A DNA stretch of 64,000 bases from Aquihabitans sp. G128 (GTDB lineage Bacteria; Actinomycetota; Acidimicrobiia; Acidimicrobiales; Iamiaceae): assembly GCF_019048865.1 (NCBI RefSeq), contig NZ_CP077604.1, positions 1,240,001 through 1,304,000 of the forward strand. Direction: 5' to 3'. Of this stretch, positions 1-64,000 are shown piece after piece. The notes beneath the pieces were generated by a model that had not been told where the DNA came from, searched no databases, and saw only the letters and a list, made by a program, of their open reading frames with translations. The position numbers and the translations under genes are program-made. Within the stretch, counting starts at the first letter, position 1. Each line of letters starts with the position of its first letter.

Positions 1-1
1 C

Positions 2-631
2 TACCCCGGGTTCACCGCCCTCGACGCCATCGGGCCGTACCAGGTCTTCACCCAGGTCCCCGATGTCGACGTGGTGCTGTGCGCCGAGCGCACCGGCCGC
101 CTCTCCGACGACAACGGCCTCCTGCACCTCGACGTCGAGCACACCTTCGCCGAGGTCACCGACCCCGACCTCCTGCTGGTGCCCGGCGGGTTCATCACCC
201 GCAAGCTGGCGCGCGAGCGCGACCCGATCGTCGAGTGGGTGGCCGCCACCCACCCGAGCACCACGTACACCACCTCGGTGTGCACCGGCGCCCTGCTCCT
301 CGGCGCCGCCGGCGTCCTCGAGGGCCTCGACGCCACCACCCACTGGTCGGCCTACGACGAGCTGGCCAGCTACGGCGCCCAGCCCACCGAGCAACGGGTG
401 ATCCAGCAGGGCAAGGTCTGGACCGCGGCGGGCGTCTCGGCAGGCATCGACCTGGCCCTCACGCTGCTGGCCGAGATCTGGGGCCCCGAGCTGAGCCAGG
501 CCGTCCAGCTCGGCATCGAGTACGACCCACAGCCGCCGTACGACGCCGGCTCCCCCACCAAGGCCGACCCCGAGATCCTCGACCTCGTCCGCGCCGTCTC
601 CGCCCAGCGCGAAGCCGACGTCCTGGCCTGA
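2..631 (+). CDS. DJ-1/PfpI family protein (5' end outside window)
   Basis: The reading frame is open from the window edge and begins with YPGFTALDAIGPYQVF, the usual first strand and helix of DJ-1/PfpI (class I glutamine amidotransferase-like) proteins, so only a few N-terminal residues are missing. The nucleophile elbow is visible as TSVCTGALLLGAAGVL, with the conserved Cys followed by TGALLLGAAGLLDG-like sequence, and the downstream TTHW is typical of the isonitrile hydratase/AraC-associated branch. No AraC DNA-binding domain follows, because the gene stops about 190 residues in. The family includes hydratases, deglycase-like and chaperone-like enzymes, so the substrate is not predictable. 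It converges on the GHMP kinase gene with a hairpin between them. Confidence 0.85.
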   Translation, partial: YPGFTALDAIGPYQVFTQVPDVDVVLCAERTGRLSDDNGLLHLDVEHTFAEVTDPDLLLVPGGFITRKLARERDPIVEWVAATHPSTTYTTSVCTGALLLGAAGVLEGLDATTHWSAYDELASYGAQPTEQRVIQQGKVWTAAGVSAGIDLALTLLAEIWGPELSQAVQLGIEYDPQPPYDAGSPTKADPEILDLVRAVSAQREADVLA

Positions 632-659
632 CGGCCTGCTCAAGCGCCTCCCTCCCCCC

Positions 660-710
660 CGAACTCGTCGCAGTTCCCCGACGCCCCGGTCGACAACTGC
701 GACACGTTCG
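660..710. terminator. Intergenic hairpin (palindrome family copy 1)
   Basis: Inverted repeat with arms at 661-675 and 695-709 (13 of 15 pairs match) around a GC-rich loop, lying between two convergent genes. There is no clear T tract on either side. Its stem sequence is nearly the same as that at 14339-14389. A bidirectional terminator is the most likely role. Confidence 0.55.
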
Positions 711-725
711 AGGGGTGGACCCTGG

Positions 726-1823
726 TCAGGGGGTGACGGCCAGGACCTCGAGGGGGCCGGCGGGGCGGAGGTCGACCACCTGCCAGGCGGGCGACACGTG
801 GGCGAGCCGGACCGAGAGGTCGGCCGCGGCGGCGGCGTCGGGCGCCACCACGGTGAGCGAGCCGCCCTCGCCACCGGCGCCGTTGACCTTCCAGCCGTTC
901 GCCCCGGCCGACCGGGCGACGTCGATGGCGGCGGCGTGGGCGGCGCCGACCAGGTCCGGGTGCAGGGCGCCCTGGGCGTCGGTGGCCGCTGTGAGGACGC
1001 GGGCCCAGTCGTCGACCGAACCCCCTTCGAGCGCAGCGGCCGCCTCGGGGGCCAGCGCGGACAGCCGGCCGAGGGCCGAGCGCGCCGCGTCGTGGGTCGG
1101 GCCCCCGTAGCCGACCATGGCGTCGATCACCTGGGCGTGCACCGCCGAGGAGTCGTGCGGGCCGAAGACCACCGTCACCAGGCGCTCCCCCAGCTCGGCG
1201 ACCGTGTCGTCCGCCAGCGCCACGGACCGGTGGCGCACGTCGGGGTACGGGCCGATCGCCAGGAGCCCGCACCCGCCGAGCGCGGCCGCCCACTGGTCCT
1301 GGACGCCGGACTCGCGCCGTGCGCGGTCGGTCTCGACGGCGTGGGCGGCGGTGGCCAGCTCCGCGGCGGAACGCCTCCGGCCGACGAGGGCGTCGAGGGC
1401 GGCCAGCACGGCGACCACCACCGAGCCCGACGTGCCGAGCGAGGCCCCCGCCGGGACGGCCGAGGTGATGTGGAGCTCGACGGAGCGACCGGCGGGCAGC
1501 GGCACGTCCTCGAGCACCGACGCCACCGCGTGCTCCAGCAGGGGCTGGCGCCCCGGCACCGGCCACCGCCAGCCGCGGTCGGGTGACGGCCCGGCCCGGT
1601 AGTCCTCGAAGAGCAGGGGCGCCACGATGCGCACCGGCCCCAGCCCCGGCCCCGCGACCCCGTCGACGAACGCCGCCTCGACCACGACCGCAGGCCCCAC
1701 CGCCAGGTGGCACACCACCCCCGGCGACCCGAACCACGTGTCGGTCCACCCCCCGACATCGCCCACCCGCACCGGCGCCCGCACCACGACCCGCCTCGCG
1801 CCATCGCCCGGCTCCCCCGTCAT
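726..1823 (-). CDS. GHMP-family sugar kinase
   Basis: A 365-residue protein with the three GHMP kinase motifs in order: an N-terminal substrate loop RAPVRVGDVGGWTDTW, the ATP-binding loop PAGASLGTSGSVVVAVL near residue 125, and a C-terminal NGWKVNGAGGEGGSLTVV. The first motif with its GGWTD resembles the D-glycero-D-manno-heptose 7-phosphate kinase/fucokinase branch rather than homoserine or mevalonate kinases. It should phosphorylate a sugar or sugar phosphate in the cytoplasm using ATP. The start chosen is the ATG at 1823, preceded by a G-rich stretch; an upstream start at 1859 would add a low-complexity Gly-rich leader. No heptose pathway genes are adjacent, so the substrate remains open. 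Confidence 0.8.
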   Translation of the reverse strand: MTGEPGDGARRVVVRAPVRVGDVGGWTDTWFGSPGVVCHLAVGPAVVVEAAFVDGVAGPGLGPVRIVAPLLFEDYRAGPSPDRGWRWPVPGRQPLLEHAVASVLEDVPLPAGRSVELHITSAVPAGASLGTSGSVVVAVLAALDALVGRRRSAAELATAAHAVETDRARRESGVQDQWAAALGGCGLLAIGPYPDVRHRSVALADDTVAELGERLVTVVFGPHDSSAVHAQVIDAMVGYGGPTHDAARSALGRLSALAPEAAAALEGGSVDDWARVLTAATDAQGALHPDLVGAAHAAAIDVARSAGANGWKVNGAGGEGGSLTVVAPDAAAAADLSVRLAHVSPAWQVVDLRPAGPLEVLAVTP

Positions 1824-1859
1824 CCCCCCCACCCTGCCAGACCCCCCACCAACCCCCAC

Positions 1860-2107
1860 GCCCCAGCCGAGGCGCGTCAGCGAGCAAAGCGAAGCCGTGG
1901 GGTGGTCTGGGGGGTTGGGGTTCCCGAGCGGAGCGAGCCCGGGGGGTGTGGGGGGGCGGAGCTTGCGGAGCCCCCCACGATCTGAGGGGCCGGCTCCGCC
2001 GGACCCTCAGCGAGCGAAGGCAGCCCGGCGTCAGCCGGCCGATCGAAACTCGGGCGAACGGAGCGAGCGCAGCGAGCGCAGCGAGCGAGTGAGCCCGAAG
2101 ACCCCCC
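1860..2107. repeat. GC-rich intergenic region with hairpins and short tandem repeats
   Basis: No convincing gene. The region has a hairpin at 1948-1978 (arms GTGGGGGG/CCCCCCAC), another at 1984-2008 (GAGGG and CCGGC arms), and a tandem 9-bp repeat of the GCGCAGCGA type at 2061-2089. Open frames here translate to Ser/Glu/Arg/Pro-rich sequence without domain character. The hairpins probably serve as terminators for the leftward acyl-CoA dehydrogenase transcript. Confidence 0.5.
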
Positions 2108-3277
2108 CTAGTCCCACCACAGGTCGTGGGCGAGGACGCCGCGGGCGATGAGGCCGAGCTGGACCTGGCTGGTGCCCTCGACGATGGTGAGCTGCTTGGC
2201 GTCGCGGTAGTACAGCTCGGTCATGTGGTCCTTCATGTAGCCGGCGGCGCCGAGCATCTGGAGGGCGACGCCGGAGGCCTTCACGGCGACCTCGCTGGCG
2301 TAGTACTTGGCCATCGACAGCTTGGGGACGAACTCCTTGGTGTACTGGCCCCGGTCGGCCATCCACGCCGCCCGGTAGGTCAGGAGGCGGGCGGCCTCGA
2401 TCTCGGTGGCCACCTCGGCGATCTGCCACTGGATGCCCTGCATGTCGGCGATGGTCTTCCGGAACGCCGCCCGTTCCTTGACGTACTCGGTCGCGTACAT
2501 GAGCGCGCCCTCGGCCAGTCCGATGCCCCGGGCGGCGACGATCGGGCGCATGGAGTTGAGGCCGTGCATGGCGAGCTGGAACCCGCCGACCTCGCCGATC
2601 AGGTTCTCGGCGGGCACGCGGACGTCGGTGAGCAGCAGCTCGCCGGTGTCGACGCCGCGGACGCCCATCTTGCGGTCGACCGAGGGCACGTCGACGCCGT
2701 CCCAGTCGCGCTCGACGATGAACGCGCTGATGGCGTCGTGGTTGCGGGCGGTGACGTCGTCGGAGGTCTTGGCGAAGACGGTGTACCAGTCGGCCTGCGC
2801 CACGCCGGAGATCCAGCACTTGTTGCCGTTGAGCACCCACTCGTCGCCGTCGCGCACGGCCTTGGTGCGCATGCCCATGACGTCGGACCCGGCCTGGGGC
2901 TCCGAGAGGCAGAACGCGCCGCGCTTGGAGCCGTCGGCGATGGGGGCGATGTACTTCTCGTTCTGCTCGCGGCTCCCGGCGATCATGACCGGCCCGGTGG
3001 GCAGGCGGGTGAGCAGCAGCATCAGGGCGGCGGTGTTGGAGTACTTCGCCACCTCTTCGATGGCCAGGGTGAGGCCCAGGATGCCGGCGCCGGAGCCGCC
3101 GAGGTCCTCCGGGATGCAGAGCCCGAGCAGGCCGGCGTCTCGGAAGACCTCGAAGAGGTCTTGCGGGTACTCGCCCGACTCGTCGATCTCGCGGGCTCGC
3201 GGCTTGACCTTCTCCTGGGCGATCTTGCGGCAGGTGGCCTGCAGCTCCTGCAGCTCTTCGGGCAGTTCGAAGTCCAT
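2108..3277 (-). CDS. Acyl-CoA dehydrogenase
   Basis: A 389-residue protein starting MDFELPEELQELQ, the normal length for this family. The flavin-binding signature is present as CLSEPQAGSDVMGM (acyl-CoA dehydrogenase pattern 1), and the C-terminal pattern QMLGAAGYMKDHMTELYYRD with VEGTSQVQLGLIARGVL is also seen. It should oxidise an acyl-CoA at the alpha-beta bond, passing electrons to ETF. The catalytic glutamate cannot be assigned to a subfamily without alignment. The ATG at 3277 was chosen because longer forms upstream overlap the GNAT gene and lose homology-like character. It lies 20 bases after the GNAT stop at the end of a leftward gene run. Confidence 0.92.
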   Translation of the reverse strand: MDFELPEELQELQATCRKIAQEKVKPRAREIDESGEYPQDLFEVFRDAGLLGLCIPEDLGGSGAGILGLTLAIEEVAKYSNTAALMLLLTRLPTGPVMIAGSREQNEKYIAPIADGSKRGAFCLSEPQAGSDVMGMRTKAVRDGDEWVLNGNKCWISGVAQADWYTVFAKTSDDVTARNHDAISAFIVERDWDGVDVPSVDRKMGVRGVDTGELLLTDVRVPAENLIGEVGGFQLAMHGLNSMRPIVAARGIGLAEGALMYATEYVKERAAFRKTIADMQGIQWQIAEVATEIEAARLLTYRAAWMADRGQYTKEFVPKLSMAKYYASEVAVKASGVALQMLGAAGYMKDHMTELYYRDAKQLTIVEGTSQVQLGLIARGVLAHDLWWD

Positions 3278-3297
3278 GGCCGGACCGTACCCGGCGC

Positions 3298-3801
3298 TCA
3301 GAGCTCCAGGACCATCTCCACCTGGCTGATGCGGGGATCGGGCTCGTAGGGCATGGAGGTGCCCGTGGAGCTGAAGCCGGCCTGCTCGTAGAACCGACGG
3401 GCGTACTCGTTGCGCTCCACCACCCAGAGCCGCAGCCGGGTGTGGCCACCGCTGACGGCCCACGCCGCCACGGCGTCGATCAGGGCCGTGGCCACGCCGA
3501 TGTCGCGGTAGCCGGGAGCCGACCAGAGGCCGACGAGGTTCACCACGCCGCTGCGGTTGGCGTAGGCGCCGACCAGGCCGATGGGCTCGGCGCGCTCGGC
3601 CTCGTCGGCCTCGGCGAAGAACGTGGCCTGCAGCGGGCCCGAGGCGTTCGCAGCCGCGGAGCTGGTCCAGTGGTCGTCGTCGTGGGCCTGGGCGCGCGCC
3701 AGCGTGGTGGTGGACTCGCCAGGGGCATCAGCCAGCGCCGCCAGGCGCGTGGCCCGCAGCACGGGCCCCTCGTCGGGTCGGATGCGGCGGACGGCGAGCA
3801 T
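3298..3801 (-). CDS. GNAT family N-acetyltransferase
   Basis: A 167-residue single-domain protein. It has the GNAT beta4 segment VVNLVGLWSAPGYRDIGVAT followed by the acetyl-CoA pyrophosphate loop (YRDIGVATALID, a slightly degenerate R/QxxGxG/A) and the C-terminal LWVVERNEYARRFYEQAGF that is typical of motif B. The acceptor substrate cannot be read from sequence. It is 22 bases downstream of the small membrane protein gene and 20 bases upstream of the acyl-CoA dehydrogenase, so it is probably co-transcribed. Confidence 0.88.
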   Translation of the reverse strand: MLAVRRIRPDEGPVLRATRLAALADAPGESTTTLARAQAHDDDHWTSSAAANASGPLQATFFAEADEAERAEPIGLVGAYANRSGVVNLVGLWSAPGYRDIGVATALIDAVAAWAVSGGHTRLRLWVVERNEYARRFYEQAGFSSTGTSMPYEPDPRISQVEMVLEL

Positions 3802-3823
3802 CCGCGGAGGCTAGGCGACGGCT

Positions 3824-4369
3824 TCAGGTCTCCGGCGCGCTGCGGTGGCTGGCCGTGGTGTCGCGGGCCCGGCGGCGGAGGGCCCAGACCTCACGGGAGG
3901 TGGGCAGCTCCTCGGGGCGGATGGCCAGCACGGACCGGAGCCGCAGCAGCTCCGTGCCGGCGGTGCCGAACGCCCAGCACGCCCCGAGCAGCCCGACGAG
4001 CGGCCAGGGGGTCGCGAGGTCGGCGGCGACCGCCGACCGCAGGGCGACGGCGATGGCGATCGAGCCGAGCAGGACGATGGTCGGCGCCGTCGGCCGGCGG
4101 ACGAGCTCGACGTCGGCCCGCACGGAGAGCAGCGCACCCAGGCTGGCCACCACCCCGAGCCAGGCCAGGAAGCCCCCGGGCCGGCCGCCGAGCCCGCCGC
4201 CGCCCGAGGTGGCCAGCGTGGTCCCGCCGACGAGCAGGGCCGGGAGCACGCCCCCGATGCCGACCGCCGCCTGCCACGCCCAGCGGCGGTTGCCGCGCTC
4301 CGCCTGGCGCCACAGCTCGGCCTCGAGCGCCGCCTCGGGACCCTCGCTCGCCGTCGATCCGGTGCTCAC
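3824..4369 (-). CDS. Four-helix integral membrane protein, unknown function
   Basis: A 181-residue protein with a short acidic N-terminus and four predicted hydrophobic helices (around residues 33-53, 67-83, 93-112 and 121-141), ending in a basic cytoplasmic tail. I do not recognise the family. The GTG start overlaps the upstream stop codon as GTGA, which indicates translational coupling with the larger membrane/propeller protein, so the two probably work together at the membrane. Confidence 0.7.
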   Translation of the reverse strand: MSTGSTASEGPEAALEAELWRQAERGNRRWAWQAAVGIGGVLPALLVGGTTLATSGGGGLGGRPGGFLAWLGVVASLGALLSVRADVELVRRPTAPTIVLLGSIAIAVALRSAVAADLATPWPLVGLLGACWAFGTAGTELLRLRSVLAIRPEELPTSREVWALRRRARDTTASHRSAPET

Positions 4370-7179
4370 GATGCACTCCTCTCGGCCAGCAGGCCGACCT
4401 GGCCGAAGGCATCGTCCACCACCACCTGGTCACCCACGCGGGCCAGGTCCGCCCCTCGGAGGCGCTCGTCCTGGGCGAGGGCGGTGACCGAGCCGTCGAC
4501 GTCGACCCGCACCAGCAGGTCGCCGCTCACGAAGAGGGCGCCGTCGCCCACCACGTCGGGGACGACATCGGAGGTCGGCCGCACGTAGACGTCGTCGGCC
4601 TGGGCATCACCCGCCAGGAGCTCGTCGACGGTGGCCCGCACCGACTCGTTGCCGCCGGTCGCCTTCTGGCCGGCGATGCGCACCCAGCGGTCACCCTCCT
4701 GGCGGAGCACCTGGCCGTCGGCGACGACGAGGAGCGCGCCCGAGCGCGTCCGCACCACCGTCGAGGGTGCCGTGTTCGGCGAGACCGCAGCCGGCAGCGG
4801 CTGGCCGCCGACCGTCGCCCGGTCGAGCACGTCGTCGGGCGAGCCGCCGAGGATCGTCGGGGGCTGCCCGGCCGAGGTGGCGCCGAGCCAGGTGGCGTCC
4901 TCCGGCACGTCGGCGACGCGGTCGACGCGCCCGTTCTGGTGGACGTGGCCCACCCAGCCGTCGTCGGTGAGCGCCCACGCCCCGCCCTCGCCGTCGCCGA
5001 CGGCCACCGTCAGGTCGCCCGGGAGGGCGATGGGCACGGGGTCACCCACCGGTCGGTTGATCTGGTAGCCGTCCTCGGCGTACCCGAAGGTGGTCCCCTT
5101 CGCGTCGAGCGGCAGCGGCAGCCCGCTGCCGAACTGGTCCTGCTCCTCGGCGAGGGCCGGGGCCTCGGTGGTGCGCAGGGCCGGGGCCACGCGGGGCCCG
5201 GGCTCGGCGCAGTCGGCCAAGCTGCCGAGCGAGGTGAGGCGGGCGATCGGGTCGTCGAGCTCCAGCAGGCGACCGCCGGCGGCGAGCAGGAGCCGGCCCC
5301 GGTCGCTCACGGCCAGGCTCGACACGTCCTCGACGCGGTGCGCCAGCCGCTCGACCTTGCCCTTGGCATCGAGGTGCACGAGGACGTCGCCGGACTGCAC
5401 GCCGCCCAGCGAACCGCCGGCCTGGGCCACCAGCCAGAGCCCGCCGCGGCCATCGCCGGCCACGGGCCCGATCGACCCGAGGGTGTTCGGCGCCAGGCCG
5501 CCGCCGGGCGTGCCGCAGGGCCCCCGTGCGTCGAAGACCATCCGACCGGCCACCGGGTCGACCAGTCGGGTGCCTTCCACCACGAACAGCGGCCCGTCGT
5601 CGCCGGCGACGATGGCCTGGGCCCCGGCGGGGGTCGGCAGCTCGCCATCGCCGTCGCCGACGTCGCCGATCCTGCTGGCCGGCACGCGCTCGTAGGTGCC
5701 GGACCCGCTGTGCGGCTGGAACCGCCAGACGTGGCCCTTGCGGTCGGCGGCGAAGCCGTCGGCGCAGCACCCCTGGCCGAGCTCGTCCCGCAGGTCGTAC
5801 ACGCTGGCGCGGCCGGAGCCCTGGGCCACGACCCAGCGCCCGACGACCTGGCTGATCGGGGTGTCGCCGGTGCCGACGCTGAAGCGCGCTCGCACGCGCC
5901 CGTCGTCGATCGACCAGGCGAGGTCGCGCTGGTCGGCGCCGTCGTCGGGGTCGACGGCCGGGCTCGAGATGGCGCCCGGGCGCTCGCCGTCCCACCAGGC
6001 CACCAGGGTGTTGAAGCCGACCGAGCGAGCCGGCGCACCATCGACGGCGACCTCCGTGCCGTCGGCCAGCACGGTGAAGGGCCCGTCGCGGCCGGGCGCG
6101 GGCGCTCCCCGCCGACGGCCACCGCCGCCAGGGGGACCAGGGCCACCACGCTGAGGGCACGGGCCCAGGTGGGCGACCAGATCGTGGCAGCCAGCCCGGC
6201 GGCGACGGCCACGACGCCGGCCGCGGCCACCAGGGCCGGCGTGGCGGTGGCCGACCCCAGGTCGAGGCGGGTCACGTGCAGGAGGGCCCCGAGCAGCCCG
6301 GCGCCCCCCGAGCACCAGGGCCGGGAGCGCCCGGCGGGCCCCGAAGGCGGCCGCCACCAGCCAACCCAGGACCACCAGGCCGACGACGATCGCCGTGCGG
6401 CCCGGGCCGAGGAGGCTGGTGCCGCTGGCGACGGTGGTCGGCCCGTCGAGCGATCCACCGGGCCGGGGCACCACCCGAGCGCGCCACGGTGCGAAGAGCA
6501 GCAGCACGCCCACGCCGGTGGCCACGACCGACGCCAGGGCCAGCAGGTCCCCACGGGGGCTGGAGGGCCGGACGAGGTGCTGGCGCAGGCGCGCGGTGAA
6601 GGCGGCGGACTCGGCGTCGGTGAGCGGTTCCTCGACGGCGTCGCGCGGGAAGCCGAGCGTGGGGACGTCGACCTCGCCCGGCAGGCCGACCGCCGAGCCC
6701 ACGAGGGCCGCGGCACCGAGCAAGCCCAGCGCCCGACCGGTGCTCAGGAACGGGAGGGGGTCGCTCGATGACCGCTCCACGATCAGGGTGCCGATGGCGG
6801 CCAGCGCGCCCGTGGCGGCGGTGAGCCCCGGCGCCGAGGAGACGTCAGCCCGCCGCAGCGGGACGAGCAGCGCAGCGAGCAGGGCGGCGAGGGCAAGGAG
6901 GCCGGGGTGGCCGAGGCGGAGCAGTCCCGCCGGCCCGTCGACGGGATCCCGCCAGGGCGCCAGCACCGAGAGGGCGAGGATGGCCGCACCCGCCATGGCG
7001 AGGCGCTCGGTGCGGTGGGGAGCCGTGGGCAGCGAGGGCCAGGCGGCGACGGACCGGAGCAGGTGGCGCTCGGCCGGGGTGCCCCGATCCGCGCCGGGGG
7101 GGTCGACGGGGGGTTCCGGCTGGCCATGGCGCTCCGACGGTGCCCGCGCCGCGATCGTTCCAAACCGACACCGATCCAC
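4366..7179 (-). CDS. Large membrane protein with extracytoplasmic propeller-like domain (two compensating frameshifts)
   Basis: About 937 residues. The N-terminal third has several hydrophobic helices (for example AGAAILALSVL, GLLALAALLAALLVPL, GLLGAAALVGSAVGL and AIVVGLVVLGWLVAAAFG). The C-terminal two thirds consist of repeated blade-like beta segments such as GHVWRFQPHSGSGTYERV and GRLLLAAGGRLLELDDP, suggesting a beta-propeller outside the cell. The frame is broken twice: the C run at 6304-6309 appears one base too long, and the C run at 6107-6110 one base too short. Between them the correct helices are read in another frame. The start is uncertain: GTG at 7179 is used, and ATG at 6996 is an alternative just before the first helix. 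The function is unknown. Confidence 0.65.
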   Translation of the reverse strand: MDRCRFGTIAARAPSERHGQPEPPVDPPGADRGTPAERHLLRSVAAWPSLPTAPHRTERLAMAGAAILALSVLAPWRDPVDGPAGLLRLGHPGLLALAALLAALLVPLRRADVSSAPGLTAATGALAAIGTLIVERSSSDPLPFLSTGRALGLLGAAALVGSAVGLPGEVDVPTLGFPRDAVEEPLTDAESAAFTARLRQHLVRPSSPRGDLLALASVVATGVGVLLLFAPWRARVVPRPGGSLDGPTTVASGTSLLGPGRTAIVVGLVVLGWLVAAAFGARRALPALVLGGRRAARGPPARDPPRPGVGHRHAGPGGRGRRRGRRRRAGCHDLVAHLGPCPQRGGPGPPGGGGRRRGAPAPGRDGPFTVLADGTEVAVDGAPARSVGFNTLVAWWDGERPGAISSPAVDPDDGADQRDLAWSIDDGRVRARFSVGTGDTPISQVVGRWVVAQGSGRASVYDLRDELGQGCCADGFAADRKGHVWRFQPHSGSGTYERVPASRIGDVGDGDGELPTPAGAQAIVAGDDGPLFVVEGTRLVDPVAGRMVFDARGPCGTPGGGLAPNTLGSIGPVAGDGRGGLWLVAQAGGSLGGVQSGDVLVHLDAKGKVERLAHRVEDVSSLAVSDRGRLLLAAGGRLLELDDPIARLTSLGSLADCAEPGPRVAPALRTTEAPALAEEQDQFGSGLPLPLDAKGTTFGYAEDGYQINRPVGDPVPIALPGDLTVAVGDGEGGAWALTDDGWVGHVHQNGRVDRVADVPEDATWLGATSAGQPPTILGGSPDDVLDRATVGGQPLPAAVSPNTAPSTVVRTRSGALLVVADGQVLRQEGDRWVRIAGQKATGGNESVRATVDELLAGDAQADDVYVRPTSDVVPDVVGDGALFVSGDLLVRVDVDGSVTALAQDERLRGADLARVGDQVVVDDAFGQVGLLAERSAS

Positions 7180-7274
7180 CCGGACGTGGGACGGCGTGCC
7201 GGTCAGGCCGGCGGGCGAGCACCCGCCGTGGCCTCCGCCCGGACCGGGCGGTCCGGTGCAGGCGACGGGGAAGG

Positions 7275-7505
7275 TCAGGCCGTGCGGCGACGCTGGCGGA
7301 TGATCCGCCGGCGCTCCCGCTCGGTGCAGCCGCCCCACACGCCTTCCTTCTCCCGGCGGGTCAGCGCGTACTCCAGGCACGCGCTCTGCACGGGGCACAC
7401 GGCGCACACGCGCTTGGCCGCTTCGGCATCCTCGTCGGTCTCGGCGTAGAAGGTCTGGGGGTCCAGACCGTGGCACGCCGCCTTGTTGCGCCAGGAAAGG
7501 TTCAT
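7275..7505 (-). CDS. WhiB-family iron-sulfur transcriptional regulator
   Basis: A 76-residue protein with the four WhiB cluster ligands Cys11, Cys34, Cys37 and Cys43 (CAVCPVQSAC) followed by the turn GVWGGC and a basic tail RERRRIIRQRRRTA for DNA contact. This is the compact architecture of WhiB1/WhiB2-like regulators that bind a [4Fe-4S] cluster and the primary sigma factor. An extra cysteine at position 60 replaces the more usual leucine or threonine after GVWGG. The ATG at 7505 fits the family start (a longer open frame upstream has no WhiB character). About 180 bases of non-coding sequence upstream should contain its promoter. Confidence 0.93.
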   Translation of the reverse strand: MNLSWRNKAACHGLDPQTFYAETDEDAEAAKRVCAVCPVQSACLEYALTRREKEGVWGGCTERERRRIIRQRRRTA

Positions 7506-7686
7506 GTTCGGAGGGTCGCTCCCTCGACGGGCGGTCGGATGACGACGGTGGCCTCGGCTGGCCCCGCCTGGGGGTCGTGCGCTGGCCGGATGCGGGAGAA
7601 CGAGCCCGGTCCGGGGGCGAACGAAGGGCCGAGTATGGTCGCCCGCCCCCCGGGGTGTCCACATGATCTTTTCGGCGCCCGGGGCG

Positions 7687-8283
7687 TCACCCGACCAGGT
7701 CGGCCACCAGCTCTGCGACGTTGTCCCCGTTCAGAGGGGTTTCGTAGACATAGTCGGGGTGATCGAGGACCAGCGACACCGGACGGGACCGGAACAGCTC
7801 GACCTGGTTCGGGGTGAGCGAGAAGTGCACGTAGTGCACCGCCGCGGTGATCTCGTCACGGGTGAGCTGCTTCTCGTGCTCGGGGTCGACGGTGCAGCGA
7901 ACCCAGTCGGCGTCATCGCCCTCGCCGAGCCGGAAGACGACGCTGCGCTCGATGCCCACCAGCTTCGGCAGCCAGGTCCGCAGCTCGTCGTCGGTGGTCA
8001 GCTCGATGAAGAGGGTGGCGGCGAGGTGCCCGGGCTCGGGGATGAGCGGGTTGTAGATGTCCAGCTCGGTCCGGATCCCCTCGTCGGTGAAGATCTTCTC
8101 GGCCCGGGCCATCTCCTGGATCTGGAACCGGATGGTGTCGCGGTTCTCGAACAGCAACGTCACCACCGGCCCGACCCCGATGCGCCGCCGCTTCTTGAGG
8201 GCGATCACCTCCGTGCGGAACGCCGTGCGGCCGCGCTCGTACTCGCGCAGGTCGGCGATGTCGTCCAGGGTGAGCTTGCTCAT
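7687..8283 (-). CDS. DUF3501 family protein
   Basis: A 198-residue protein matching the DUF3501 pattern: [16 protein letters not shown] at the N-terminus, then [20 protein letters not shown] and [15 protein letters not shown]. The family has no assigned biochemical role. In several bacteria it is encoded with rubrerythrin and an iron-sulfur protein, suggesting a part in peroxide or metal-redox handling. Here the rubrerythrin gene lies immediately upstream on the same strand, but no iron-sulfur partner is present. The ATG at 8283 removes a Pro/Gly-rich leader that would be encoded by the upstream G-rich repeat (about 8293-8317). Confidence 0.85.
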
Positions 8284-8444
8284 CTCGGCGCTCCTTGGGG
8301 GCGGGGGCGGGGGCGGGGCCCGATGGTCGGCCGCCGGGGTCCCCGACGCAAGCGGGGGGACCCGGAGGTCCCCCCCGCTCATCGGGTGTTCGCCGGTCGC
8401 CCCGGTTCCAGGGGCGAGGACCGGCGGGAGGTCAGCCGGTGGGG

Positions 8445-8864
<420 letters not shown>

Positions 8865-9102
8865 GTCGGGTGGCCTCCTTGTGGTGGTGGGTGTGGTGGA
8901 CGCCGGGACACCGGCGGCCGGGGCTCACCCACGACGAGGTCGTGGACCCGGTCGCAGCGCTCGCACCCGCGGACGGTACCGCCGGTCGCCGCCGTCAACA
9001 CCCGTTGCGCGGCAGGGGCAAGCCACGTTGATGCACCGAGTGAAGGGTCCCGAACGTCCGCCCGGGTGGGGTTGGCGAGGGGGTCGGCCGTAGGATCGGC
9101 CC

Positions 9103-10818
9103 ATGCCTCGACGTCCCCACCTCGCCGGAGCCCCCCCGATGATCGGGCCGGGCTGGTTCGACCGCGAGGACGCCCTCCGTCGCCTGGCGGACGACCCGTT
9201 CGACGTGCTCGTCGTCGGCGGCGGCATCACCGGCGTGGGCGTGGCGCTCGACGCCGCCTCGCGTGGCCTCCGCACCGCGCTGGTGGAGCGCGGCGACTTC
9301 GCCTCCGGCACCTCGTCGAAGTCCTCGAAGCTGGCCCACGGCGGCCTGCGCTACCTCCAGCAGGGCGAGATCCGACTCGTCTACCAAGCCCTCCACGAGC
9401 GGCAGCGGCTGCGGCACAACGCGCCGCACCTGGTGAAGCTGCTCCCGTTCCTGCTCCCGGTGCTCACCGGCAAGGGCAGCGTGATCCCGAAGAAGCTGTC
9501 CCGTGCGCTGGGCATCTCCATGTGGATGTACGACCTCACCGGCGGCGCCCGCATCGGCAAGCTGCACGAGCGCATCTCCGCCGAGGAGACGCTGGCCCAC
9601 ATGCCGACGCTGCCCGAGGACAAGCTCGCGGCGTCGTACCTCTACTACGACGCCACCGTCGACGACGCCCGGCTCACCCTCACCGTCGCCCGCACCGCCG
9701 CCATCGAGTTCGGCGCCGTCGCCGCCAACGGGGTCAGCCTGGTGGGCATCGACAAGGACGCCAAGGGCCAGGTCCAGGGCGCCACCGTCCTCGCCGACGG
9801 CGAGGAGATCCGGGTCCGCTGCCGGGCCGTGGTGAACGCCGCCGGCGTCTGGTCCGACGAGGTCCGCCACCTCGACGAGGGCGTCGACCCCGACTCCATC
9901 CGTCCCGCCAAGGGCATCCACATCACCGTGCCGTGGGGGAAGGTCCGCAACGACGTCGCCGTCGTGGTGCCCGTCCCGCAGGACAAGCGCTCGGTGTTCG
10001 TCGTGCCGTGGGGCGACCTCACCTACATCGGCACCACCGACACCGACTACGACGGTCCCCTCGACGACCCCGCCTGCACCGAGGAGGACGTCGACTACCT
10101 GCTCCGCGCCATGAAGTTCACCGGCATCACCCGCGCCGACGTCGTCGGCACCTGGGCCGGCCTGCGCCCGCTGGTCAAGAGCAAGGGCTCGGGCAAGACC
10201 GCCGACCTGTCCCGCCGCCACAAGGTCAACCCGTCCGAGAGCGGCGTGGTCACCATCACCGGCGGCAAGCTCACCACCTACCGGGAGATGGCGGCCGACA
10301 CGGTCGACGCGGTGGTCGAGCACCTCGGCTCGGCCATCGACGGCGTGGCCAAGCGCTCGCGCACCAAGAAGCTGCGCCTCCGCGGCGCCGAGGGCTACGA
10401 CGCCCTCGCGCTCGACGCCGACCCGGTCATCGCCCACCTCGCCAACCGCTACGGCGGCGAGACCGCCACCGTGCTGGCCCTGGCCGATGCCGACCCGAGC
10501 CTCCGCGAACCGCTGGTGGAGGGCCTGCCCTACATCCGGGCCGAGGCCGTGTACGCCGTGCGCTACGAGATGGCCCGCAGCGTCGACGACGTCCTCAGCC
10601 GCCGCACCCGCGCCCGCCTCCTGGCCCGTGATGCCTCGGCTGCGGCGGCCGGCGACGTGGCCGACCTGATCGCCCCCATCCTCGGGCTCACCGCCGACGA
10701 GGCGGCCGAGCAGGCGGCGACCTACCGGGCCGCCGTCGAGCTGGAGCGCACCCAGGCCGGCCTGCCCGAGACCGCCCTCGAAGCCGTGTCGCTCGGGGAG
10801 GACCTGCTCGCTCCCTGA
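9103..10818 (+). CDS. glpD: Glycerol-3-phosphate dehydrogenase (GlpD/GlpA family)
   Basis: A 571-residue FAD enzyme of normal length. The Rossmann loop [19 protein letters not shown] is at residues 37-55, followed by the family motif [20 protein letters not shown], a substrate segment KGIHITVPW, and a C-terminal helical domain. It oxidises sn-glycerol-3-phosphate to dihydroxyacetone phosphate at the membrane, feeding electrons to quinone. The start could be ATG 9103 or ATG 9139 ([10 protein letters not shown]). A glycerol-kinase-like gene and an alkyl-DHAP-synthase-like gene follow within 8 kb, so DHAP and glycerol phosphate chemistry appears concentrated here. Confidence 0.93.
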
Positions 10819-10844
10819 GCCACCGGGCCGACCCTGAGGTGGCC

Positions 10845-10892
10845 CACCCTCACCCCTAGGGGTGGGGGCAACCCCACCCCTCGACGGGTGGT
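10845..10892. terminator. Nested palindromes between glpD and the ABC operon
   Basis: A perfect 14-bp palindrome CACCCCTAGGGGTG is at 10851-10864, overlapping a hairpin with arms AGGGGTGGGG (10858-10867) and CCCCACCCCT (10872-10881) and a GCAA-type loop. The two structures are mutually exclusive. It may terminate glpD or act as a leader or operator for the ABC genes that start at 10976. Confidence 0.45.
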
Positions 10893-10975
10893 GGTCGGAT
10901 CGAACCGGACACCGCGCTCCTTCACGCTGGGACCTGTCGCCACACCGGCGGCGCTCCCGTTCCGAAGGACCCGCG

Positions 10976-11779
10976 ATGCACACCCAGACCACCGCCCCTC
11001 CCCCGCCCCACACCTCCACCCCGCCCCGCCGCGGCGGTCGCCCCGCCACCCCGCCCGGCGTGGCGGCCCGGGTCGTCGACGCCGTCAAGACCTACGGCTC
11101 CGGCCCGACCGCCGTCCACGCCCTCGCCGGGGTCAGCCTCGACGTGCCCGCCGGCCGCTTCCTCGCCGTGATGGGGCCGTCGGGCTCCGGCAAGAGCACC
11201 CTCATGCACTGCCTGGCCGGCCTCGACACGCTGACCTCGGGCCACGTGCTCATCGGTGACGCCGACCTGGGCGCCCTCCGGGAGAAGCAGCTGACCCGCC
11301 TGCGCCGCGACCGCATCGGGTTCGTGTTCCAGGCGTTCAACCTGATCCCCACCCTCACCGCCCGCGAGAACATCGAGCTGCCCGCCCGCCTCGCCGGCCA
11401 CCGCCCGGACGAGGCGTGGTTCCGCCAGGTGGTCGACACCGTGGGCCTGGCCAACCGCCTCGGCCACCGGCCCAGCGAGCTCTCCGGCGGCCAGCAGCAG
11501 CGCGTGGCCGTGGCCCGTGCCCTGGCCACCCGGCCCGAGCTGATCTTCGCCGACGAGCCCACGGGCAACCTCGACTCCCGCACCGGCACCGAGATCCTCA
11601 GCTTCCTGCGCGAGGCCGTCGAGGCCCTGGGCCAGACGATCGTGATGGTCACCCACGACCCGGTGGCCGCGACCTTCGCCCACGACGCGGTGATCCTGGC
11701 CGACGGGCGCATCGTCGACCACGTCCCCGCCCCGACCGTCGACTCGGTCCTGGACCGGCTCAAGGCCTTGGGGGACTGA
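10976..11779 (+). CDS. ABC transporter ATP-binding protein (MacB/LolD type)
   Basis: A 267-residue ATPase with a Pro/Thr-rich leader of about 30 residues, Walker [10 protein letters not shown] at 67-75, a Q-loop [20 protein letters not shown], signature [16 protein letters not shown], Walker [14 protein letters not shown] and an H-loop VTHDP. The FNLIPTLTA and EPTGNLD sequences are typical of ATPases that partner FtsX-like permeases (MacB, LolD, bacitracin-type exporters). The ATG at 10976 follows the purine-rich GAAGGAC. The permease gene begins three bases after the stop, so they form an operon. Confidence 0.94.
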
Positions 11780-11782
11780 ACG

Positions 11783-14305
11783 ATGCGCAAGGTCACCCTC
11801 AGCAACCTCCGCGCCCACAAGCGGCGCCTCGTCTCCACCTTCGCCGCCGTCGCCCTCGGCGTCGCCTTCCTCGTGGGCGTGCTCGTGCAGACGGCCACCC
11901 TGCAGACCGGCTTCGACAAGCTGTTCGACACCGAGTCGGCCAGCGTCGACGCCGTGGTCCGCAGCGACCGCACCCTCAGCGACCAGATGGACGACACCAT
12001 CCGCCCCCGCATCGACGGCGGCCTCGTCGACCGGGTCCGGGCGTTGCCCGGCGTGGCCGACGCCCAGGCCGACGTGCGGGGCAAGGCCACCATCATCGGC
12101 AAGGACGGCGACGCGCTCGGCGGATTCGGCCCGCCGACGCTGGCCATGACCTGGATCGACGACCCGGCCCTCAACCCCTACCGGATCGCCTCCGGCCGTG
12201 CCCCCACCGGGCCCGACGAGGTGGCCATCGACGCCACGTCCGCCGACAAGGGCGACCTCGCCCTCGGCGACACCGCCACGATCCTCACGCCGGACCCGGT
12301 GCAGGCGACCATCGTCGGGCTCGCCCACTTCGGCGACCAGGACTCCCAGGCCGGCGTGACCGCCACCATCTTCAGCCCGTCCGGCGCCCAGGCCCACCTG
12401 GCCGGCGGTGCCGGCACCGTCGACCGGATCCTGGTCGACGCCGAGCCCGGCACCAGCCAGGCCACCCTCGTCCACGAGATCGAGCGCGTCGCGCCGAAGG
12501 ACACCCAGGTCATCACCGGCGAGGCGTTCCGCCTCGAGAACCGCGACGCGGTCGACGACGTCATGGGCTTCCTGCGCCCGGCCCTGCTGTCCTTCGCGGT
12601 GATCGCCCTGCTGGTGGCGGCGTTCAGCATCTACAACACCTTCGCTATCATCGTCGCCCAGCGCACCCGGGAGGCCGCCATGCTGCGGGCCATCGGGGCC
12701 ACCCGGGGCCAGACCCTGCGGGCGGTGCTGGTGGAAGCCCTGCTCGTGGGCCTGCTGGCCTCGGCGGCCGGCGTCGGCATCGGCATCGGGGTGGCAGCGC
12801 TGCTCGGCAAGGTGCTGAGCAGCGGCGGCCTCTCGGTGGGCAACGGGCTCGAACTGGTGCCCGCCACGCTGCTCGGCTCGATCGCCCTCGGGACCGTGGT
12901 CACCGCCCTCTGCGCCCTCGGCCCGGCCGTCCGGGCGTCACGGGTGACGCCGATGGCGGCCCTGCGCGAGACCGCCGTCGACCGCACGGGCGCCACGTTC
13001 GGCCGCCTGGCGCTCGGCGGGCTGCTCAGCGCGGCAGCCGTCGGCCTGGTCCTGCACGGCACCACCAGCGAGAGCATGGCGTCCGCCGCCGGCGGTGTCG
13101 GGGCGGCGGTCGTCGCCCTCGCCGTGCTCGGACCGGCGTTCGCCGGCCCGGTCGGCCGCTTCCTCGGCTTCCCGCTCCGGCTGCGGGGCGTCACCGGCGA
13201 CCTCGCTCGCCAGAACGCCGTGCGCAACCCCCGGCGCACGTCGTCGAGCTCGACCGCCCTCATGATCGGGGTGGCGGTGGTGGCGCTGTTCACGGTCATC
13301 GGCGCCTCGCTGCGCTCCAGCCTCGACCACACCATCAACACCAGCTTCGGCGGCGACCTGGTGGCCACCGCCGGCACCGGCGACGCCACCTTCGACCCGA
13401 GCATCGCCCGCTCCATCGCCGACCTGCCGCAGGTGAGCGGGGCCGCCGGCTTCGGCGACGCCCCCATGCGCATCGACGGCAAGGACGAGCTGGTGGGCGT
13501 CAGCGACCCGAAGCAGGTGGCCAAGGTGCTCGACCTCGGCGTCACCGACGGCCGCATCGAGGACATGACCGGCGCCTCGCTGGCCGTGTCGACCAAGGAG
13601 GCCGAGGACAACGGCTGGAAGGTCGGCTCCAAGGTGCCGTACCAGTTCCTCGACGGGACCAAGGGCGACGCCACGGTGCGGGCCATCTTCGCCAACACCG
13701 ACTTCGCCCCGGACCTCCTGGCCGACACGACCTTCACCCAGGGCCACGGCGCCCCCGTGGAGGACTTCATGGTGGCCGTCGCCCTGAAGCCCGGCGTGAG
13801 CCTGGAGCAGGGGCGCTCGGCGGTGGAGGACGCCGTCAAGTCGGTGCCCACGATCGACGTGCAGGACAAGCAGGAGTTCGCCGACGCCATCGGCGCCCAG
13901 GTCAACCAGATCCTGGTGCTGGTGTACGGCATGCTCGCCCTGTCGATCGTCATCGCCCTGATCGGCATCGCCAACACGCTGTCGCTCTCGACCTTCGAGC
14001 GCACCCGGGAGCTGGGCCTGCTGCGGGCCATCGGCCAGGGACGGAGCCAGACCCGGGCCATGGTCCGCTGGGAGTCGGTGGTGATCGCCGTCTTCGGCAC
14101 CGCCCTCGGGCTGGCCACCGGCATCGTCGGGGCGTGGGCCCTGGTCCGCTCGGCCGGCGGCGGCGAGCTCTCGCAGTTCGCCATCCCCGTCGGCCAGCTC
14201 ACGGTGGTGCTGGCCCTCGGCGCCCTCGCCGGCGTCGGCGCCGCCCTCCGCCCCGCCGCCCGCGCCGCCAAGCTCGACCCCCTCCAGGCCATCGCCACCG
14301 CCTGA
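11783..14305 (+). CDS. FtsX-like ABC transporter permease (two-repeat form)
   Basis: An 840-residue permease. An N-terminal helix ([20 protein letters not shown]) is followed by a large extracytoplasmic MacB-like domain and three helices around 270-380. A second repeat begins near 475 with [27 protein letters not shown], has its own periplasmic-type domain, and ends with three helices. Both halves show the FtsX signature after the first helix of each bundle ([17 protein letters not shown] and [17 protein letters not shown]). Such proteins work mechanically on lipoproteins, peptides or cell-wall enzymes at the membrane. The substrate is unknown. It is coupled to the ATPase gene just upstream. 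Confidence 0.93.
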
Positions 14306-14338
14306 CCACATCGAGCTCGGCCCCACCCACCCCCCCAA

Positions 14339-14389
14339 CGAACTTGTCGCAGTTGTCGACCCGGGCGTCGGCCAACTGCGACAAGTTCG
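14339..14389. terminator. Intergenic hairpin (palindrome family copy 2)
   Basis: Perfect 16-bp arms GAACTTGTCGCAGTTG (14340-14355) and CAACTGCGACAAGTTC (14373-14388) around a 17-base GC-rich loop, downstream of the ABC permease. The stem matches the hairpin at 660-710 with few changes, so these are copies of one element. A terminator role is inferred; no T run follows. Confidence 0.55.
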
Positions 14390-14474
14390 GCGTGGAGGGG
14401 TCATCGGGTCTCGGGCCCGGGTCGCGTCTGGGCGGCCCGGGCCCGATCGCGTCCCCGGCCTACGATCGGCGGCG

Positions 14475-16007
14475 ATGACCGCCGTCACGTCCACGCCCGG
14501 CTCGCCGCCCCCCGGTGCGCCCACCCCGCCGATCGCCATCGCCGGGGACCCGGCCGGGGCCACCGGCCACCTCACCGCCCCGATCGTGCTGCTGGGCGAC
14601 GACTTCCTGGCCGACCTGGCCGACGCCTGCGCCGACGTCCGGCTCGACCCCGGCGCGCGGGCCGAGGCCAGCCGCGACTGGTGGCCGCTGGCCATGGTCT
14701 GGGCGACCGACGGCGAGGTCGGCCAGGTGGCCGGCGCCGTGGCCCGCCCCACGTCGGTCGACGAGGTGGCCAACGTGCTGCGGCTCTGCAACGAGGCGCG
14801 AGTCCCGGTCACGCCGGCCGGCGGGCGCTCGAGCGTGGTGGGCGGCACCATCCCCGTCCACGGCGGCGTGGTGCTCGACCTCACCGAGCTGTCCGGCATC
14901 GGCGAGGTCGACGGGCCGTCCGGCCTGGTCGAGGTGTGGGCCGGCACCTTCGGCGACGCCTTCGAGACCGAGCTGCAGGCCACCCACGGGCTCACCGTCG
15001 GGCACTGGCCGCAGTCGATGAGCCTGTCGACCGTGGGCGGCTGGCTGGCCTGCCGCGGCGCCGGCCAGCTCTCGAACCGCTACGGCAAGATCGAGGACAT
15101 CGTCATCGGCCTCGAGGTCGTGCTGGCCGACGGCCGGGTGGTCCGCACCGGCGGGCAGCCCCGCCAGGCCGTGGGACCGGACCTCACCCAGCTGTTCGTG
15201 GGCGCCGAGGGCACCCTCGGGGTCATCACCCGGGCGTGGCTGCAGGCCTTCCCCGCCCCCACCCACACCGCCCGCTCGGCCTACGGCTTCAGCTCGTTCT
15301 CGGCCGCCCTCGACGCCATGCGCCAGGTCATCCAGCGAGGCGCCCAGACCGCGGTGCTGCGCCTCTACGACGGCATCGAGTCGCAGCGGAACTTCGGCGT
15401 CGACCCCTCGGTCAACGTGCTGCTGGCCTACGACGAGGGTGATCCGCTCATCGTCGATGCCGGCATGGCCGTGGTGGCCGACGCGTGCGCCGCCGCCGAC
15501 CGCCTCGACGACTCGCTGGTGGAGACGTGGTTCGGCCACCGCAACAACGTCGATGCCCTCGAGGCGCTGATCTCGAAGGGCTTCGTGGTGGACACCATGG
15601 AGATCTCCGCCCCGTGGAGCACCCTCGACGCCATCTACGACGCGGCCACCACCGCCATCAGCGCCGTGCCCGGCACCATGGCGGTGTCGGCCCACCAGTC
15701 GCACTCCTACGTGACCGGCGCCTGCCTCTACTTCACCTTCGCCGCCCGGGTGGAGCCCGCCGAGCGCGACGGCTACTACGCCGCGGCGTGGGACGCCGGC
15801 ACCCGCGCCGTGCTGGCCAACGGGGGCTCGCTCAGCCACCACCACGGCATCGGCCTCAACCGGGCCCGCTTCGTAGCCGACGCCCTGGGCGACGGGCTCG
15901 GCGTGCTGGCCCAGCTCAAGGCCGCGCTCGACCCGAACGGCATCTGCAACCCCGGCAAGCTCGGCCTGCCCGACCCCTTCGGCGCGGTCCGCTGGCCCGC
16001 TCCGTGA
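14475..16007 (+). CDS. FAD-binding oxidase, alkyldihydroxyacetonephosphate synthase-like
   Basis: A 510-residue VAO/PCMH flavoprotein. The FAD domain shows PTSVDEVANVLRLCNEARVPVTPAGGRSS near residue 95 and SLSTVGGWLACRGAGQLSNRYGKIED near 185, then GAEGTLGVITRAWLQ. The C-terminus has GGSLSHHHGIGLNR with the triple histidine that is characteristic of alkylglycerone-phosphate synthase, and ends DPNGICNPGKLG. AGPS exchanges the acyl chain of acyl-DHAP for a fatty alcohol to make ether lipid precursors. Bacterial relatives may act on other substrates, so the assignment is to the family. Its closeness to glpD and a glycerol kinase-like gene supports a glycerophosphate link. Confidence 0.83.
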   Translation: MTAVTSTPGSPPPGAPTPPIAIAGDPAGATGHLTAPIVLLGDDFLADLADACADVRLDPGARAEASRDWWPLAMVWATDGEVGQVAGAVARPTSVDEVANVLRLCNEARVPVTPAGGRSSVVGGTIPVHGGVVLDLTELSGIGEVDGPSGLVEVWAGTFGDAFETELQATHGLTVGHWPQSMSLSTVGGWLACRGAGQLSNRYGKIEDIVIGLEVVLADGRVVRTGGQPRQAVGPDLTQLFVGAEGTLGVITRAWLQAFPAPTHTARSAYGFSSFSAALDAMRQVIQRGAQTAVLRLYDGIESQRNFGVDPSVNVLLAYDEGDPLIVDAGMAVVADACAAADRLDDSLVETWFGHRNNVDALEALISKGFVVDTMEISAPWSTLDAIYDAATTAISAVPGTMAVSAHQSHSYVTGACLYFTFAARVEPAERDGYYAAAWDAGTRAVLANGGSLSHHHGIGLNRARFVADALGDGLGVLAQLKAALDPNGICNPGKLGLPDPFGAVRWPAP

Positions 16008-16399
16008 AGGTCGACCTCCTCACCGCCGCCCGAGGCGCGGCCGCCGGGACCTTCCTGGCCGTGCCCGCGGCACTGGCCAACGTGGTGCTCTCGGCCCAGG
16101 ACGCCGACGACCGCTCGGCCGTCCTCTCCATCGTCACGCTCCTGGTGCTCCTGCTCGGCTTCGTGCTGGCCGGCTTCGCAGCCGGGCGCCTGGCCACCTT
16201 CGAGCGCGCCCGCCACGGCACCGCCGCCGCCCTGATCGTCTTCGTGCTGATCGAGGTCATCGCCGTGCTCGGCCGCCTCGACCGGGGCGACGGCGTCTCG
16301 CTCGGGTCCATCCTCTTCACCGGCCTGCTGGCCGCTGCCGCCGGCGCCGCCGGCGGCACCCTCGGCGCTCGCCGCCCCGTCACCCCTTCCGAACCGTGA
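16004..16399 (+). CDS. Small four-helix membrane protein
   Basis: A 131-residue hydrophobic protein with helices around AAAGTFLAVPAALANVVL, IVTLLVLLLGFVLAGFAAG, AALIVFVLIEVIAVLG and ILFTGLLAAAAGAAGG, and short charged loops. The GTG start overlaps the preceding stop as GTGA, so translation is coupled to the FAD oxidase gene. I do not recognise a function. The FGGY kinase gene starts eight bases after it, making a three-gene unit. Confidence 0.72.
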   Translation: MKVDLLTAARGAAAGTFLAVPAALANVVLSAQDADDRSAVLSIVTLLVLLLGFVLAGFAAGRLATFERARHGTAAALIVFVLIEVIAVLGRLDRGDGVSLGSILFTGLLAAAAGAAGGTLGARRPVTPSEP

Positions 16400-16406
16400 G
16401 GACCGC

Positions 16407-17846
16407 ATGAAGCTGCTCGTGATCGACGTCGGCACCAGTGGGGTGCGCGCCGCCGTGGTGGAGCCGGGCACCGGCGTCACCCACAGCCACCGCCAGGAGG
16501 TGCTGCCGTCGTCCCCCGCCCCCGGCCTGGTGGAGTTCGACGCCACCGAGCTGGCCGCCGGCGTGCTGGCCGTCGCCCGAGACGCGGTGGCCGAAGCGGG
16601 CGGCGTCGACGCCGTCGGCATCGCCAACCAGCGCGCCTCGACCATCGTGTGGGACCGGGCTACCGGCGAGCCCGTGGGCCCCGGCCTCGGGTGGCAGGAC
16701 CTGCGCACCATCGTCGAGTGCCTCACCCTGGCCGGCCAGGGGTTCCGCATGGCGCCCAACGCCTCGGCCACCAAGGCCTCGCACCTGCTCGACCTGGCGG
16801 ACCCCGACCGGACCCGGGACCTGTGCATCGGCACGGTGGACTCGTGGGTGGCCTGGACCCTCTCCCAGGGCGAGGTGCACGTCACCGACGCCAGCAACGC
16901 CGCCCTGTACGGGTTGCGGGTCGAGGACCAGACCGACTGGCACGACCCCATCCTCGAGGCGCTGCGCATCCCCCGGTCGGCGCTGCCGACGGTGGTCGAC
17001 TCCATCGGCACCATCGGCGAGGCCACCGCGCTCGACGGCGCCCCGCCCATCGCCGGCATCCTCGGCGACCAGCAGGCCTCGCTGCTGGGCCAGGGCTGCG
17101 TGCTGCCCGGCCAGGCCAAGATCACCTTCGGCACCGGCGGCATGCTCGACCTCTGCCTCGACGGGCGCCCGAGCTTCGCCACCCAGGGCGAGGGTGGCAC
17201 CTTCCCCATCGTGACCCGGGGCCAGGGCGGCCGGCGCCGCTGGGGCCTGGAGGCGGTGATGCTGGCCGCCGGCACCAACGTCGAGTGGCTGCGCGACGAC
17301 CTCGGCATCATCGACTCGGCCGAGGCCTCCCACGAGGTCGCCGCCGCCTGCGCCGACAGCGGCGGCGTGGCCTACGTGCCCGCCCTGCTGGGCCTGGGCA
17401 CCCCCACGTGGGACTACGGCGCCCGTGGCGCCCTGCTGGGCATCACCCGGGGCAGCGGCCGCCCCCAGATCGTGCGGGCCGTGCTCGAGGGCATCGCCCA
17501 GCGGGCCGCCGACCTGGTCGAGGCGGCCGAGACCGACGGCGGCCTGGCCATCCCCACCCTGCGCGTCGACGGCGGCATGTCGGCCAACCCGACCTTCGTC
17601 CAGGCCCTGGCCGACGCCACCGGCCGACCGGTGGAGGTCTCGCCCGAGCGAGAAGCGACCACGCTCGGCGCCGCCCACGCCGCCGGGCTCGCCCTGGGCG
17701 CCTGGTCCGGCGACGACGACATCGCGGCCACGTGGGCGCCCACGGAGGTCGTCGAGCCGGTCGGCAGCTTCGACCGCGAGCGGTGGGCCGACACCCTGAA
17801 GCGGGCTGCGGCCTGGTTCCCGGAACTGTCCGCCATCTCGTTCTGA
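16407..17846 (+). CDS. FGGY carbohydrate kinase, glycerol kinase-like
   Basis: A 479-residue kinase with the two-domain FGGY layout: the phosphate-1 loop LLVIDVGTSGVRAAVV at the N-terminus, the GIANQRASTIVWDRATGEP segment that lines the sugar site, GILGDQQASLLGQG, then ITFGTGGMLDL, and the C-terminal FGGY-type RVDGGMSANPTFVQALAD. The NQRxSTIVWDxxTGEP and GDQQASLxGQ patterns resemble glycerol kinase more than xylulokinase. Position in a unit with the AGPS-like gene and near glpD favours glycerol or dihydroxyacetone phosphorylation. Glycerol kinase is a strong but not proven call. Confidence 0.8.
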   Translation: MKLLVIDVGTSGVRAAVVEPGTGVTHSHRQEVLPSSPAPGLVEFDATELAAGVLAVARDAVAEAGGVDAVGIANQRASTIVWDRATGEPVGPGLGWQDLRTIVECLTLAGQGFRMAPNASATKASHLLDLADPDRTRDLCIGTVDSWVAWTLSQGEVHVTDASNAALYGLRVEDQTDWHDPILEALRIPRSALPTVVDSIGTIGEATALDGAPPIAGILGDQQASLLGQGCVLPGQAKITFGTGGMLDLCLDGRPSFATQGEGGTFPIVTRGQGGRRRWGLEAVMLAAGTNVEWLRDDLGIIDSAEASHEVAAACADSGGVAYVPALLGLGTPTWDYGARGALLGITRGSGRPQIVRAVLEGIAQRAADLVEAAETDGGLAIPTLRVDGGMSANPTFVQALADATGRPVEVSPEREATTLGAAHAAGLALGAWSGDDDIAATWAPTEVVEPVGSFDRERWADTLKRAAAWFPELSAISF

Positions 17847-17965
17847 TGAGCCCTCGACACGACGTGGGCCGCTCACTTGGACTCGGACCACTCGCGATGA
17901 CCACACTTCCCGCAGGAGAAGTGACGATGTCGGGGCCAGCGCGCCCCGATCCAGGAGGAACACGC

Positions 17966-18682
17966 GTGCCGATCGACAAGCCGGAGGCCGTCCCGACCAC
18001 CCGACGGACGTTCCTGACCCGCGCCGCCCTCGCCGGCGCGCTGGTCGCCGTGGGCACCACGGCAGGACCGCTCACCAGCCTCCTGCCCGCCGGCGCCCAG
18101 TCCGCCGGCGACGCCCCGGAGCTCGACGACGCCCAGTTCGCCACGCTCACCCTCCCCCTCGAGCTGGCTGCGGTCCAGGTGTACCTGGAGGCGCTGTCGA
18201 ACCCCGCCGTGGGCGACAGCTGGCGCGAGCAGTTCCGCACCTTCCAGACCCACCACCAGGCGGTGGTCGACACCCTCACCACCCTCCTGCCCACCACGCC
18301 GGCCCCGCCCGAGCCCGAGCCCGACAGCGACGTGCTCGACGGCACCGGCGCCACCGTGAAGGCCGCCGCCGACGAGAAGGCCGTGCTGATCGCACTGGGC
18401 GAGCTCGAGGACGTGCTCGCCGCCACCCACCTCTGGGCCCTCGGCGGCATGCAGGACGCCACCACCTCGAAGACCGTGGCGCAGGTCCTGGCCGTCGAGT
18501 CGCAGCACGCCGCCGCCCTCGGGCGGGCCGCCGGCACGCCGCTCGCCGAGCTCACCCCGCAGGTCGCCACCACCGACGGCGCCCGCACCGCCACCATCAC
18601 CGAGCTCACCAACGCCACCTCCACGACGTTGGCGCCCACCACGACCACCGAAGCCACCACCACCACGGAGGCCGGGAACTGA
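17966..18682 (+). CDS. Tat-exported ferritin-like domain protein
   Basis: A 238-residue protein with a twin-arginine signal TTRRTFLTRAALAGALVAVG (residues about 10-30) and a cleavage region after PAGAQS. The mature part is a helical ferritin-like fold (LTLPLELAAVQVYLEAL, FRTFQTHHQAVVDTLTTLL, AVESQHAAALGRAAG) and ends in a Thr-rich tail. The GTG start at 17966 has a textbook AGGAGG ribosome binding site seven bases upstream. Metal ligands are not certain. The next gene is a sister protein overlapping by one base, so both are probably made and exported together, folded, with any cofactor already bound. Confidence 0.82.
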   Translation: MPIDKPEAVPTTRRTFLTRAALAGALVAVGTTAGPLTSLLPAGAQSAGDAPELDDAQFATLTLPLELAAVQVYLEALSNPAVGDSWREQFRTFQTHHQAVVDTLTTLLPTTPAPPEPEPDSDVLDGTGATVKAAADEKAVLIALGELEDVLAATHLWALGGMQDATTSKTVAQVLAVESQHAAALGRAAGTPLAELTPQVATTDGARTATITELTNATSTTLAPTTTTEATTTTEAGN

Positions 18683-19395
18683 TGTCGCAGGACCAGCCCA
18701 CCACCACCAGCCGTCGCAACCTGCTGCTGGCCGGCACCGTCGGCGCCGGCGCCACGTTCTTCCTCGCCGCCTGCGGCAAGAAGGACGGCCCGCCCGCCGG
18801 CCTCTCCGGCACGCCGGCTTCCAGCACCAGCTCGCCGCCGACGGTGCCCACCACGGTGCCGAGCGCCACGGCCGTCGAGAACGACGCCATCCAGCTCCGC
18901 ACCCTGCGCTCGATCGAGCTCCTGGTGGCCCGGGTCTACGCCGGCAACAGCTCCCAGATCAGCGACCCCGAGCTGTCCGCCGCGGTCAAGCGCTTCGGCT
19001 CGGCCCACGCGTCGGCCGCCAAGCTGCTCACCGACGCCATCGACGAGCGTGACAAGGACGACATCGTCGACGACGCCACGGCCAACGAGTACCTCTCGGA
19101 GAACCTGGTGAAGCCCCGCGTGGCCCAGTTCACCGACGACGCCTCGATCCTCGACTTCTTCCACGACCTCGAGAGCGCCCTCACGGCCACCTACATCAAC
19201 GCCGTGGGCATCTTCACCACCGCCGAGTGGCGCCAGCAGGCCATGCTCCTCGCCGCTGCCGACGCCCGCCGCGTGACGATCCTGGCCGACGGCGGCAAGG
19301 GCGCCATCCCGGAGGACCCGCTGTACCCGGGCACCGACCTCGTCCCCGGCGACGCCTTCCTCGGCCCCAAGAAGGCCCAGGCCGAAGGCAGCTGA
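18682..19395 (+). CDS. Tat lipoprotein with ferritin-like domain
   Basis: A 237-residue protein with an SRRNLLLAGTVGAGATFFLAAC signal, in which the twin-arginine motif is followed by a lipobox (FLAAC, Cys about 30), so it should be a membrane-anchored lipoprotein. A Ser/Thr/Pro-rich linker leads to a helical domain (TLRSIELLVARVYAGN, FGSAHASAAKLLTDAI, FFHDLESALTATYINAVG, RQQAMLLAAADARRVTIL) of ferritin-like type. The ATG overlaps the upstream stop (TGATG). It pairs with the soluble Tat protein. The role is unknown; a metal or oxidative-stress function at the cell surface is only inferred from the fold. Confidence 0.82.
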   Translation: MSQDQPTTTSRRNLLLAGTVGAGATFFLAACGKKDGPPAGLSGTPASSTSSPPTVPTTVPSATAVENDAIQLRTLRSIELLVARVYAGNSSQISDPELSAAVKRFGSAHASAAKLLTDAIDERDKDDIVDDATANEYLSENLVKPRVAQFTDDASILDFFHDLESALTATYINAVGIFTTAEWRQQAMLLAAADARRVTILADGGKGAIPEDPLYPGTDLVPGDAFLGPKKAQAEGS

Positions 19396-19436
19396 TCCGA
19401 GCTGCCGATCGCCCGCCGCCTAGGCTCGCCGACGAC

Positions 19437-19820
<384 letters not shown>

Positions 19821-19903
19821 TCACCCCACCTCTGACCGGGGGGAAACGTCCCTAACCGGCCGAAGCGTTTAGCGAGGAGTCCGCACCGGCCTACGCTCAC
19901 GGT

Positions 19904-20125
19904 ATGAACGACGCTGATCGCTGCCCGGTCTGTGGCGGCTCCGATGTGTCCGTGCTCGCGAACGACGAGATCCTGGGCAACCACCTTCCGGTAGGTGTCG
20001 ACGGGAACCCAGCGAAGAGCTACGGGCGATGCATGGACCGGGATTGCACGGCCGAAGTCGTCCGTGATGCTGGCGGCACGATGCCGTGGCGGGAGCTCCC
20101 TCCACTCGCCCCGCCCGGGCTCTAG
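19904..20125 (+). CDS. Small zinc-ribbon-like protein
   Basis: A 73-residue protein starting MNDADRCPVCGGSDVSVLAN, with a CPVCGG knuckle at residues 7-12 and a second Cys pair in GRCMDRDCTAE near residues 43-48, a plausible four-Cys zinc site. It is otherwise unrecognised. It lies just inside the left end of the island, converging on the integrase remnant with a few bases of overlap. It could be a small regulatory or accessory factor of the element, but short length keeps confidence moderate. Confidence 0.5.
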   Translation: MNDADRCPVCGGSDVSVLANDEILGNHLPVGVDGNPAKSYGRCMDRDCTAEVVRDAGGTMPWRELPPLAPPGL

Positions 20126-20454
20126 CCGCTCAACTCATCGCTGTCGCTCGGTGGAGCGAACACCGCCTCGACCGCCGCCCGGGTCCGGTCCTCAGAGTCC
20201 GGCCACAAGTGGCTATAGGTGTCCAGCGTTTCCGAGGCTGACGCATGGCCGAGCCGCCCTTGGACCACCTTCACCGATTCCCCGTAGCGGATCAGCGCCG
20301 ACGCGTAGAAGTGGCGCAATGCGTGGAAGCCCGTCCCCGGCTCGAGGCCGACCGACTTCGCCACCGGGCGCCAGACGTCGGAAAAGCGGGTCCGCCGGAG
20401 CGCCGCGCCCTGGCCGTTCGAGAAGATCAGACGGTCGTCGCCCGCGAGAGGTAC
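20122..20454 (-). pseudogene. Truncated tyrosine recombinase/integrase (C-terminal part)
   Basis: The frame encodes the catalytic half of a phage-type integrase: DDRLIFSNGQGAALRRTRFSDVW, then GFHALRHFYASALIRYGESV (box II HxLRH with the first active-site His and Arg), GRLGHASASETLDTYSHLWP (GH and the Tyr nucleophile). The N-terminal core-binding domain and the first catalytic Arg are absent; upstream of about 20454 the sequence loses integrase character. It probably mediated insertion at the rnpB site next to it. Without the missing parts it should be inactive. Confidence 0.8.
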
Positions 20455-20811
20455 CGAACCCCGCCCACGCGTACAGACGGCTTGCGATGCACCCGAGCGC
20501 CCTGCTCATCGCGCTGCTGTGGAACGTTCAGCTCATGTGTCGCTATGCAGGGACGCTTCCCATGACAGACCCCGACGTAGGCCGCCGGCGTGCCGTCGAG
20601 CTAGCAGGAGATGCCGCTTCGTGGGTGCCCCGTACCGCCACGGCGGTCGGGGCCGTGATCGTGGCGGTTCGGCATTACCCAGCGCCGGCGGCGCCGCGAA
20701 GCCCACCAGACGGACCATTCGCGGAGCCGCCAACTTCGATGGCGACGACCAAGCTCCAAATGCTGATCCCCTGTCGGCGAAGGTGCCAGACTCCGGCAAG
20801 GATGGACGATC
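20455..20811. other. No confident gene between integrase remnant and hsdM
   Basis: About 360 bases with overlapping open frames in several registers, none with domain character. One forward frame (about 20486-20819) encodes a 111-residue protein with a short hydrophobic stretch, but it overlaps the hsdM start and has no clear ribosome binding site. It may be decayed integrase or excisionase sequence and should contain the promoter of the restriction operon. Confidence 0.4.
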
Positions 20812-22597
20812 GTGGCTAACCCTTCAGAGATACGCCGCTGGGCACTCGAAGCCGGGTATGAGGTGGGAGACCGCGGTCGCCTGCCTGCGGCGGTGGTGGG
20901 GGCGTGGAACGCCGACCACCCTGACGACCCCCTCGTGGAGGAGGTCGAGACGGCGACGGTTCCTGCCGTCCAAACAGCGCGCCCCAAAGTGGGCTCAGCG
21001 ACGCCAAGGCGGGCGACCGGGGAGCGACCGCCACGAAGCGCCAGGAGCCTGGAGGTCTTCCTTTGGGAGGCGGCCGACAAGATGCGTGGCAACCTCGAAC
21101 CCGCTGAGTACAAGCACGTTGCGCTGGGTTTGGTATTCCTCAAGTACGTCTCCGACGCCTTCCAGCAGCGACATGCCTTCCTCGTGGACGCAACGGCAGA
21201 CGAGACGTCCGAGTACTACGTGCCCAACGAACGTCGGCGCGAGGCAATCATTGAGTCGCGCGACGAGTACACAGCGGAGAACGTGTTCTGGGTGCCTCCT
21301 GAGGCTCGATGGGATTCGATTCAGGGGCTTGCCAAGCAGCCCAACATCGGGGTGCTTCTCGATAATGCTATGGATGCGATCGAGAAGGAGAACCCAACGC
21401 TTCGAGGTGTCCTTCCCAAGACCTATGCCAAGGCAGAGATCGACAAGCGACTCCTCGGTGAGCTTGTTGATCTGATCGGCAGCATTGGATTCACCGAGGT
21501 TGACCACGGCTCCGATGACGTACTCGGCAGGGTATACGAGTATTTCCTCGGTCGATTCGCCGCAGCCGAAGGCCGGAACGCCGGCGAGTTCTATACCCCC
21601 CCGATCCATCGTCCGGCTCCTTGTGGAGATGATCGAGCCCTTCAAGGGGCGGATCTACGACCCCTGCTGCGGCTCCGGCGGCATGTTCGTTCAGTCGGCC
21701 GAGTTCCTGGCCGCGCATGGCGGCGGTCGAGACGACCTCGCCATCTATGGCCAGGAGTTCGTCGCAGCGACCTGGCGCCTTGCCAGGATGAATCTGGCCC
21801 TGCGAGGGATCGAGGCCAATCTCGGCACACACTCGGCTGAAACATTTCACCGAGACCTGTTCCCAGATCTGCGCGCTGACTTCATCCTGGCCAACCCTCC
21901 TTTCAACAAGGACGACTGGTTCACGGAGACACTCCGGGAAGACGTCCGTTGGAAGTTCGGCGTTCCACCGACCTCCAACGCCAACTTCGCGTGGGTGCAG
22001 CACATCGTTCACCACCTAGCTCCGTCGGGAGTCGCAGGTCTTGTCCTCGCGAACGGATCTCTGTCGTCAACGCAGGGAGGCGAGGGGCCGATCCGTCAAG
22101 CTCTGGTCGAAGCGGATCTCGTGGATTGCATCGTGGCGATGCCCGAGAAGCTGTTCTTCAATACCGGCATACCCGTGTGCCTCTGGTTCATCACGAAGAA
22201 CCGTGCTTCGGGATCTGGCCGGGATCGCCGCGGGGAGGTGCTTTTTATCGACGCTCGTGGGCTCGGCCATATGGAGACCCGAACGGTCCGGGCGTTTGAC
22301 GACGATGACATCGCCCGTGTCGTGACCACGTATCAGGCCTGGCGCGGCAAGGATGCCGACCTCGTGTATGAGGACGTGGCTGGCTTCAGTAGGGCCGTCC
22401 CTATCGAAGAGATCGCCGAGCATTCCTTCGTACTGAACCCCGGCCGGTACGTAGGTGCCGAGCAAGCACCAATCGACACCGAGCCCACCGACGAGAAGAT
22501 TACCCGCCTCCGATCCCTAATCCTGGCCGAGTTCGACGAGGCAGATCGACTGGAGAAGATGATCCGAAGCCGTCTTGAAGGGATGACGGGTGTCTGA
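20812..22597 (+). CDS. hsdM: Type I restriction-modification methyltransferase HsdM with N-terminal Lsr2-like domain (frameshifted)
   Basis: About 594 residues if one base is removed. Residues 4-38 ([20 protein letters not shown]) match the C-terminal DNA-binding domain of Lsr2, including the RGR that enters AT-rich minor groove. After a linker comes the HsdM helical domain ([20 protein letters not shown]), GEFYTP, then the SAM motif [10 protein letters not shown] and the catalytic NPPF in [12 protein letters not shown]. The enzyme methylates adenine in the bipartite site read by HsdS. The C run at 21596-21602 appears one base too long, splitting EFYTP from [11 protein letters not shown], the normal family sequence. 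Whether this is an assembly error or inactivation is not decidable here. Confidence 0.85.
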
Positions 22598-23786
22598 CGA
22601 CACCTATGCCTCCCTCGGAGAGGTGCTCGAGCTGGTGATCGATCGTCGCGGGATCACCCCATCAAAGCTCGGCGGGCAATGGACAACGGCCGGCGTCCCG
22701 GTCATATCGGCGGTTCACGTGAAGCGCGGTCGAGTCCTTGACGACGTCCACCGCTTCGTCGATCGGCGAACATACGAGCGATGGATGCCCACACCGTTAA
22801 GAGCAGGCGACGTCCTCCTCACGTCAGAAGCTCCGCTCGGCGAGGTGGCCTTCGTCAACAACGACCTCGAGGCAGGTCTAGGCCAGCGCTTGTTCGGCCT
22901 CCGCGGCCAGGAGAGCGCTCTCGATGGCCGGTATCTCTACTATGCGCTCCGCTCGGACCCTGTGCAGAGCCAGCTTCGCGGACGCGCGACTGGCACGACC
23001 GTCAGTGGCATCCGCCAGTCAGAACTTCTCAAGGTCAAGATCAGGCTCCCTCCGCTTCACCGCCAGCAGGCGATCGGCCGGATGCTTGGGACGTTGGATG
23101 ACCGCATTGATTCAGACCTACGCCTGGCGACCCTTGCAGAGCAGTTACTCACCGCGTTAATCGGTGCCGCTCTGCCAGATACTCCGACCGTAACGTTGTC
23201 AGCGCTGGTATCCGTTTCTCGAGACATGGTGGATCCTGCGAATTGGGGATCGATGGAGGTCGACCACTTCTCGATACCCGCCTTCGATACCGACAGACTG
23301 CCGGCGCGGAGCGCTGGAGCGGAGATCAAGAGCGGTAAGTTCGCTCTGACCCAACCCAGCATCCTGCTGTCACGCCTCAACCCAAAGACGCCGCGGCTAT
23401 GGCATGCCGTGCCGAACAACGAAGTCGCAGCGGTGTGTTCCACCGAATTCCTAGTCTTGACCCCTCAGGACGGCGCCACGCTCGCCGACGTTTGGCTGGC
23501 ATGTTGCGACCCAGTCTTTCTCGAAGTGATGCAGGGCAGGGTTACGGGTACATCTGGAAGCCACCAACGCGTGCGTCCTGACGACGTCCTGTCGCTCGAG
23601 GTGGTCGATGCGCGACATCTCTCCGAGCAGCTCCGAGCAGAAGCCACCGATCTGCTGCACCTTGCACACCACCGACGCACTGAGGCTAGAGCGCTTGGTG
23701 TGCTCCGTGATGTCCTCCTTCCAGAACTCCTGTCGGGACGCTTCCTCGCTCCCGCTGGAATGAACCACGAGGAAGAGTCGGAATGA
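22590..23786 (+). CDS. hsdS: Type I restriction-modification specificity subunit HsdS
   Basis: A 398-residue subunit with two target-recognition halves separated by conserved helices. The first half ends with the classic [29 protein letters not shown], and the second ends [15 protein letters not shown]. The variable segments, roughly residues 10-140 and 195-330, should each read half of a bipartite DNA site. The GTG start overlaps the hsdM stop by eight bases, so translation is coupled. Cytoplasmic, in complex with HsdM and HsdR. Confidence 0.9.
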
Positions 23787-26700
23787 CCGAGGGCATCAGC
23801 GAGTCAGTCGTGGAGGAGGCCTGCCTCGAATGGTTTCGGGACATGGGTTACGCGACGGTGTCCGGCTCTGAGATCGCGCACGGTGTTCAGAACGAAGAGC
23901 GAGGATCGTGGAGTGATGTGATCTTGGTCCAGCGCTTGCGCTCCGCTGTGGAGCGCCTCAATCCCAGCCTCCAACAGGAGGCGATTGAGGCCGTCGTCGC
24001 AACCATCGTCCGACCGGAGACGCAAAGTCTGATAGCGGAGAACTTCCGTCTACATCGCTGCCTGACAGAAGGAATCACGGTCGATAGCCGAGCAGACGGC
24101 GGCGAGGTCCGGTACAGCCTCGCATGGGTGATCGACTTCGACCATCCGGAGCAAAACGACTGGCTCGTTGTCAATCAGATGACCATCACCGAGCTCGGCG
24201 GAAAGAGTCGGCGACCGGACGCTGTTGTGTTCGTCAACGGATTGCCGCTCGCAGTGCTCGAGCTCAAGAATGCTGGTGGGGAAAGCGCAACTGTAAAGGG
24301 GGCTTGGCAACAAATTCAGACGTACCGCCACGACGTTCCCAACCTATTCGCATCGAATGTGGTCTGTGTGGCCTCGGACGGGCTTCAAGCTCGCGTTGGT
24401 TCCTTTACAGCAGGCTGGGAGCACTTCGCGCCATGGAAGACGATCGACAGTCCTCAAGTTGCGGTAGGTCGCCCGGAACTCGAAACCCTGGTGCGAGGGG
24501 TGTTTCACCACGCTCAGTTTCTCGACATCCTTAGGCATTTCGTCCTTTTTTCTGATGAGCCGAGCGGCCTGATCAAACGTATCGCGAAGTATCACCAGTT
24601 CTGGGCGGTAAATGCAGCAGCCTCATCGGCGATTAGGGCTGCCGGACCCTCAGGCGACCGACGCGGCGGGGTGATTTGGCATACGCAGGGTTCCGGCAAG
24701 AGCATCGAAATGGTGCTACTAGCTGCGAAGCTCGCTCGCTCCCCTGAGATGGAAAACCCGACGCTTGTGTTCATCACGGATCGCAACGACCTTGATGATC
24801 AGCTGTTTGGAGAGGTCTTCAGCCCAGCCCGCATCCTTCCGGAGAATCCAGTCCAGGTGTCGAGTCGCGCCGAGCTCCGTTCGGTCCTCGATCGTTCCTC
24901 CGGTGGCATCGTGTTCACGACGATTCAGAAGTTTGCGCCCGATGTCGCCGGCGATGCTCACCCGAGGTTGACCGAGCGCCGGAACGTGGTGGTGATCGCG
25001 GATGAGGCACATCGCAGCCAGTACGACTTTCTGGATGGCTTTGCTCGACACCTTCGAGATGCGTTGCCCAATGCCACCTACCTCGGCTTCACCGGCACGC
25101 CGATCGAGTCCGGGGATAGGTCGACGGGCCAAGTGTTCGGCGACTACGTGGACGTCTACGACCTCACGCGGGCTGTTGAGGACGGGGCGACCGTCCCGAT
25201 CTACTACGAGTCTCGCCTCGCGCGTGTGGGACTCGTCGAGTCAGCTCTAGACGAGATGGATGCCGCTCTCGCTCAGGTGACAGAGGGACAGGAGATCGAC
25301 GAGGCCGAGCGGGCGAAATCCAGATGGTCTCGTGTGGAGGCGATAGTTGGGTCGAGCCAGCGACTTGATCTCGTTGCGGCAGACATCGTGAGCCACTGGG
25401 AGGCGAGGCGCGCCGGCTTGATCGGCAAGGCGATGATCGTATGCATGAGCCGCCGCATCTGCGTCGAGCTCTACGAACGGCTCGTCACCCTCCGCCCTGA
25501 CTGGCACGACGACGATCCGGCCTCCGGCGCAATCAAGGTAGTTATGACCGGGTCTGCTGCTGACCCCCTTTCCTTTCAGCCGCACCTCCATTCCAAGGAG
25601 ATCCAAAGGTCGATCAAAGCGCGGGCCAAGGATCCGAACGATCCGTTGGAGATCGTCATTGTTCGCGACATGTGGCTGACAGGCTTCGATGCTCCACCGG
25701 TCCATACGATGTACGTCGACAAGTACATGCAAGGAGCGGGCTTGATGCAGGCAATCGCTCGCGTCAATCGGACGTTTCGCGACAAGCCGGGCGGTCTGAT
25801 CGTTGACTACATGGGCATCGCCCACAAACTCCGTGAAGCTCTCGCTGCGTACTCGCCCTCCGATCAGGAACAAGCAGGAGTGCCGATCGAGAAGGTCGTC
25901 GACTTGCTGCGCGAGAAGCATGACGTCTGTTCCGGGATCCTTCACGGTCACCCCTGGTCCGCAGATCCGGGGTTGTCCGCCGGGAACCGGCTACAGGAAC
26001 TTGCCGGCGCGACCAACTTCGTCCTTGCTGACCCTGACCGTAAGCGCCGATTCCTCGACGAGGCGCTGGCACTTGTCAAGGCGTTCGCGCTGGCAGGAGC
26101 TCGGGACGAAGCGATTGCTCTTCGAGATGACGTTCGATTCTTCGCCGACATTCGTACGGCGGTCATCAAGCTCGAGGCTGCGGACGGCGGAGCGAGATCC
26201 ATGTCGCGGGATGGCGTCGAGGTTGATACAGCTATCGCGCAGATCGTCTCGGAGGCAGTCGCGGGTCGCGACGTAGTCGATATCTACACAGCCGCTGGTC
26301 TTGCACGGCCAGATGTGTCGGTCCTATCGGACGAATTTCTGGACCAACTCGCCACGAGCGACAAGCCTCACCTGCAGATCGCGGCGTTGCGACGGCTTCT
26401 TGAGGACCAGGTGCGCTCGGTTCGACGCACCAGTGTCGTTCAAGGTCGGCTGTTCTCCGAACTCCTCGAGGAGGCGATCAACCGATACACGAATCGAGCG
26501 CTCTCGACCGCCCAGGTCATCGCGGAGTTGGTCGAGATCGCCAAGCTCATGCGAGCCGCAGGTCAACGGGCAGCGGACCTCGGACTGAGTGCCACCGAGG
26601 TGGCGTTCTACGACGCTGTGTGTCAGAACGACACAGCGATCCTCGAGCTCGGCGACGAAACCCTGAAGACAATCGCGCGATCTCTCGTGATGACAATTCG

Positions 26701-26884
26701 CAACTCGGCCACCATTGACTGGGCCGTCAAGGAGTCCGTGCGCGCTGCGATGCGTTCGAGAATCCGACGTCTTCTTGCTCGCTATGACTACCCACCCGAC
26801 AAGGAGGCGCGCGCCATTGAGCTGATTCTGGAGCAGGCTGAGCTCGCAGCCAGGGACACCGACGCAGAATGGCCCGCGTCGTGA
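23783..26884 (+). CDS. hsdR: Type I restriction endonuclease subunit HsdR
   Basis: A 1033-residue motor-nuclease of normal length. The PD-(D/E)xK nuclease site is seen as RRPDAVVFVNGLPLAVLELKN (Asp146, Glu160, Lys162). Superfamily 2 helicase motifs follow: Walker A IWHTQGSGKSIEM, motif II DEAHRSQYDF, motif III LGFTGTPIE and a motif VI region MQAIARVNRTFRDKPGG. It translocates DNA from the HsdS site and cleaves at a distance. The ATG overlaps the hsdS stop (ATGA). All key residues I can see are intact, so restriction depends on the state of hsdM. The SIR2 gene follows after 22 bases. Confidence 0.93.
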   Translation: MTEGISESVVEEACLEWFRDMGYATVSGSEIAHGVQNEERGSWSDVILVQRLRSAVERLNPSLQQEAIEAVVATIVRPETQSLIAENFRLHRCLTEGITVDSRADGGEVRYSLAWVIDFDHPEQNDWLVVNQMTITELGGKSRRPDAVVFVNGLPLAVLELKNAGGESATVKGAWQQIQTYRHDVPNLFASNVVCVASDGLQARVGSFTAGWEHFAPWKTIDSPQVAVGRPELETLVRGVFHHAQFLDILRHFVLFSDEPSGLIKRIAKYHQFWAVNAAASSAIRAAGPSGDRRGGVIWHTQGSGKSIEMVLLAAKLARSPEMENPTLVFITDRNDLDDQLFGEVFSPARILPENPVQVSSRAELRSVLDRSSGGIVFTTIQKFAPDVAGDAHPRLTERRNVVVIADEAHRSQYDFLDGFARHLRDALPNATYLGFTGTPIESGDRSTGQVFGDYVDVYDLTRAVEDGATVPIYYESRLARVGLVESALDEMDAALAQVTEGQEIDEAERAKSRWSRVEAIVGSSQRLDLVAADIVSHWEARRAGLIGKAMIVCMSRRICVELYERLVTLRPDWHDDDPASGAIKVVMTGSAADPLSFQPHLHSKEIQRSIKARAKDPNDPLEIVIVRDMWLTGFDAPPVHTMYVDKYMQGAGLMQAIARVNRTFRDKPGGLIVDYMGIAHKLREALAAYSPSDQEQAGVPIEKVVDLLREKHDVCSGILHGHPWSADPGLSAGNRLQELAGATNFVLADPDRKRRFLDEALALVKAFALAGARDEAIALRDDVRFFADIRTAVIKLEAADGGARSMSRDGVEVDTAIAQIVSEAVAGRDVVDIYTAAGLARPDVSVLSDEFLDQLATSDKPHLQIAALRRLLEDQVRSVRRTSVVQGRLFSELLEEAINRYTNRALSTAQVIAELVEIAKLMRAAGQRAADLGLSATEVAFYDAVCQNDTAILELGDETLKTIARSLVMTIRNSATIDWAVKESVRAAMRSRIRRLLARYDYPPDKEARAIELILEQAELAARDTDAEWPAS

Positions 26885-26906
26885 TGGCTGCGAACGGGCG
26901 GCGACC

Positions 26907-27944
26907 GTGAACGACTCACGCGATGACGAGTTCGACGAGTCGCTGCGGCTGGAAGGGCCGCTGGTTGTGGCAGACGTAGAGCTCGATCCCGCGGATGCAC
27001 TGTGGTCACTCGATGAGGAGAGCTACAAGGCGAAGGCACTCGACTGGCAGGACGAGCGGAGAGCAGCCCACGAGCAACGCCTGGCCGAAATCCTCCAGTT
27101 CAAGGCCAACGGAGAGCGCTACAGCGCGCTGATGAAGGCAATTGAGGAGTCGCAGGTCGTTCCGTTCGTGGGGGCCGGTCTCTCCGCGCCATGTGGCGCA
27201 GCCACCTGGGGCGAGCTCATGCAGCAGCTGATCGACCACCTCAATACTCCGCTCGAGTCTGCTTCCGCCCTTCTAAGTGAGGGCCGCTTCGAGGAGGCGG
27301 CGGAGGCGATCGCAACGGCGCTGGGAGAGCCGCTCTTCCTGGAGCGCGTTCAGGCGAACATTGGATTGGCGCGCCATCTCCGAGGGGCGGTTCGTCATTT
27401 ACCGACCATCTTCGACGGTCTCACGATCACCACCAACCTCGACCGCATCCTGGAGAAGAGTGATACGGCCTTCGGCTCGCCGTACGCCGACATCTTCTAC
27501 CAGGCGATTCCGGACGCGTTCCAAGACCTTGTTTCTCAGAACCACCACATGTTGCTCAAACTCCATGGTGACGAGTTGATTGCTGAGACCTGGGTTCTGC
27601 GGTCGAGCCAATACGACGAGCGATATGGTCCGATGGAAGCGCCGGACCTCGAACGCCCGTGGCCAAGTGCGCTGGCCTGGGTCTATCGGGTGAAGTCAGT
27701 TCTCTTCATCGGCTGCAGCCTGTCGGTCGACCGCACTGTTCGAGTCTTCGAGGCGGTGATTGCTAAACATGGCGCAGTCACGGTTCCGAGTCACTACGCG
27801 TTTCTTCCACGCCCACTCGACGACGTCACCTGGGATGAGCGCGAGCTTCTGCTGGCCGAGCATCGGATCTACCCGATCTGGTACCCGCACGGAGATCATG
27901 AGTGCGTGGAGTCGCTGATTTTCGGCCTCATGGAGCGCGACTAG
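26907..27944 (+). CDS. SIR2-like domain protein, probable defence NADase
   Basis: A 345-residue protein. After a charged, coiled-coil-like N-terminus of about 75 residues comes a SIR2 domain: VVPFVGAGLSAPCGAATWGE with the NAD-binding GAG at 89-91, TTNLDRILE near 175-183, and LLKLHGD with His220 in the catalytic position. The following WVLRSSQYDERY matches the pattern of defence-type SIR2_2 proteins. Such domains deplete NAD when phage infection is sensed. The GTG start lies 22 bases after hsdR, so it is probably in the restriction operon. Whether it acts with the RM enzyme, with the convergent TIR gene or alone is unknown. Confidence 0.83.
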   Translation: MNDSRDDEFDESLRLEGPLVVADVELDPADALWSLDEESYKAKALDWQDERRAAHEQRLAEILQFKANGERYSALMKAIEESQVVPFVGAGLSAPCGAATWGELMQQLIDHLNTPLESASALLSEGRFEEAAEAIATALGEPLFLERVQANIGLARHLRGAVRHLPTIFDGLTITTNLDRILEKSDTAFGSPYADIFYQAIPDAFQDLVSQNHHMLLKLHGDELIAETWVLRSSQYDERYGPMEAPDLERPWPSALAWVYRVKSVLFIGCSLSVDRTVRVFEAVIAKHGAVTVPSHYAFLPRPLDDVTWDERELLLAEHRIYPIWYPHGDHECVESLIFGLMERD

Positions 27945-28142
27945 ACGAAATTCCCTCGACTGGGGATGGCGCTATCCGACCTCAGGGAATCAATGTCAAT
28001 GCCCTTTCGACGGCTCTGGGGAGCTGTGACGACCCGGGCTGGGAGCCGGCCGGCAAACGGCTGACTCCGACCAGCTTCCGACACCTGCTGCCGCCCGGCG
28101 GCGATGAGGCGCGAGCCAGGGATCGGTAGGCCGAGCGTCTCG

Positions 28143-28973
28143 CTAGAACATGCGTAGCGGGGCCCAAGCCATCAATAGAGTCTTTTCCCCGACCGTCGAG
28201 AAATCAATCGTGACCTCTTGCTTGTCGCCTGAGCCGCGTAAGTCGAGCACAGTCCCAACGCCCCACTTCTTGTGCACGACCCGATCGCCAGGCTTTAGCT
28301 CGCTGGCGGGATTCCCATCAGCCCAGCGGCCCGCAATTTCCCACACGGCGTCGGCGTCGATCACGTACCCACGCTCGCTCCGCGACGGAGCCGAGGAGCT
28401 GAGCATGGCCTCGATGCCTTCGAGGCGGTTGTCCATAGCAACGAGTACATCCTCCGTTGAGGGAGGAGGCGGGGCTTCGTGGGTCGGCTCCGGAAGTTGG
28501 TCGAGCCGCTCACTGAACGCGGGCCATGCCGCCCCAAACGCAAGCTCGAGAATGTGGGACTCCACTTTCGCTTCCCCGAGCAAGTCGTTCAGATCCGCAA
28601 CCAATCTGTAGGTCCCATCTTTGTCAGCAGAAACCGAATTGAAGTGCTGTAGCGGGCTTCCCACCTGGCCGGGAGTCACGCCTATGAGAAAGGGAATGAC
28701 CCGCGCTCTTCCGAGCTCGCGGGCGATCGCTCCCGTCTCGAAGTGAATCCAACGGCTGTCCAGGTTGTCCTCCGTCAGCACGGCGACACAGAGCTCGTAG
28801 TGACCGAGAACCTCGCTGAGCTCATCGAACCAGCGAGTGCCACTGCGAATTGAGTCGCTCGAGAGCCAGGGGCTCACCATCTGAAGAGCTCGCGGCAAGA
28901 AGTCACTGAGTGCCTTAGCCGCTTCATGGGATCGGACCCCCGACCAACTGACGAAGATCGGCATGCGTTCCAT
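28143..28973 (-). CDS. TIR-domain protein with C-terminal PcrA/UvrD-like Tudor domain
   Basis: A 276-residue protein. Residues 4-150 form a TIR domain: PIFVSWSG at the first strand, WLSSDSIRSGTRWFDELSE, then VAVLTEDNLDSRWIHFETGA, where Glu79 is the expected NAD-cleaving residue. A Pro-rich linker and a short helical stretch (about 170-200) lead to residues 226-276, LKPGDRVVHKKWGVGTVLDL through KTLLMAWAPLRMF. This closely resembles the Tudor-like C-terminal domain of PcrA/UvrD helicases (GDRVxHxxFGxGxV...EKxLxxxxAPL), which contacts RNA polymerase. No helicase motors are present. It converges on the SIR2 gene, has native-like islands codon use, and sits at the right end of the island. It is probably an abortive-infection effector. 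Confidence 0.85.
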   Translation of the reverse strand: MERMPIFVSWSGVRSHEAAKALSDFLPRALQMVSPWLSSDSIRSGTRWFDELSEVLGHYELCVAVLTEDNLDSRWIHFETGAIARELGRARVIPFLIGVTPGQVGSPLQHFNSVSADKDGTYRLVADLNDLLGEAKVESHILELAFGAAWPAFSERLDQLPEPTHEAPPPPSTEDVLVAMDNRLEGIEAMLSSSAPSRSERGYVIDADAVWEIAGRWADGNPASELKPGDRVVHKKWGVGTVLDLRGSGDKQEVTIDFSTVGEKTLLMAWAPLRMF

Positions 28974-29118
28974 CGTGCGAGGCTAGCTAGCGGTGCGCGG
29001 ACAGTCCGCGAGCGACCCGGAATGGGCGAGAAGCGACGAGAAGTGACCGGCAGGAAATCAGCGGCTCAGCGGCCAGATTCCGAGGAACCCGCAGGTCACT
29101 GCTCCCCCGCTGACCGAT

Positions 29119-29152
29119 CCCCGCCTACAGACCGGCTCACCGTCACCACACC
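29119..29152 (+). repeat. Right attachment site (attR)
   Basis: A 34-base direct repeat of 19797-19830 with four substitutions. Some bases further left, near 29082, GAGGAACCCGCAGGT also resembles rnpB (GAGGAACCCTCAGGT near 19732), suggesting a decayed displaced rnpB 3' end. The region 28974-29177 holds no gene. Confidence 0.75.
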
Positions 29153-29177
29153 GGCCTGACCGCCTGCAGGTTCCAGG

Positions 29178-30122
29178 TCAGCGGGCGGTGGCCGCGATGA
29201 CGTCCGCAGCGTGGAGCATCTGGCGGCCGAACGGCTGGAGGCCGACCTCCTCGCACACGAGGCCGGTGGAGACCCGTTCCAGCACGCCCCACTCCCAGAT
29301 GGCGGTGGCGTCGAGGCCGGTGCGGGCCGCGAGCACGCGAGCGCGGTCGAAGGGGTCGCCCTGCAGCAGCTCCACCGGGTCCTCGCGCAAGAGCACGCCG
29401 AGGTCGCACTCGGGCTCGGCCCGCACGCCGTCGGGGTCGACCAGCTTGAAGCCGTCGTCGGCCTGCAGCGCGTTCCACTGGTGCACGTCGCCGTGGACGA
29501 GGACGGCCCGCTCGTCGTCGTGGGCGGCGACACGTCGCTCGGCGCAGGCCAGGGCATGGGCGACCGCCGCCTCCGAGCAGGGCCGTCCCAACCGGTCCCA
29601 GCGCTCGACGATGCCCGCAGCGATCTCGCCGGCGCGCTCGGCACCGCTCGGGAGGGCGAGCCCGGCGGGAACGGGGCGCCACAGCGCCGTAGCCGCGTCG
29701 GCGAGCACCTCGAGGCGACGGCCGAGCGGCAGGTCGAGGTCGCGCAGCGACGGGCCCAGGCGCTCTACCAGCAGGGCGCCGAGCGCCTCGTCGTGGCGCA
29801 GGAGGCGGGCGCAGCCCTCGCCCTGCGCCTGGCGCAGCACGGTGGCCTCCCGCTGAGCCGCTCCGCCCGCTCTCGGGACCACTACCTTCAGGACCGCCCG
29901 TCCGCCTCCTTCCAGGTCAACCGGAGCGACGAACCCCTCCGTGGCGTCGGGGAACGGCGAGCCGATGACCAGGCCCCACCGACCAGCCAGCTGGGCCAAC
30001 CGGGTCGGCAGCTCGTCGAGCCAGGCTTCGGCGCCCACGGCGATCGCCTTCCGGCGCACGGGGTCGGGCAGCGCCGCCAGGCTCGGGCTCGATGGTCGAT
30101 CGTCACCGGGGACAGGGGGCAC
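29178..30122 (-). CDS. APH-family phosphotransferase (streptomycin 6-kinase-like)
   Basis: About 314 residues of the aminoglycoside/streptomycin 6-phosphotransferase branch of kinase-like enzymes. Visible are WLDELPTRLAQLAGRWGLVIG at the N-terminus, VLKVV with the ATP-site Lys, the catalytic loop VLVHGDVHQWNALQ (HGDxHxxN with the base Asp) and the metal-binding LVDPDG. Proteins of this type may phosphorylate streptomycin-like antibiotics, but many chromosomal members have other small-molecule substrates, so resistance should not be assumed. No ATG is available; GTG 30122 is used and GTG 30059 is an alternative. Divergent from a small membrane protein gene across a repeat-rich spacer. Confidence 0.82.
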   Translation of the reverse strand: MPPVPGDDRPSSPSLAALPDPVRRKAIAVGAEAWLDELPTRLAQLAGRWGLVIGSPFPDATEGFVAPVDLEGGGRAVLKVVVPRAGGAAQREATVLRQAQGEGCARLLRHDEALGALLVERLGPSLRDLDLPLGRRLEVLADAATALWRPVPAGLALPSGAERAGEIAAGIVERWDRLGRPCSEAAVAHALACAERRVAAHDDERAVLVHGDVHQWNALQADDGFKLVDPDGVRAEPECDLGVLLREDPVELLQGDPFDRARVLAARTGLDATAIWEWGVLERVSTGLVCEEVGLQPFGRQMLHAADVIAATAR

Positions 30123-30150
30123 CGGACGAGCGTGGCACCGCCGCGCAGCG

Positions 30151-30230
30151 ACCTCGCAGCGACCTCGCAGCGAGTTCGCCTTGCCCTGCACCGCTCGACC
30201 GGCTCGGCGCTCGGGTTGTCGCTGCGAGGT
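30151..30230. promoter_or_regulatory. Tandem and inverted 12-bp repeats in a divergent spacer
   Basis: ACCTCGCAGCGA occurs twice in tandem (30151-30162 and 30162-30173, 11-bp spacing, near one helical turn) and once inverted as TCGCTGCGAGGT at 30219-30230. The repeats lie between the divergent APH and small membrane protein genes, so they are candidate operator sites. Confidence 0.45.
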
Positions 30231-30287
30231 GGGCACGTGGACCGGCCCGGCTTCTGACGGTGGCGAGCCTGCGGGTAGGCGTCGAGC

Positions 30288-30599
30288 ATGGGCGTGTTGG
30301 AGCGGTGGGACCGGAAGAACCAGGAGACCCTCGAGTACCACGAGGACCAGCGGCGGGAGGGGCCGAAGGGGCCCAGCGGCTGGCAGTGGGCTGGCACCTT
30401 CGGGGCCATGGCGGTACTGCGGCAGGTGCTCGACTCGGCGCTGGGGTTCGGGCCGACCATGGCCGTCCTGGTGACCTTGGCAGTCGTGCTGCTCGTGATC
30501 GGTGGGATCACCGCCCACCGCCAGCGCCAGCGCTGGCAGGCCCACCGGTCGGGCCGCAGCGCCCCAGCCCAGGGCTCGGAGCCCCGCTCCGCCTCGTAG
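30288..30599 (+). CDS. Small single- or two-helix membrane protein
   Basis: A 103-residue protein with a charged N-terminus (MGVLERWDRKNQETLEYHED), a weak hydrophobic stretch near residues 34-45 and a strong helix AVLVTLAVVLLVIGGITA at about 59-76, followed by a basic tail. Not recognised. It is followed closely by the MFS transporter gene (48 bases), so the two may be co-transcribed. Confidence 0.6.
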   Translation: MGVLERWDRKNQETLEYHEDQRREGPKGPSGWQWAGTFGAMAVLRQVLDSALGFGPTMAVLVTLAVVLLVIGGITAHRQRQRWQAHRSGRSAPAQGSEPRSAS

Positions 30600-30647
30600 C
30601 GGGGCCGGCGACCGGGGACGACCAGGCGGGTCCCTAGGGTTGGCCGC

Positions 30648-32012
30648 ATGGCGGTCGACCTCCAGGCCCCGCCTCCACCCCGGGCGGCCCGTGCGGCCGT
30701 TGCCGCGCTGTTCTTCACCAACGGTGCGCTGTTCGCCTCGGCGGTGCCCCGCTACCCGGAGATCAAGGCCGACCTAGGGCTGAGCAACGGGGCGCTGGGG
30801 GCGGCGATCGCCGCCTTCCCGCTCGGCGCCCTGCTGCTGGGGCTCACCGCCACCGCCCTGGTGGGACGGTTCCGCTCTCGACGGGTGGCGGTGGTGGGCA
30901 TCCTCGTCCTCGGGGCGGTGCTGGCCCTGGTCCCGTTCGCACCGCGCTGGGGCCTGCTGGCGGCCGTGCTCTTCGTCGCCGGTGGCATCGACGCCGTGGT
31001 CGACGTGGCGCAGAACGCCCACGGGCTCCGCGTCCAACGCCGCTACGGGCGCTCGATCGTGAACGCGCTGCACGGCCTGTGGAGCGTGGGCGCGGTGGTC
31101 GGCGGCCTCGTGGGCGCCGCCCTGGCCGGCCTCGAGGTCCCGCTGCCAGCCCACTTCATCGGCGCCGCAGTGGTGGCCGGAGCGATCGCCCTGGTCGCCG
31201 ACCGCCACCTGCTCCCCGGCCCGGACGACCGGGAGCGGGTGCCCGGCCTGGAGGCCGCGGACGCGTCCGCGGACGCGTCCGGCACCGAACCCGCGAGCCC
31301 TCCCGACGCGTCCGCGGACGCGCCCGCCATCGGAGCCGAGAAACGACCGGACGCGTCCGCGGACGCGTCTGGCGGCGACATCGAGGCCTCCCCCGCCGTG
31401 GTCGCCGGCGGGCTGCGCACGGCCGACCGGGCGGTGCTGCTCGGTCTGCTCGCCCTCGGCCTGCTCGCTGCCTGCGGGGCGTCGGTGGAAGACGCCGGGT
31501 CGTCGTGGGGCGCGGTGTACCTGCGCGACGAGCGGGGTGCCTCGGCTGCGGTCGCCGGCCTGGCCTTCGTGGCCCTGCAGTCGGCCATGACCGTCGGCCG
31601 GCTCACCGGCGATCGGCTGATGGACCGCTTCGGTCAGCGCGCCGTCGTCCGCACCGGCGGGCTGGTGGCGGCGATCGGCATGGGGGCCGCGCTGCTGGTG
31701 CCCACCACGGCCACCACCCTGCTCGGCTACGTGGCCGCCGGCCTCGGCGTCGCCACGCTCATCCCGGCCGCCATGCACGCCGCCGACGAGCTCCCCGGAC
31801 TGCCCGCCGGCCTCGGCCTGACCGTCGTGAGCTGGATGCTGCGGGTGGGCTTCCTGCTCTCGGCGCCCCTCGTCGGCGCGGTGGCCGATGCCACCAGCAT
31901 CCGGGTCGGCCTGGCCAGCGTGGTCCTCACCGGCGTGGCGATCGTCGCCCTGAGCCGCACCCTCGCCCGCCGCCCGGCTGCGTCGAGCGCCCCCGCCTCG
32001 GCCGTCGCTTGA
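30648..32012 (+). CDS. MFS transporter
   Basis: A 454-residue, 12-helix major facilitator protein. The first helix region is FFTNGALFASAVPRYPEIKADLGLSNG, and the loop GRFRSRRVAVVGIL resembles the MFS signature between helices 2 and 3. The second half begins RTADRAVLLGLLALGLLAACG and contains TGDRLMDRFGQRAVVRTGG. The pattern recalls small permeases of the YbjJ/fucose-permease-like group; the substrate is unknown. The central cytoplasmic loop (about residues 200-245) is enlarged by repeats of DASADASG encoded by palindromic DNA, unlike normal MFS proteins. Confidence 0.88.
   Translation: MAVDLQAPPPPRAARAAVAALFFTNGALFASAVPRYPEIKADLGLSNGALGAAIAAFPLGALLLGLTATALVGRFRSRRVAVVGILVLGAVLALVPFAPRWGLLAAVLFVAGGIDAVVDVAQNAHGLRVQRRYGRSIVNALHGLWSVGAVVGGLVGAALAGLEVPLPAHFIGAAVVAGAIALVADRHLLPGPDDRERVPGLEAADASADASGTEPASPPDASADAPAIGAEKRPDASADASGGDIEASPAVVAGGLRTADRAVLLGLLALGLLAACGASVEDAGSSWGAVYLRDERGASAAVAGLAFVALQSAMTVGRLTGDRLMDRFGQRAVVRTGGLVAAIGMGAALLVPTTATTLLGYVAAGLGVATLIPAAMHAADELPGLPAGLGLTVVSWMLRVGFLLSAPLVGAVADATSIRVGLASVVLTGVAIVALSRTLARRPAASSAPASAVA
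31255..31372 (+). repeat. Palindromic GGACGCGTCCGC repeats inside the MFS gene
   Basis: Three blocks at about 31255-31282, 31302-31325 and 31347-31372, each built from the self-complementary unit GACGCGTCCGCGGACGCGTC. They encode Asp-Ala-Ser-Ala repeats in the central loop and keep the reading frame. Confidence 0.65.
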
Positions 32013-32144
32013 GGCGGTCCGCCACCGTCGGCGGCGCCACGGCGGCGACAGCGAGGGGACAGGACCGGGAACCGGAACGGCGGCCCAGGCGACCGATGGG
32101 CGATCCGCCGAGGACGAGCCTCGGCCCGACCAAGGAGCGCTCCC

Positions 32145-32867
32145 CTGCCCACCTCACGCCTCGCCGCCGCCACCGGCCTCGTCACCGCCGCCCTGCTCGC
32201 CGTCGCCACCCTCGCGGCGCCCGCCTCGGCCCACGTGACCATCCCCGACCCGGGCACGAAGGGCGGGTTCTCGATCGTGACGTTCAGCGTGCCCAACGAG
32301 CGCGACGACGCCGGCACCACCAAGGTCGAGGTGCAGCTGCCCAAGGACAGCCCGCTGCCGTTCGTGTCGGTGCAGCCCAAGCCGGGCTGGACCGCCAAGA
32401 CCACCATGCGGAAGCTCGACAAGCCCATCGAAGCGTTCGGCGACTCCTACGACGAGGTCGTCGACACCGTCACGTGGTCCGGCGGCCAGATCGAGGCCGG
32501 CCAGTTCGACACGTTCTCGCTCTCGGTCGGCCCGCTGCCCGACGACGTCGATGCCCTGGCCTTCCCCACCATCCAGACCTACAGCAGCGGTGAGGAGGTC
32601 GCCTGGATCCAGGCCACGCCGGCCAACGGCGAGGAGCCCGAGCACCCGGCGCCGACGCTGCAGCTCGTCGCCGGCGAAGCCGAGGGCACCGACGGCGGCG
32701 TGGCCACCACGACGACCGCCAGCTCGTCGTCCAAGGCCACCACCGATGACGGCGACGACCGCGACGACGGCACCGACCCCGTGGCCATCGCCGCCCTCGT
32801 CGTGGCCGTGCTGGCCGCGCTCCTCGGCGCCGGCGCCCTGCTCACCGCGCGGTCGAAGGCCGCCTGA
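32145..32867 (+). CDS. YcnI-like copper-associated membrane protein (DUF1775), CTG start
   Basis: About 240 residues: a signal peptide RLAAATGLVTAALLAVATLA with cleavage after ASA, a mature N-terminus beginning HVTIPDPG, a YcnI domain (VPNERDDAGTTKVEVQLP, VSVQPKPGWTAKTT, VTWSGGQIEAGQFDTFSLSVG), a Ser/Thr/Asp linker and a C-terminal helix VAIAALVVAVLAALLGAGALL. YcnI binds copper through its N-terminal His and a conserved Trp, at the outer face of the membrane. No ATG, GTG or TTG fits the signal peptide. The only in-frame candidate with a ribosome binding site (AAGGAG at 32132-32137) is a CTG at 32145. The usual copper-import partner CopD is not seen next to it. Confidence 0.83.
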   Translation: MPTSRLAAATGLVTAALLAVATLAAPASAHVTIPDPGTKGGFSIVTFSVPNERDDAGTTKVEVQLPKDSPLPFVSVQPKPGWTAKTTMRKLDKPIEAFGDSYDEVVDTVTWSGGQIEAGQFDTFSLSVGPLPDDVDALAFPTIQTYSSGEEVAWIQATPANGEEPEHPAPTLQLVAGEAEGTDGGVATTTTASSSSKATTDDGDDRDDGTDPVAIAALVVAVLAALLGAGALLTARSKAA

Positions 32868-32996
32868 CGGCCGGGCTCGCCCGGAGGCGGCGCACCTCCT
32901 GCGGCTTTCGCGGCGAACGGGCGTCTGCCCCGGGCGATCCGGGCGCAGACTGTGGTGCGCCGCCGACGGGAGCGGCCGGCACCAGGGAGCGCCACC

Positions 32997-33941
32997 ATGA
33001 CCGACACCACCGAGACCGCCGCCACCACCGGCCCCGACGGGCCGATCGCCACCCCGGCCGGCGAGCGCTCGGCCCGCTGGCAGGTGGGCGAGGTCACCAT
33101 CACCGCCGTCGTCGAGAGCGAGACCGCCGGCATCCCGCCGGCGTTCATGTTCCCCGACGCCGACGAAGCACTGATCCTGGGCCACCCGTGGCTGGTGCCC
33201 ACCTGGGCCGACGCCCAGGGCAACCTGGCCATGCGGGTCCAGGCCTTCGTGCTGCAGGTGGCCGGGCGCACCATCGTGCTGGACCCGTGCGTCGGCAACG
33301 GCCGCCAGCGCGAGGTGCCGTGGTTCAGCGACCTCCGGACCCCGTTCCTCGAGCGCCTCGTCGCCGCCGGCATCGACCCGGGCTCGGTGACCGAGGTGCT
33401 CCACACCCACCTCCACGTCGACCACGTGGGCTGGGGGACCCGCCGGGAAGGCGACGCCTGGGTGCCGACCTTCCCCGCCGCCACCTACCGCTACGTCGAT
33501 GGCGAGCTGGCCTGGCTCAGCAGCCGGGACGACGACGATGCCCGCCGCATCCACGCCGACAGCGTGCAACCGATCCTCGACGCCGGCCTGGCCGAGTCGG
33601 TGGCCGTCGACGCCGACCTGGGTGACGGGCTGCGCTTCGCCCCGACCCCCGGCCACACGCCCGGCCACGTGTCGCTGTGGATCGAGTCGGGCGACGCCGT
33701 CGCCTTGGTCACCGGCGACACCATCCACCACCCGTTCCAGCTGGCCGAGCCGGCGGTGGCGTTCGTGTCCGACGACGACGTCGCCCTCGCGCGGACCAGC
33801 CGCGACGACGTGCTCGCCGAGGCTGCCGCCCGCTCGGCGCTCGTGCTCGGCACCCACTTCCCCACCGAGCCCGTCGGTCGCCTAGCGCCCGACGGCGAGG
33901 TCTGGCGCTTCGAAGCGGCGCCGGGCGAGCCCGTCGGCTGA
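32997..33941 (+). CDS. Metallo-beta-lactamase fold hydrolase
   Basis: A 314-residue protein with the MBL metal motif THLHVDHVGWG (HxHxDH), a further TPGHTPGHVSLW histidine, GDTIHHPF with the bridging Asp, and a C-terminal GTHFPTEP histidine. This ligand set and spacing fits the quorum-quenching lactonase/arylsulfatase-like branch that binds two zinc ions. The substrate is not predictable. The ATG at 32997 follows AGGGAG. Its 3' end overlaps the convergent membrane protein gene by 60 bases. Confidence 0.88.
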   Translation: MTDTTETAATTGPDGPIATPAGERSARWQVGEVTITAVVESETAGIPPAFMFPDADEALILGHPWLVPTWADAQGNLAMRVQAFVLQVAGRTIVLDPCVGNGRQREVPWFSDLRTPFLERLVAAGIDPGSVTEVLHTHLHVDHVGWGTRREGDAWVPTFPAATYRYVDGELAWLSSRDDDDARRIHADSVQPILDAGLAESVAVDADLGDGLRFAPTPGHTPGHVSLWIESGDAVALVTGDTIHHPFQLAEPAVAFVSDDDVALARTSRDDVLAEAAARSALVLGTHFPTEPVGRLAPDGEVWRFEAAPGEPVG

Positions 33942-34454
33942 ACCCGGATCCGGGCCCTGGGCCGGGCCGAGTTCGCGCCAGGTGGGCAGGTCGAGGCGCC
34001 CGTCCTGGAGCAGGCGCTGGCGCTTCGCCGGGTCCCGCAGGTCGAAGAGCCGGTAGGCCCAGATCGCCACGCCGACGCCCACCAGCTCCAGGAACAGCGA
34101 CACCCCGAGGTGGGAGATCTCCGGGATCTGCCCCGGCGCGAAGGACAGGCCCGACACCGGCCACCAGAAGCTGTCGACCCGCGTGAAGGAGCCGTCGAGC
34201 ACGAGGTGGCACATGAGGCCGATGGGCACGCCGAGGGCCCGACGCCGCACGAGCCGCCGGTTCCGGGTGGCCAGCATCACCACGCCCAGGATGCCGACGG
34301 CTCCGACGACCGAGTGCAGCAGGCGGGGCCCGCCGAGCGCGGCCTCGACGAGCGGGAGCAGCGCACCCAGGACCACCGTGCGGTAGTCGATGGCGGGGCT
34401 GCGGAAGACGATGGCGACGAGGACGACCGAGGTCGCCACGAACCAGACGAGCAC
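33882..34454 (-). CDS. Membrane protein, putative YdjM/DUF457-like
   Basis: About 190 residues with four helices (VLVWFVATSVVLVAIVF, TVVLGALLPLVEAALGG, SVVGAVGILGVVMLAT, LGVSLFLELVGVGVAIWAY) and two histidine segments, PRLLHSVVG and GLMCHLVLDGSF. The spacing is reminiscent of the YdjM/DUF457 family of membrane-bound metal-dependent hydrolases, but the assignment is tentative. The start is uncertain; GTG 34454 is used. It follows the zinc-ribbon gene by 14 bases on the same strand. Confidence 0.6.
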   Translation of the reverse strand: MLVWFVATSVVLVAIVFRSPAIDYRTVVLGALLPLVEAALGGPRLLHSVVGAVGILGVVMLATRNRRLVRRRALGVPIGLMCHLVLDGSFTRVDSFWWPVSGLSFAPGQIPEISHLGVSLFLELVGVGVAIWAYRLFDLRDPAKRQRLLQDGRLDLPTWRELGPAQGPDPGSADGLARRRFEAPDLAVGR

Positions 34455-34468
34455 CGGGGACGACCGGC

Positions 34469-35182
34469 TCAGGGCACGAGCAGGCGCCCGCACTCCTCGC
34501 AGTGGGTGACCTGCTCCGGGTGCTTCCGGATGCGGGCCGCCTCCACGGCGGAGAGCGTGAGGTGGCAGCCGCCGCACTGGGTGCCGATGAGCTTGGCGAC
34601 GCCGATGCCGCCCCGCCCGCCCCGCAGCGAGGTGTACTCCTGCAGCAGGTCCGGGTCGACCTGGGCGGCGGTGGCCGCCCGGGCGGCGGTCTCCTTCTCG
34701 AGCTCGGCGGCCAGCTCGGCCTCGGCGGCGATGAGGCGGACCTCGGCGTCGGCCAGCACCGTGCGGCGCTGCTCGAGCGTGGTGGCCAGCGCCGCGAGGC
34801 GGGCGTCGATCGGCTCGATCTGCTCCATGATCTCGAGGTCCTGGTCCTCGAGCTGGGTGACCCGGCGCCCGAGGGCGTCGATCTCCTTGGTGAGGTCGTT
34901 GAGCTCGCCCGCCGCGGTGACCGAACCGCCGTAGAGCGTGTCGTTGACGCTCTTGCGCTTGGCGTTGACGGTCTCGATCTCGTCGTCGAGGCGCTTCTGC
35001 TGGCGACCGAGCTCGTCCCGGGCGGCCTGCTCGGCGGCCGCCTCGGCCTCGACCGCCGCGAGGGCAGCGGCTGCGGCGTCGCGCTCCTCGCGTGCAGGGA
35101 GCTGCTCCATCAGGTGCAGGATCTGGTCGAGCCGGGTGTCGTGGCTCTGGACCTCGAGCAGGGTGTCGAACGTGCTGGTCAT
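34469..35182 (-). CDS. C4-type zinc ribbon, coiled-coil protein (DUF164 family)
   Basis: A 237-residue protein: residues 1-175 are a long alpha-helical hairpin rich in Glu/Ala (LEVQSHDTRLDQILHLMEQL through RTVLADAEVRLIAAEAELAAELE), followed by a zinc ribbon with CGGC and CEEC pairs (GTQCGGCHLTLS and THCEECGRLLVP). This is the DUF164/CT398-like architecture, sometimes linked to nucleic acid metabolism or secretion, with no settled function. It begins just before the downstream membrane gene and just after the penicillin-binding protein gene, in a leftward run. Confidence 0.88.
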   Translation of the reverse strand: MTSTFDTLLEVQSHDTRLDQILHLMEQLPAREERDAAAAALAAVEAEAAAEQAARDELGRQQKRLDDEIETVNAKRKSVNDTLYGGSVTAAGELNDLTKEIDALGRRVTQLEDQDLEIMEQIEPIDARLAALATTLEQRRTVLADAEVRLIAAEAELAAELEKETAARAATAAQVDPDLLQEYTSLRGGRGGIGVAKLIGTQCGGCHLTLSAVEAARIRKHPEQVTHCEECGRLLVP

Positions 35183-37333
35183 CTAGTTGCCTCCAGCAGG
35201 CACGGTACCGAGCGTGCCCGGGGTGGCGGTGGTGGGGGTCTGCGTCGTGGGCGTGAAGCCGGGCAGCGTGGTGGGCGTGGCGCCCGTCCCGCCCGTGCCG
35301 CCACCGCCGCCGCGGTTGGTCCGCGGGGTGCGCCGGGTGGTCCCCGACCCGCCGCCGGAGCCCCCGACCTCGTTCGGGATCTTGCCCACCGACTTGCCGC
35401 TCCGGGTGGGGTCCGCCGGCGTGAAGTCGACGACGGGCAGGCCGGCGTAGAGCAGCGAGTAGTAGCGGCCCCAGGTCAGCGCCGGGAACTTGCCGCCCGT
35501 GGCGCCGCGCAGCTCGGCGTTGGAGTCCAGGCTGATGTTGCCGTCCTTGGCGCCCATCCAGACCGCGGTGGCCAGGCGGGGGGTGAAGCCCACGAACCAC
35601 ACGTCGGTGGAGTCGTTGGTGGTGCCGGTCTTGCCGGCGGCCGGCTGGCCGCCCTCGATGGCGGCGTTCTTGCCGGTGCCGCGCACGACGTTGTTCAGCA
35701 GGACCTGGTCGACGAGGCGGGCCGACTGGATGCTCATGACCCGCTCGGGCTTGGCCTGGTGCTGGTAGAGGGTCTTGCCGTCCCGGGAGACGATCTTCTC
35801 GATGTAGTACGGCTCGTTGCGGACCCCGTCGTTCGCGAAGGTGGCGTACGCCGAGGCCATCTGCAGCGGCGAGACGTCGGAGGTGCCGAGCGGCAGCGAC
35901 GGCACGGCGTCGAGCTTGCTGGTGATGCCGAGCTTGCGGGCCATGGCGACCACGTTGTCGATCCCGGCCACCTGGCCCAGCCGCACGAACCCGCAGTTCG
36001 AGCTGACCTGGATCATGGTGGTGATGGTGCCGGTGCCGGCCTTGCCGGTGGACGGCGAGTAGAGCTTGGTCTGGCCCGGGAACTTGAACGTGCACTTGCC
36101 GCCGCTGACGGTGTCGCTCGGGACGTAGCCCTGCTCGAGCAGCGTGGCCAGCACGATCGCCTTCATGGTCGATCCCACCTGGCGGCCGGCGAGGGCGATG
36201 TTGAACTGGACCTTGTCGTAGCCGGGGCCGCCGAGCAGGACCTTGACCGCACCGGTGGACGGCTCGACCGAGGCGATGGCCTGGGTGCCGATGGTGGGCT
36301 GGCCGGTCTTCGGGTTGATCACCTGGAAGGTGCCGTCGCCCAGGTTGCCCGGCATGGTCTCGTCCCGGGCCTGCTTGGCCTTCTCCTGCATCGCCGGGTC
36401 GTAGGTGGTGTACACCGAGATGCCGCCCTCGTAGACGGCCCGGTTGCGCTCGGCCTCGGTGCCGCCCAGGCCGTACTTCGGGTCGCTCAGCAGCTGCTGC
36501 TTGACCTCTTCGACGAAGTAGTCGTACGGCGGCTTCGGCTTGTTGGCCACCGTGGGCAGCGGGACCGCTTGGTAGAACTTGACCTCGTCCTCGGTCAGCT
36601 TCTTGGTGGCCACGAGGCGCTTGAACACCAGGCTGCGCTGCTTGAGCGCCACCTTCGGGTTCTTGAACGGGTTGTAGTAGTTCGGGCTGGAGATGAGCGA
36701 GGCCAGCGTGGCGCCCTCGGCCCAGTTCAGGTCCTTGACGCTCTTGTTGAAGTAGTACTCCGAGGCCGCCGCCACGCCGTAGGCGCCGCCGCCGAAGTAG
36801 ACGCTGTTCAGGTAGTACTCGAGGATCTCGTCCTTGGACATCTGCTTCTCGAGCTCGACGGCGAGGAACGCCTCGCGGAGCTTGCGCTTGATGTCCTGCT
36901 GGTCGCCGACCAGCGAGTTCTTGACCACCTGCTGGGTGATGGTGGAACCGCCCTGGCTGACGCCGCCGGTCTCCAGGTTGGCGTTCACGGCCCGCAGGAT
37001 CGACCGGATGTTGACGCCCTTGTGCTTGTAGAAGTTGGCGTCCTCGGTGGCGAGCACCGACCAGCGCACGGTGTCGGGGATGTCCTTGAGCGAGATCACA
37101 ACCCGGTTCTGCGGGTCCTCGCGGTTGGTCATGGTCCCGAGCCGGGAGCCGCTGGCGTCGAAGATGTAGGACCGCTCGGCGAGGGGCTTGAGGGCGAGGG
37201 TCTGGTGATCGGACTTGTGGGCGCTCACCAGGTTCGCGACCTGCGGGCCGATGACGGCCAGCGAGGCCGCCATCACCCCGATGAGCGCCGCCATCACGAC
37301 GACGAACCGGATGAAGCGCTTGAGGACAGACAC
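35183..37333 (-). CDS. Class A penicillin-binding protein (transglycosylase/transpeptidase)
   Basis: A 716-residue protein with one N-terminal membrane helix (FVVVMAALIGVMAASLAVIG), a GT51 domain with TEDANFYKHKGVNIRS (catalytic Glu) and GGSTITQQVVKN, and a transpeptidase domain with GSTMKAIV (SxxK nucleophile), SSNCGF (SxN) and AGKTGTTND (KTG). The C-terminus is a Gly/Thr/Pro-rich tail of low complexity. It polymerises and cross-links peptidoglycan outside the cell membrane. The genes on either side of this start (PBP and LLM) diverge across 121 bases. Its stop nearly abuts the zinc-ribbon gene start. Confidence 0.94.
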   Translation of the reverse strand: MSVLKRFIRFVVVMAALIGVMAASLAVIGPQVANLVSAHKSDHQTLALKPLAERSYIFDASGSRLGTMTNREDPQNRVVISLKDIPDTVRWSVLATEDANFYKHKGVNIRSILRAVNANLETGGVSQGGSTITQQVVKNSLVGDQQDIKRKLREAFLAVELEKQMSKDEILEYYLNSVYFGGGAYGVAAASEYYFNKSVKDLNWAEGATLASLISSPNYYNPFKNPKVALKQRSLVFKRLVATKKLTEDEVKFYQAVPLPTVANKPKPPYDYFVEEVKQQLLSDPKYGLGGTEAERNRAVYEGGISVYTTYDPAMQEKAKQARDETMPGNLGDGTFQVINPKTGQPTIGTQAIASVEPSTGAVKVLLGGPGYDKVQFNIALAGRQVGSTMKAIVLATLLEQGYVPSDTVSGGKCTFKFPGQTKLYSPSTGKAGTGTITTMIQVSSNCGFVRLGQVAGIDNVVAMARKLGITSKLDAVPSLPLGTSDVSPLQMASAYATFANDGVRNEPYYIEKIVSRDGKTLYQHQAKPERVMSIQSARLVDQVLLNNVVRGTGKNAAIEGGQPAAGKTGTTNDSTDVWFVGFTPRLATAVWMGAKDGNISLDSNAELRGATGGKFPALTWGRYYSLLYAGLPVVDFTPADPTRSGKSVGKIPNEVGGSGGGSGTTRRTPRTNRGGGGGTGGTGATPTTLPGFTPTTQTPTTATPGTLGTVPAGGN

Positions 37334-37454
37334 GGCACGGCGATGGTACTGCGCCGGGCCGAGCGCCTGGGTGGCAGGCCGCCGTCACCCGGGCGGCCGA
37401 CGGTAGGGTCACCGCAGCCCGCACCCGCCGCCGAGCACCCGAGGTCCACCACCC

Positions 37455-38394
37455 ATGTCGCACCCCCGTCCGTTCCGGTTCGGCGTCCAGATCGCCACGG
37501 CGGGCTCGGCCGCCGAGTGGGTCGCGTCGGCCCGCCGGGCCGAGGAGCTCGGCTACGACACGCTGTTCATGCCGGACCACTTCGGCGACCAGCTGGCCCC
37601 CGTCCCGGCCCTGATGGCGGCGGCCTCGGCCACCACCGACCTGCGCGTGGGCGCCCTGGTGTTCGACAACGACTACAAGCACCCGCTCGTGCTGGCCAAG
37701 GAGCTCGCCACCATCGACGTGCTGTCGGGCGGCCGCCTCGAGATCGGCCTGGGTGCCGGTTGGATGCGCAGCGACTACGAGGAGTCGGGCATCGCGTACG
37801 ACGCCCCCGCCACCCGGGTGGACCGCTTCGAGGAGGGCCTCCAGGTCATCCTCGGGTTGCTGGGCCCGGACCCGTTCACGTTCGCCGGCGAGCACTACCA
37901 GATCACCGCGCACAACGGCCTGCCGAAGCCGGTGCAGTCGCCGCGGCCTCCGGTCATCATCGGCGGCGGCAAGAAGCGCATGCTCGAGCTGGCCGGGCGC
38001 CACGCCGACATCGTGGGCGTGAACCCCACCATCCCCAACGGCGCCGTCGACGCCGATGCGGCCAAGAACGGCACCGCCGAGGAGACCGATCGCAAGCTGG
38101 CCTGGATCCGCGCTGCGGCCGGCGACCGCTACGGCGACGTCGAGATCAACCTGCTCAACTTCGGCTGCTTCGTCACCGACGACCGCGAGTCGCTCGTGGA
38201 GCAGTTCGCACCGGCGTTCGGCATCAGCCCCGCCGAGCTGCTCGAAGTTCCCCCACGCGCTCGTCGGCACCGTCGAGCAGATCACCGAATCGCTGGAGGC
38301 TCGCCGGGAGCGCTGGGACGCCAGCTACATCGTGATCCAGCAGGACGCCCTGGAGGCCATGGCCCCCGTCGTGGCGAAGCTTCGAGGGACCTGA
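37455..38394 (+). CDS. LLM-class F420-dependent oxidoreductase (frameshifted near C-terminus)
   Basis: About 312 residues after correcting one base. A luciferase-like TIM barrel with FRFGVQIATAGSAAEWVASA, LGYDTLFMPDHFGDQLAPVPAL, GRLEIGLGAGWMRSDYEESG and PPVIIGGGKKRMLELAGRHA. This sequence style fits the TIGR03621 (MSMEG_2516) branch of actinobacterial F420 enzymes. The frame breaks at the C run 38250-38254, which appears one base too long: reading with four C gives a continuous LLEVPHALVGTVEQITESLE. A truncated product would lose about 50 residues. The substrate is unknown. Confidence 0.87.
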
Positions 38395-38432
38395 CCAGCT
38401 CCCGGGCGGACGGTCGGCGCAGGGGAGGATCG

Positions 38433-40932
38433 ATGGACCGGAGCGGATTGGCCGACGAACCTTCCTCGGAGCGCGAGCTCGCCGGCCTGCACGCCCCGGA
38501 TCGGCGGCTCGACCTGGCCTTCGCCGCGGCGCTCGCCATCCCGGCGGGCTCGTACGTCAGCTGCCTGTACGACGGGTCCGGGCCGACCCGACCGCCGCTG
38601 CTGGCCGATCGGCTCCACGACGTCCACTGGCTCCAGACCGAGGACCACCCCCTCAGCTACGTCGACCCGGAGCACCACCTCCGCATCCACCAGGCCTGGC
38701 TGACGGCGTGCCAGGGCGCCGAGCGCATGGGCCGGGCGCGTGCGGACCTGCCGGCCGCTGCCCGAGGTCGAGGCCGGCAGCCCCGAGGCCGCCGCCGGGC
38801 GCTGGTACGACGTCGACATCCTCGACCTCACCGGGGTCGACGGCGTCGACGCCGTGGTGGTCCAGCTGGTCGCCGCGCCGGCCGACGCCGACGTCCAGCT
38901 GCCCGGGGAGGTGACGGTGCCCCCGTCGTGGTTCCGGGGCACCACCAGCTTCCGGTTCCGCCTGTCGGCCGAGGGACGGATCCAGGGTGGCACGCTCAAC
39001 GTCGACGAGGTGCTCGGCCGCACGCTCCCCGAGCTGCTCGGCACCGGCCTCGAGACGCTGATCCATCCCGACGACCTGCCGGCGGCCCGCCGGGCCTGGT
39101 CGCGGATCACCGGCACCACCGATCGAACCCCGCCCTGCCGCCAGCGCATGCTGCTGGCGGACGGCACCTGGCGGTGGTTCGAGTCGATGAGCTGGAACGT
39201 GCTCGACGTGCCCGACCTGGGCGTGGTGATCGCGGAGTTCCGCGACATCGACGAGCAGGTGGAGGCCGAGCGCATCCAGCACCTCGCCACCCGGGCCCAC
39301 CAACGCATGGTGACCGTCGTCGACGAGGTCGACGACATGATCATGGTCGGCCGGCTCGACGTCGGGCTGGTCTACGTGAACGAGGCCGCCGCCGAGCTCG
39401 TCGGCCCGGATGCGGTGGGCCAACCGCTCCGGTCGCGGATGCGACCGGCGCTGGCCGCGTTCGCCGGTGCCGTCATCGAGCCGGCCATCCGGCGCAACGA
39501 GCGCTGGACGGGCGACATCGACGTCCTCGTCGGCGGGGAGCCGCGGACCATGGCCACCACGGTGACCCCGGTGGTCGAGGACGACGGCAACGAGGTGTAC
39601 TTCGGCGTGGTCATGCACGACGTGACCGAGGCGAGGCGCCACGCCGAGGAGCTCGCGGTGCTGGCCCGCCGGGACCCTTTGACCGGCCTGCCGAACCGGC
39701 TGGCGCTGATGGAGCAGCTCGCCGAGCTGCTCGAAGGCGACCCCGACACGGTCATCACCATCGACTTCATCGACCTGGACAACCTCAAGGTCGTCAACGA
39801 CGGCCTGGGCCACAGCGCAGGCGACCAGCTGCTGCGTGCGGTCGGCGCAGAGCTGCTGGCCCAGCCCGGACGGATCGTCGCCCGGTTCGGCGGTGACGAG
39901 TTCGTGGTGGTGCACGAGGGCCTCAGCGAGGTCGAGGCCGCCCGGTCGGCGCGCACGCTGTTGAGCGCCATCGAGGCGGTCACCGTGGTGGGCGTGTCCA
40001 GCCACATCTCGGCCAGCGTCGGGGTGGCGTCGTGCCGGCGGGGCGACCTCGACCCCGAGAGCGCCATCCGCGACGCCGATGCGGCGATGTACGTGGCGAA
40101 GCGCACCGGCCGCGCTCGGATCGTGGCCTTCGACGACACCATGCGCCAGGTGGTGGCCCGGCGGTTCTCGATCGAGTCGGGGCTTCGGGAATCGCTGTCC
40201 GACGGGAGGCTCGACCTGCACCTCCAGCCGGTCATCGACCTGGTCCACGGCGACGTGGTCAGCGGGTACGAGGCGCTGGCCCGGTGGCCGCTCGCGGCGC
40301 CCAGCGAGTTCATCCCGATCGCCGAGGAGTCCGGGCTGATCCTGCCGCTCGGGCGCTGGGCCCTGCACCAGGCCCTCGGTGCGCTGAACCGGATCGCGGC
40401 GATCTCCCCGGCGCTCGGCGAACAGCGGATGGGCGTGAACGTGTCCGGGCACCAGCTCGTCGAGCCGGGCTTCGCCGCGATGGTCATCGACGCCCTCGCC
40501 GAGCACGCGGTGAACCCGGAGCACCTGGTGCTCGAGCTCACCGAATCGGTGCTCATCGACTCCCGGGACGAGATCGACGACGTGCTGCGCCGGCTGCGCG
40601 ACCACGGCGTGTCGCTGGCCCTCGACGACTTCGGCTCCGGCTACTCGTCGCTCGGCTACCTGCGGCGCTACCCGATCGACGTCCTCAAGCTCGACACCAG
40701 CTACACCCAGGCGCTGCTCACCGACCACGGCACCCGGATCATCGCCGAGGGCATCATCACCATGGCCAGCCGGCTCGGCCTGCGTGTGGTCGCCGAGGGC
40801 GTCGAGACGCCGGACGAGCTCGAGCTGGCCCGGGACCTCGGCATCACGTGGGCGCAGGGATACCTGCTGGGCCGCCCCGAGCCCATCGATGCCGTCGTCG
40901 AGGGCCTGCGCGCCGCCCACCCGCCGACCTGA
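38433..40932 (+). CDS. PAS-GGDEF-EAL cyclic-di-GMP turnover protein (frameshifted)
   Basis: About 832 residues if joined. PAS-like segments (VHWLQTEDHPLSYVDPEHHL; LLGTGLETLIHPDDLPAARR with WRWFESMSW; then VDEVDDMIMVGRLDVGLVYV) precede a GGDEF domain with DPLTGLPNRLAL and RFGGDEFVVV, and an EAL domain with the variant GYEALARWPL, NVSGHQL, DDFGSGYSSLGYLRRYPIDVLKLD and VAEGVETPDEL. It lacks a membrane helix. The active-site motifs look intact for both cyclase and phosphodiesterase. Around 38715-38735 the first PAS domain changes frame by one base, so translation may otherwise start at GTG 38740. ATG 38433 has the ribosome binding site AGGGGAGG. Confidence 0.87.
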
Positions 40933-41011
40933 CGGGCTGGCGGGGCCGCTGGCCGGCGGATGGGGGGGAACGGACGAACGTCGCCGCGACTGGTGCCCCC
41001 TCCCCCGGCGA

Positions 41012-41051
41012 ACGCATGCCTCCTCGTTCATATAACCGCTCAGGCATGCGT
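41012..41051. terminator. Intergenic hairpin between convergent genes
   Basis: Perfect 10-bp arms ACGCATGCCT (41012-41021) and AGGCATGCGT (41042-41051) with a 20-base AT-richer loop, at the meeting point of the GGDEF-EAL and alpha-galactosidase genes. A bidirectional terminator is likely. Confidence 0.55.
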
Positions 41052-43224
41052 CGTGGACCGCCGTTTCCCCTGGTCAGGGGCCAGGTAGGTCAGACGGGCG
41101 CCGATTGGCGCAGATTCTGCGCAGAATCGACGCCAATCCCCTCCCGTGCGACCTAGGCGCGTGAGGGAGAGGACGGTGGCGACGGGCGGGTCGCCCGCCG
41201 GCCACGCCACCCGGCCGTCGACCAGCGTCCACGTCCGGTCCTCCGCTCGGCCCGGCGTGAGGTCCTCGACCGCCCATCCGGACCCGAGGTCGAGGTGATC
41301 GAGCACCAGGTCCGGACCCGCCCCGGCATCGTCGGGCAGGCGGTAGAGGAACACCACCGAGCGGCTCCCGTCCTTGGCCGAGAACGCCACCGCAGCCCGG
41401 CTCGACCCCCCCGGCGACACCAGCCGGTGCTGGTCCCCCCTGCTGCACCAGGTCGCGCACCCGGTGGTAGGCGTCCACGGCCTGGCGCCCCACCGCCCAC
41501 TCCTCGTCGGTCACGGCCCGCAGGTCGACGTCGAAGCCGAACCGCCCGCTCATGGCCACGGCGCAGCCGAACGGGAACGGCCGTGCGCCCCACCGGGTCA
41601 CGTGCGCCGCCACGACCGACGCCGGGAGCAGGTGCGACGCACCCCACTGGATGCGCACCCGGTCGACGGGGTCGGTGTTGTCCGACGTCCACAGCTCGTT
41701 GAACCAGCGCAGCGTCCCGAGCTCCGACCGCCCACCGCCCGAGGAGCACAGCATCACCTCCACCTCGGGGTGTCGGCGCCGGACCTCGGCCATCACGTCC
41801 CACGCCGCCTGGACGCGGTCCATGGCGAGGTGCGACTGCCGGTCGCCCGCCAAGGCCACCGACCCCGGCTCGGTCACGTCGCGGTTGGCGTCCCACTTCA
41901 GGTAGCTGATGCCCGTGTGCTCGGTGAGCACCCGGTCGACCACGCCCACCACGAACGCCCGCACCTCGGGCTGGAGGAGGTCGAGCACCAGCTGGTTGCG
42001 CTCCTCGCGCCGCTCCCGCCCCGGCTCGCCGATCACCCAGTCCGGGTGGGCCTCGTAGAGCTCCGAGACCGGGTTCACCATCTCCGGCTCCACCCACAGG
42101 CCGAAGCGCAGCCCCTGCTCGAGGGTGTGGTCGATGAGCGGCTGCAGGCCGTCGGGCAGCTTCGAGCGATCGACGTCCCAGTCGCCCAGCGACGTCGTGT
42201 CGTCGTTGCGCGGGTACCGCGACCCGAACCACCCGTCGTCGAGCAGGAAGAGCTCGCCGCCGAGCTCGGCTGCCCGATCGACCTGGGCGCGCAGGCCCGC
42301 CGGGTCGAGGTCGAAGAAGACGGCCTCCCACGTGTTCACCACGGTCGCCCGCAGCTCGGTCCCGTCTGGCACCACGTGCTGGCGGGCGAAGTCGTGCAGC
42401 GAGCGGCTGGTGGGCCCGATGCCGGCGTCGGACCACGTCCACAGAGCGGCGGCGGAGGTGAACCGCTCCCCCGGGCCGAGCACCCGCTCGGCCCCCCGGA
42501 ACTGCTGGCCGGCCACCAGCCGCAGCTGGGCGTGGGCGGCCAGCTCGGCGTCGAAGCGGACGTCGCCGCCCCACTGCACGGCGCAGGCACCGACCTGGCC
42601 GGCGGTCTCGGTGGCCGGCCCGTCGGGTGCGAGCAGCGCGAGCGACGCCCGGTGCAGCGACGAGCGCAGCCCGCCCGCCGAGGCGACCACCTTCGTCCCC
42701 GGCGTCAGCCGCTCGGTCGTCTCCTGCCACTCGGCCGCCCAGCCGCCGCCCCAGTGCGTGAGGTGCGGATCGCTCCCCGAGAACGACGGCGCAGACGCAG
42801 CCGCCCGGTGGACCGTGAGGTCGCCCTCGCCGCGGTTGGCCACCTCCACCCACTGCTCGATGAGGTCGTGCTCCGGCCAGGTGCGGAAGCACAGCGAGAC
42901 GAGGAGCGGCGCGACCCGGTCCCGCAGGTCGATGCGGACCACCTCGCCGTGGTCGTGGCCGTCACGGGTGAGCCCCTCGAACACCAGCCGCGTCGACGTC
43001 GCCCCGTCGACCTGGGTCACCCGCAGCGCCGGCTCCCGCAGGACCTCCTCGCCGAACGTCGGGTACGCCAACGGGTACAGCGCCACCGGCAGCTCGGGTC
43101 GGCGAGCGGCCACGCCCGCCCCGAAGGCGATCTGGTGGAGCCGCCCGTCCTCGCCGACCGCCAGCACGAGCCCGGTGCGCCCGGCCTCGATCACGATCAC
43201 GTCCACGTCCCGGTCCCCCGACAT
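41040..43224 (-). CDS. Alpha-galactosidase, GH36 family (frameshifted)
   Basis: About 727 residues after correction. N-terminal beta-sandwich, then the GH36 barrel: LLDDGWFGSRYPRNDDTTSL, GLWVEPEMVNPVSELYEAHP, YLKWDANRDVTEPG (nucleophile Asp in KWD), LCSSGGGRSELGTLRW and ELWTSDNTDP (acid/base Asp). It hydrolyses terminal alpha-galactosides; with no signal peptide visible it should act in the cytoplasm. The C run 41435-41440 appears one base too long, so the C-terminal beta domain (HRLVSPGGSSRAAVAFSAKD) is in a different frame from the barrel. The last 35 or so residues are encoded by the palindrome at 41086-41155 and look unlike family sequence. Confidence 0.86.
41086..41155. repeat. 70-bp imperfect palindrome at the 3' end of the alpha-galactosidase gene
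   Basis: Centred at 41120/41121 on GATTCTGC-GCAGAATC. Arms extend through GATTGGCG, ACGGG and TAGGTC with about 25 of 33 positions paired in each half. It could fold into a long hairpin in RNA. It lies within the last codons of the corrected frame. Confidence 0.65.
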
Positions 43225-43383
43225 GGCGTCGGACCGTAGCCCCGCCCGCAGGGACCACCCGCGGCTGCGCCGCCGAGCTGCCTGCACCGCTGGCCGGACC
43301 GCCGACCCCCGCACCCCAACGGTGCCGGAGCCGACGGCCGAGACCAGGCGGCGGGCCAGGCGGGCCCGCCCGGCCGAGGGGGC

Positions 43384-45561
43384 TCAGAGGATGAAGAGCA
43401 TCTCCTGGTAGGTCGGCAGCGGCCACAGGTCGTCGGCCACGAGCGACTCGAGCTCGTCGGCGGCCACGCGGACCGCAGCCATGGCCGGCAGCAGCTCGAG
43501 GCCGGCGTGGGTGGCCTCGGCCTCCACCGAGTCGGCCCCGTCGTGGCCCAGGGCACCCTTCAGCGCCGCGATCCCGCCGCGCAGCGCCTGGATCGACGCC
43601 GACACGCCGTCGAGGTCGCTGGTGTCGACCTCGACGTCGAGCGCCTTGAGGCTGGCCAGGTTGGTGGCCAGCTCCGTCTGGTAGCGCAAGGCGGCGGGCA
43701 GCACCATCGTCGACGCCATCTCCAGGGTGGAGCGGGCCTCCACGCCGATGCTCAGGGCGTACTGCTCCATGGCGATCTCGTAGCGGCTGTGCATCTCCCG
43801 CTCGCTGAACACGCCGTAGCGGCTGAACAGCTCGAGCGCCTCGGGGGTCACGAGCTGCGGCAGGGCGTCGAGCGTGGTGCGCAGGTTGAGCAGGCCCCGG
43901 GCCTCGGCCTCCACCTGCCAGTCCTCGGAGTAGCCGTCGCCGTTGAAGACCACCGCACCGTGGTCGGTGATGATCGCCTCCAGCACCTTCTGGACCGCGA
44001 CGTCGAAGTCGGCGCCGTCGGCCATCGACGTCTCGATCTCGGTGGCGATGTGGTCGAGCGCCTCGGCCAGCATGGTGTTGATCGTGACCATCGGTCCGGC
44101 GATGGACTGCAGCGAGCCGGGCGCCCGGAACTCGAACCGGTTGCCGGTGAAGGCCATGGGGCTGGTCCGGTTGCGATCGCCCGGGTCGGTGGGCAGCACC
44201 GGGAGCGTGTCGGCGCCGATGATGATCGTGCCCTTCTCCTTGGAGCTGGTGGCCCCGCCCTTCGCAACCTGGTCGAACACGTCGGCCAGCTGGTCGCCCA
44301 GGAAGATCGAGATGATCGCCGGCGGGGCCTCGTTGGCACCGAGGCGGTGGTCGTTGGTGGCCGAGGCCACCGAGCAGCGCAGGAGGCCGCCGTACTTGTG
44401 CACGCCCCGGATGACCGCGGCGCAGAACACCAGGAACTGGGCGTTCTCGTGGGGCGTGTCCCCGGGGAGCAGGAGGTTGCCCTCGCTGGCGTTGCCCAGC
44501 GAGAAGTTCACGTGCTTGCCCGAGCCGTTGATGCCGGCGAAGGGCTTCTCGTGGAAGAGGCACTCCATGCCGTGCTTGTTGGCCACCTTCTTGAGGGTGA
44601 CCATGAGCAGCTGCTGGTGGTCGGCAGCAACGTTCGAACGCTCGAACATGGGGGCGATCTCGAACTGGCCGGGGGCCACCTCGTTGTGGCGGGTCTTGGC
44701 CGGGATGCCGAGCTTGAAGAGCTCCCGCTCGCAGTCGAGCATGAACGCCAGCACCCGGTCGGGGATGGCGCCGAAGTAGTGGTCGTCGAACTCCTGGCCC
44801 TTCGGCGGCGCGGCGCCGAAGAGGGTGCGACCGCTGTTGAGCAGGTCAGGCCGGGAGAACACGAAGCTGCGGTCGATCAGGAAGTACTCCTGCTCGGCCC
44901 CGGCGAAGGACACCACGGCCTCGGGCTTGGCGTGGCCGAAGAGCTTCAGCACGCGCTCGGCCTGGGCGGCCATGGCCTGCTGCGAGCGCAGCAGCGGCGT
45001 CTTGTGGTCGAGCGCCTCGCCCGTCATCGACACGAACACCGTGGGGATGCACAGCGTGTTCCCGTTGGGGTTCTCGAGGATGTAGGCGGGGCTGGTGACG
45101 TCCCAACCGGTGTAGCCCCGGGCCTCGAACGTGGCCCGCAGCCCGCCGTTCGGGAAGCTCGACGCATCGGGCTCGCCCTGGGTCAGCGTCTTGCCGGCGA
45201 ACTCGGCGATCGAGGCGCCGTCGTCACCCGGCTCGAAGAAGCTGTCGTGCTTCTCCGCCGTCAGGCCGGTGAGGGGGTAGAAGACGTGCGCGTAGTGCGT
45301 GGCCCCCTTCTCGAGCGCCCAGTCCTTCATGGCCGAGGCCACGATGTCGGCCACCGCCGGATCGAGCGCCTTCGACCGCTCGATGGTGGCCATCACCGAC
45401 TTGAAGACCGGCTTGGGCAGCCGCTTCTGCATGACGGCCTTCGTGAAGACGTTCTGGCCGAACACCTCCCCCGGCGTCTCGTCGGTCGAGAAGAACGCCT
45501 CCGGGGACCGGTGCTCCTTCACGTTCTCGATCGCCTGCAGCCGTGCCTTGCTCCCACTCAT
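43384..45561 (-). CDS. glnN: Type III glutamine synthetase
   Basis: A 725-residue enzyme, the length of GSIII and far longer than GSI. It starts with [25 protein letters not shown] and contains the GSIII landmarks [69 protein letters not shown] and [17 protein letters not shown]. It condenses ammonia and glutamate with ATP in the cytoplasm. The conserved Glu and His metal ligands appear present. The ATG at 45561 is used. Upstream is a divergent spacer with a long palindrome, then tRNA-Val. Its presence says nothing about other glutamine synthetases elsewhere in the genome. Confidence 0.94.
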
Positions 45562-45712
45562 GTGCGCTTCCCTCTCGGTCGGTGGGCCCACCCCTGGGCC
45601 GGCCCCGACCGTACGGAGCACGAAAGTCCGCAACGTTTCCCCACCGTGACCACCCGAAGATGTCCCCCACCCGCCCCGATCCCGCCCTGCCTCCGCCCGA
45701 CACCGGCAGACC

Positions 45713-45773
45713 CCACCGAAGTCGTTGCACCTTCGCACCGCATGCGTGCAGACGTGCAACGACTTCGCGGTGG
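45713..45773. repeat. Long palindrome upstream of glnN and tRNA-Val
   Basis: Arms CCACCG plus AAGTCGTTGCAC on the left and GTGCAACGACTTCGCGGTGG on the right, perfect except for a 2-base bulge, around an internal loop of about 23 bases. Being upstream of both divergent genes it is unlikely to be an ordinary terminator and may be an operator or attenuator. Confidence 0.55.
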
Positions 45774-45831
45774 AAGCGGGGCCGAACGCGTGGAGCCGTG
45801 CGGCACGGGCCAGGTAGGGTCGCCCCCTTCC

Positions 45832-45905
45832 GGGCGCATAGCTCAGTTGGCTAGAGCGCTGCCCTTACAAGGCAGATGTCGGGGGTTCGAGTCCCTCTGC
45901 GCCCA
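45832..45905 (+). tRNA. tRNA-Val (anticodon TAC)
   Basis: A full cloverleaf: acceptor arms GGGCGCA and TGCGCCC, D arm AGCTCAGTTGGCTAGAGC, anticodon stem CTGCC/GGCAG enclosing CTTACAA (anticodon TAC), variable loop, and T arm GGGGTTCGAGTCCC-type. Discriminator base A at 45905; the CCA end is not fully encoded. Confidence 0.96.
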
Positions 45906-46021
45906 CCGGTGCCGCTGACCCGCCGCGGCCGCCCGATCACGCGACGTGGCCGCAGGAGGTCGCCTACGGGCTAGCGTCCCTGGTCCACCCCGTTCGATGA
46001 CCGAATGGAGGTGGTTGGGCT

Positions 46022-48433
46022 GTGGCGGAGTCCCTGCGAAGCCGATGGGCTGCGGTGCGCACCGCCTTCGGCGCGGCCCTGCCACTGCCCATCGCCGTCG
46101 ACGGGCACCACGACCTGACCGAAGAGCAAGCGGACACGCTGGCGGTGCGCCGCATCCGCGTCTCCTGGCTGCTCGCCCCGCTGGCCAACGTGCTCCACCT
46201 GGCCAGCATCGTGGTGACGGGCGTGTTCCTGCTCCCGGCCGGCACCGGGTGGTTCGCGCCCGCATGGACGATCGCCATGTCGGCCGTCGCGCTCAACTCC
46301 ATCCGGGTCTGGCTGCCGCGAGCCCTCGGGCCCATCTCCCCGGCCGAGGCGACCAACCGCGGCCTGCAGCTCGAGTCGCTCACCTTCGCGGTCCTGTACG
46401 CGCTCGTGATCTGGCGGGCCGTCCCACTGGTGTCGCACGACCAGGCCGTGCTGCTCGTGGCCACCTTCGCCGGCGTGTTCGGATCCGGCGCCATCTGCCA
46501 GTCGAGCGACACGTCGCTCGGCCTGACCTGGGTGTGGGGCCACACCGTGACCTGCGGCGTGGCCTTCCTGTCCCTGCGCCAGCCGATCTACGACCTCGTC
46601 ACCCTGCAGCTCGTCGTCTACGCCCTGGCCCTGACCCTGGCCATCGTGCAGCTCTCGAACACCTTCGAGCGGTGGTGCCGAGCGGAGATCACGGCCGACG
46701 CCGAGCGGTCCGTCGTCCGCCTGCTGCTCGACGACTACGAGGGGGGCGCCCGCGACTGGCTCTGGCAGACGGACGGCGCCGGCACCCTGGTCTCGGTCTC
46801 GGCCCGCTTCGCCCGGAGCGCCGGCCGCCCGATCGCCGCGATCGAGGGGCAGCGGCTCCTGGACCTGCTCGCTGCGCTCGCGCCGCCCAGCCCCGACGGT
46901 GCGGCGGTCGGGGAGCCGAGCCCGATCGACCGCCTCGCCGCCGCCCTCCGTGGCAGGACCCCGTTCCGCGACGTGGTCGTGCCGGTCTCGGTCGAGGGCG
47001 CCACGGCCTGGTGGTCGCTCTCCGGGCACCCAGCCGAAGGGGACGGCCGAGCAGGCGGCGGCGGTTGGCGAGGCGTGGCGAGCAACGTCACCCAGGACCA
47101 CGAGCAGCAGCGCCAGATCCTCCGGCTCGCCACCATCGACCCGCTCACGGGCCTGGCCAACCGCAACCGGTTCCGCACGGCGCTCGACGAGCTCGTGTCG
47201 CAGCGGGCGCCCGAGCGCCAGATCGTGCTGGCGTTCCTCGACCTCGACGACTTCAAGGCGGTCAACGACACGCTCGGCCACGTGGCAGGCGACGAGCTGC
47301 TCGCCGCAGCTGCGGTGCGCCTGCGCAGTGCCGCCGGGCCCCAGCACCTGTGCGCCCGGCTCGGCGGCGACGAGTTCGCCGTGCTGGTGAGCGTGCCGAT
47401 GGACGACCCCGGGGTCCACGACCACCTCGAGGGGCTCGTGGCCGCGCTGCGCCAGCCGTTCACCGTGGCGGGCCTGCAGGTCGCCATCCGCGGCAGCCTC
47501 GGCTACGCCGCGATCCCGAGCGATGCCCACGGCCCCGACGACCTCGTCGTGCACGCCGACCTGGCGCTGTACGAGGCGAAGGCGCAGGGTCGAGACACCC
47601 TCCGACGGTTCGAACCGGCGCTCGCGGCCCGGGCCCAGCGGCGGGCCGTGGTGCTGCAAGACCTCGACGGTGCCCTCGAGCACGACGAGCTCCGGGTCTG
47701 GTTCCAACCGCAGGTCGACCTCCGCACCGGCGCCGCCACCGGGGCCGAGGCGCTCCTGCGCTGGGAGCACCCCGAGCGCGGCCTCTTGGCCCCGGGCGAG
47801 TTCATCGCCGTCGCCGAGGAGACCGGCCTGATCGTGCCCATCGGCGAGCTGGCCCTCCGTCGATCGCTCGAGGTGGCGACCTCCTGGCCGACCGCCCTTC
47901 GGCTCGCGGTGAACGTCTCGCCAAAGCAGCTCACCTCGCCGGACTTCGTGCGGCGCTTCCTCGCGGCGGTGGACCGCTCCGGCATCGACCCCCAGCGCGT
48001 GGAGGTCGAGGTCACCGAGACCGCGGTGGTGGAGCCTGCGGCTCGAGGGGTGCTCACCGAGCTCCGCCACCACGGCCTCGGCCTCGCCGTCGACGACTTC
48101 GGGACGGGGTACTCGTCCCTCGCCACGTTGGGCGAGCTGCCGGTCACCGTCCTGAAGATCGACCGAGCGTTCGTGGCCGCCCTCCAGCCCGACCCGGGTC
48201 ACGCCTCGCAGGTGCTCGTCCAGGCCATCATCGACGTCGCCGCTGCGCTCGAGATCGCAACCGTCGCCGAAGGCGTCGAGACCGAAGAGCAGGCGGACAT
48301 CTTGCGGTCGCTCGGCTGCCCCACGGCTCAGGGCTTCCTCTGGTCACCGGCGCTCCCCGCAGAGCAGGTCGAACCGCTCCTCTCCGGGCGCGCCGGTCCG
48401 GACCTCGGGCGTCGCCGCGTGGAGCGGAGGTAG
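46022..48433 (+). CDS. Membrane-bound GGDEF-EAL cyclic-di-GMP turnover protein
   Basis: An 803-residue protein with an N-terminal membrane module of about six helices (VSWLLAPLANVLHLASIVVTGVFLL through LQLVVYALALTLAIVQL), a degenerate PAS-like region (DWLWQTDGAGTLVSVSARFA), a GGDEF domain with DPLTGLANRNRF and RLGGDEFAVLV, and an EAL domain with GAEALLRWEHPERG, NVSPKQL, DDFGTGYSSLATLGELPVTVLKID and VAEGVETEEQ. Both catalytic signatures look complete. It may sense a signal at the membrane to control c-di-GMP. GTG start at 46022, in a very different reading context from the soluble homologue at 38433. It is downstream of tRNA-Val by 116 bases. Confidence 0.92.
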   Translation: MAESLRSRWAAVRTAFGAALPLPIAVDGHHDLTEEQADTLAVRRIRVSWLLAPLANVLHLASIVVTGVFLLPAGTGWFAPAWTIAMSAVALNSIRVWLPRALGPISPAEATNRGLQLESLTFAVLYALVIWRAVPLVSHDQAVLLVATFAGVFGSGAICQSSDTSLGLTWVWGHTVTCGVAFLSLRQPIYDLVTLQLVVYALALTLAIVQLSNTFERWCRAEITADAERSVVRLLLDDYEGGARDWLWQTDGAGTLVSVSARFARSAGRPIAAIEGQRLLDLLAALAPPSPDGAAVGEPSPIDRLAAALRGRTPFRDVVVPVSVEGATAWWSLSGHPAEGDGRAGGGGWRGVASNVTQDHEQQRQILRLATIDPLTGLANRNRFRTALDELVSQRAPERQIVLAFLDLDDFKAVNDTLGHVAGDELLAAAAVRLRSAAGPQHLCARLGGDEFAVLVSVPMDDPGVHDHLEGLVAALRQPFTVAGLQVAIRGSLGYAAIPSDAHGPDDLVVHADLALYEAKAQGRDTLRRFEPALAARAQRRAVVLQDLDGALEHDELRVWFQPQVDLRTGAATGAEALLRWEHPERGLLAPGEFIAVAEETGLIVPIGELALRRSLEVATSWPTALRLAVNVSPKQLTSPDFVRRFLAAVDRSGIDPQRVEVEVTETAVVEPAARGVLTELRHHGLGLAVDDFGTGYSSLATLGELPVTVLKIDRAFVAALQPDPGHASQVLVQAIIDVAAALEIATVAEGVETEEQADILRSLGCPTAQGFLWSPALPAEQVEPLLSGRAGPDLGRRRVERR

Positions 48434-48503
48434 GGTCCGGCTCCGTCCACGTAGGAGGGAGAGCCGTGGCCCGAGCCACCACCAGCACGACGGCTCGTCG
48501 GTC

Positions 48504-49352
48504 GTGACGGGCCTGGCCATCGAGCGGACCGACGGGCCGTTCGGAGCCGTCGTGCGCGGCCTGGACCTGCGGGAGGCGCCGGACGGCGCCCTCGCCGAGC
48601 AGCTGCGCGAGGCGTGGCTGGAGCACCAGGTGCTGGTGTTCCCGGACCAAGAGCTCGACCTCGAGCAGCTCGAAGCCGTGGCCGAGGCCTTCGGGCCCAT
48701 CGGTGAGGACCCGTTCTTCCGTCCCATCCCCGGCCAGCCCCACGTGGTGGCGCTCACCCGGGAGGCCGACGAGACCACGCCGCTGTTCGCCGACGTGTGG
48801 CACTCCGACTGGAGCTTCCTCCCGACCCCGCCCGCCGGCACGCTGCTCTACGGCGTCGACATCCCGCCCGTCGGCGGCGACACCCTCTACGCCGATCAGC
48901 ACGGCGCCTACGAGTCCCTCCCGCCCGACCTGCGCGAGCGCATCGAGGGACTGGTGGGCATCCACTCGGCCCAGCGCGGCTACGCGAAGCAGGGGCTCTA
49001 CGGCGATCGGGACGAGGGCCGATCGATGGCCATCGTCGCCTCCGACGACGCCCTCGCCACCCAGCCCCACCCGCTCGTGCGCACCCACCCCGAGACCGGC
49101 CGCAAGGCGCTCTACGTGAGCCTCGCCTACACCATCGGCATCGAGGGGCTCGATGACGATGCCGCCAACGCGCTCGTCTTCGAGCTCATCGCCCACGCCG
49201 CCCGGCCCGAGCACGTCCATCGCCACCGCTGGGCGCCCGGCACCGTGGCGCTCTGGGACAACCGGTGCCTGCTCCACTGCGCCACCGGCGGCTACGAGGG
49301 CCACCGCCGCGAGCTCCACCGCCTCACCATCGCCGAGCGCCCCACCACCTGA
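48504..49352 (+). CDS. TauD/TfdA-family Fe(II)/2-oxoglutarate dioxygenase
   Basis: A 282-residue enzyme with the family iron triad: His and Asp in VWHSDWSFLPTPP, and the distal His in the segment LLHCATGGYEGHRRELHRLT, where the Arg residues bind 2-oxoglutarate. PPVGGDTLYADQHGAYESLP and WDNRCLLHC are also typical. Members oxidise taurine, phenoxyacids, alkyl sulfates and other compounds, so the substrate is open. GTG start at 48504, 70 bases after the GGDEF-EAL gene. Confidence 0.93.
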   Translation: MTGLAIERTDGPFGAVVRGLDLREAPDGALAEQLREAWLEHQVLVFPDQELDLEQLEAVAEAFGPIGEDPFFRPIPGQPHVVALTREADETTPLFADVWHSDWSFLPTPPAGTLLYGVDIPPVGGDTLYADQHGAYESLPPDLRERIEGLVGIHSAQRGYAKQGLYGDRDEGRSMAIVASDDALATQPHPLVRTHPETGRKALYVSLAYTIGIEGLDDDAANALVFELIAHAARPEHVHRHRWAPGTVALWDNRCLLHCATGGYEGHRRELHRLTIAERPTT

Positions 49353-49730
49353 TCGGGGCACCCGCCCGATCACGCCCGCCGGCTCGGCACGCCCACCGGT
49401 CGCTCGTGTGCGGAGCCGTAGTCGCTGGAACGTCTGCTCACCAGGCGCGCCTCGCGAATGACGCTCGCGCACGCCATCCCTAGGTTGGTCCCACCACCGT
49501 CCCAGGGACCCGATTAGGCGTACGTCTGTTCGATGGAACGTGGTTCCCATTCATCGTATGGTGTCAGCAATCCTGATCCCGGAATCTTGATTCCTGACTT
49601 ACGAAGACGGTCTTTCGTTCCAAGATCTCCACATCGAAGTACCGCTACGTGGCCGCTTGATTGCGGCCAACGCCGACCGCTTGACATCACCTGACTGCAC
49701 AGCCCCAGCCCCGCCCTCACGAGCCGCCTC
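49353..49730. other. Non-coding region with shifted base composition
   Basis: About 380 bases without a convincing gene. From about 49510 onward GC content falls visibly (runs such as ATTCATCGTATGG and CTTGATTCCTGAC). A TTGACA box is at 49681-49686, but no good -10 element follows at the normal spacing. A reverse frame at 49514-49777 has no domain character. The region probably marks the edge of a small acquired segment. Confidence 0.4.
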
Positions 49731-50066
49731 ATGCCTACGTTGACGCCACGCCAGCAATATTCCAAGTCGTTGTTCAACAGCTATCACCGGCTCTCTGTTG
49801 CGATGGTGCTCGCCGACCGCCCAGAGGAGCTGTGGGACCGATCCAGGGTCATGTCTGCGGCGTCCGTGCCAGCAACCGCCGCACACAACGAGCTGGCGCT
49901 CATGGCCGGGCTCCACTTGCTGAATCGGATCGAGAGCGGACGGCAGGTCTACTTCACCGTCCGGGAGTCGGATCCGTTCTGGCGGTACATCCGAGCGCTC
50001 AGCGAGCGCGAGGCTCCGGCGCAAACACCCTCGGCCGATCAGCTTGAGGTCGTCGGAGATGCCTAG
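49731..50066 (+). CDS. Small winged-helix transcriptional regulator-like protein
   Basis: A 111-residue protein. The middle (NELALMAGLHLLNRIESGRQVYFTVRESDPFWRYIRAL) looks like the recognition helix and wing of an ArsR/MarR-type DNA-binding domain. No metal or ligand motif is obvious. The third codon positions are less GC-rich than in neighbouring genes. Its stop overlaps the start of the membrane protein gene, so the two form a coupled pair. Confidence 0.55.
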   Translation: MPTLTPRQQYSKSLFNSYHRLSVAMVLADRPEELWDRSRVMSAASVPATAAHNELALMAGLHLLNRIESGRQVYFTVRESDPFWRYIRALSEREAPAQTPSADQLEVVGDA

Positions 50067-50865
50067 AGCTAGTCAGGCTGATCCGCAGTCTGAGCGGAGC
50101 CTCCGAGCAGTCATTTGGGTAATCGTTCTCGGCGTCCTCGCTAGCCGGATCGCCGTTGAGACGGAGAACGTCGGTCCCAGCGGCAGCGACGTCGTCGAAT
50201 GGATCCAGGTGTTCCCGTGGCCGACGGCACTGGCCCCCATCTGGGTTGCCTGGCTCATCTGGCTCGCTCGCGAGGCTCAGCCTCGTCGTGGGCAGGATGA
50301 TCCAGGTGGTGTCCGGCGACGCACCTTCCGCTGGTTGTTGCCCATGATTGCTGCGGGAGGGGTCTTCGCTACCAGCCTCAACCTTCAAGGGTTCGCGTGG
50401 CTCTTCTCGGCTCACTCGGTAGCAGCCATCGGGACACGCCTCGCCGCATGCGGCGCCCTTGACGTTCGCGCCGCCGAGAGGGCACGCCCGGCTCGAGACC
50501 ACAATGGGCTGCGCCTCGTTCACGCAAGACGGCGGTCCCTGGCCTCCGCGACGGCCGAGTGGGCAACGAACCAGCTGCCCGGCAGCGGCGGAGCCGAGCG
50601 CGTCGACATTTCCATTGCCCTCCTCGTGATCCTCGTCGGTTGGATTGCACTGACCTTTGTCGGCGCAGGGGCTGTGCAAGCCGCTGCTGCTGAGGTGCCG
50701 ATGCCGCGCCAGGCCGTTTCTTTGGTCGTCTCGACGTCAGTCGCCGTGGCGACGACCACGACCGCAGCCACCCAGACGACCCCCTCGACCACCTCGACCA
50801 CCTCGACCACCGACTACGAACCTTGCAACGACACGTACCCGGACTGCGTTAGCGGAGGTTCGTAG
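50059..50865 (+). CDS. Membrane protein with Thr-rich tail, unknown function
   Basis: About 268 residues with hydrophobic segments LRAVIWVIVLGVLASRIAV, LAPIWVAWLIWLA, WLLPMIAAGGVFATSL and ISIALLVILVGWIALTFVGAG, then a Thr/Ser-rich stretch and a short Cys-containing end (YEPCNDTYPDC). The section from about residue 130 to 180 (LAACGALDVRAAERARPARD) is Arg-rich and may be out of frame. The ATG at 50059 overlaps the regulator's stop by eight bases. The overlapping regulator-membrane arrangement suggests a sensing pair, but nothing identifies the signal. Confidence 0.5.
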   Translation: MPRASQADPQSERSLRAVIWVIVLGVLASRIAVETENVGPSGSDVVEWIQVFPWPTALAPIWVAWLIWLAREAQPRRGQDDPGGVRRRTFRWLLPMIAAGGVFATSLNLQGFAWLFSAHSVAAIGTRLAACGALDVRAAERARPARDHNGLRLVHARRRSLASATAEWATNQLPGSGGAERVDISIALLVILVGWIALTFVGAGAVQAAAAEVPMPRQAVSLVVSTSVAVATTTTAATQTTPSTTSTTSTTDYEPCNDTYPDCVSGGS

Positions 50866-50957
50866 GCCCGTGGGCCGGCGCCCGTGCTCCGTGCATGCTC
50901 GCCCCAAGTCGGAGCACATCGCCCGTGTAGCGAGCCGACGGGCCCCCACGCCCGCCG

Positions 50958-51476
50958 TCAGCCCGGCAGGCGGCCGGCAGCGACGTCCTCCTCGGAGACC
51001 ACGTCGACGCCGGCCGCTCGCAGGGCCGTGGCGGTCAACCCCTCGCCCGGGACGAGGGTGCGCGAGAACGTCCCGTCGTAGACCTCGGCGCTGCCGCAGC
51101 TCGGGCTGCGGGCCTTCAGCACCGCGCCGACCACCGCTCGCTCGGTGGCCAGCTCGACGGCCACCTCGGCGCCTCGGCGGTACTGCTCGGTGACGTCGTC
51201 GCCGACCACGGTGACCACCCGGCGTACGCCATCGGCGGCGCGGACCACCTGCTCAGCGGCATCGCGCGGCGTCGGCAGCCCACCGGCGACCTCCGGGCAC
51301 ACCTCCACCAGCTCGTAGCGATCGGCCAGCGCATCGACCGCGGCGCGGGGGCTGGCGGCGCCACGGTGGTTGCACGCCACGCCGAGCAGGCACGCCGACA
51401 CCAGCAGCGCAGGCCGGTCCGCGCGGCCACCGGATGGTCCCCGATCCGGCGCCTCGGGAGCGGTACCGTCAGCCAT
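50958..51476 (-). CDS. DUF523 / TudS-like protein
   Basis: A 172-residue protein with the DUF523 hallmark LVSACLLGVACNHRGAAS near residues 26-43 and VLKARSPSCGSAEVYDGTFS near 120-140, giving three conserved cysteines that hold an iron-sulfur cluster in the characterised family member TudS, a thiouracil desulfidase. VCPEVAGGLPTPRDAAE is also characteristic. A desulfuration role on thio-nucleobases is inferred from the family. Divergent from the sigma-like gene, with a perfect palindrome between them. Confidence 0.9.
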   Translation of the reverse strand: MADGTAPEAPDRGPSGGRADRPALLVSACLLGVACNHRGAASPRAAVDALADRYELVEVCPEVAGGLPTPRDAAEQVVRAADGVRRVVTVVGDDVTEQYRRGAEVAVELATERAVVGAVLKARSPSCGSAEVYDGTFSRTLVPGEGLTATALRAAGVDVVSEEDVAAGRLPG

Positions 51477-51484
51477 CGCAAGAA

Positions 51485-51508
51485 CGTACCGGGCACCGGC
51501 CCGGTACG
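51485..51508. promoter_or_regulatory. Perfect 10+10 bp inverted repeat in a divergent spacer
   Basis: Arms CGTACCGGGC (51485-51494) and GCCCGGTACG (51499-51508) with a 4-base spacer. It occupies nearly half of the 49-base gap between two divergent start codons, a classic position for an operator acting on both genes. Confidence 0.55.
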
Positions 51509-51525
51509 GACCCCCGGGAGGGTGC

Positions 51526-52230
51526 ATGACGGGCCCTCGCCCCACGGTCGACGAGCGAGAAGCGGTCTTCCGCCGCCACCTGCGCGCCCTGGGCGACGCC
51601 CCGCTGCTCACCGCCGGCGAGGAGCTGGCCAAGGCGGCCACCGTGGCCGATGGCCGCGAGGCGGAGATGGAGCTGGCCGGCCTGGTCGGCGCCCCGGTCC
51701 CGGACCTCGAGGCCTCGGGCGTGCTGCGCCAGCGGGTGCGCGACGGTGAGGCGGCCCGCGCCGCGCTGATCGCCTCCACCCGTCGCCTGGTGGTCTCGCT
51801 CGCCCGACGCCACGGCGGCGACGGTGACCGCAGCGCCGTCTTGCTGGCCGCCGGCGACGACGCCCTGTCCCGTGCGGTCGACCGCTACGACCCCACCGGC
51901 GGCCTCCCGTTCAGCGCCTTCGCCCGCTGGTGGGTGGAGCGGGCCATGCGCGAGGTCGAGCGCCACCCCACCACCGTCGCCGCCGGCCCCACGGGCCCCA
52001 CGCCGGTCGACCCCACCTTGCTCACGGCGCTCGGCCACCTCCACGAGGACGACTGCCGCGTGGTGGAGCTGCGCCTCGGCCTCAACGGCGGCCCGGCGCT
52101 GTCGGCGACCGAGACCGCCCGGGTCCTCGGAGTCGAGCAGGAGCGCGAAGAGGAGCGCGAGCTGCGCGCCTTGGCCAAGCTGCGCCACCCCTGCACCCCC
52201 GGCGACCTCACCCACCTCCGCCAGCTCTGA
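51526..52230 (+). CDS. Short sigma-70-like RNA polymerase sigma factor
   Basis: A 234-residue protein. The region-2-like part contains LIASTRRLVVSLARRHGG and LSRAVDRYDPTGGLPFSAFARWWVERAM, corresponding to the core-binding and -10-recognition segment (GLxRAVxxFDPxxGxxFSTYAxWWI). A region-4-like part RVVELRLGLNGGPALSATETARVLGVEQEREEERELRALAKLRHP ends the protein. Region 3 is very short and region 1.1 absent. The -10-recognition residues are degraded (SAFARWWVERAM), so promoter preference may be unusual or it may be a regulator rather than a normal sigma factor. ATG 51526 has GGGAGGG upstream. The stop overlaps the convergent LuxR gene by 23 bases. Confidence 0.78.
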   Translation: MTGPRPTVDEREAVFRRHLRALGDAPLLTAGEELAKAATVADGREAEMELAGLVGAPVPDLEASGVLRQRVRDGEAARAALIASTRRLVVSLARRHGGDGDRSAVLLAAGDDALSRAVDRYDPTGGLPFSAFARWWVERAMREVERHPTTVAAGPTGPTPVDPTLLTALGHLHEDDCRVVELRLGLNGGPALSATETARVLGVEQEREEERELRALAKLRHPCTPGDLTHLRQL

Positions 52231-55032
52231 CGCGCAGCGAGCCATCGGTCGCGGCCCGCGCCAGCAGACCGGGCCGCCCCGAGACGCCGAGCTTGCGGTA
52301 GACGGCGCCGAGGTGGTTCTCGACCGTCCTCGGGCTGATGAAGAGCTGGTTGGCGATGTCGCGGTTGGTGGCTCCCTCGGCGGCCAGCCGTGCCACCTGG
52401 AGCTCCATGACCCCCAGCAGCTCCGCAGTGGGCCTGGTGCGGTCGCTGGTGCCGCCGGCCGCCGCCAACTGGTCCTCGGCGCGACGTCGAGGCTCGACGG
52501 CGCCGACCCGCCCGAAGAGCTCGACGGCGCGCGCCAGGTGGCGACGTGCCTCGGCCCGGCGCTTGGCCCGCCGCAGCCGCTCGCCCCAGAGCTGCTCGGT
52601 GACCGCCTGGGCGATCCGGTTCTCGGTCCGGGCCAGCGCTTCGGCGGAGCGGGCGAAGTGGACCACCGCCTCGTCGACGTCGGTGGCGAGCATCGCGAGC
52701 ACGCGCTCGTGCACGCCGACGTTCCACGCCCCGTGGACGGCCGCCCGCTCGGCCAGCACCGGCAACAGGGCTCGGGCCGCGTCGAGCTGACCCGTGCGGA
52801 TCAGCGCTTCGGCCTCATCCACCTCGAACTGGGCGAAGGTGGTGTTCTCGGGTCCGAGGCGCGCCCGCAGCAGGGCGAACTCCGCCGCGGCTGCCTCCGG
52901 CCGGTCGTGCACCAGGTTGACCCGGGCCCGCGCGGCCCGGGCCGCCACCTCGCCGGCCAGGCTGCCGCCGGCCAGGAGCTCGTCGGCCAGCTGGGCGACG
53001 AGCTCCTCGTCGCCGGCCACCGCCGCGGCGATCGCCACGGTGTCGCGGCCGACCAGGCCGAGCCCGGGCTGGCCCGTCTCGGCCGACAGCGCCACCGCCT
53101 CTCGTCCGGCGGCGATGCAGTCCTGCAGGTCGATGCCGTAGGTGGCGAGGGCGCGAGCCCCGAGCACCGAGACCAGGGCCCCGGCGGCGCAGTTCGCCCG
53201 CACCGTCGCCTCCACGGCGTCCAGCAGGTCCGCCGCCTCGGCCCGCTGGTCGGTGAAGCTCAGGTACGGCACCACGACCTCCACGAGGAACGGGCCGGCG
53301 ACCACGCCGCCCTCGGCCCGCAGCAGCTCCGGCCAGACCGCCACGTGGCGGGCCGCCCCCTCGACGTCTCCCTGCACGAACCGCCCGATGCCGTAGGCCA
53401 CCTCGGCGTACCACCGACCGGGCGTCGGGGCGTCCGAGGCCAGCTCCCACATGCGCTCGGTCAGCGGCGGGACGGTGAACGGCGCTTGGGACAGCACGGC
53501 GCGCATGGCTTCACCCAGCAGCTCGGCCACCGCGACCGGTTCCTGGTCGCCGAACGCGGCGTCGGCCTCCTCCGCCAGGGTCCGAGCCCGGTCGAGGTCC
53601 TCGGCCGCCGTGGCCAGCCGGACGTCGATGCGCCTCGCCTCGATCCCGGCGCCGACGGTGGCGTCGGCAGCGCGGGCCTGCTCGAGGAGGTCGGCCGCCC
53701 AGCGCACCTCGCCGGCGACGAGCGCGCTGCGGGCGGCCGCGACGAGGTGGTCGGCGACGTCGGCGCCGCGGTCGGCCAAGCGGGCCGCCTCGACCCACCG
53801 GCGCGTGGCGGTGACCGGCGCACCTCGTCGTCGAGCGTCCTCCGCCGCCACGCCGAGGGCCCGGGCCAGCTCGGCATCGGTCCCGGTGGTGGCGGCGGCC
53901 CGGTGGACCAGGCCCCGGTCGGAGGACGCTCCCTCCACCGCCGCAACGGCGAGGTGGGCGCGCCGCAGCACCGGACCGGACAGGCTGTCGACCACGGCCG
54001 TGCGGGCCAGCGGGTGGCTGAAGCGGACCTGGCCCCCGCTCAGGTCCACCAGCCCGGCGACCTCGGCGGGCTCCAGGGCGGCGAGGTCCAGGTCCAGCTC
54101 GCCCAGCGCGGCGGCGACGGTGGCGGTCGAGCTGGCCCGCTCCACCGCCACCACGGCGAGCGCTCGGCGCGTCGGCTCCTCGAACGGCGCCAGCTGCTCG
54201 CGGTAGAGGGCGGCGATCTCGGCGGGGAGCCGGAGCCGCTCGGGCACCGGCCGGACCCCCGTGCGCTCGTCGGGATCGAGGGTGGCGGCGAGCTTCTGGG
54301 CGAGCAGCGGGCTGCCGCCGGCCACGGCCACGATGGCTTCGCGCGCCCTGCGACCGGACCCCGCAGCCCTCGGCGATCCGGTCGATGGCGGCGTCGTCGA
54401 GCGCGCCCAGCTCGATGGCGCCGGGGCTCGGGTGCTCCGGCCGGGCGGCGGTGACCACGACGACGGCATCGTCGGCCACCCGGCGGCTCAGGAAGTCGAC
54501 GGCGAGCTGGGTCTCGGTGTCGATCCACTGGAGGTCGTCGACCACGACCAGCACCGGAGCCTCGCGGGCCATGGCCGAGAAGGTGCCCAGCGCCCCGAGC
54601 GACACCGCCAACCGGTCGACCGGTGCCGACCCGTCCAGCAGGGCCAGCGCCGTCCGGAGCGCCCGGCCCTGCGGGCCCGGGAGGCGGTCGAACAGGTCGA
54701 GGCGCTCGAGGCACAGCGACGACAGGCCCGCCCACGGCAGGTCGCGCTCGGCGGCCGAACCGGTGGCGCGCACGACGGTGGCCCCCCCCGCTCGACCGCT
54801 GCGGCGGCCACCCGCTCGAGCAGCGTCGTCTTGCCCGACCCGGCCTCGCCGACGATTGCGGCGGCCCCGCCCCGGCCGGCGGCCAACCCGTCGAGCAGCG
54901 CGAGCAGGTGCGCCAGCTCCTGGTCCCGGCCGATCAGCGGCGCAGCGTCGGGCGGTTCGGGGGGGGACCGGCGCGTTCCGCGCGCCAGTCGACGGGGCGG
55001 GGTTCGGGGGTGAGGTGGTCGTCAGGGGGCAC
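52208..55032 (-). CDS. LuxR-family ATP-binding transcriptional regulator (LAL type; three frameshifts)
   Basis: About 941 residues if corrected. N-terminal MPPDDHLTPEPRPVDWRAER, then PLIGRDQELAHLLALLDGLA and Walker A AIVGEAGSGKTTLLERV, Walker B VLVVVDDLQWIDTET, a long helical repeat (TPR-like) region, and the C-terminal LuxR helix-turn-helix QVARLAAEGATNRDIANQLF with SPRTVENHLGAVYRKLGV. These large ATP-dependent regulators usually activate nearby operons after ligand binding. Three runs disturb the frame: G8 at 54959-54966 and C8 at 54782-54789 each appear one base short, and C4 at 54359-54362 one base long. The C-terminal two thirds are open in one frame. Confidence 0.87.
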
Positions 55033-55165
55033 GGTGCCGCGGTCCGAGCTTCGGCGAGGTGCGAGACCTTACAAGTTGCGCCTGCCCCGAAAGCCCACGG
55101 CGGGGCGGCGGCGGCCGGGCGACACCTCGACCGCCTCCGGGTGGGGTCGCGCGTCGCCGACCCGC

Positions 55166-55462
55166 TCAGCCGTCGGTGCCGGCGAGCCGGATGCACCCCA
55201 GGTCGTCCACGACCAGCGAGCGACGGCCATCGTGCGTGGTGCGGAGGAAGTCCTGTTCCAGGATCAGCGGCAGCGCGTCCAGGACCGGCGACGGGATGGC
55301 ACCGGTGGGCAGGGTGCGGGGCCCGACGGCGAGGCGGTACGCGCCGAGGGCGTCGAGGGGGACGGCGAACGTGCCGAGCCCTTCCAACCGCACGACGACC
55401 ACCTCGTCCGGGGGGGACGGCCTCCCCCTCCGTCCCCTCGGACCAGCCCGCTGGCCCCGCAC
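55166..55462 (-). CDS. Small hypothetical protein
   Basis: Up to 98 residues, more likely about 78 starting at a GTG near DEVVVVRLEGLG. The sequence VVVRLEGLGTFAVPLDALGAY with RTTHDGRRSLVVDDLGCIRL suggests a small beta-rich protein. Family unknown. Third-position GC is normal for the region. It lies between the LuxR and NUDIX genes on the same strand. Confidence 0.45.
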   Translation of the reverse strand: MRGQRAGPRGRRGRPSPPDEVVVVRLEGLGTFAVPLDALGAYRLAVGPRTLPTGAIPSPVLDALPLILEQDFLRTTHDGRRSLVVDDLGCIRLAGTDG

Positions 55463-55549
55463 CCTGCTCCACGAGGAGGACGGTACGGCGGTGTGCCCGA
55501 GCTGGGAAGGCCTGCGAGCGGCAGAGCGGGGTCGGAGCGGGACCGCAGC

Positions 55550-56026
55550 TCAGCGGTCGCGACGCTCGATCAGCTCGAGGGCCGTCGCGGTCTCGTGCTG
55601 GAGCTCGGGCAGCTCGGCCCGCGGGAACCAACGGACCTCGGTGATCTCCGGCGAACCGGGCCTGGCGGTGGCCGGATCGACCCCATCGGCCGGTCGAGCG
55701 CGGTAGACGACGTCCACCCGCTGGGGCTCGGCATCGACCACCACGGTGGGCTCCCCCACCAGCTCGACGGCCAGCTCCACCTCCTCGAACACCTCGCGGC
55801 GGGCGGCGTCGTCGCTGTCCTCGCGGCGCTCCAGCAGGCCGCCCGGCACGCCCCAGTGGCGGCGGTACACCTGCCGCACCAGCAGCAGGGCGCCGTCCTC
55901 GCGCTCGATGAAGCACATGGCCCCGACCGTGAACGACGGCGACACGGTCCGCACGATGCGCCGCCGAGCCCAGGTGGGCAGGCGCTGGTACACCTGCAGC
56001 AGCAGCACGTGGAGGCGGTGGCGCAC
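55550..56026 (-). CDS. NUDIX hydrolase
   Basis: A 158-residue enzyme with a Nudix box GLLERREDSDDAARREVFEE VEL-type at residues about 62-84, in which the Glu pair needed for metal binding is intact, while the usual Gly after EE is Glu. The start segment TVGAMCFIEREDGALLLVRQVYRRHWGVPGG is typical. It hydrolyses a nucleoside diphosphate linked to another moiety; substrate unknown. GTG start at 56026, 27 bases after the inositol-phosphatase-like gene. Confidence 0.87.
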   Translation of the reverse strand: MRHRLHVLLLQVYQRLPTWARRRIVRTVSPSFTVGAMCFIEREDGALLLVRQVYRRHWGVPGGLLERREDSDDAARREVFEEVELAVELVGEPTVVVDAEPQRVDVVYRARPADGVDPATARPGSPEITEVRWFPRAELPELQHETATALELIERRDR

Positions 56027-56052
56027 GCCCCGACGCTAGCTGCGGGCGGTCC

Positions 56053-56823
56053 TCAGGCCGACCCGCCGTGCTCGGGGTGCAGGCGGCCGAGGGCGGCGTG
56101 CAGGTCGCCGGTGGCGCCCGCGACGGGGATCCGCCGAGCGCCGTGCTCGAGCACGACGAGGTCGCGACCAGCGGCGTCGGTGACGGTGGCGCCGGCTTCC
56201 CGGCACACCAGCGTGGCGCCGAGGTAGTCCCAGACGCCGAGCTCGTCGGTCGTGGCGTCGAGGAAGCCGTCGAGGGTGCCGTCGGCGACGGCGCAGAGGT
56301 CGAGGGCGGCGGCGCCCAGGGCCCGGTACTGGGCCCATCCGCCGTGGCCCGCCGGCACGCCGTTGAGGCCGACGATCGCCTCGCCGAGCGCCGTGCAGCC
56401 CGAGGCGCGGATGGGCTCGCCGTCGCGCCGGGCCCCGGCGCCCCGGCGGGCGGTCCAGCGGGTGCCGTGGCGCAGGTCGACCACCAGGGCCACGGCGGGG
56501 CCGTGCTCGTCGACCGCGCAGAGGCTGGTGGCCCACCAGCTCAAGCGGCGGGACGCGTTGGTGGACCCGTCGAGCGGGTCGAGCACCACCGTCACCGCCC
56601 GCTCGGGCCGGTGCCGACCGCTCTCCTCGCTCAGCACCCCGAGCCCTGCGTCGTCCAGCACCGCCACCGCGGCGGCGTCGGCAGCGAGGTCGCTGTGGTG
56701 CTGGCCGTCCCGGGTGCCGGCCTCGCCCCAGTCGGGCGTGGCGGCGAGGGCCTGGGCGATGGCGGCGGCGGCATCGCCGAGGGCGGCGACCAGGTGGTCG
56801 GCGCGCTCGATCGGGGCTGGCAT
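56053..56823 (-). CDS. Inositol monophosphatase-family phosphatase
   Basis: A 256-residue enzyme with the metal-binding motifs of the family: DLAADAAAV near residue 50, VLSEESG near 67, VLDPLDGSTNASRRL near 85 (DPLDGSxN) and GVWDYLGATLVCREAGATVTD near 205. Lithium-sensitive phosphatases of this type act on inositol phosphate, fructose bisphosphate, histidinol phosphate or PAP, so the exact substrate is open. ATG 56823 is chosen; the longer form adds an unlikely leader. Cytoplasmic. Confidence 0.88.
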   Translation of the reverse strand: MPAPIERADHLVAALGDAAAAIAQALAATPDWGEAGTRDGQHHSDLAADAAAVAVLDDAGLGVLSEESGRHRPERAVTVVLDPLDGSTNASRRLSWWATSLCAVDEHGPAVALVVDLRHGTRWTARRGAGARRDGEPIRASGCTALGEAIVGLNGVPAGHGGWAQYRALGAAALDLCAVADGTLDGFLDATTDELGVWDYLGATLVCREAGATVTDAAGRDLVVLEHGARRIPVAGATGDLHAALGRLHPEHGGSA

Positions 56824-56888
56824 ATCCAGGACCGTAGCGGCGCATGGCAGGCTGTCGGAGCCCTCCGTCCCCCACTCCAGGAGCACCC

Positions 56889-57464
56889 GTGGCGGTCATC
56901 GACGTCGCCGGCTTCGTCGCCGATCTGAAGGATCACGCCGTGGACCACGGCTTCCACGTGCACGACGAGCGCCACTTCGTCGAGACCTACTCGCTGCGCC
57001 AGGCCTGGGAGGTCGACCTCCACCCGGAGGACGCCTGCGGCGGCCCGCTCGACCTGCACCTGGCTCTCGAGATCGACCCCCGCGTGCTGCTCTCCTTCGA
57101 GGACCTCGTCCTCGAGCTCGACGACGAGGACGCCGACCCGCCGGACCTCCACCGGTTCCCGCTGCACTTCACCTGGGGCCTGCCGCCGCTCCCCCACGGG
57201 CCCGACCTGCTCATCCTCGCCACCGACCTCGCCGGGGTCGGCGGGCCCGAGCTGCCCCTCGAGGTCTCCGCCATCGACTCGTTCGCCTCGGTCACCGACG
57301 GCGCCGACCGCACGGTGGGCATCGTCGGCAAGGTCGAGGTCTCGCTGGCCAGCGTCTACGTCGGCCAGCAGGACCTGCTGTGCGACGTGCTCGACCGCTG
57401 CCACGCCGTCAGCGCCTACCTCCTCGACCGGGCACCCGCCTGGCTCGGCGACTCCGCCTACTGA
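56889..57464 (+). CDS. Conserved-looking hypothetical protein
   Basis: A 191-residue acidic protein beginning MAVIDVAGFVADLKDHAVDH, with alternating beta-like segments (LDLHLALEIDPRVLLSFEDL, FPLHFTWGLPPLPHGPDLLI) and a C-terminal helix. I do not recognise it. GTG start preceded by CAGGAG, in a tight gap from the divergent phosphatase gene. No membrane segment or cofactor motif. Confidence 0.65.
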   Translation: MAVIDVAGFVADLKDHAVDHGFHVHDERHFVETYSLRQAWEVDLHPEDACGGPLDLHLALEIDPRVLLSFEDLVLELDDEDADPPDLHRFPLHFTWGLPPLPHGPDLLILATDLAGVGGPELPLEVSAIDSFASVTDGADRTVGIVGKVEVSLASVYVGQQDLLCDVLDRCHAVSAYLLDRAPAWLGDSAY

Positions 57465-57568
57465 GCGCCGGCTCCTGAACGGGCGTCCACCACCGGCGGT
57501 CGGGGGCGTGTCGGCTACCTGAACGGCAGGCGTGCGCCGCCCGCCCGCACCTGGCACCATGACCTTCC

Positions 57569-58264
57569 GTGCCCCCGCAGCCGGATCCCCGCCCCCTGGT
57601 CGCCGAGGTGGTGCTGCTGGCGGGGCCGAGCGGGTGCGGCAAGACCTACCTGGCCCGCAGCGTCGGCCTGCCCATCGTGGCCCTCGACGACTTCTACCGG
57701 GCCGGCACCGACCCCGACATGCCCCGCACGCCGGACGGCGTCGTGGACTGGGAGGACCCGGCGAGCTGGGACCCCGACGCCGCGGTGGCCGCCCTGGCCG
57801 AGCTGTGCCGGGCCGACCGGGTGGAGGTGCCCACCTACGCGTTCGGCGAGGACCGCGCCATCGGCTCCCGGACCATCGAGCGCGAGGGCTCGCCGATCAT
57901 CGTGGCCGAGGGGATCTTCGCCGCCGAGCTGGTGTCACCCCTGCGCCAGGCCGGCCTCCTGGCCGACGCCCTGCTCATCCACGAGGGCCGCTGGACCACG
58001 TTCGCCCGGCGCCTCGTCCGCGACCTGCGCGAGGGCCGCAAGGCACCCTGGTACCTCGTCCGACAGGGCTGGACCAAGACCCGTTCGGAACCGGCGGTGG
58101 TGGCCCACCAGTGCGCCCTCGGCGCCCGCCCGGCCAGCAAGCCCGAAGCCCGCGCTCGCCTCACCGGGCTCGCCGACCGCCGGCCCGTCGCCCTCGACGG
58201 CCCGAGCGAGGTCGGTGCGGACGGTGCGGCGACGGCGATCCGTCCCGCCGCCGGCGCGGCCTGA
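57569..58264 (+). CDS. P-loop kinase, uridine kinase-like
   Basis: A 231-residue protein with Walker A LLAGPSGCGKTYLARSVG, a lid-like IVALDDFYRAGTDPDMPR (the DDFY of uridine kinases), VAEGIFAAELVSPLRQAG and FARRLVRDLREGRKAPWYL. These fit the uridine kinase/phosphoribulokinase fold. The substrate could be uridine or cytidine; related proteins act on other compounds. GTG start at 57569. A Pro/Ala-rich tail of about 40 residues follows the domain. Confidence 0.83.
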   Translation: MPPQPDPRPLVAEVVLLAGPSGCGKTYLARSVGLPIVALDDFYRAGTDPDMPRTPDGVVDWEDPASWDPDAAVAALAELCRADRVEVPTYAFGEDRAIGSRTIEREGSPIIVAEGIFAAELVSPLRQAGLLADALLIHEGRWTTFARRLVRDLREGRKAPWYLVRQGWTKTRSEPAVVAHQCALGARPASKPEARARLTGLADRRPVALDGPSEVGADGAATAIRPAAGAA

Positions 58265-58390
58265 AGCGCTTCGGGGCGCTCCGCACCAGGTCAGCGCGGT
58301 CGCGCGGGGTACTAGCACCATCGACCACTGGTGGGCCCGACCGGGATCGGGAGACGGTGTCGGCACCAACCCACCCGGAGGTCCCACCCC

Positions 58391-59026
58391 ATGCGCACCC
58401 GCCCCCTCGCCACCGTCCTCGCCGTCGTCGGCGTCGGCTGCCTCGGCTTCACCGCCATCGCCGCCGCCAACGCCGTCTCCACCAACCCGGCGCCCGCCCC
58501 GGTCGTGAAGCGGGCGTTCCTGCCCGCCGCCAAGGAGGCCAAGGCGTCCAAGGCCAAGGGCCGCGACCACGCCGAGGACGACGCCACCACCACCAGCACC
58601 ACGGTGGCCACCACGGTCCCCGCCACCACCCCCACCACCATCGACGACCACGGCGGCGATCGCCCCGACGGGGTCTCCGACGACCCGGCCGGCCACGACG
58701 CCGGTGACGACCACGGCGGTGCCACCGGCGGCCACGGCGCCGACGACGGCTCCGGCCACGACGTGGGCGACGACCACGGGGGCAGCACGCCCACCACCGC
58801 CGCCCCCGCCACCCCCACCACCATCGACGACCACGGCGGCACCTCCGGCGGCGGCCACGGCGCCGACGACGGCTCCGGCCACGACACGGGTGACGACCAC
58901 GGCGGCACCTCGGGCGGCGGCTCCGGCTCCGGCAAGGGCGGCTCGGGCAAGGGCGGCTCCGACGACGGCTCCGGCCACGACGCCGGGGACGACCACGGCG
59001 GCGGCGGCCACGGCAGCGACGACTGA
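58391..59026 (+). CDS. Secreted His/Asp/Gly-repeat protein
   Basis: A 211-residue protein with a signal peptide (LATVLAVVGVGCLGFTAIAA) and then repeated units of HGADDGSGHDxGDDHGG and ATPTTIDDHGG in a low-complexity, highly acidic, histidine-rich tail. Such composition can bind metal ions, but no fold is apparent. The underlying DNA repeats are near identical (for example GACGACGGCTCCGGCCACGA recurs at about 58741, 58863 and 58963). Confidence 0.7.
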   Translation: MRTRPLATVLAVVGVGCLGFTAIAAANAVSTNPAPAPVVKRAFLPAAKEAKASKAKGRDHAEDDATTTSTTVATTVPATTPTTIDDHGGDRPDGVSDDPAGHDAGDDHGGATGGHGADDGSGHDVGDDHGGSTPTTAAPATPTTIDDHGGTSGGGHGADDGSGHDTGDDHGGTSGGGSGSGKGGSGKGGSDDGSGHDAGDDHGGGGHGSDD

Positions 59027-59128
59027 TCGCTCCCGACCGCCGGGCCGGCCGGACGGGCCCCGGGCCCACCGGGCCTGCCGGACGGGCTCCGAACCCGACA
59101 ACCCGACAACCCGCCCACCCCACTCGAC

Positions 59129-59172
59129 CTTTGGGTCCCACACCCCCGTCGACGGGCGTGTGGGACCCAAAG
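59129..59172. terminator. 44-bp near-perfect palindrome between convergent genes
   Basis: Arms CTTTGGGTCCCACAC (59129-59143) and GTGTGGGACCCAAAG (59158-59172) with an inner CCCGTCGACGGG. Twenty-one of 22 pairs match. It separates the repeat-protein gene and the response regulator, which converge here, so a bidirectional terminator is likely. Confidence 0.65.
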
Positions 59173-59237
59173 TTCGTCTGGTGGCGGGGTCAACGATGGT
59201 GGCCAGGGGTCTCCCCGGTGGGAGCCGAACGGAGCGG

Positions 59238-59882
59238 TCAGCCGGGCGACTCGGGCGGGAGGTGGTCTCGGGCCCAGAGGGCGGCCTGGGTGCGGTCGGT
59301 GACGCCGATGCGGCTGAACACGTTCGTCAGGTGCGCCTTCACCGTCCGCTCGGTGATGCCCAGGCGGCGGGCGATGAGCTTGTTGGCCAGCCCCTCGGCC
59401 ACGAGGCGCAGCACCTCGACCTCGCGGTCGCTGAGCTTGGCGCCGCCGCTCCCGGCGCCTGGCCTGCCCCGCTGGCGGTCGAGCAGGACCCGAGCGGCCT
59501 TCGGATCGAGCGGCGAGCCGCCGCCGTGGGCGGCCCGCACGGCGTCGAGCACCTCGTCGGGTGCTGCGTGCTTGAGCACGTAGCCCACGGCGCCGGCGTC
59601 GAGGGCGGCGAGGATGCGCTCCTTGTCGGAGAACGAGGTGAGGACCACCACGGCGACGTCGCCGTCGGCGGCGGTGATGGCCCGGGTGGCCGCCACCCCG
59701 TCGAGCCCCGGCATGGACAGGTCCATGAGGACGACGTCGGGCGCGACGGACCGGGCGAGGGAGACCGCCTCCTCACCGTCGGCCGCCAGGCCCACCAGCT
59801 CCAGGTCGTCGGTGGTGGCCAGCAACTGCTCGAGCCCGCCGCGCACCACGGCGTGGTCGTCGGCGATCAGGACGCGGATCAC
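59238..59882 (-). CDS. NarL/FixJ-family response regulator
   Basis: A 214-residue regulator: receiver domain with DDHAVVRGG, phospho-acceptor Asp in VVLMDLSMPGLDG, the LTSFSDKER and YVLKHAAPDE regions, then a LuxR helix-turn-helix LSDREVEVLRLVAEGLANKL with GITERTVKAHLTNVFSRIGV. It should bind DNA after phosphorylation by the kinase encoded just before it; GTG 59882 overlaps the kinase stop as GTGA. Targets are unknown. Confidence 0.94.
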   Translation of the reverse strand: MIRVLIADDHAVVRGGLEQLLATTDDLELVGLAADGEEAVSLARSVAPDVVLMDLSMPGLDGVAATRAITAADGDVAVVVLTSFSDKERILAALDAGAVGYVLKHAAPDEVLDAVRAAHGGGSPLDPKAARVLLDRQRGRPGAGSGGAKLSDREVEVLRLVAEGLANKLIARRLGITERTVKAHLTNVFSRIGVTDRTQAALWARDHLPPESPG

Positions 59883-61195
59883 GAGCGGGCTCCGATCGGG
59901 GCGGTCAGGCGGATGGTGGTCCCGGTGCCGGGCTCCGAGGTCACGGTGAGCTCCGCCCCGGCGTCGAGCGCCAGGCCGGCCAGGCCGGCGAGGCCGAGGT
60001 GGCCGCCCTCGGTGCCGGGCGCGACGGTGGCGTCGAAGCCCCGGCCGTCGTCGGTCACCACGACCTCCAGCGACCCGCTGGCGGACGTCGCCCGGACCAG
60101 CACCGAGGAAGCGGCGGCGTGCGAGACCACGTTGCGCAGGGCCTCCTGCACGGTGCGGTAGGCCAACCCGGCGGGGGCTTCCGGCACCTGGTCCACGAGG
60201 CCCGAGGTGTCGAGCTCGACGGCCAGCCCGGTGGCACGGGATCGGCCGACCAGGTCGGCGAGGGCCGGGCCGAGGCCCTCCTGGGCCAGGTCCGGCGGAT
60301 AGATCTCCACCAGCAGCGTGCGAAGGGCCTCGATGCTCGACCGCACGGTCTCGCCCGCCGACTCCAGCTCCGCAGCGGTCGCGGCGCCATCACGGCGACT
60401 GGCGGCGGCGAGCGCGTAGGACACCCCGGCGAGGTCCTGCACCACGCCGTCGTGCAGGTCCTGGGCGATGCGGCGGCGCTCGCGCTCGGAGGACGTGAGC
60501 GCCCGGTTGAGTAGGTCCTCGCGCTCGAGCTGCCGCTGCCGCAGGCGCCGCGCCAGGGACCAGGCCAAGGGGATCTGCACCAGCTCCAGCACGATCAGCG
60601 AGCCGAGCGTCACCGGGGCGAAGCTGCGCCAGATGCGCGACCCCGACGCCGACACCGTCTCGTAGCGGAAGTACGCCTCGAACAGCACCACCGTGCCGTC
60701 GGGCGTGCGCAGCGGCAGGTACACCTCGAGCAACTTGCCCTGGGCGCGCTCGAACCGGTTCTCGGGGCGCTGGAGGTCGCTCACCTCGGCCTCGACCTTG
60801 GCGTCGCGCATGGCCTCCCGCTCCTCGTCGCCGAGGTCGTACCGGGAGCCGATGAGGCGCGACTCGTCGGAGTAGAGGATCGTCCCGTCGGCCCGCCACA
60901 CCTTCACCCGCACGAGGGTGTCGTCGAGCACCTGCTCGCGGACCACGTCGTCGAGGGCCGCCACGGCGCTGGACCGCCGAGCGAGGATCCCGTCGGTGAG
61001 CACCGGCTCGACCAGCGCCTGGCCCTTGACGAGGGACTCGGAGCGGGCGTCGAGGGTGGCCTCGCGCTGGCCCACCCGGCGCGAGGCGATGGACACCGCC
61101 AGGCCCACGATGAGCAGCGCGGTCAGGCCGGCGAGAGCGAACTGCAGCACCGGTCGAGCGACGATCCCCCACCCGTCCCGCCGCCCCCGTGCCAT
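59879..61195 (-). CDS. Sensor histidine kinase (HisKA_3)
   Basis: A 438-residue kinase with an N-terminal helix (FALAGLTALLIVGLAVSIA), an extracytoplasmic sensor region of about 150 residues, a second helix (VTLGSLIVLELVQIPLAWSL), a dimerisation/phospho domain with RRRIAQDLHDGVVQDLAGVS (His of HDG) and an HATPase domain with NVVSHAAASSVLV, VTDDGRGFD and GHLGLAGL. The N-box Asn is followed by a variant VVSHA. Overlaps the response regulator gene; the two form a two-component system. No ligand clue. Confidence 0.93.
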   Translation of the reverse strand: MARGRRDGWGIVARPVLQFALAGLTALLIVGLAVSIASRRVGQREATLDARSESLVKGQALVEPVLTDGILARRSSAVAALDDVVREQVLDDTLVRVKVWRADGTILYSDESRLIGSRYDLGDEEREAMRDAKVEAEVSDLQRPENRFERAQGKLLEVYLPLRTPDGTVVLFEAYFRYETVSASGSRIWRSFAPVTLGSLIVLELVQIPLAWSLARRLRQRQLEREDLLNRALTSSERERRRIAQDLHDGVVQDLAGVSYALAAASRRDGAATAAELESAGETVRSSIEALRTLLVEIYPPDLAQEGLGPALADLVGRSRATGLAVELDTSGLVDQVPEAPAGLAYRTVQEALRNVVSHAAASSVLVRATSASGSLEVVVTDDGRGFDATVAPGTEGGHLGLAGLAGLALDAGAELTVTSEPGTGTTIRLTAPIGARS

Positions 61196-61470
61196 GCCCC
61201 GACGCTACCGGCCCCCGCGAAAAGGGGTTGACGGGTTCGTCCGGTTCGTCGCATCCTTGAACCCGTGCTGATCACCCGCTTCCACTGAAGCCACCCCCGC
61301 TCCACGCCCGAGGCCTCGCCCGGTGGAGCCCTGGGATCCCCGGATGCGTTCGATCCGGTCCCGTGCCAGACCCGTTCCGGTCGGCCGATCAGCACGAGTG
61401 ATGACCGCGGCTCCCGTCGTGGCGATGCGCTGCTGGCCCGCCTGCCGCGACCGCGAGAGGAAGAGCCCCC

Positions 61471-61644
61471 ATGCCATCCCCCAAGCCCAAGCCCACCCGT
61501 CGCACCCAACCGTCGAAGCGCCCGCCGGCAACCCGCCGCACGGCCGAGCACTCACCCCGTGAGCTCGCTCGCCCGCTGCGGGCCAGCCGCCCGGAGGTGA
61601 AGTCCATCGACCGGGGCTTCAACCCCGGGTTCCGCCGGCGCTAG
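61471..61644 (+). CDS. Small basic protein, candidate gene
   Basis: A 57-residue frame starting MPSPKPKPTRRTQPSKRPPA and ending FNPGFRRR. The purine-rich AGAGGAAGAG seven or so bases upstream of the ATG is a good ribosome binding site. Rich in Arg, Pro and Lys, so possibly nucleic-acid binding. Evidence is limited to the ribosome binding site and composition. The stretch 61196-61470 before it holds no gene that I can support. Confidence 0.4.
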   Translation: MPSPKPKPTRRTQPSKRPPATRRTAEHSPRELARPLRASRPEVKSIDRGFNPGFRRR

Positions 61645-61767
61645 CCAGATCCCCTACCTGGGACCCTGCTCCCCCGTCCGTCGGCGTCAGGCGGCCGGAG
61701 GGAGCGCCGGCTCCGGGTCCGCCCGCGTCAGGCGGGGCCGGAGCCGACCCCCGGTAGCGTCGACGCC

Positions 61768-63393
61768 ATGTCGACCACCCTCCCCACCGAGGTCCGCGCG
61801 CTCGACGGCCTGCCGTTCGACAACCGCTTCACCCGGGACCTGCCGGCCGACACCGAGGTGTCCCTGCGCCGCCGCCAGGTCCACGGGGCGGCCTTCAGCC
61901 GCCAGGAGCCCACCCCCACCGCCGCGCCCCGCACCATCGCGTGGTCGCCCGAGGTGGCCGAGCTGCTCGGCCTCGACCCCGAGGTCTGCGCCTCCGACGA
62001 CTTCGCCGCCGTCTTCGCCGGCAGCCGCGTGCCGGCCGGCGCCGACCCGTTCGCCGCCTGCTACGGCGGTCACCAGTTCGGGAACTGGGCCGGCCAGCTC
62101 GGCGACGGCCGGGCCATCGCCCTCGGCGAGATCACCACGCCCCGTGCCGGCCACCAGACCCTCCAGCTCAAAGGCGCCGGACCGACGCCCTACTCGCGCA
62201 CCGCCGACGGCCGCGCCGTCCTCCGGTCGTCGGTCCGCGAGTTCCTCTGCAGCGAGGCCATGCACCACCTCGGCGTGCCCACCACCCGGGCCCTCTCGCT
62301 GGTGGCGACGGGCGACCTGGTGGTGCGCGATGTGCTCTACGACGGCAACCCGAAGCCCGAGCCCGGCGCCGTCGTGTGCCGCGTGGCCCCGTCGTTCACC
62401 CGCTTCGGCACCTTCCAGCTGCCGGCGAGCCGCGACGACGTCGAGTTGCTCCGCGAGCTCGTCGCGTTCACCATCCGCACCGACTTCCCCCACCTCGGGG
62501 ACGACGGTGCCACCCCGCTGGCCGACCTGGTCCCCACCTGGTTCGCCGAGGTGGGCCGCCGCACCGCCGAGACCGTCGTGCACTGGATGCGGGTGGGCTT
62601 CGTCCACGGCGTGCTCAACACCGACAACCTGTCGATCCTCGGGCTCACCATCGACTACGGCCCCTACGGCTGGCTCGAGAGCTTCGACCCCGGGTGGACG
62701 CCCAACACCACCGACGCCGGCCAGCGCCGCTACCGCTACGGCACCCAGCCCCAGGTCGTGCACTGGAACCTGCTCCAGCTGGCCAACGCCCTCGCCCACC
62801 TGGTGACCGACGTCGAGCCGCTCCAGCGGGCCCTCGATGCCTACGGCGAGGCCTACCAGGTCGGCTTCGAGGCGATGATGGCCGAGCGCCTCGGCTGGGG
62901 CGCCTGGCAGGACGGCGACCGCGAGCTGGTCGACCAGCTCTTCGAGGCCATGCAGGCCACCGAGACCGACCAGGTGCTGTTCTTCCGGGACCTCGCCTCG
63001 GTCCCCGTGGCGGCCGACGCCACCGACGACGACCGCCTCGCCGCCCTGGCCGACGCCTTCTACGCGCCCGCCGAGCTGGTCGGCGACGTGCGGGCGACGG
63101 TCGCCACCTGGTTGCGGGCCTGGGCCGAGCGGGTGCGCACCGGCGGCGTGACCGACGATGCCGAGCGCCGCCGCACCATGGACGCCGTCAACCCCCGCTA
63201 CGTGCTGCGCAACTACCTGGCCCAGGAGGCCATCGACGCGGCCGAGGCCGGCGACGAGTCGCTGGTGCTGGAGCTGCTCGACGTGCTGCGCACCCCGTAC
63301 GCCGAGCAGCCCGGCCGCGAGCGCTTCGCCGCCAAGCGCCCCGAGTGGGCCCGCCACCGCGTCGGCTGCTCGATGCTCTCCTGCAGCTCCTGA
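61768..63393 (+). CDS. selO: SelO-family protein adenylyltransferase (YdiU/SelO)
   Basis: A 541-residue pseudokinase-fold enzyme. It has the SelO start [20 protein letters not shown], then [60 protein letters not shown] (atypical catalytic loop) and the C-terminal GCSMLSCSS with the conserved Cys where eukaryotic proteins have selenocysteine. SelO transfers AMP to Ser/Thr/Tyr of partner proteins, linked to redox homeostasis. Length slightly above the bacterial mean. It stands alone, downstream of a small basic frame. Confidence 0.94.
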
Positions 63394-63423
63394 GCCCGCC
63401 GATCGCCGCGTGGGGTGCGGCGC

Positions 63424-64000
63424 TCAGCTGGCCGGTCGGCCCTCGAGCCGGGCCACCTCGGCCGAGGTCCCGCTGGCGAACGTGGCCAACGTGATCTTGC
63501 CGTCGGCGCCGATGTCCATGGCCCACCAGGGGGCGAGCTCGGCCGACGGCCAGGTCTTCACGCCGTCACCGTCGAAGGCCACGTCGAGCTTGCCGGCAGT
63601 GGTGAACCGCAGGGCCACCGCGCCGGCGCCGGCGCTGCCGGCCACGACCACGCGGCCCTGCAGGTCGAGGTCGGCGGCATTGCCCTGGGTCGAGATCGAC
63701 GTGGACGTGCCGGTCGCGGTTGCGGTGGCCTGGGCCACGCCACCGGACCCGTAGGTGGGGTCGAAGCCGCCCGTCGCGGTGTAGCGGACGGCGAGGACCA
63801 CGGTGTCGTTCCTGGCGTCCTGGCCCCAGCCGACGACGATGGGCTTGCCATCGGCCCCCACGAGGACGGTGTTGGGGACGAAGAGCCGGTTCGGCAGCGG
63901 CCGGCCCGCCTCCGGCCCGAAGGTGGCGTCGTTGCTGAGGTCGGCCTTGATGCGGCGCAGGCCGTTGGCGGCCACGACGTACACCCGGCCCTGCGCGTCG
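63424..64000 (-). CDS. Delta-60 repeat / propeller-like protein (5' part outside window)
   Basis: The frame is open to the window edge; the 192 residues seen are its C-terminus. Repeated units such as DAQGRVYVVAANGLRRIKAD, DLQGRVVVAGSAGAGAVALR, FTTAGKLDVAFDGDGV and GADGKPIVVGWGQDARNDTV match delta-60-repeat beta-propeller blades (DxxGKIVVAG...FxxGxLDxxFGxxG). Such proteins are usually secreted or surface exposed. The signal peptide, if any, lies beyond the window. Confidence 0.75.
   Translation of the reverse strand, partial: DAQGRVYVVAANGLRRIKADLSNDATFGPEAGRPLPNRLFVPNTVLVGADGKPIVVGWGQDARNDTVVLAVRYTATGGFDPTYGSGGVAQATATATGTSTSISTQGNAADLDLQGRVVVAGSAGAGAVALRFTTAGKLDVAFDGDGVKTWPSAELAPWWAMDIGADGKITLATFASGTSAEVARLEGRPAS

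Follow-up and report, generated by a model that had tools for sequence, protein, structure and literature searches.

A gene at the right edge of a likely mobile island encodes a protein, here called TIR-Tudor, in which a TIR domain of the TIR-TM phage-defence family is joined to the C-terminal Tudor domain of PcrA/UvrD-type helicases. The gene lies in a window of 64,000 nucleotides, by which we mean the whole stretch of DNA that was analyzed. As the best explanation, we tentatively propose that TIR-Tudor is a predicted NAD+-consuming TIR effector that would be tethered by its Tudor domain to host proteins that bind PcrA. To our knowledge, how infection is recognized is known for few single-gene TIR proteins. 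In TIR-Tudor, the part that differs from its relatives is a domain for which structures have been solved, binding residues mapped, and partners identified; therefore, the trigger can be guessed and is directly testable by point mutants. If the proposal is right, immune effectors can park on the DNA-repair or transcription machinery, or be baited, by means of a borrowed helicase tail. The gene and its main parts are as follows.

28143 to 28973, minus strand: TIR-Tudor gene, 276 amino acids (P0001; open reading frame, Pfam, structure model)
28494 to 28973, minus strand: TIR domain, residues 1-160, TIR-TM family (PF13676; PADLOC PDLC03016, 142 bits)
28737 to 28751, minus strand: W75 to Glu79 of the TIR domain (W...E.GA in 121 of 121 proteins)
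28392 to 28457, minus strand: predicted helix, residues 173-194 (structure model; helix 175-200 in the relative P0005)
28146 to 28298, minus strand: PcrA/UvrD-type Tudor domain, residues 226-276 (PF21196; PDB 5dma; Foldseek)

Both domain models, PF13676 (TIR) and PF21196 (Tudor), match a single open reading frame above their curated Pfam cut-offs, with PF21196 at 60.4 bits against a cut-off of 23.9. The modelled Tudor domain superimposes on solved PcrA/UvrD tails with TM scores to the target of 0.88-0.91 (Foldseek), and its best structural match is 7egs, a UvrD tail solved with a lobe of the E. coli polymerase. The initial annotation had read these two domains in one protein and had named the fold of the PcrA C-terminal domain as the comparison by which the tail should be judged; the profile and structural matches confirm that reading. 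The PcrA/UvrD Tudor domain (PDB 5dma, 7egs, and 9dqs) resembles the tail in sequence, fold, and groove residues, but it sits on a helicase, whereas the tail of TIR-Tudor sits on a TIR domain with no helicase. Solved structures are also matched by the TIR half. The VIA-align rows cover the TIR half only, and the identity of the Tudor domain rests on PF21196, PDB 5dma, and Foldseek; the structure model is silent on oligomers and partner contacts. Promoter and terminator scans returned nothing above chance.

The TIR half matches the PADLOC TIR-TM profile over residues 4-184 (profile positions 1-181 of 293), and the same profile is matched by all 62 family members scanned, query included. The W...E.GA motif occurs together with the TIR-half match in 121/121 fetched family proteins, again counting the query, which agrees with the earlier designation of Glu79 as the probable catalytic residue. 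TIR-Tudor is predicted to be an NAD+-consuming enzyme. The TIR-TM system of the P2-like phage AC1 (PDLC03016; PMC9122126) belongs to the same TIR family: its TIR protein (L034) scores 393 bits against TIR-TM, is 34.8% identical to TIR-Tudor over query residues 4-160, and matches profile positions 1-286, whereas TIR-Tudor has no match to positions 182-293. Three neighboring genes in the AC1 record match TIR-TM, 2TM-TIR, and 1TM-TIR, and E. coli C carrying the three cloned genes is reported to be protected from lambda, LF82_P8, and P2 (PMC9122126). Other relatives of the TIR half lie between the antiterminator Q and holin genes of phage mEp390 and, in a 1.3-Mb plasmid record of E. coli, within a region that resembles a prophage. 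The AC1 system thus has the family's own C-terminal part and two membrane partners, whereas TIR-Tudor has a Tudor barrel. Neither 1TM-TIR nor 2TM-TIR was matched among the four TIR-Tudor neighbor proteins scanned with PADLOC, which counts against the tethering proposal, given that the tested relative has membrane partners. A genome-wide search for both models also gave no match, but it gave none in any control genome either and is a weak search. The earlier description of TIR-Tudor as a stand-alone effector agrees with its gene surroundings but sits less easily with its best-studied relative, which was tested together with two membrane partners.

The fusion is rare. When 5.8 billion proteins were searched with the full-length sequence, four matched, two of which, including the query, carry both domains. 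The second, P0002, is 276 amino acids long and 62% identical to the query, so the search for further TIR proteins with this tail, proposed in the initial annotation, yielded one in which both domains are again fused. A profile of the TIR family, which is a large one, gave 1,958 proteins at an E value of 1e-8 or better from 8,000 candidates scored, and among the 120 listed of these matches PF21196 was found in 2. Likewise, a tail match was found in 2 of the 121 fetched family proteins (query included) and PF21196 in 2 of the 62 scanned. The model of the relative P0005 has helices at residues 175-281, where P0001 has its Tudor domain, and a disordered end. From these sequences and models, the Tudor domain is best described as a C-terminal swap, replacing the C-terminal part of the TIR relatives; the predicted helix at residues 173-194 may serve for self-association.

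Searches of other collections separated the two halves. The TIR half occurred in seven of the eight matching plasmid records and the tail half in the other one, and among six matching phage records the halves were divided four to two; no record held both. Genome contigs searched with the fusion gave no confirmed match, and those searched with the tail gave three loci, all of them helicase frames of 709-726 residues. A protein search with the tail alone returned only the query and must be insensitive, because P0002 was not even returned. Across 397 genomes of the order, the TIR half was found in the host only, among the matches listed; the short Tudor frames examined there were pieces of helicases (seven fetched and L029), and two further Tudor frames (L008 and L032) were cut by contig ends. 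Among the matches listed for 396 genomes of the phylum, the TIR half occurs in three other genomes, in each case lacking the tail, with frames read in two. The literature that we searched held no description of a TIR-Tudor fusion, in line with the initial annotation, which had not recognized the pairing from described TIR systems.

TIR-Tudor is the last gene of an island with borders marked by a repeat of the 3' end of rnpB. The features of the island other than TIR-Tudor are as follows.

19439 to 19821, plus strand: RNase P RNA gene, rnpB (RF00010, 186.2 bits)
19797 to 19825, plus strand: left copy of the repeat core, at the rnpB 3' end (repeat search)
20122 to 20505, minus strand: tyrosine integrase, C-terminal fragment only (PF00589, 46.8 bits, profile 92-168 of 172)
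20812 to 22597, plus strand: hsdM region with an Lsr2-like N-terminal stretch, split over two open reading frames (Pfam)
22590 to 23786, plus strand: HsdS (PF01420; PADLOC)
23783 to 26884, plus strand: HsdR (TIGR00348, 573 bits)
26907 to 27944, plus strand: SIR2-domain protein (PF13289; ThsA-like match, PADLOC)
29119 to 29147, plus strand: right copy of the repeat core, 146 bases past the TIR-Tudor start (repeat search)

A 40-base stretch at the 3' end of rnpB (19791-19830) has a second copy, 85% identical, at 29113-29152, and the 29-base core occurs at these two places only in the whole genome at up to three mismatches. The GC content is about 59-63% at about 21-28.9 kb (about 61% for the island), about 69% at 19-20.5 kb, and 73-78% outside. 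The integrase fragment follows rnpB, the rnpB 3' end is the likely attachment site, and the content (type I restriction-modification, SIR2, and TIR-Tudor) fits a defence island that entered there and is likely mobile. Each of 10 other rnpB loci of the genus has, next to rnpB, a homologue of the left-hand neighbor that rnpB has here; it stands upstream and on the same strand in 8, as in the host, and on the other side in 2 (L111 and L112). The integrase fragment has no match in these 10 loci, of which L109 and L114 hold almost nothing downstream. Nor are the proteins encoded to the right of the island matched in the rnpB loci of the genus, and the empty-site comparison therefore concerns the left side. 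In one locus of the genus (L106), 92 bases from the 3' part of rnpB recur about 1.4 kb downstream; a further insertion at that place would leave such a copy, and rnpB is possibly a recurrent integration site in the genus. Just outside the island, positions 29178-30545 encode an aminoglycoside/hydroxyurea kinase-like protein (PF04655), also unmatched in the same-genus rnpB loci.

The SIR2 gene begins 22 bases past HsdR and stands tail to tail with TIR-Tudor; given that spacing, it is possibly read together with the type I restriction-modification genes. Its product matches the PADLOC ThsA model over positions 74-306 (7.2e-14), which raises the idea of a Thoeris-like pair in which the SIR2 protein is activated by a cyclic ADP-ribose signal from the TIR domain; a messenger was likewise suggested by the AC1 authors for their TIR protein (PMC9122126). 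We consider such a pair very unlikely. Thoeris combines a ThsB-type TIR protein with a SIR2-SLOG ThsA, and neither type was recognized here: for the SIR2 protein (SIR2_2), Pfam matches at an E value of 1 include no SLOG domain, and for the TIR half, PADLOC matches at 0.1 include no ThsB model. NCBIfam returned only ThcB4, at an E value of 0.013 and 14.3 bits against a cut-off of 220. Moreover, the two genes face each other, and the SIR2 gene reads on from HsdR.

The defence neighbors and island borders around TIR-Tudor count in favor of the tethering proposal, and the split hsdM counts against it. The hsdM gene lies in two overlapping frames, the first with an Lsr2-like domain (PF23359) and HsdM_N and the second with most of N6_Mtase, which reflects either a broken, decayed gene or a sequencing error. 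This split gene and the integrase fragment, as signs of island decay, together with the finding of only two members, would suit a neutral tail, that is, a Tudor domain picked up by chance that only stabilizes the protein or helps it associate with itself. The pattern of conservation makes that quite improbable. Between P0001 and P0002, identical positions number 113/160 in the TIR domain, 25/63 in the linker, and 35/51 in the Tudor domain, so that the tail is 69% identical and the linker 40%, and the groove is intact in both. Both domains thus seem to have been kept by selection while the linker drifted, a conclusion that rests on one pair since the searches found only two members.

The tail most likely came from a PcrA of this order, although not clearly from that of this genome. 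Against one profile, the PcrA tails of eight same-genus genomes, including the host, score 58.3-72.8 bits, and PcrA tails outside the order reach at most 53.2 bits among the matches listed; other PcrA tails of the order score from 65.6 bits downward, among the matches listed, and because many of them fall below 53 bits, the lineage origin is a tendency and not a proof. The best identity of the tail is 69%, to a PcrA tail from a different family within the order, compared with 65% to the host PcrA tail and 49% to 5dma. The host PcrA frame itself (L054, G000:C1:3927000-3931300) carries an insert after its VGDSDQ motif that starts with CLLPGTLVRTPTGEVPIESI and ends with VVHN before SIYKFRGADIRN, and which we take to be an intein.

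The resemblance to the PcrA of this lineage is also what would be expected of bait. Decoy domains built into plant NLR receptors follow a similar logic. Applied to TIR-Tudor, a phage protein that targets the PcrA/UvrD tail, or that imitates one of the partners of this tail, so as to take over repair or transcription would seize the tail of the TIR protein instead and thereby set off the destruction of NAD+. We regard an integrated decoy of this kind as the main rival to tethering, since the two share one anatomy, and as possible but unlikely. The tail occupies the very part in which family members differ, and its groove residues are all kept although about one-third of its positions differ from the host PcrA tail. 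However, no viral contig was confirmed as a match to the fusion or to the tail; such searches detect relatives of the bait and not its ligand.

The tethering proposal depends on the groove of the Tudor domain, which is made up of the following residues.

28176 to 28274, minus strand: span of the groove residues (alignment with G. stearothermophilus PcrA)
28272 to 28274, minus strand: H234, equivalent to PcrA H681
28263 to 28265, minus strand: W237, equivalent to PcrA W684
28200 to 28202, minus strand: F258, equivalent to PcrA F705
28182 to 28184, minus strand: K264, equivalent to PcrA K712
28176 to 28178, minus strand: L266, equivalent to PcrA L714

In G. stearothermophilus PcrA, each of the substitutions H681A, W684A, K712A, and L714A is reported to cause a severe loss of RNA polymerase binding, and W684 and F705 are described as cage-like (PMC5397179). 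The four residues required for binding are all present in TIR-Tudor (H234, W237, K264, and L266). Together with F258, they are invariant across the two TIR-Tudor proteins and all 30 aligned PcrA tails of the order, a set of the 29 other best-scoring tails plus that of the host and not a random sample. The groove can drift in actinobacteria: at the positions of W237 and K264, M. smegmatis UvrD1 (9dqs) carries Y and V. UvrD1 thus lacks two groove residues that the PcrA proteins of the order keep, while the RpoB of the host lacks the SI1 motif.

That motif, [VIL]-D-x-x-T-G-E-[VIL]-[VILT], lies in the SI1 insert of RpoB as the partner site of the helicase and is shown for RpoB and UvrB (PMC8318588). 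The initial annotation had suggested that TIR-Tudor may be docked on RNA polymerase or transcribed DNA and thereby sense phage takeover of transcription; on RNA polymerase, the tail would hold the TIR domain on RpoB. The conservation of every residue identified by the PcrA binding mutants would suit such docking, as would the top structural match to 7egs, but for this host the claim is not upheld, and we judge it quite unlikely. The host RpoB frame has no partner motif, its TGE triplets occurring in INANTGEIK and NGRTGEAYD, and it skips positions 212-304 of TIGR02013. Its best PDB chains are polymerases of Streptomyces and Mycobacterium, in keeping with an actinobacterial host. NusG was considered as an alternative carrier, since the N-terminal extension of the host protein (L055) has an exact motif, VDPETGEIL; none of 30 fetched NusG loci of the order has the motif on either strand, so the NusG motif looks accidental, and this candidate was set aside. 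A degenerate DNA search of the host genome for the motif, with a pattern that leaves out TTA/TTG leucines, found eight places; the strict motif is encoded at two of them, one in NusG and the other in an unrelated protein. Host UvrB has a near match, FDPLTGETL, in which seven of the nine positions agree with the published pattern and two do not (F and T, each in place of [VIL]). With no motif in RpoB and a near match in UvrB, UvrB or something else is a better guess for the partner than RNA polymerase. The two departures in UvrB and the missing RpoB motif both count against tethering.

Under the tethering proposal, the Tudor domain in a resting cell would hold the TIR domain on a TGE-type hairpin, most likely that of UvrB. 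Upon infection, repair and transcription complexes may accumulate on foreign or damaged DNA, or phage proteins may disturb them, and several TIR-Tudor copies would then gather. The TIR domains could pair through their active-site interface, and cleavage of NAD+ would stop both cell and phage. A precedent for a non-TIR domain that acts as a docking sensor is SpbK of B. subtilis, in which the N-terminal domain is reported to bind phage portals and drive TIR clustering (PMC12847820). The docking domain of SpbK is an N-terminal four-helix bundle placed on the phage portal, whereas that of TIR-Tudor would be a C-terminal Tudor domain. DinX of M. tuberculosis, like TIR-Tudor, is a nonhelicase protein with a PcrA/UvrD-type Tudor domain at its C terminus, through which it is proposed to reach RNA polymerase (PMC6511836); DinX is a repair polymerase, whereas TIR-Tudor is a predicted immune effector. 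PADLOC also matches the tail weakly with the C termini of two large defence proteins, TmtA (0.0017) and DpdF (0.018), and other defence proteins may therefore carry similar tails.
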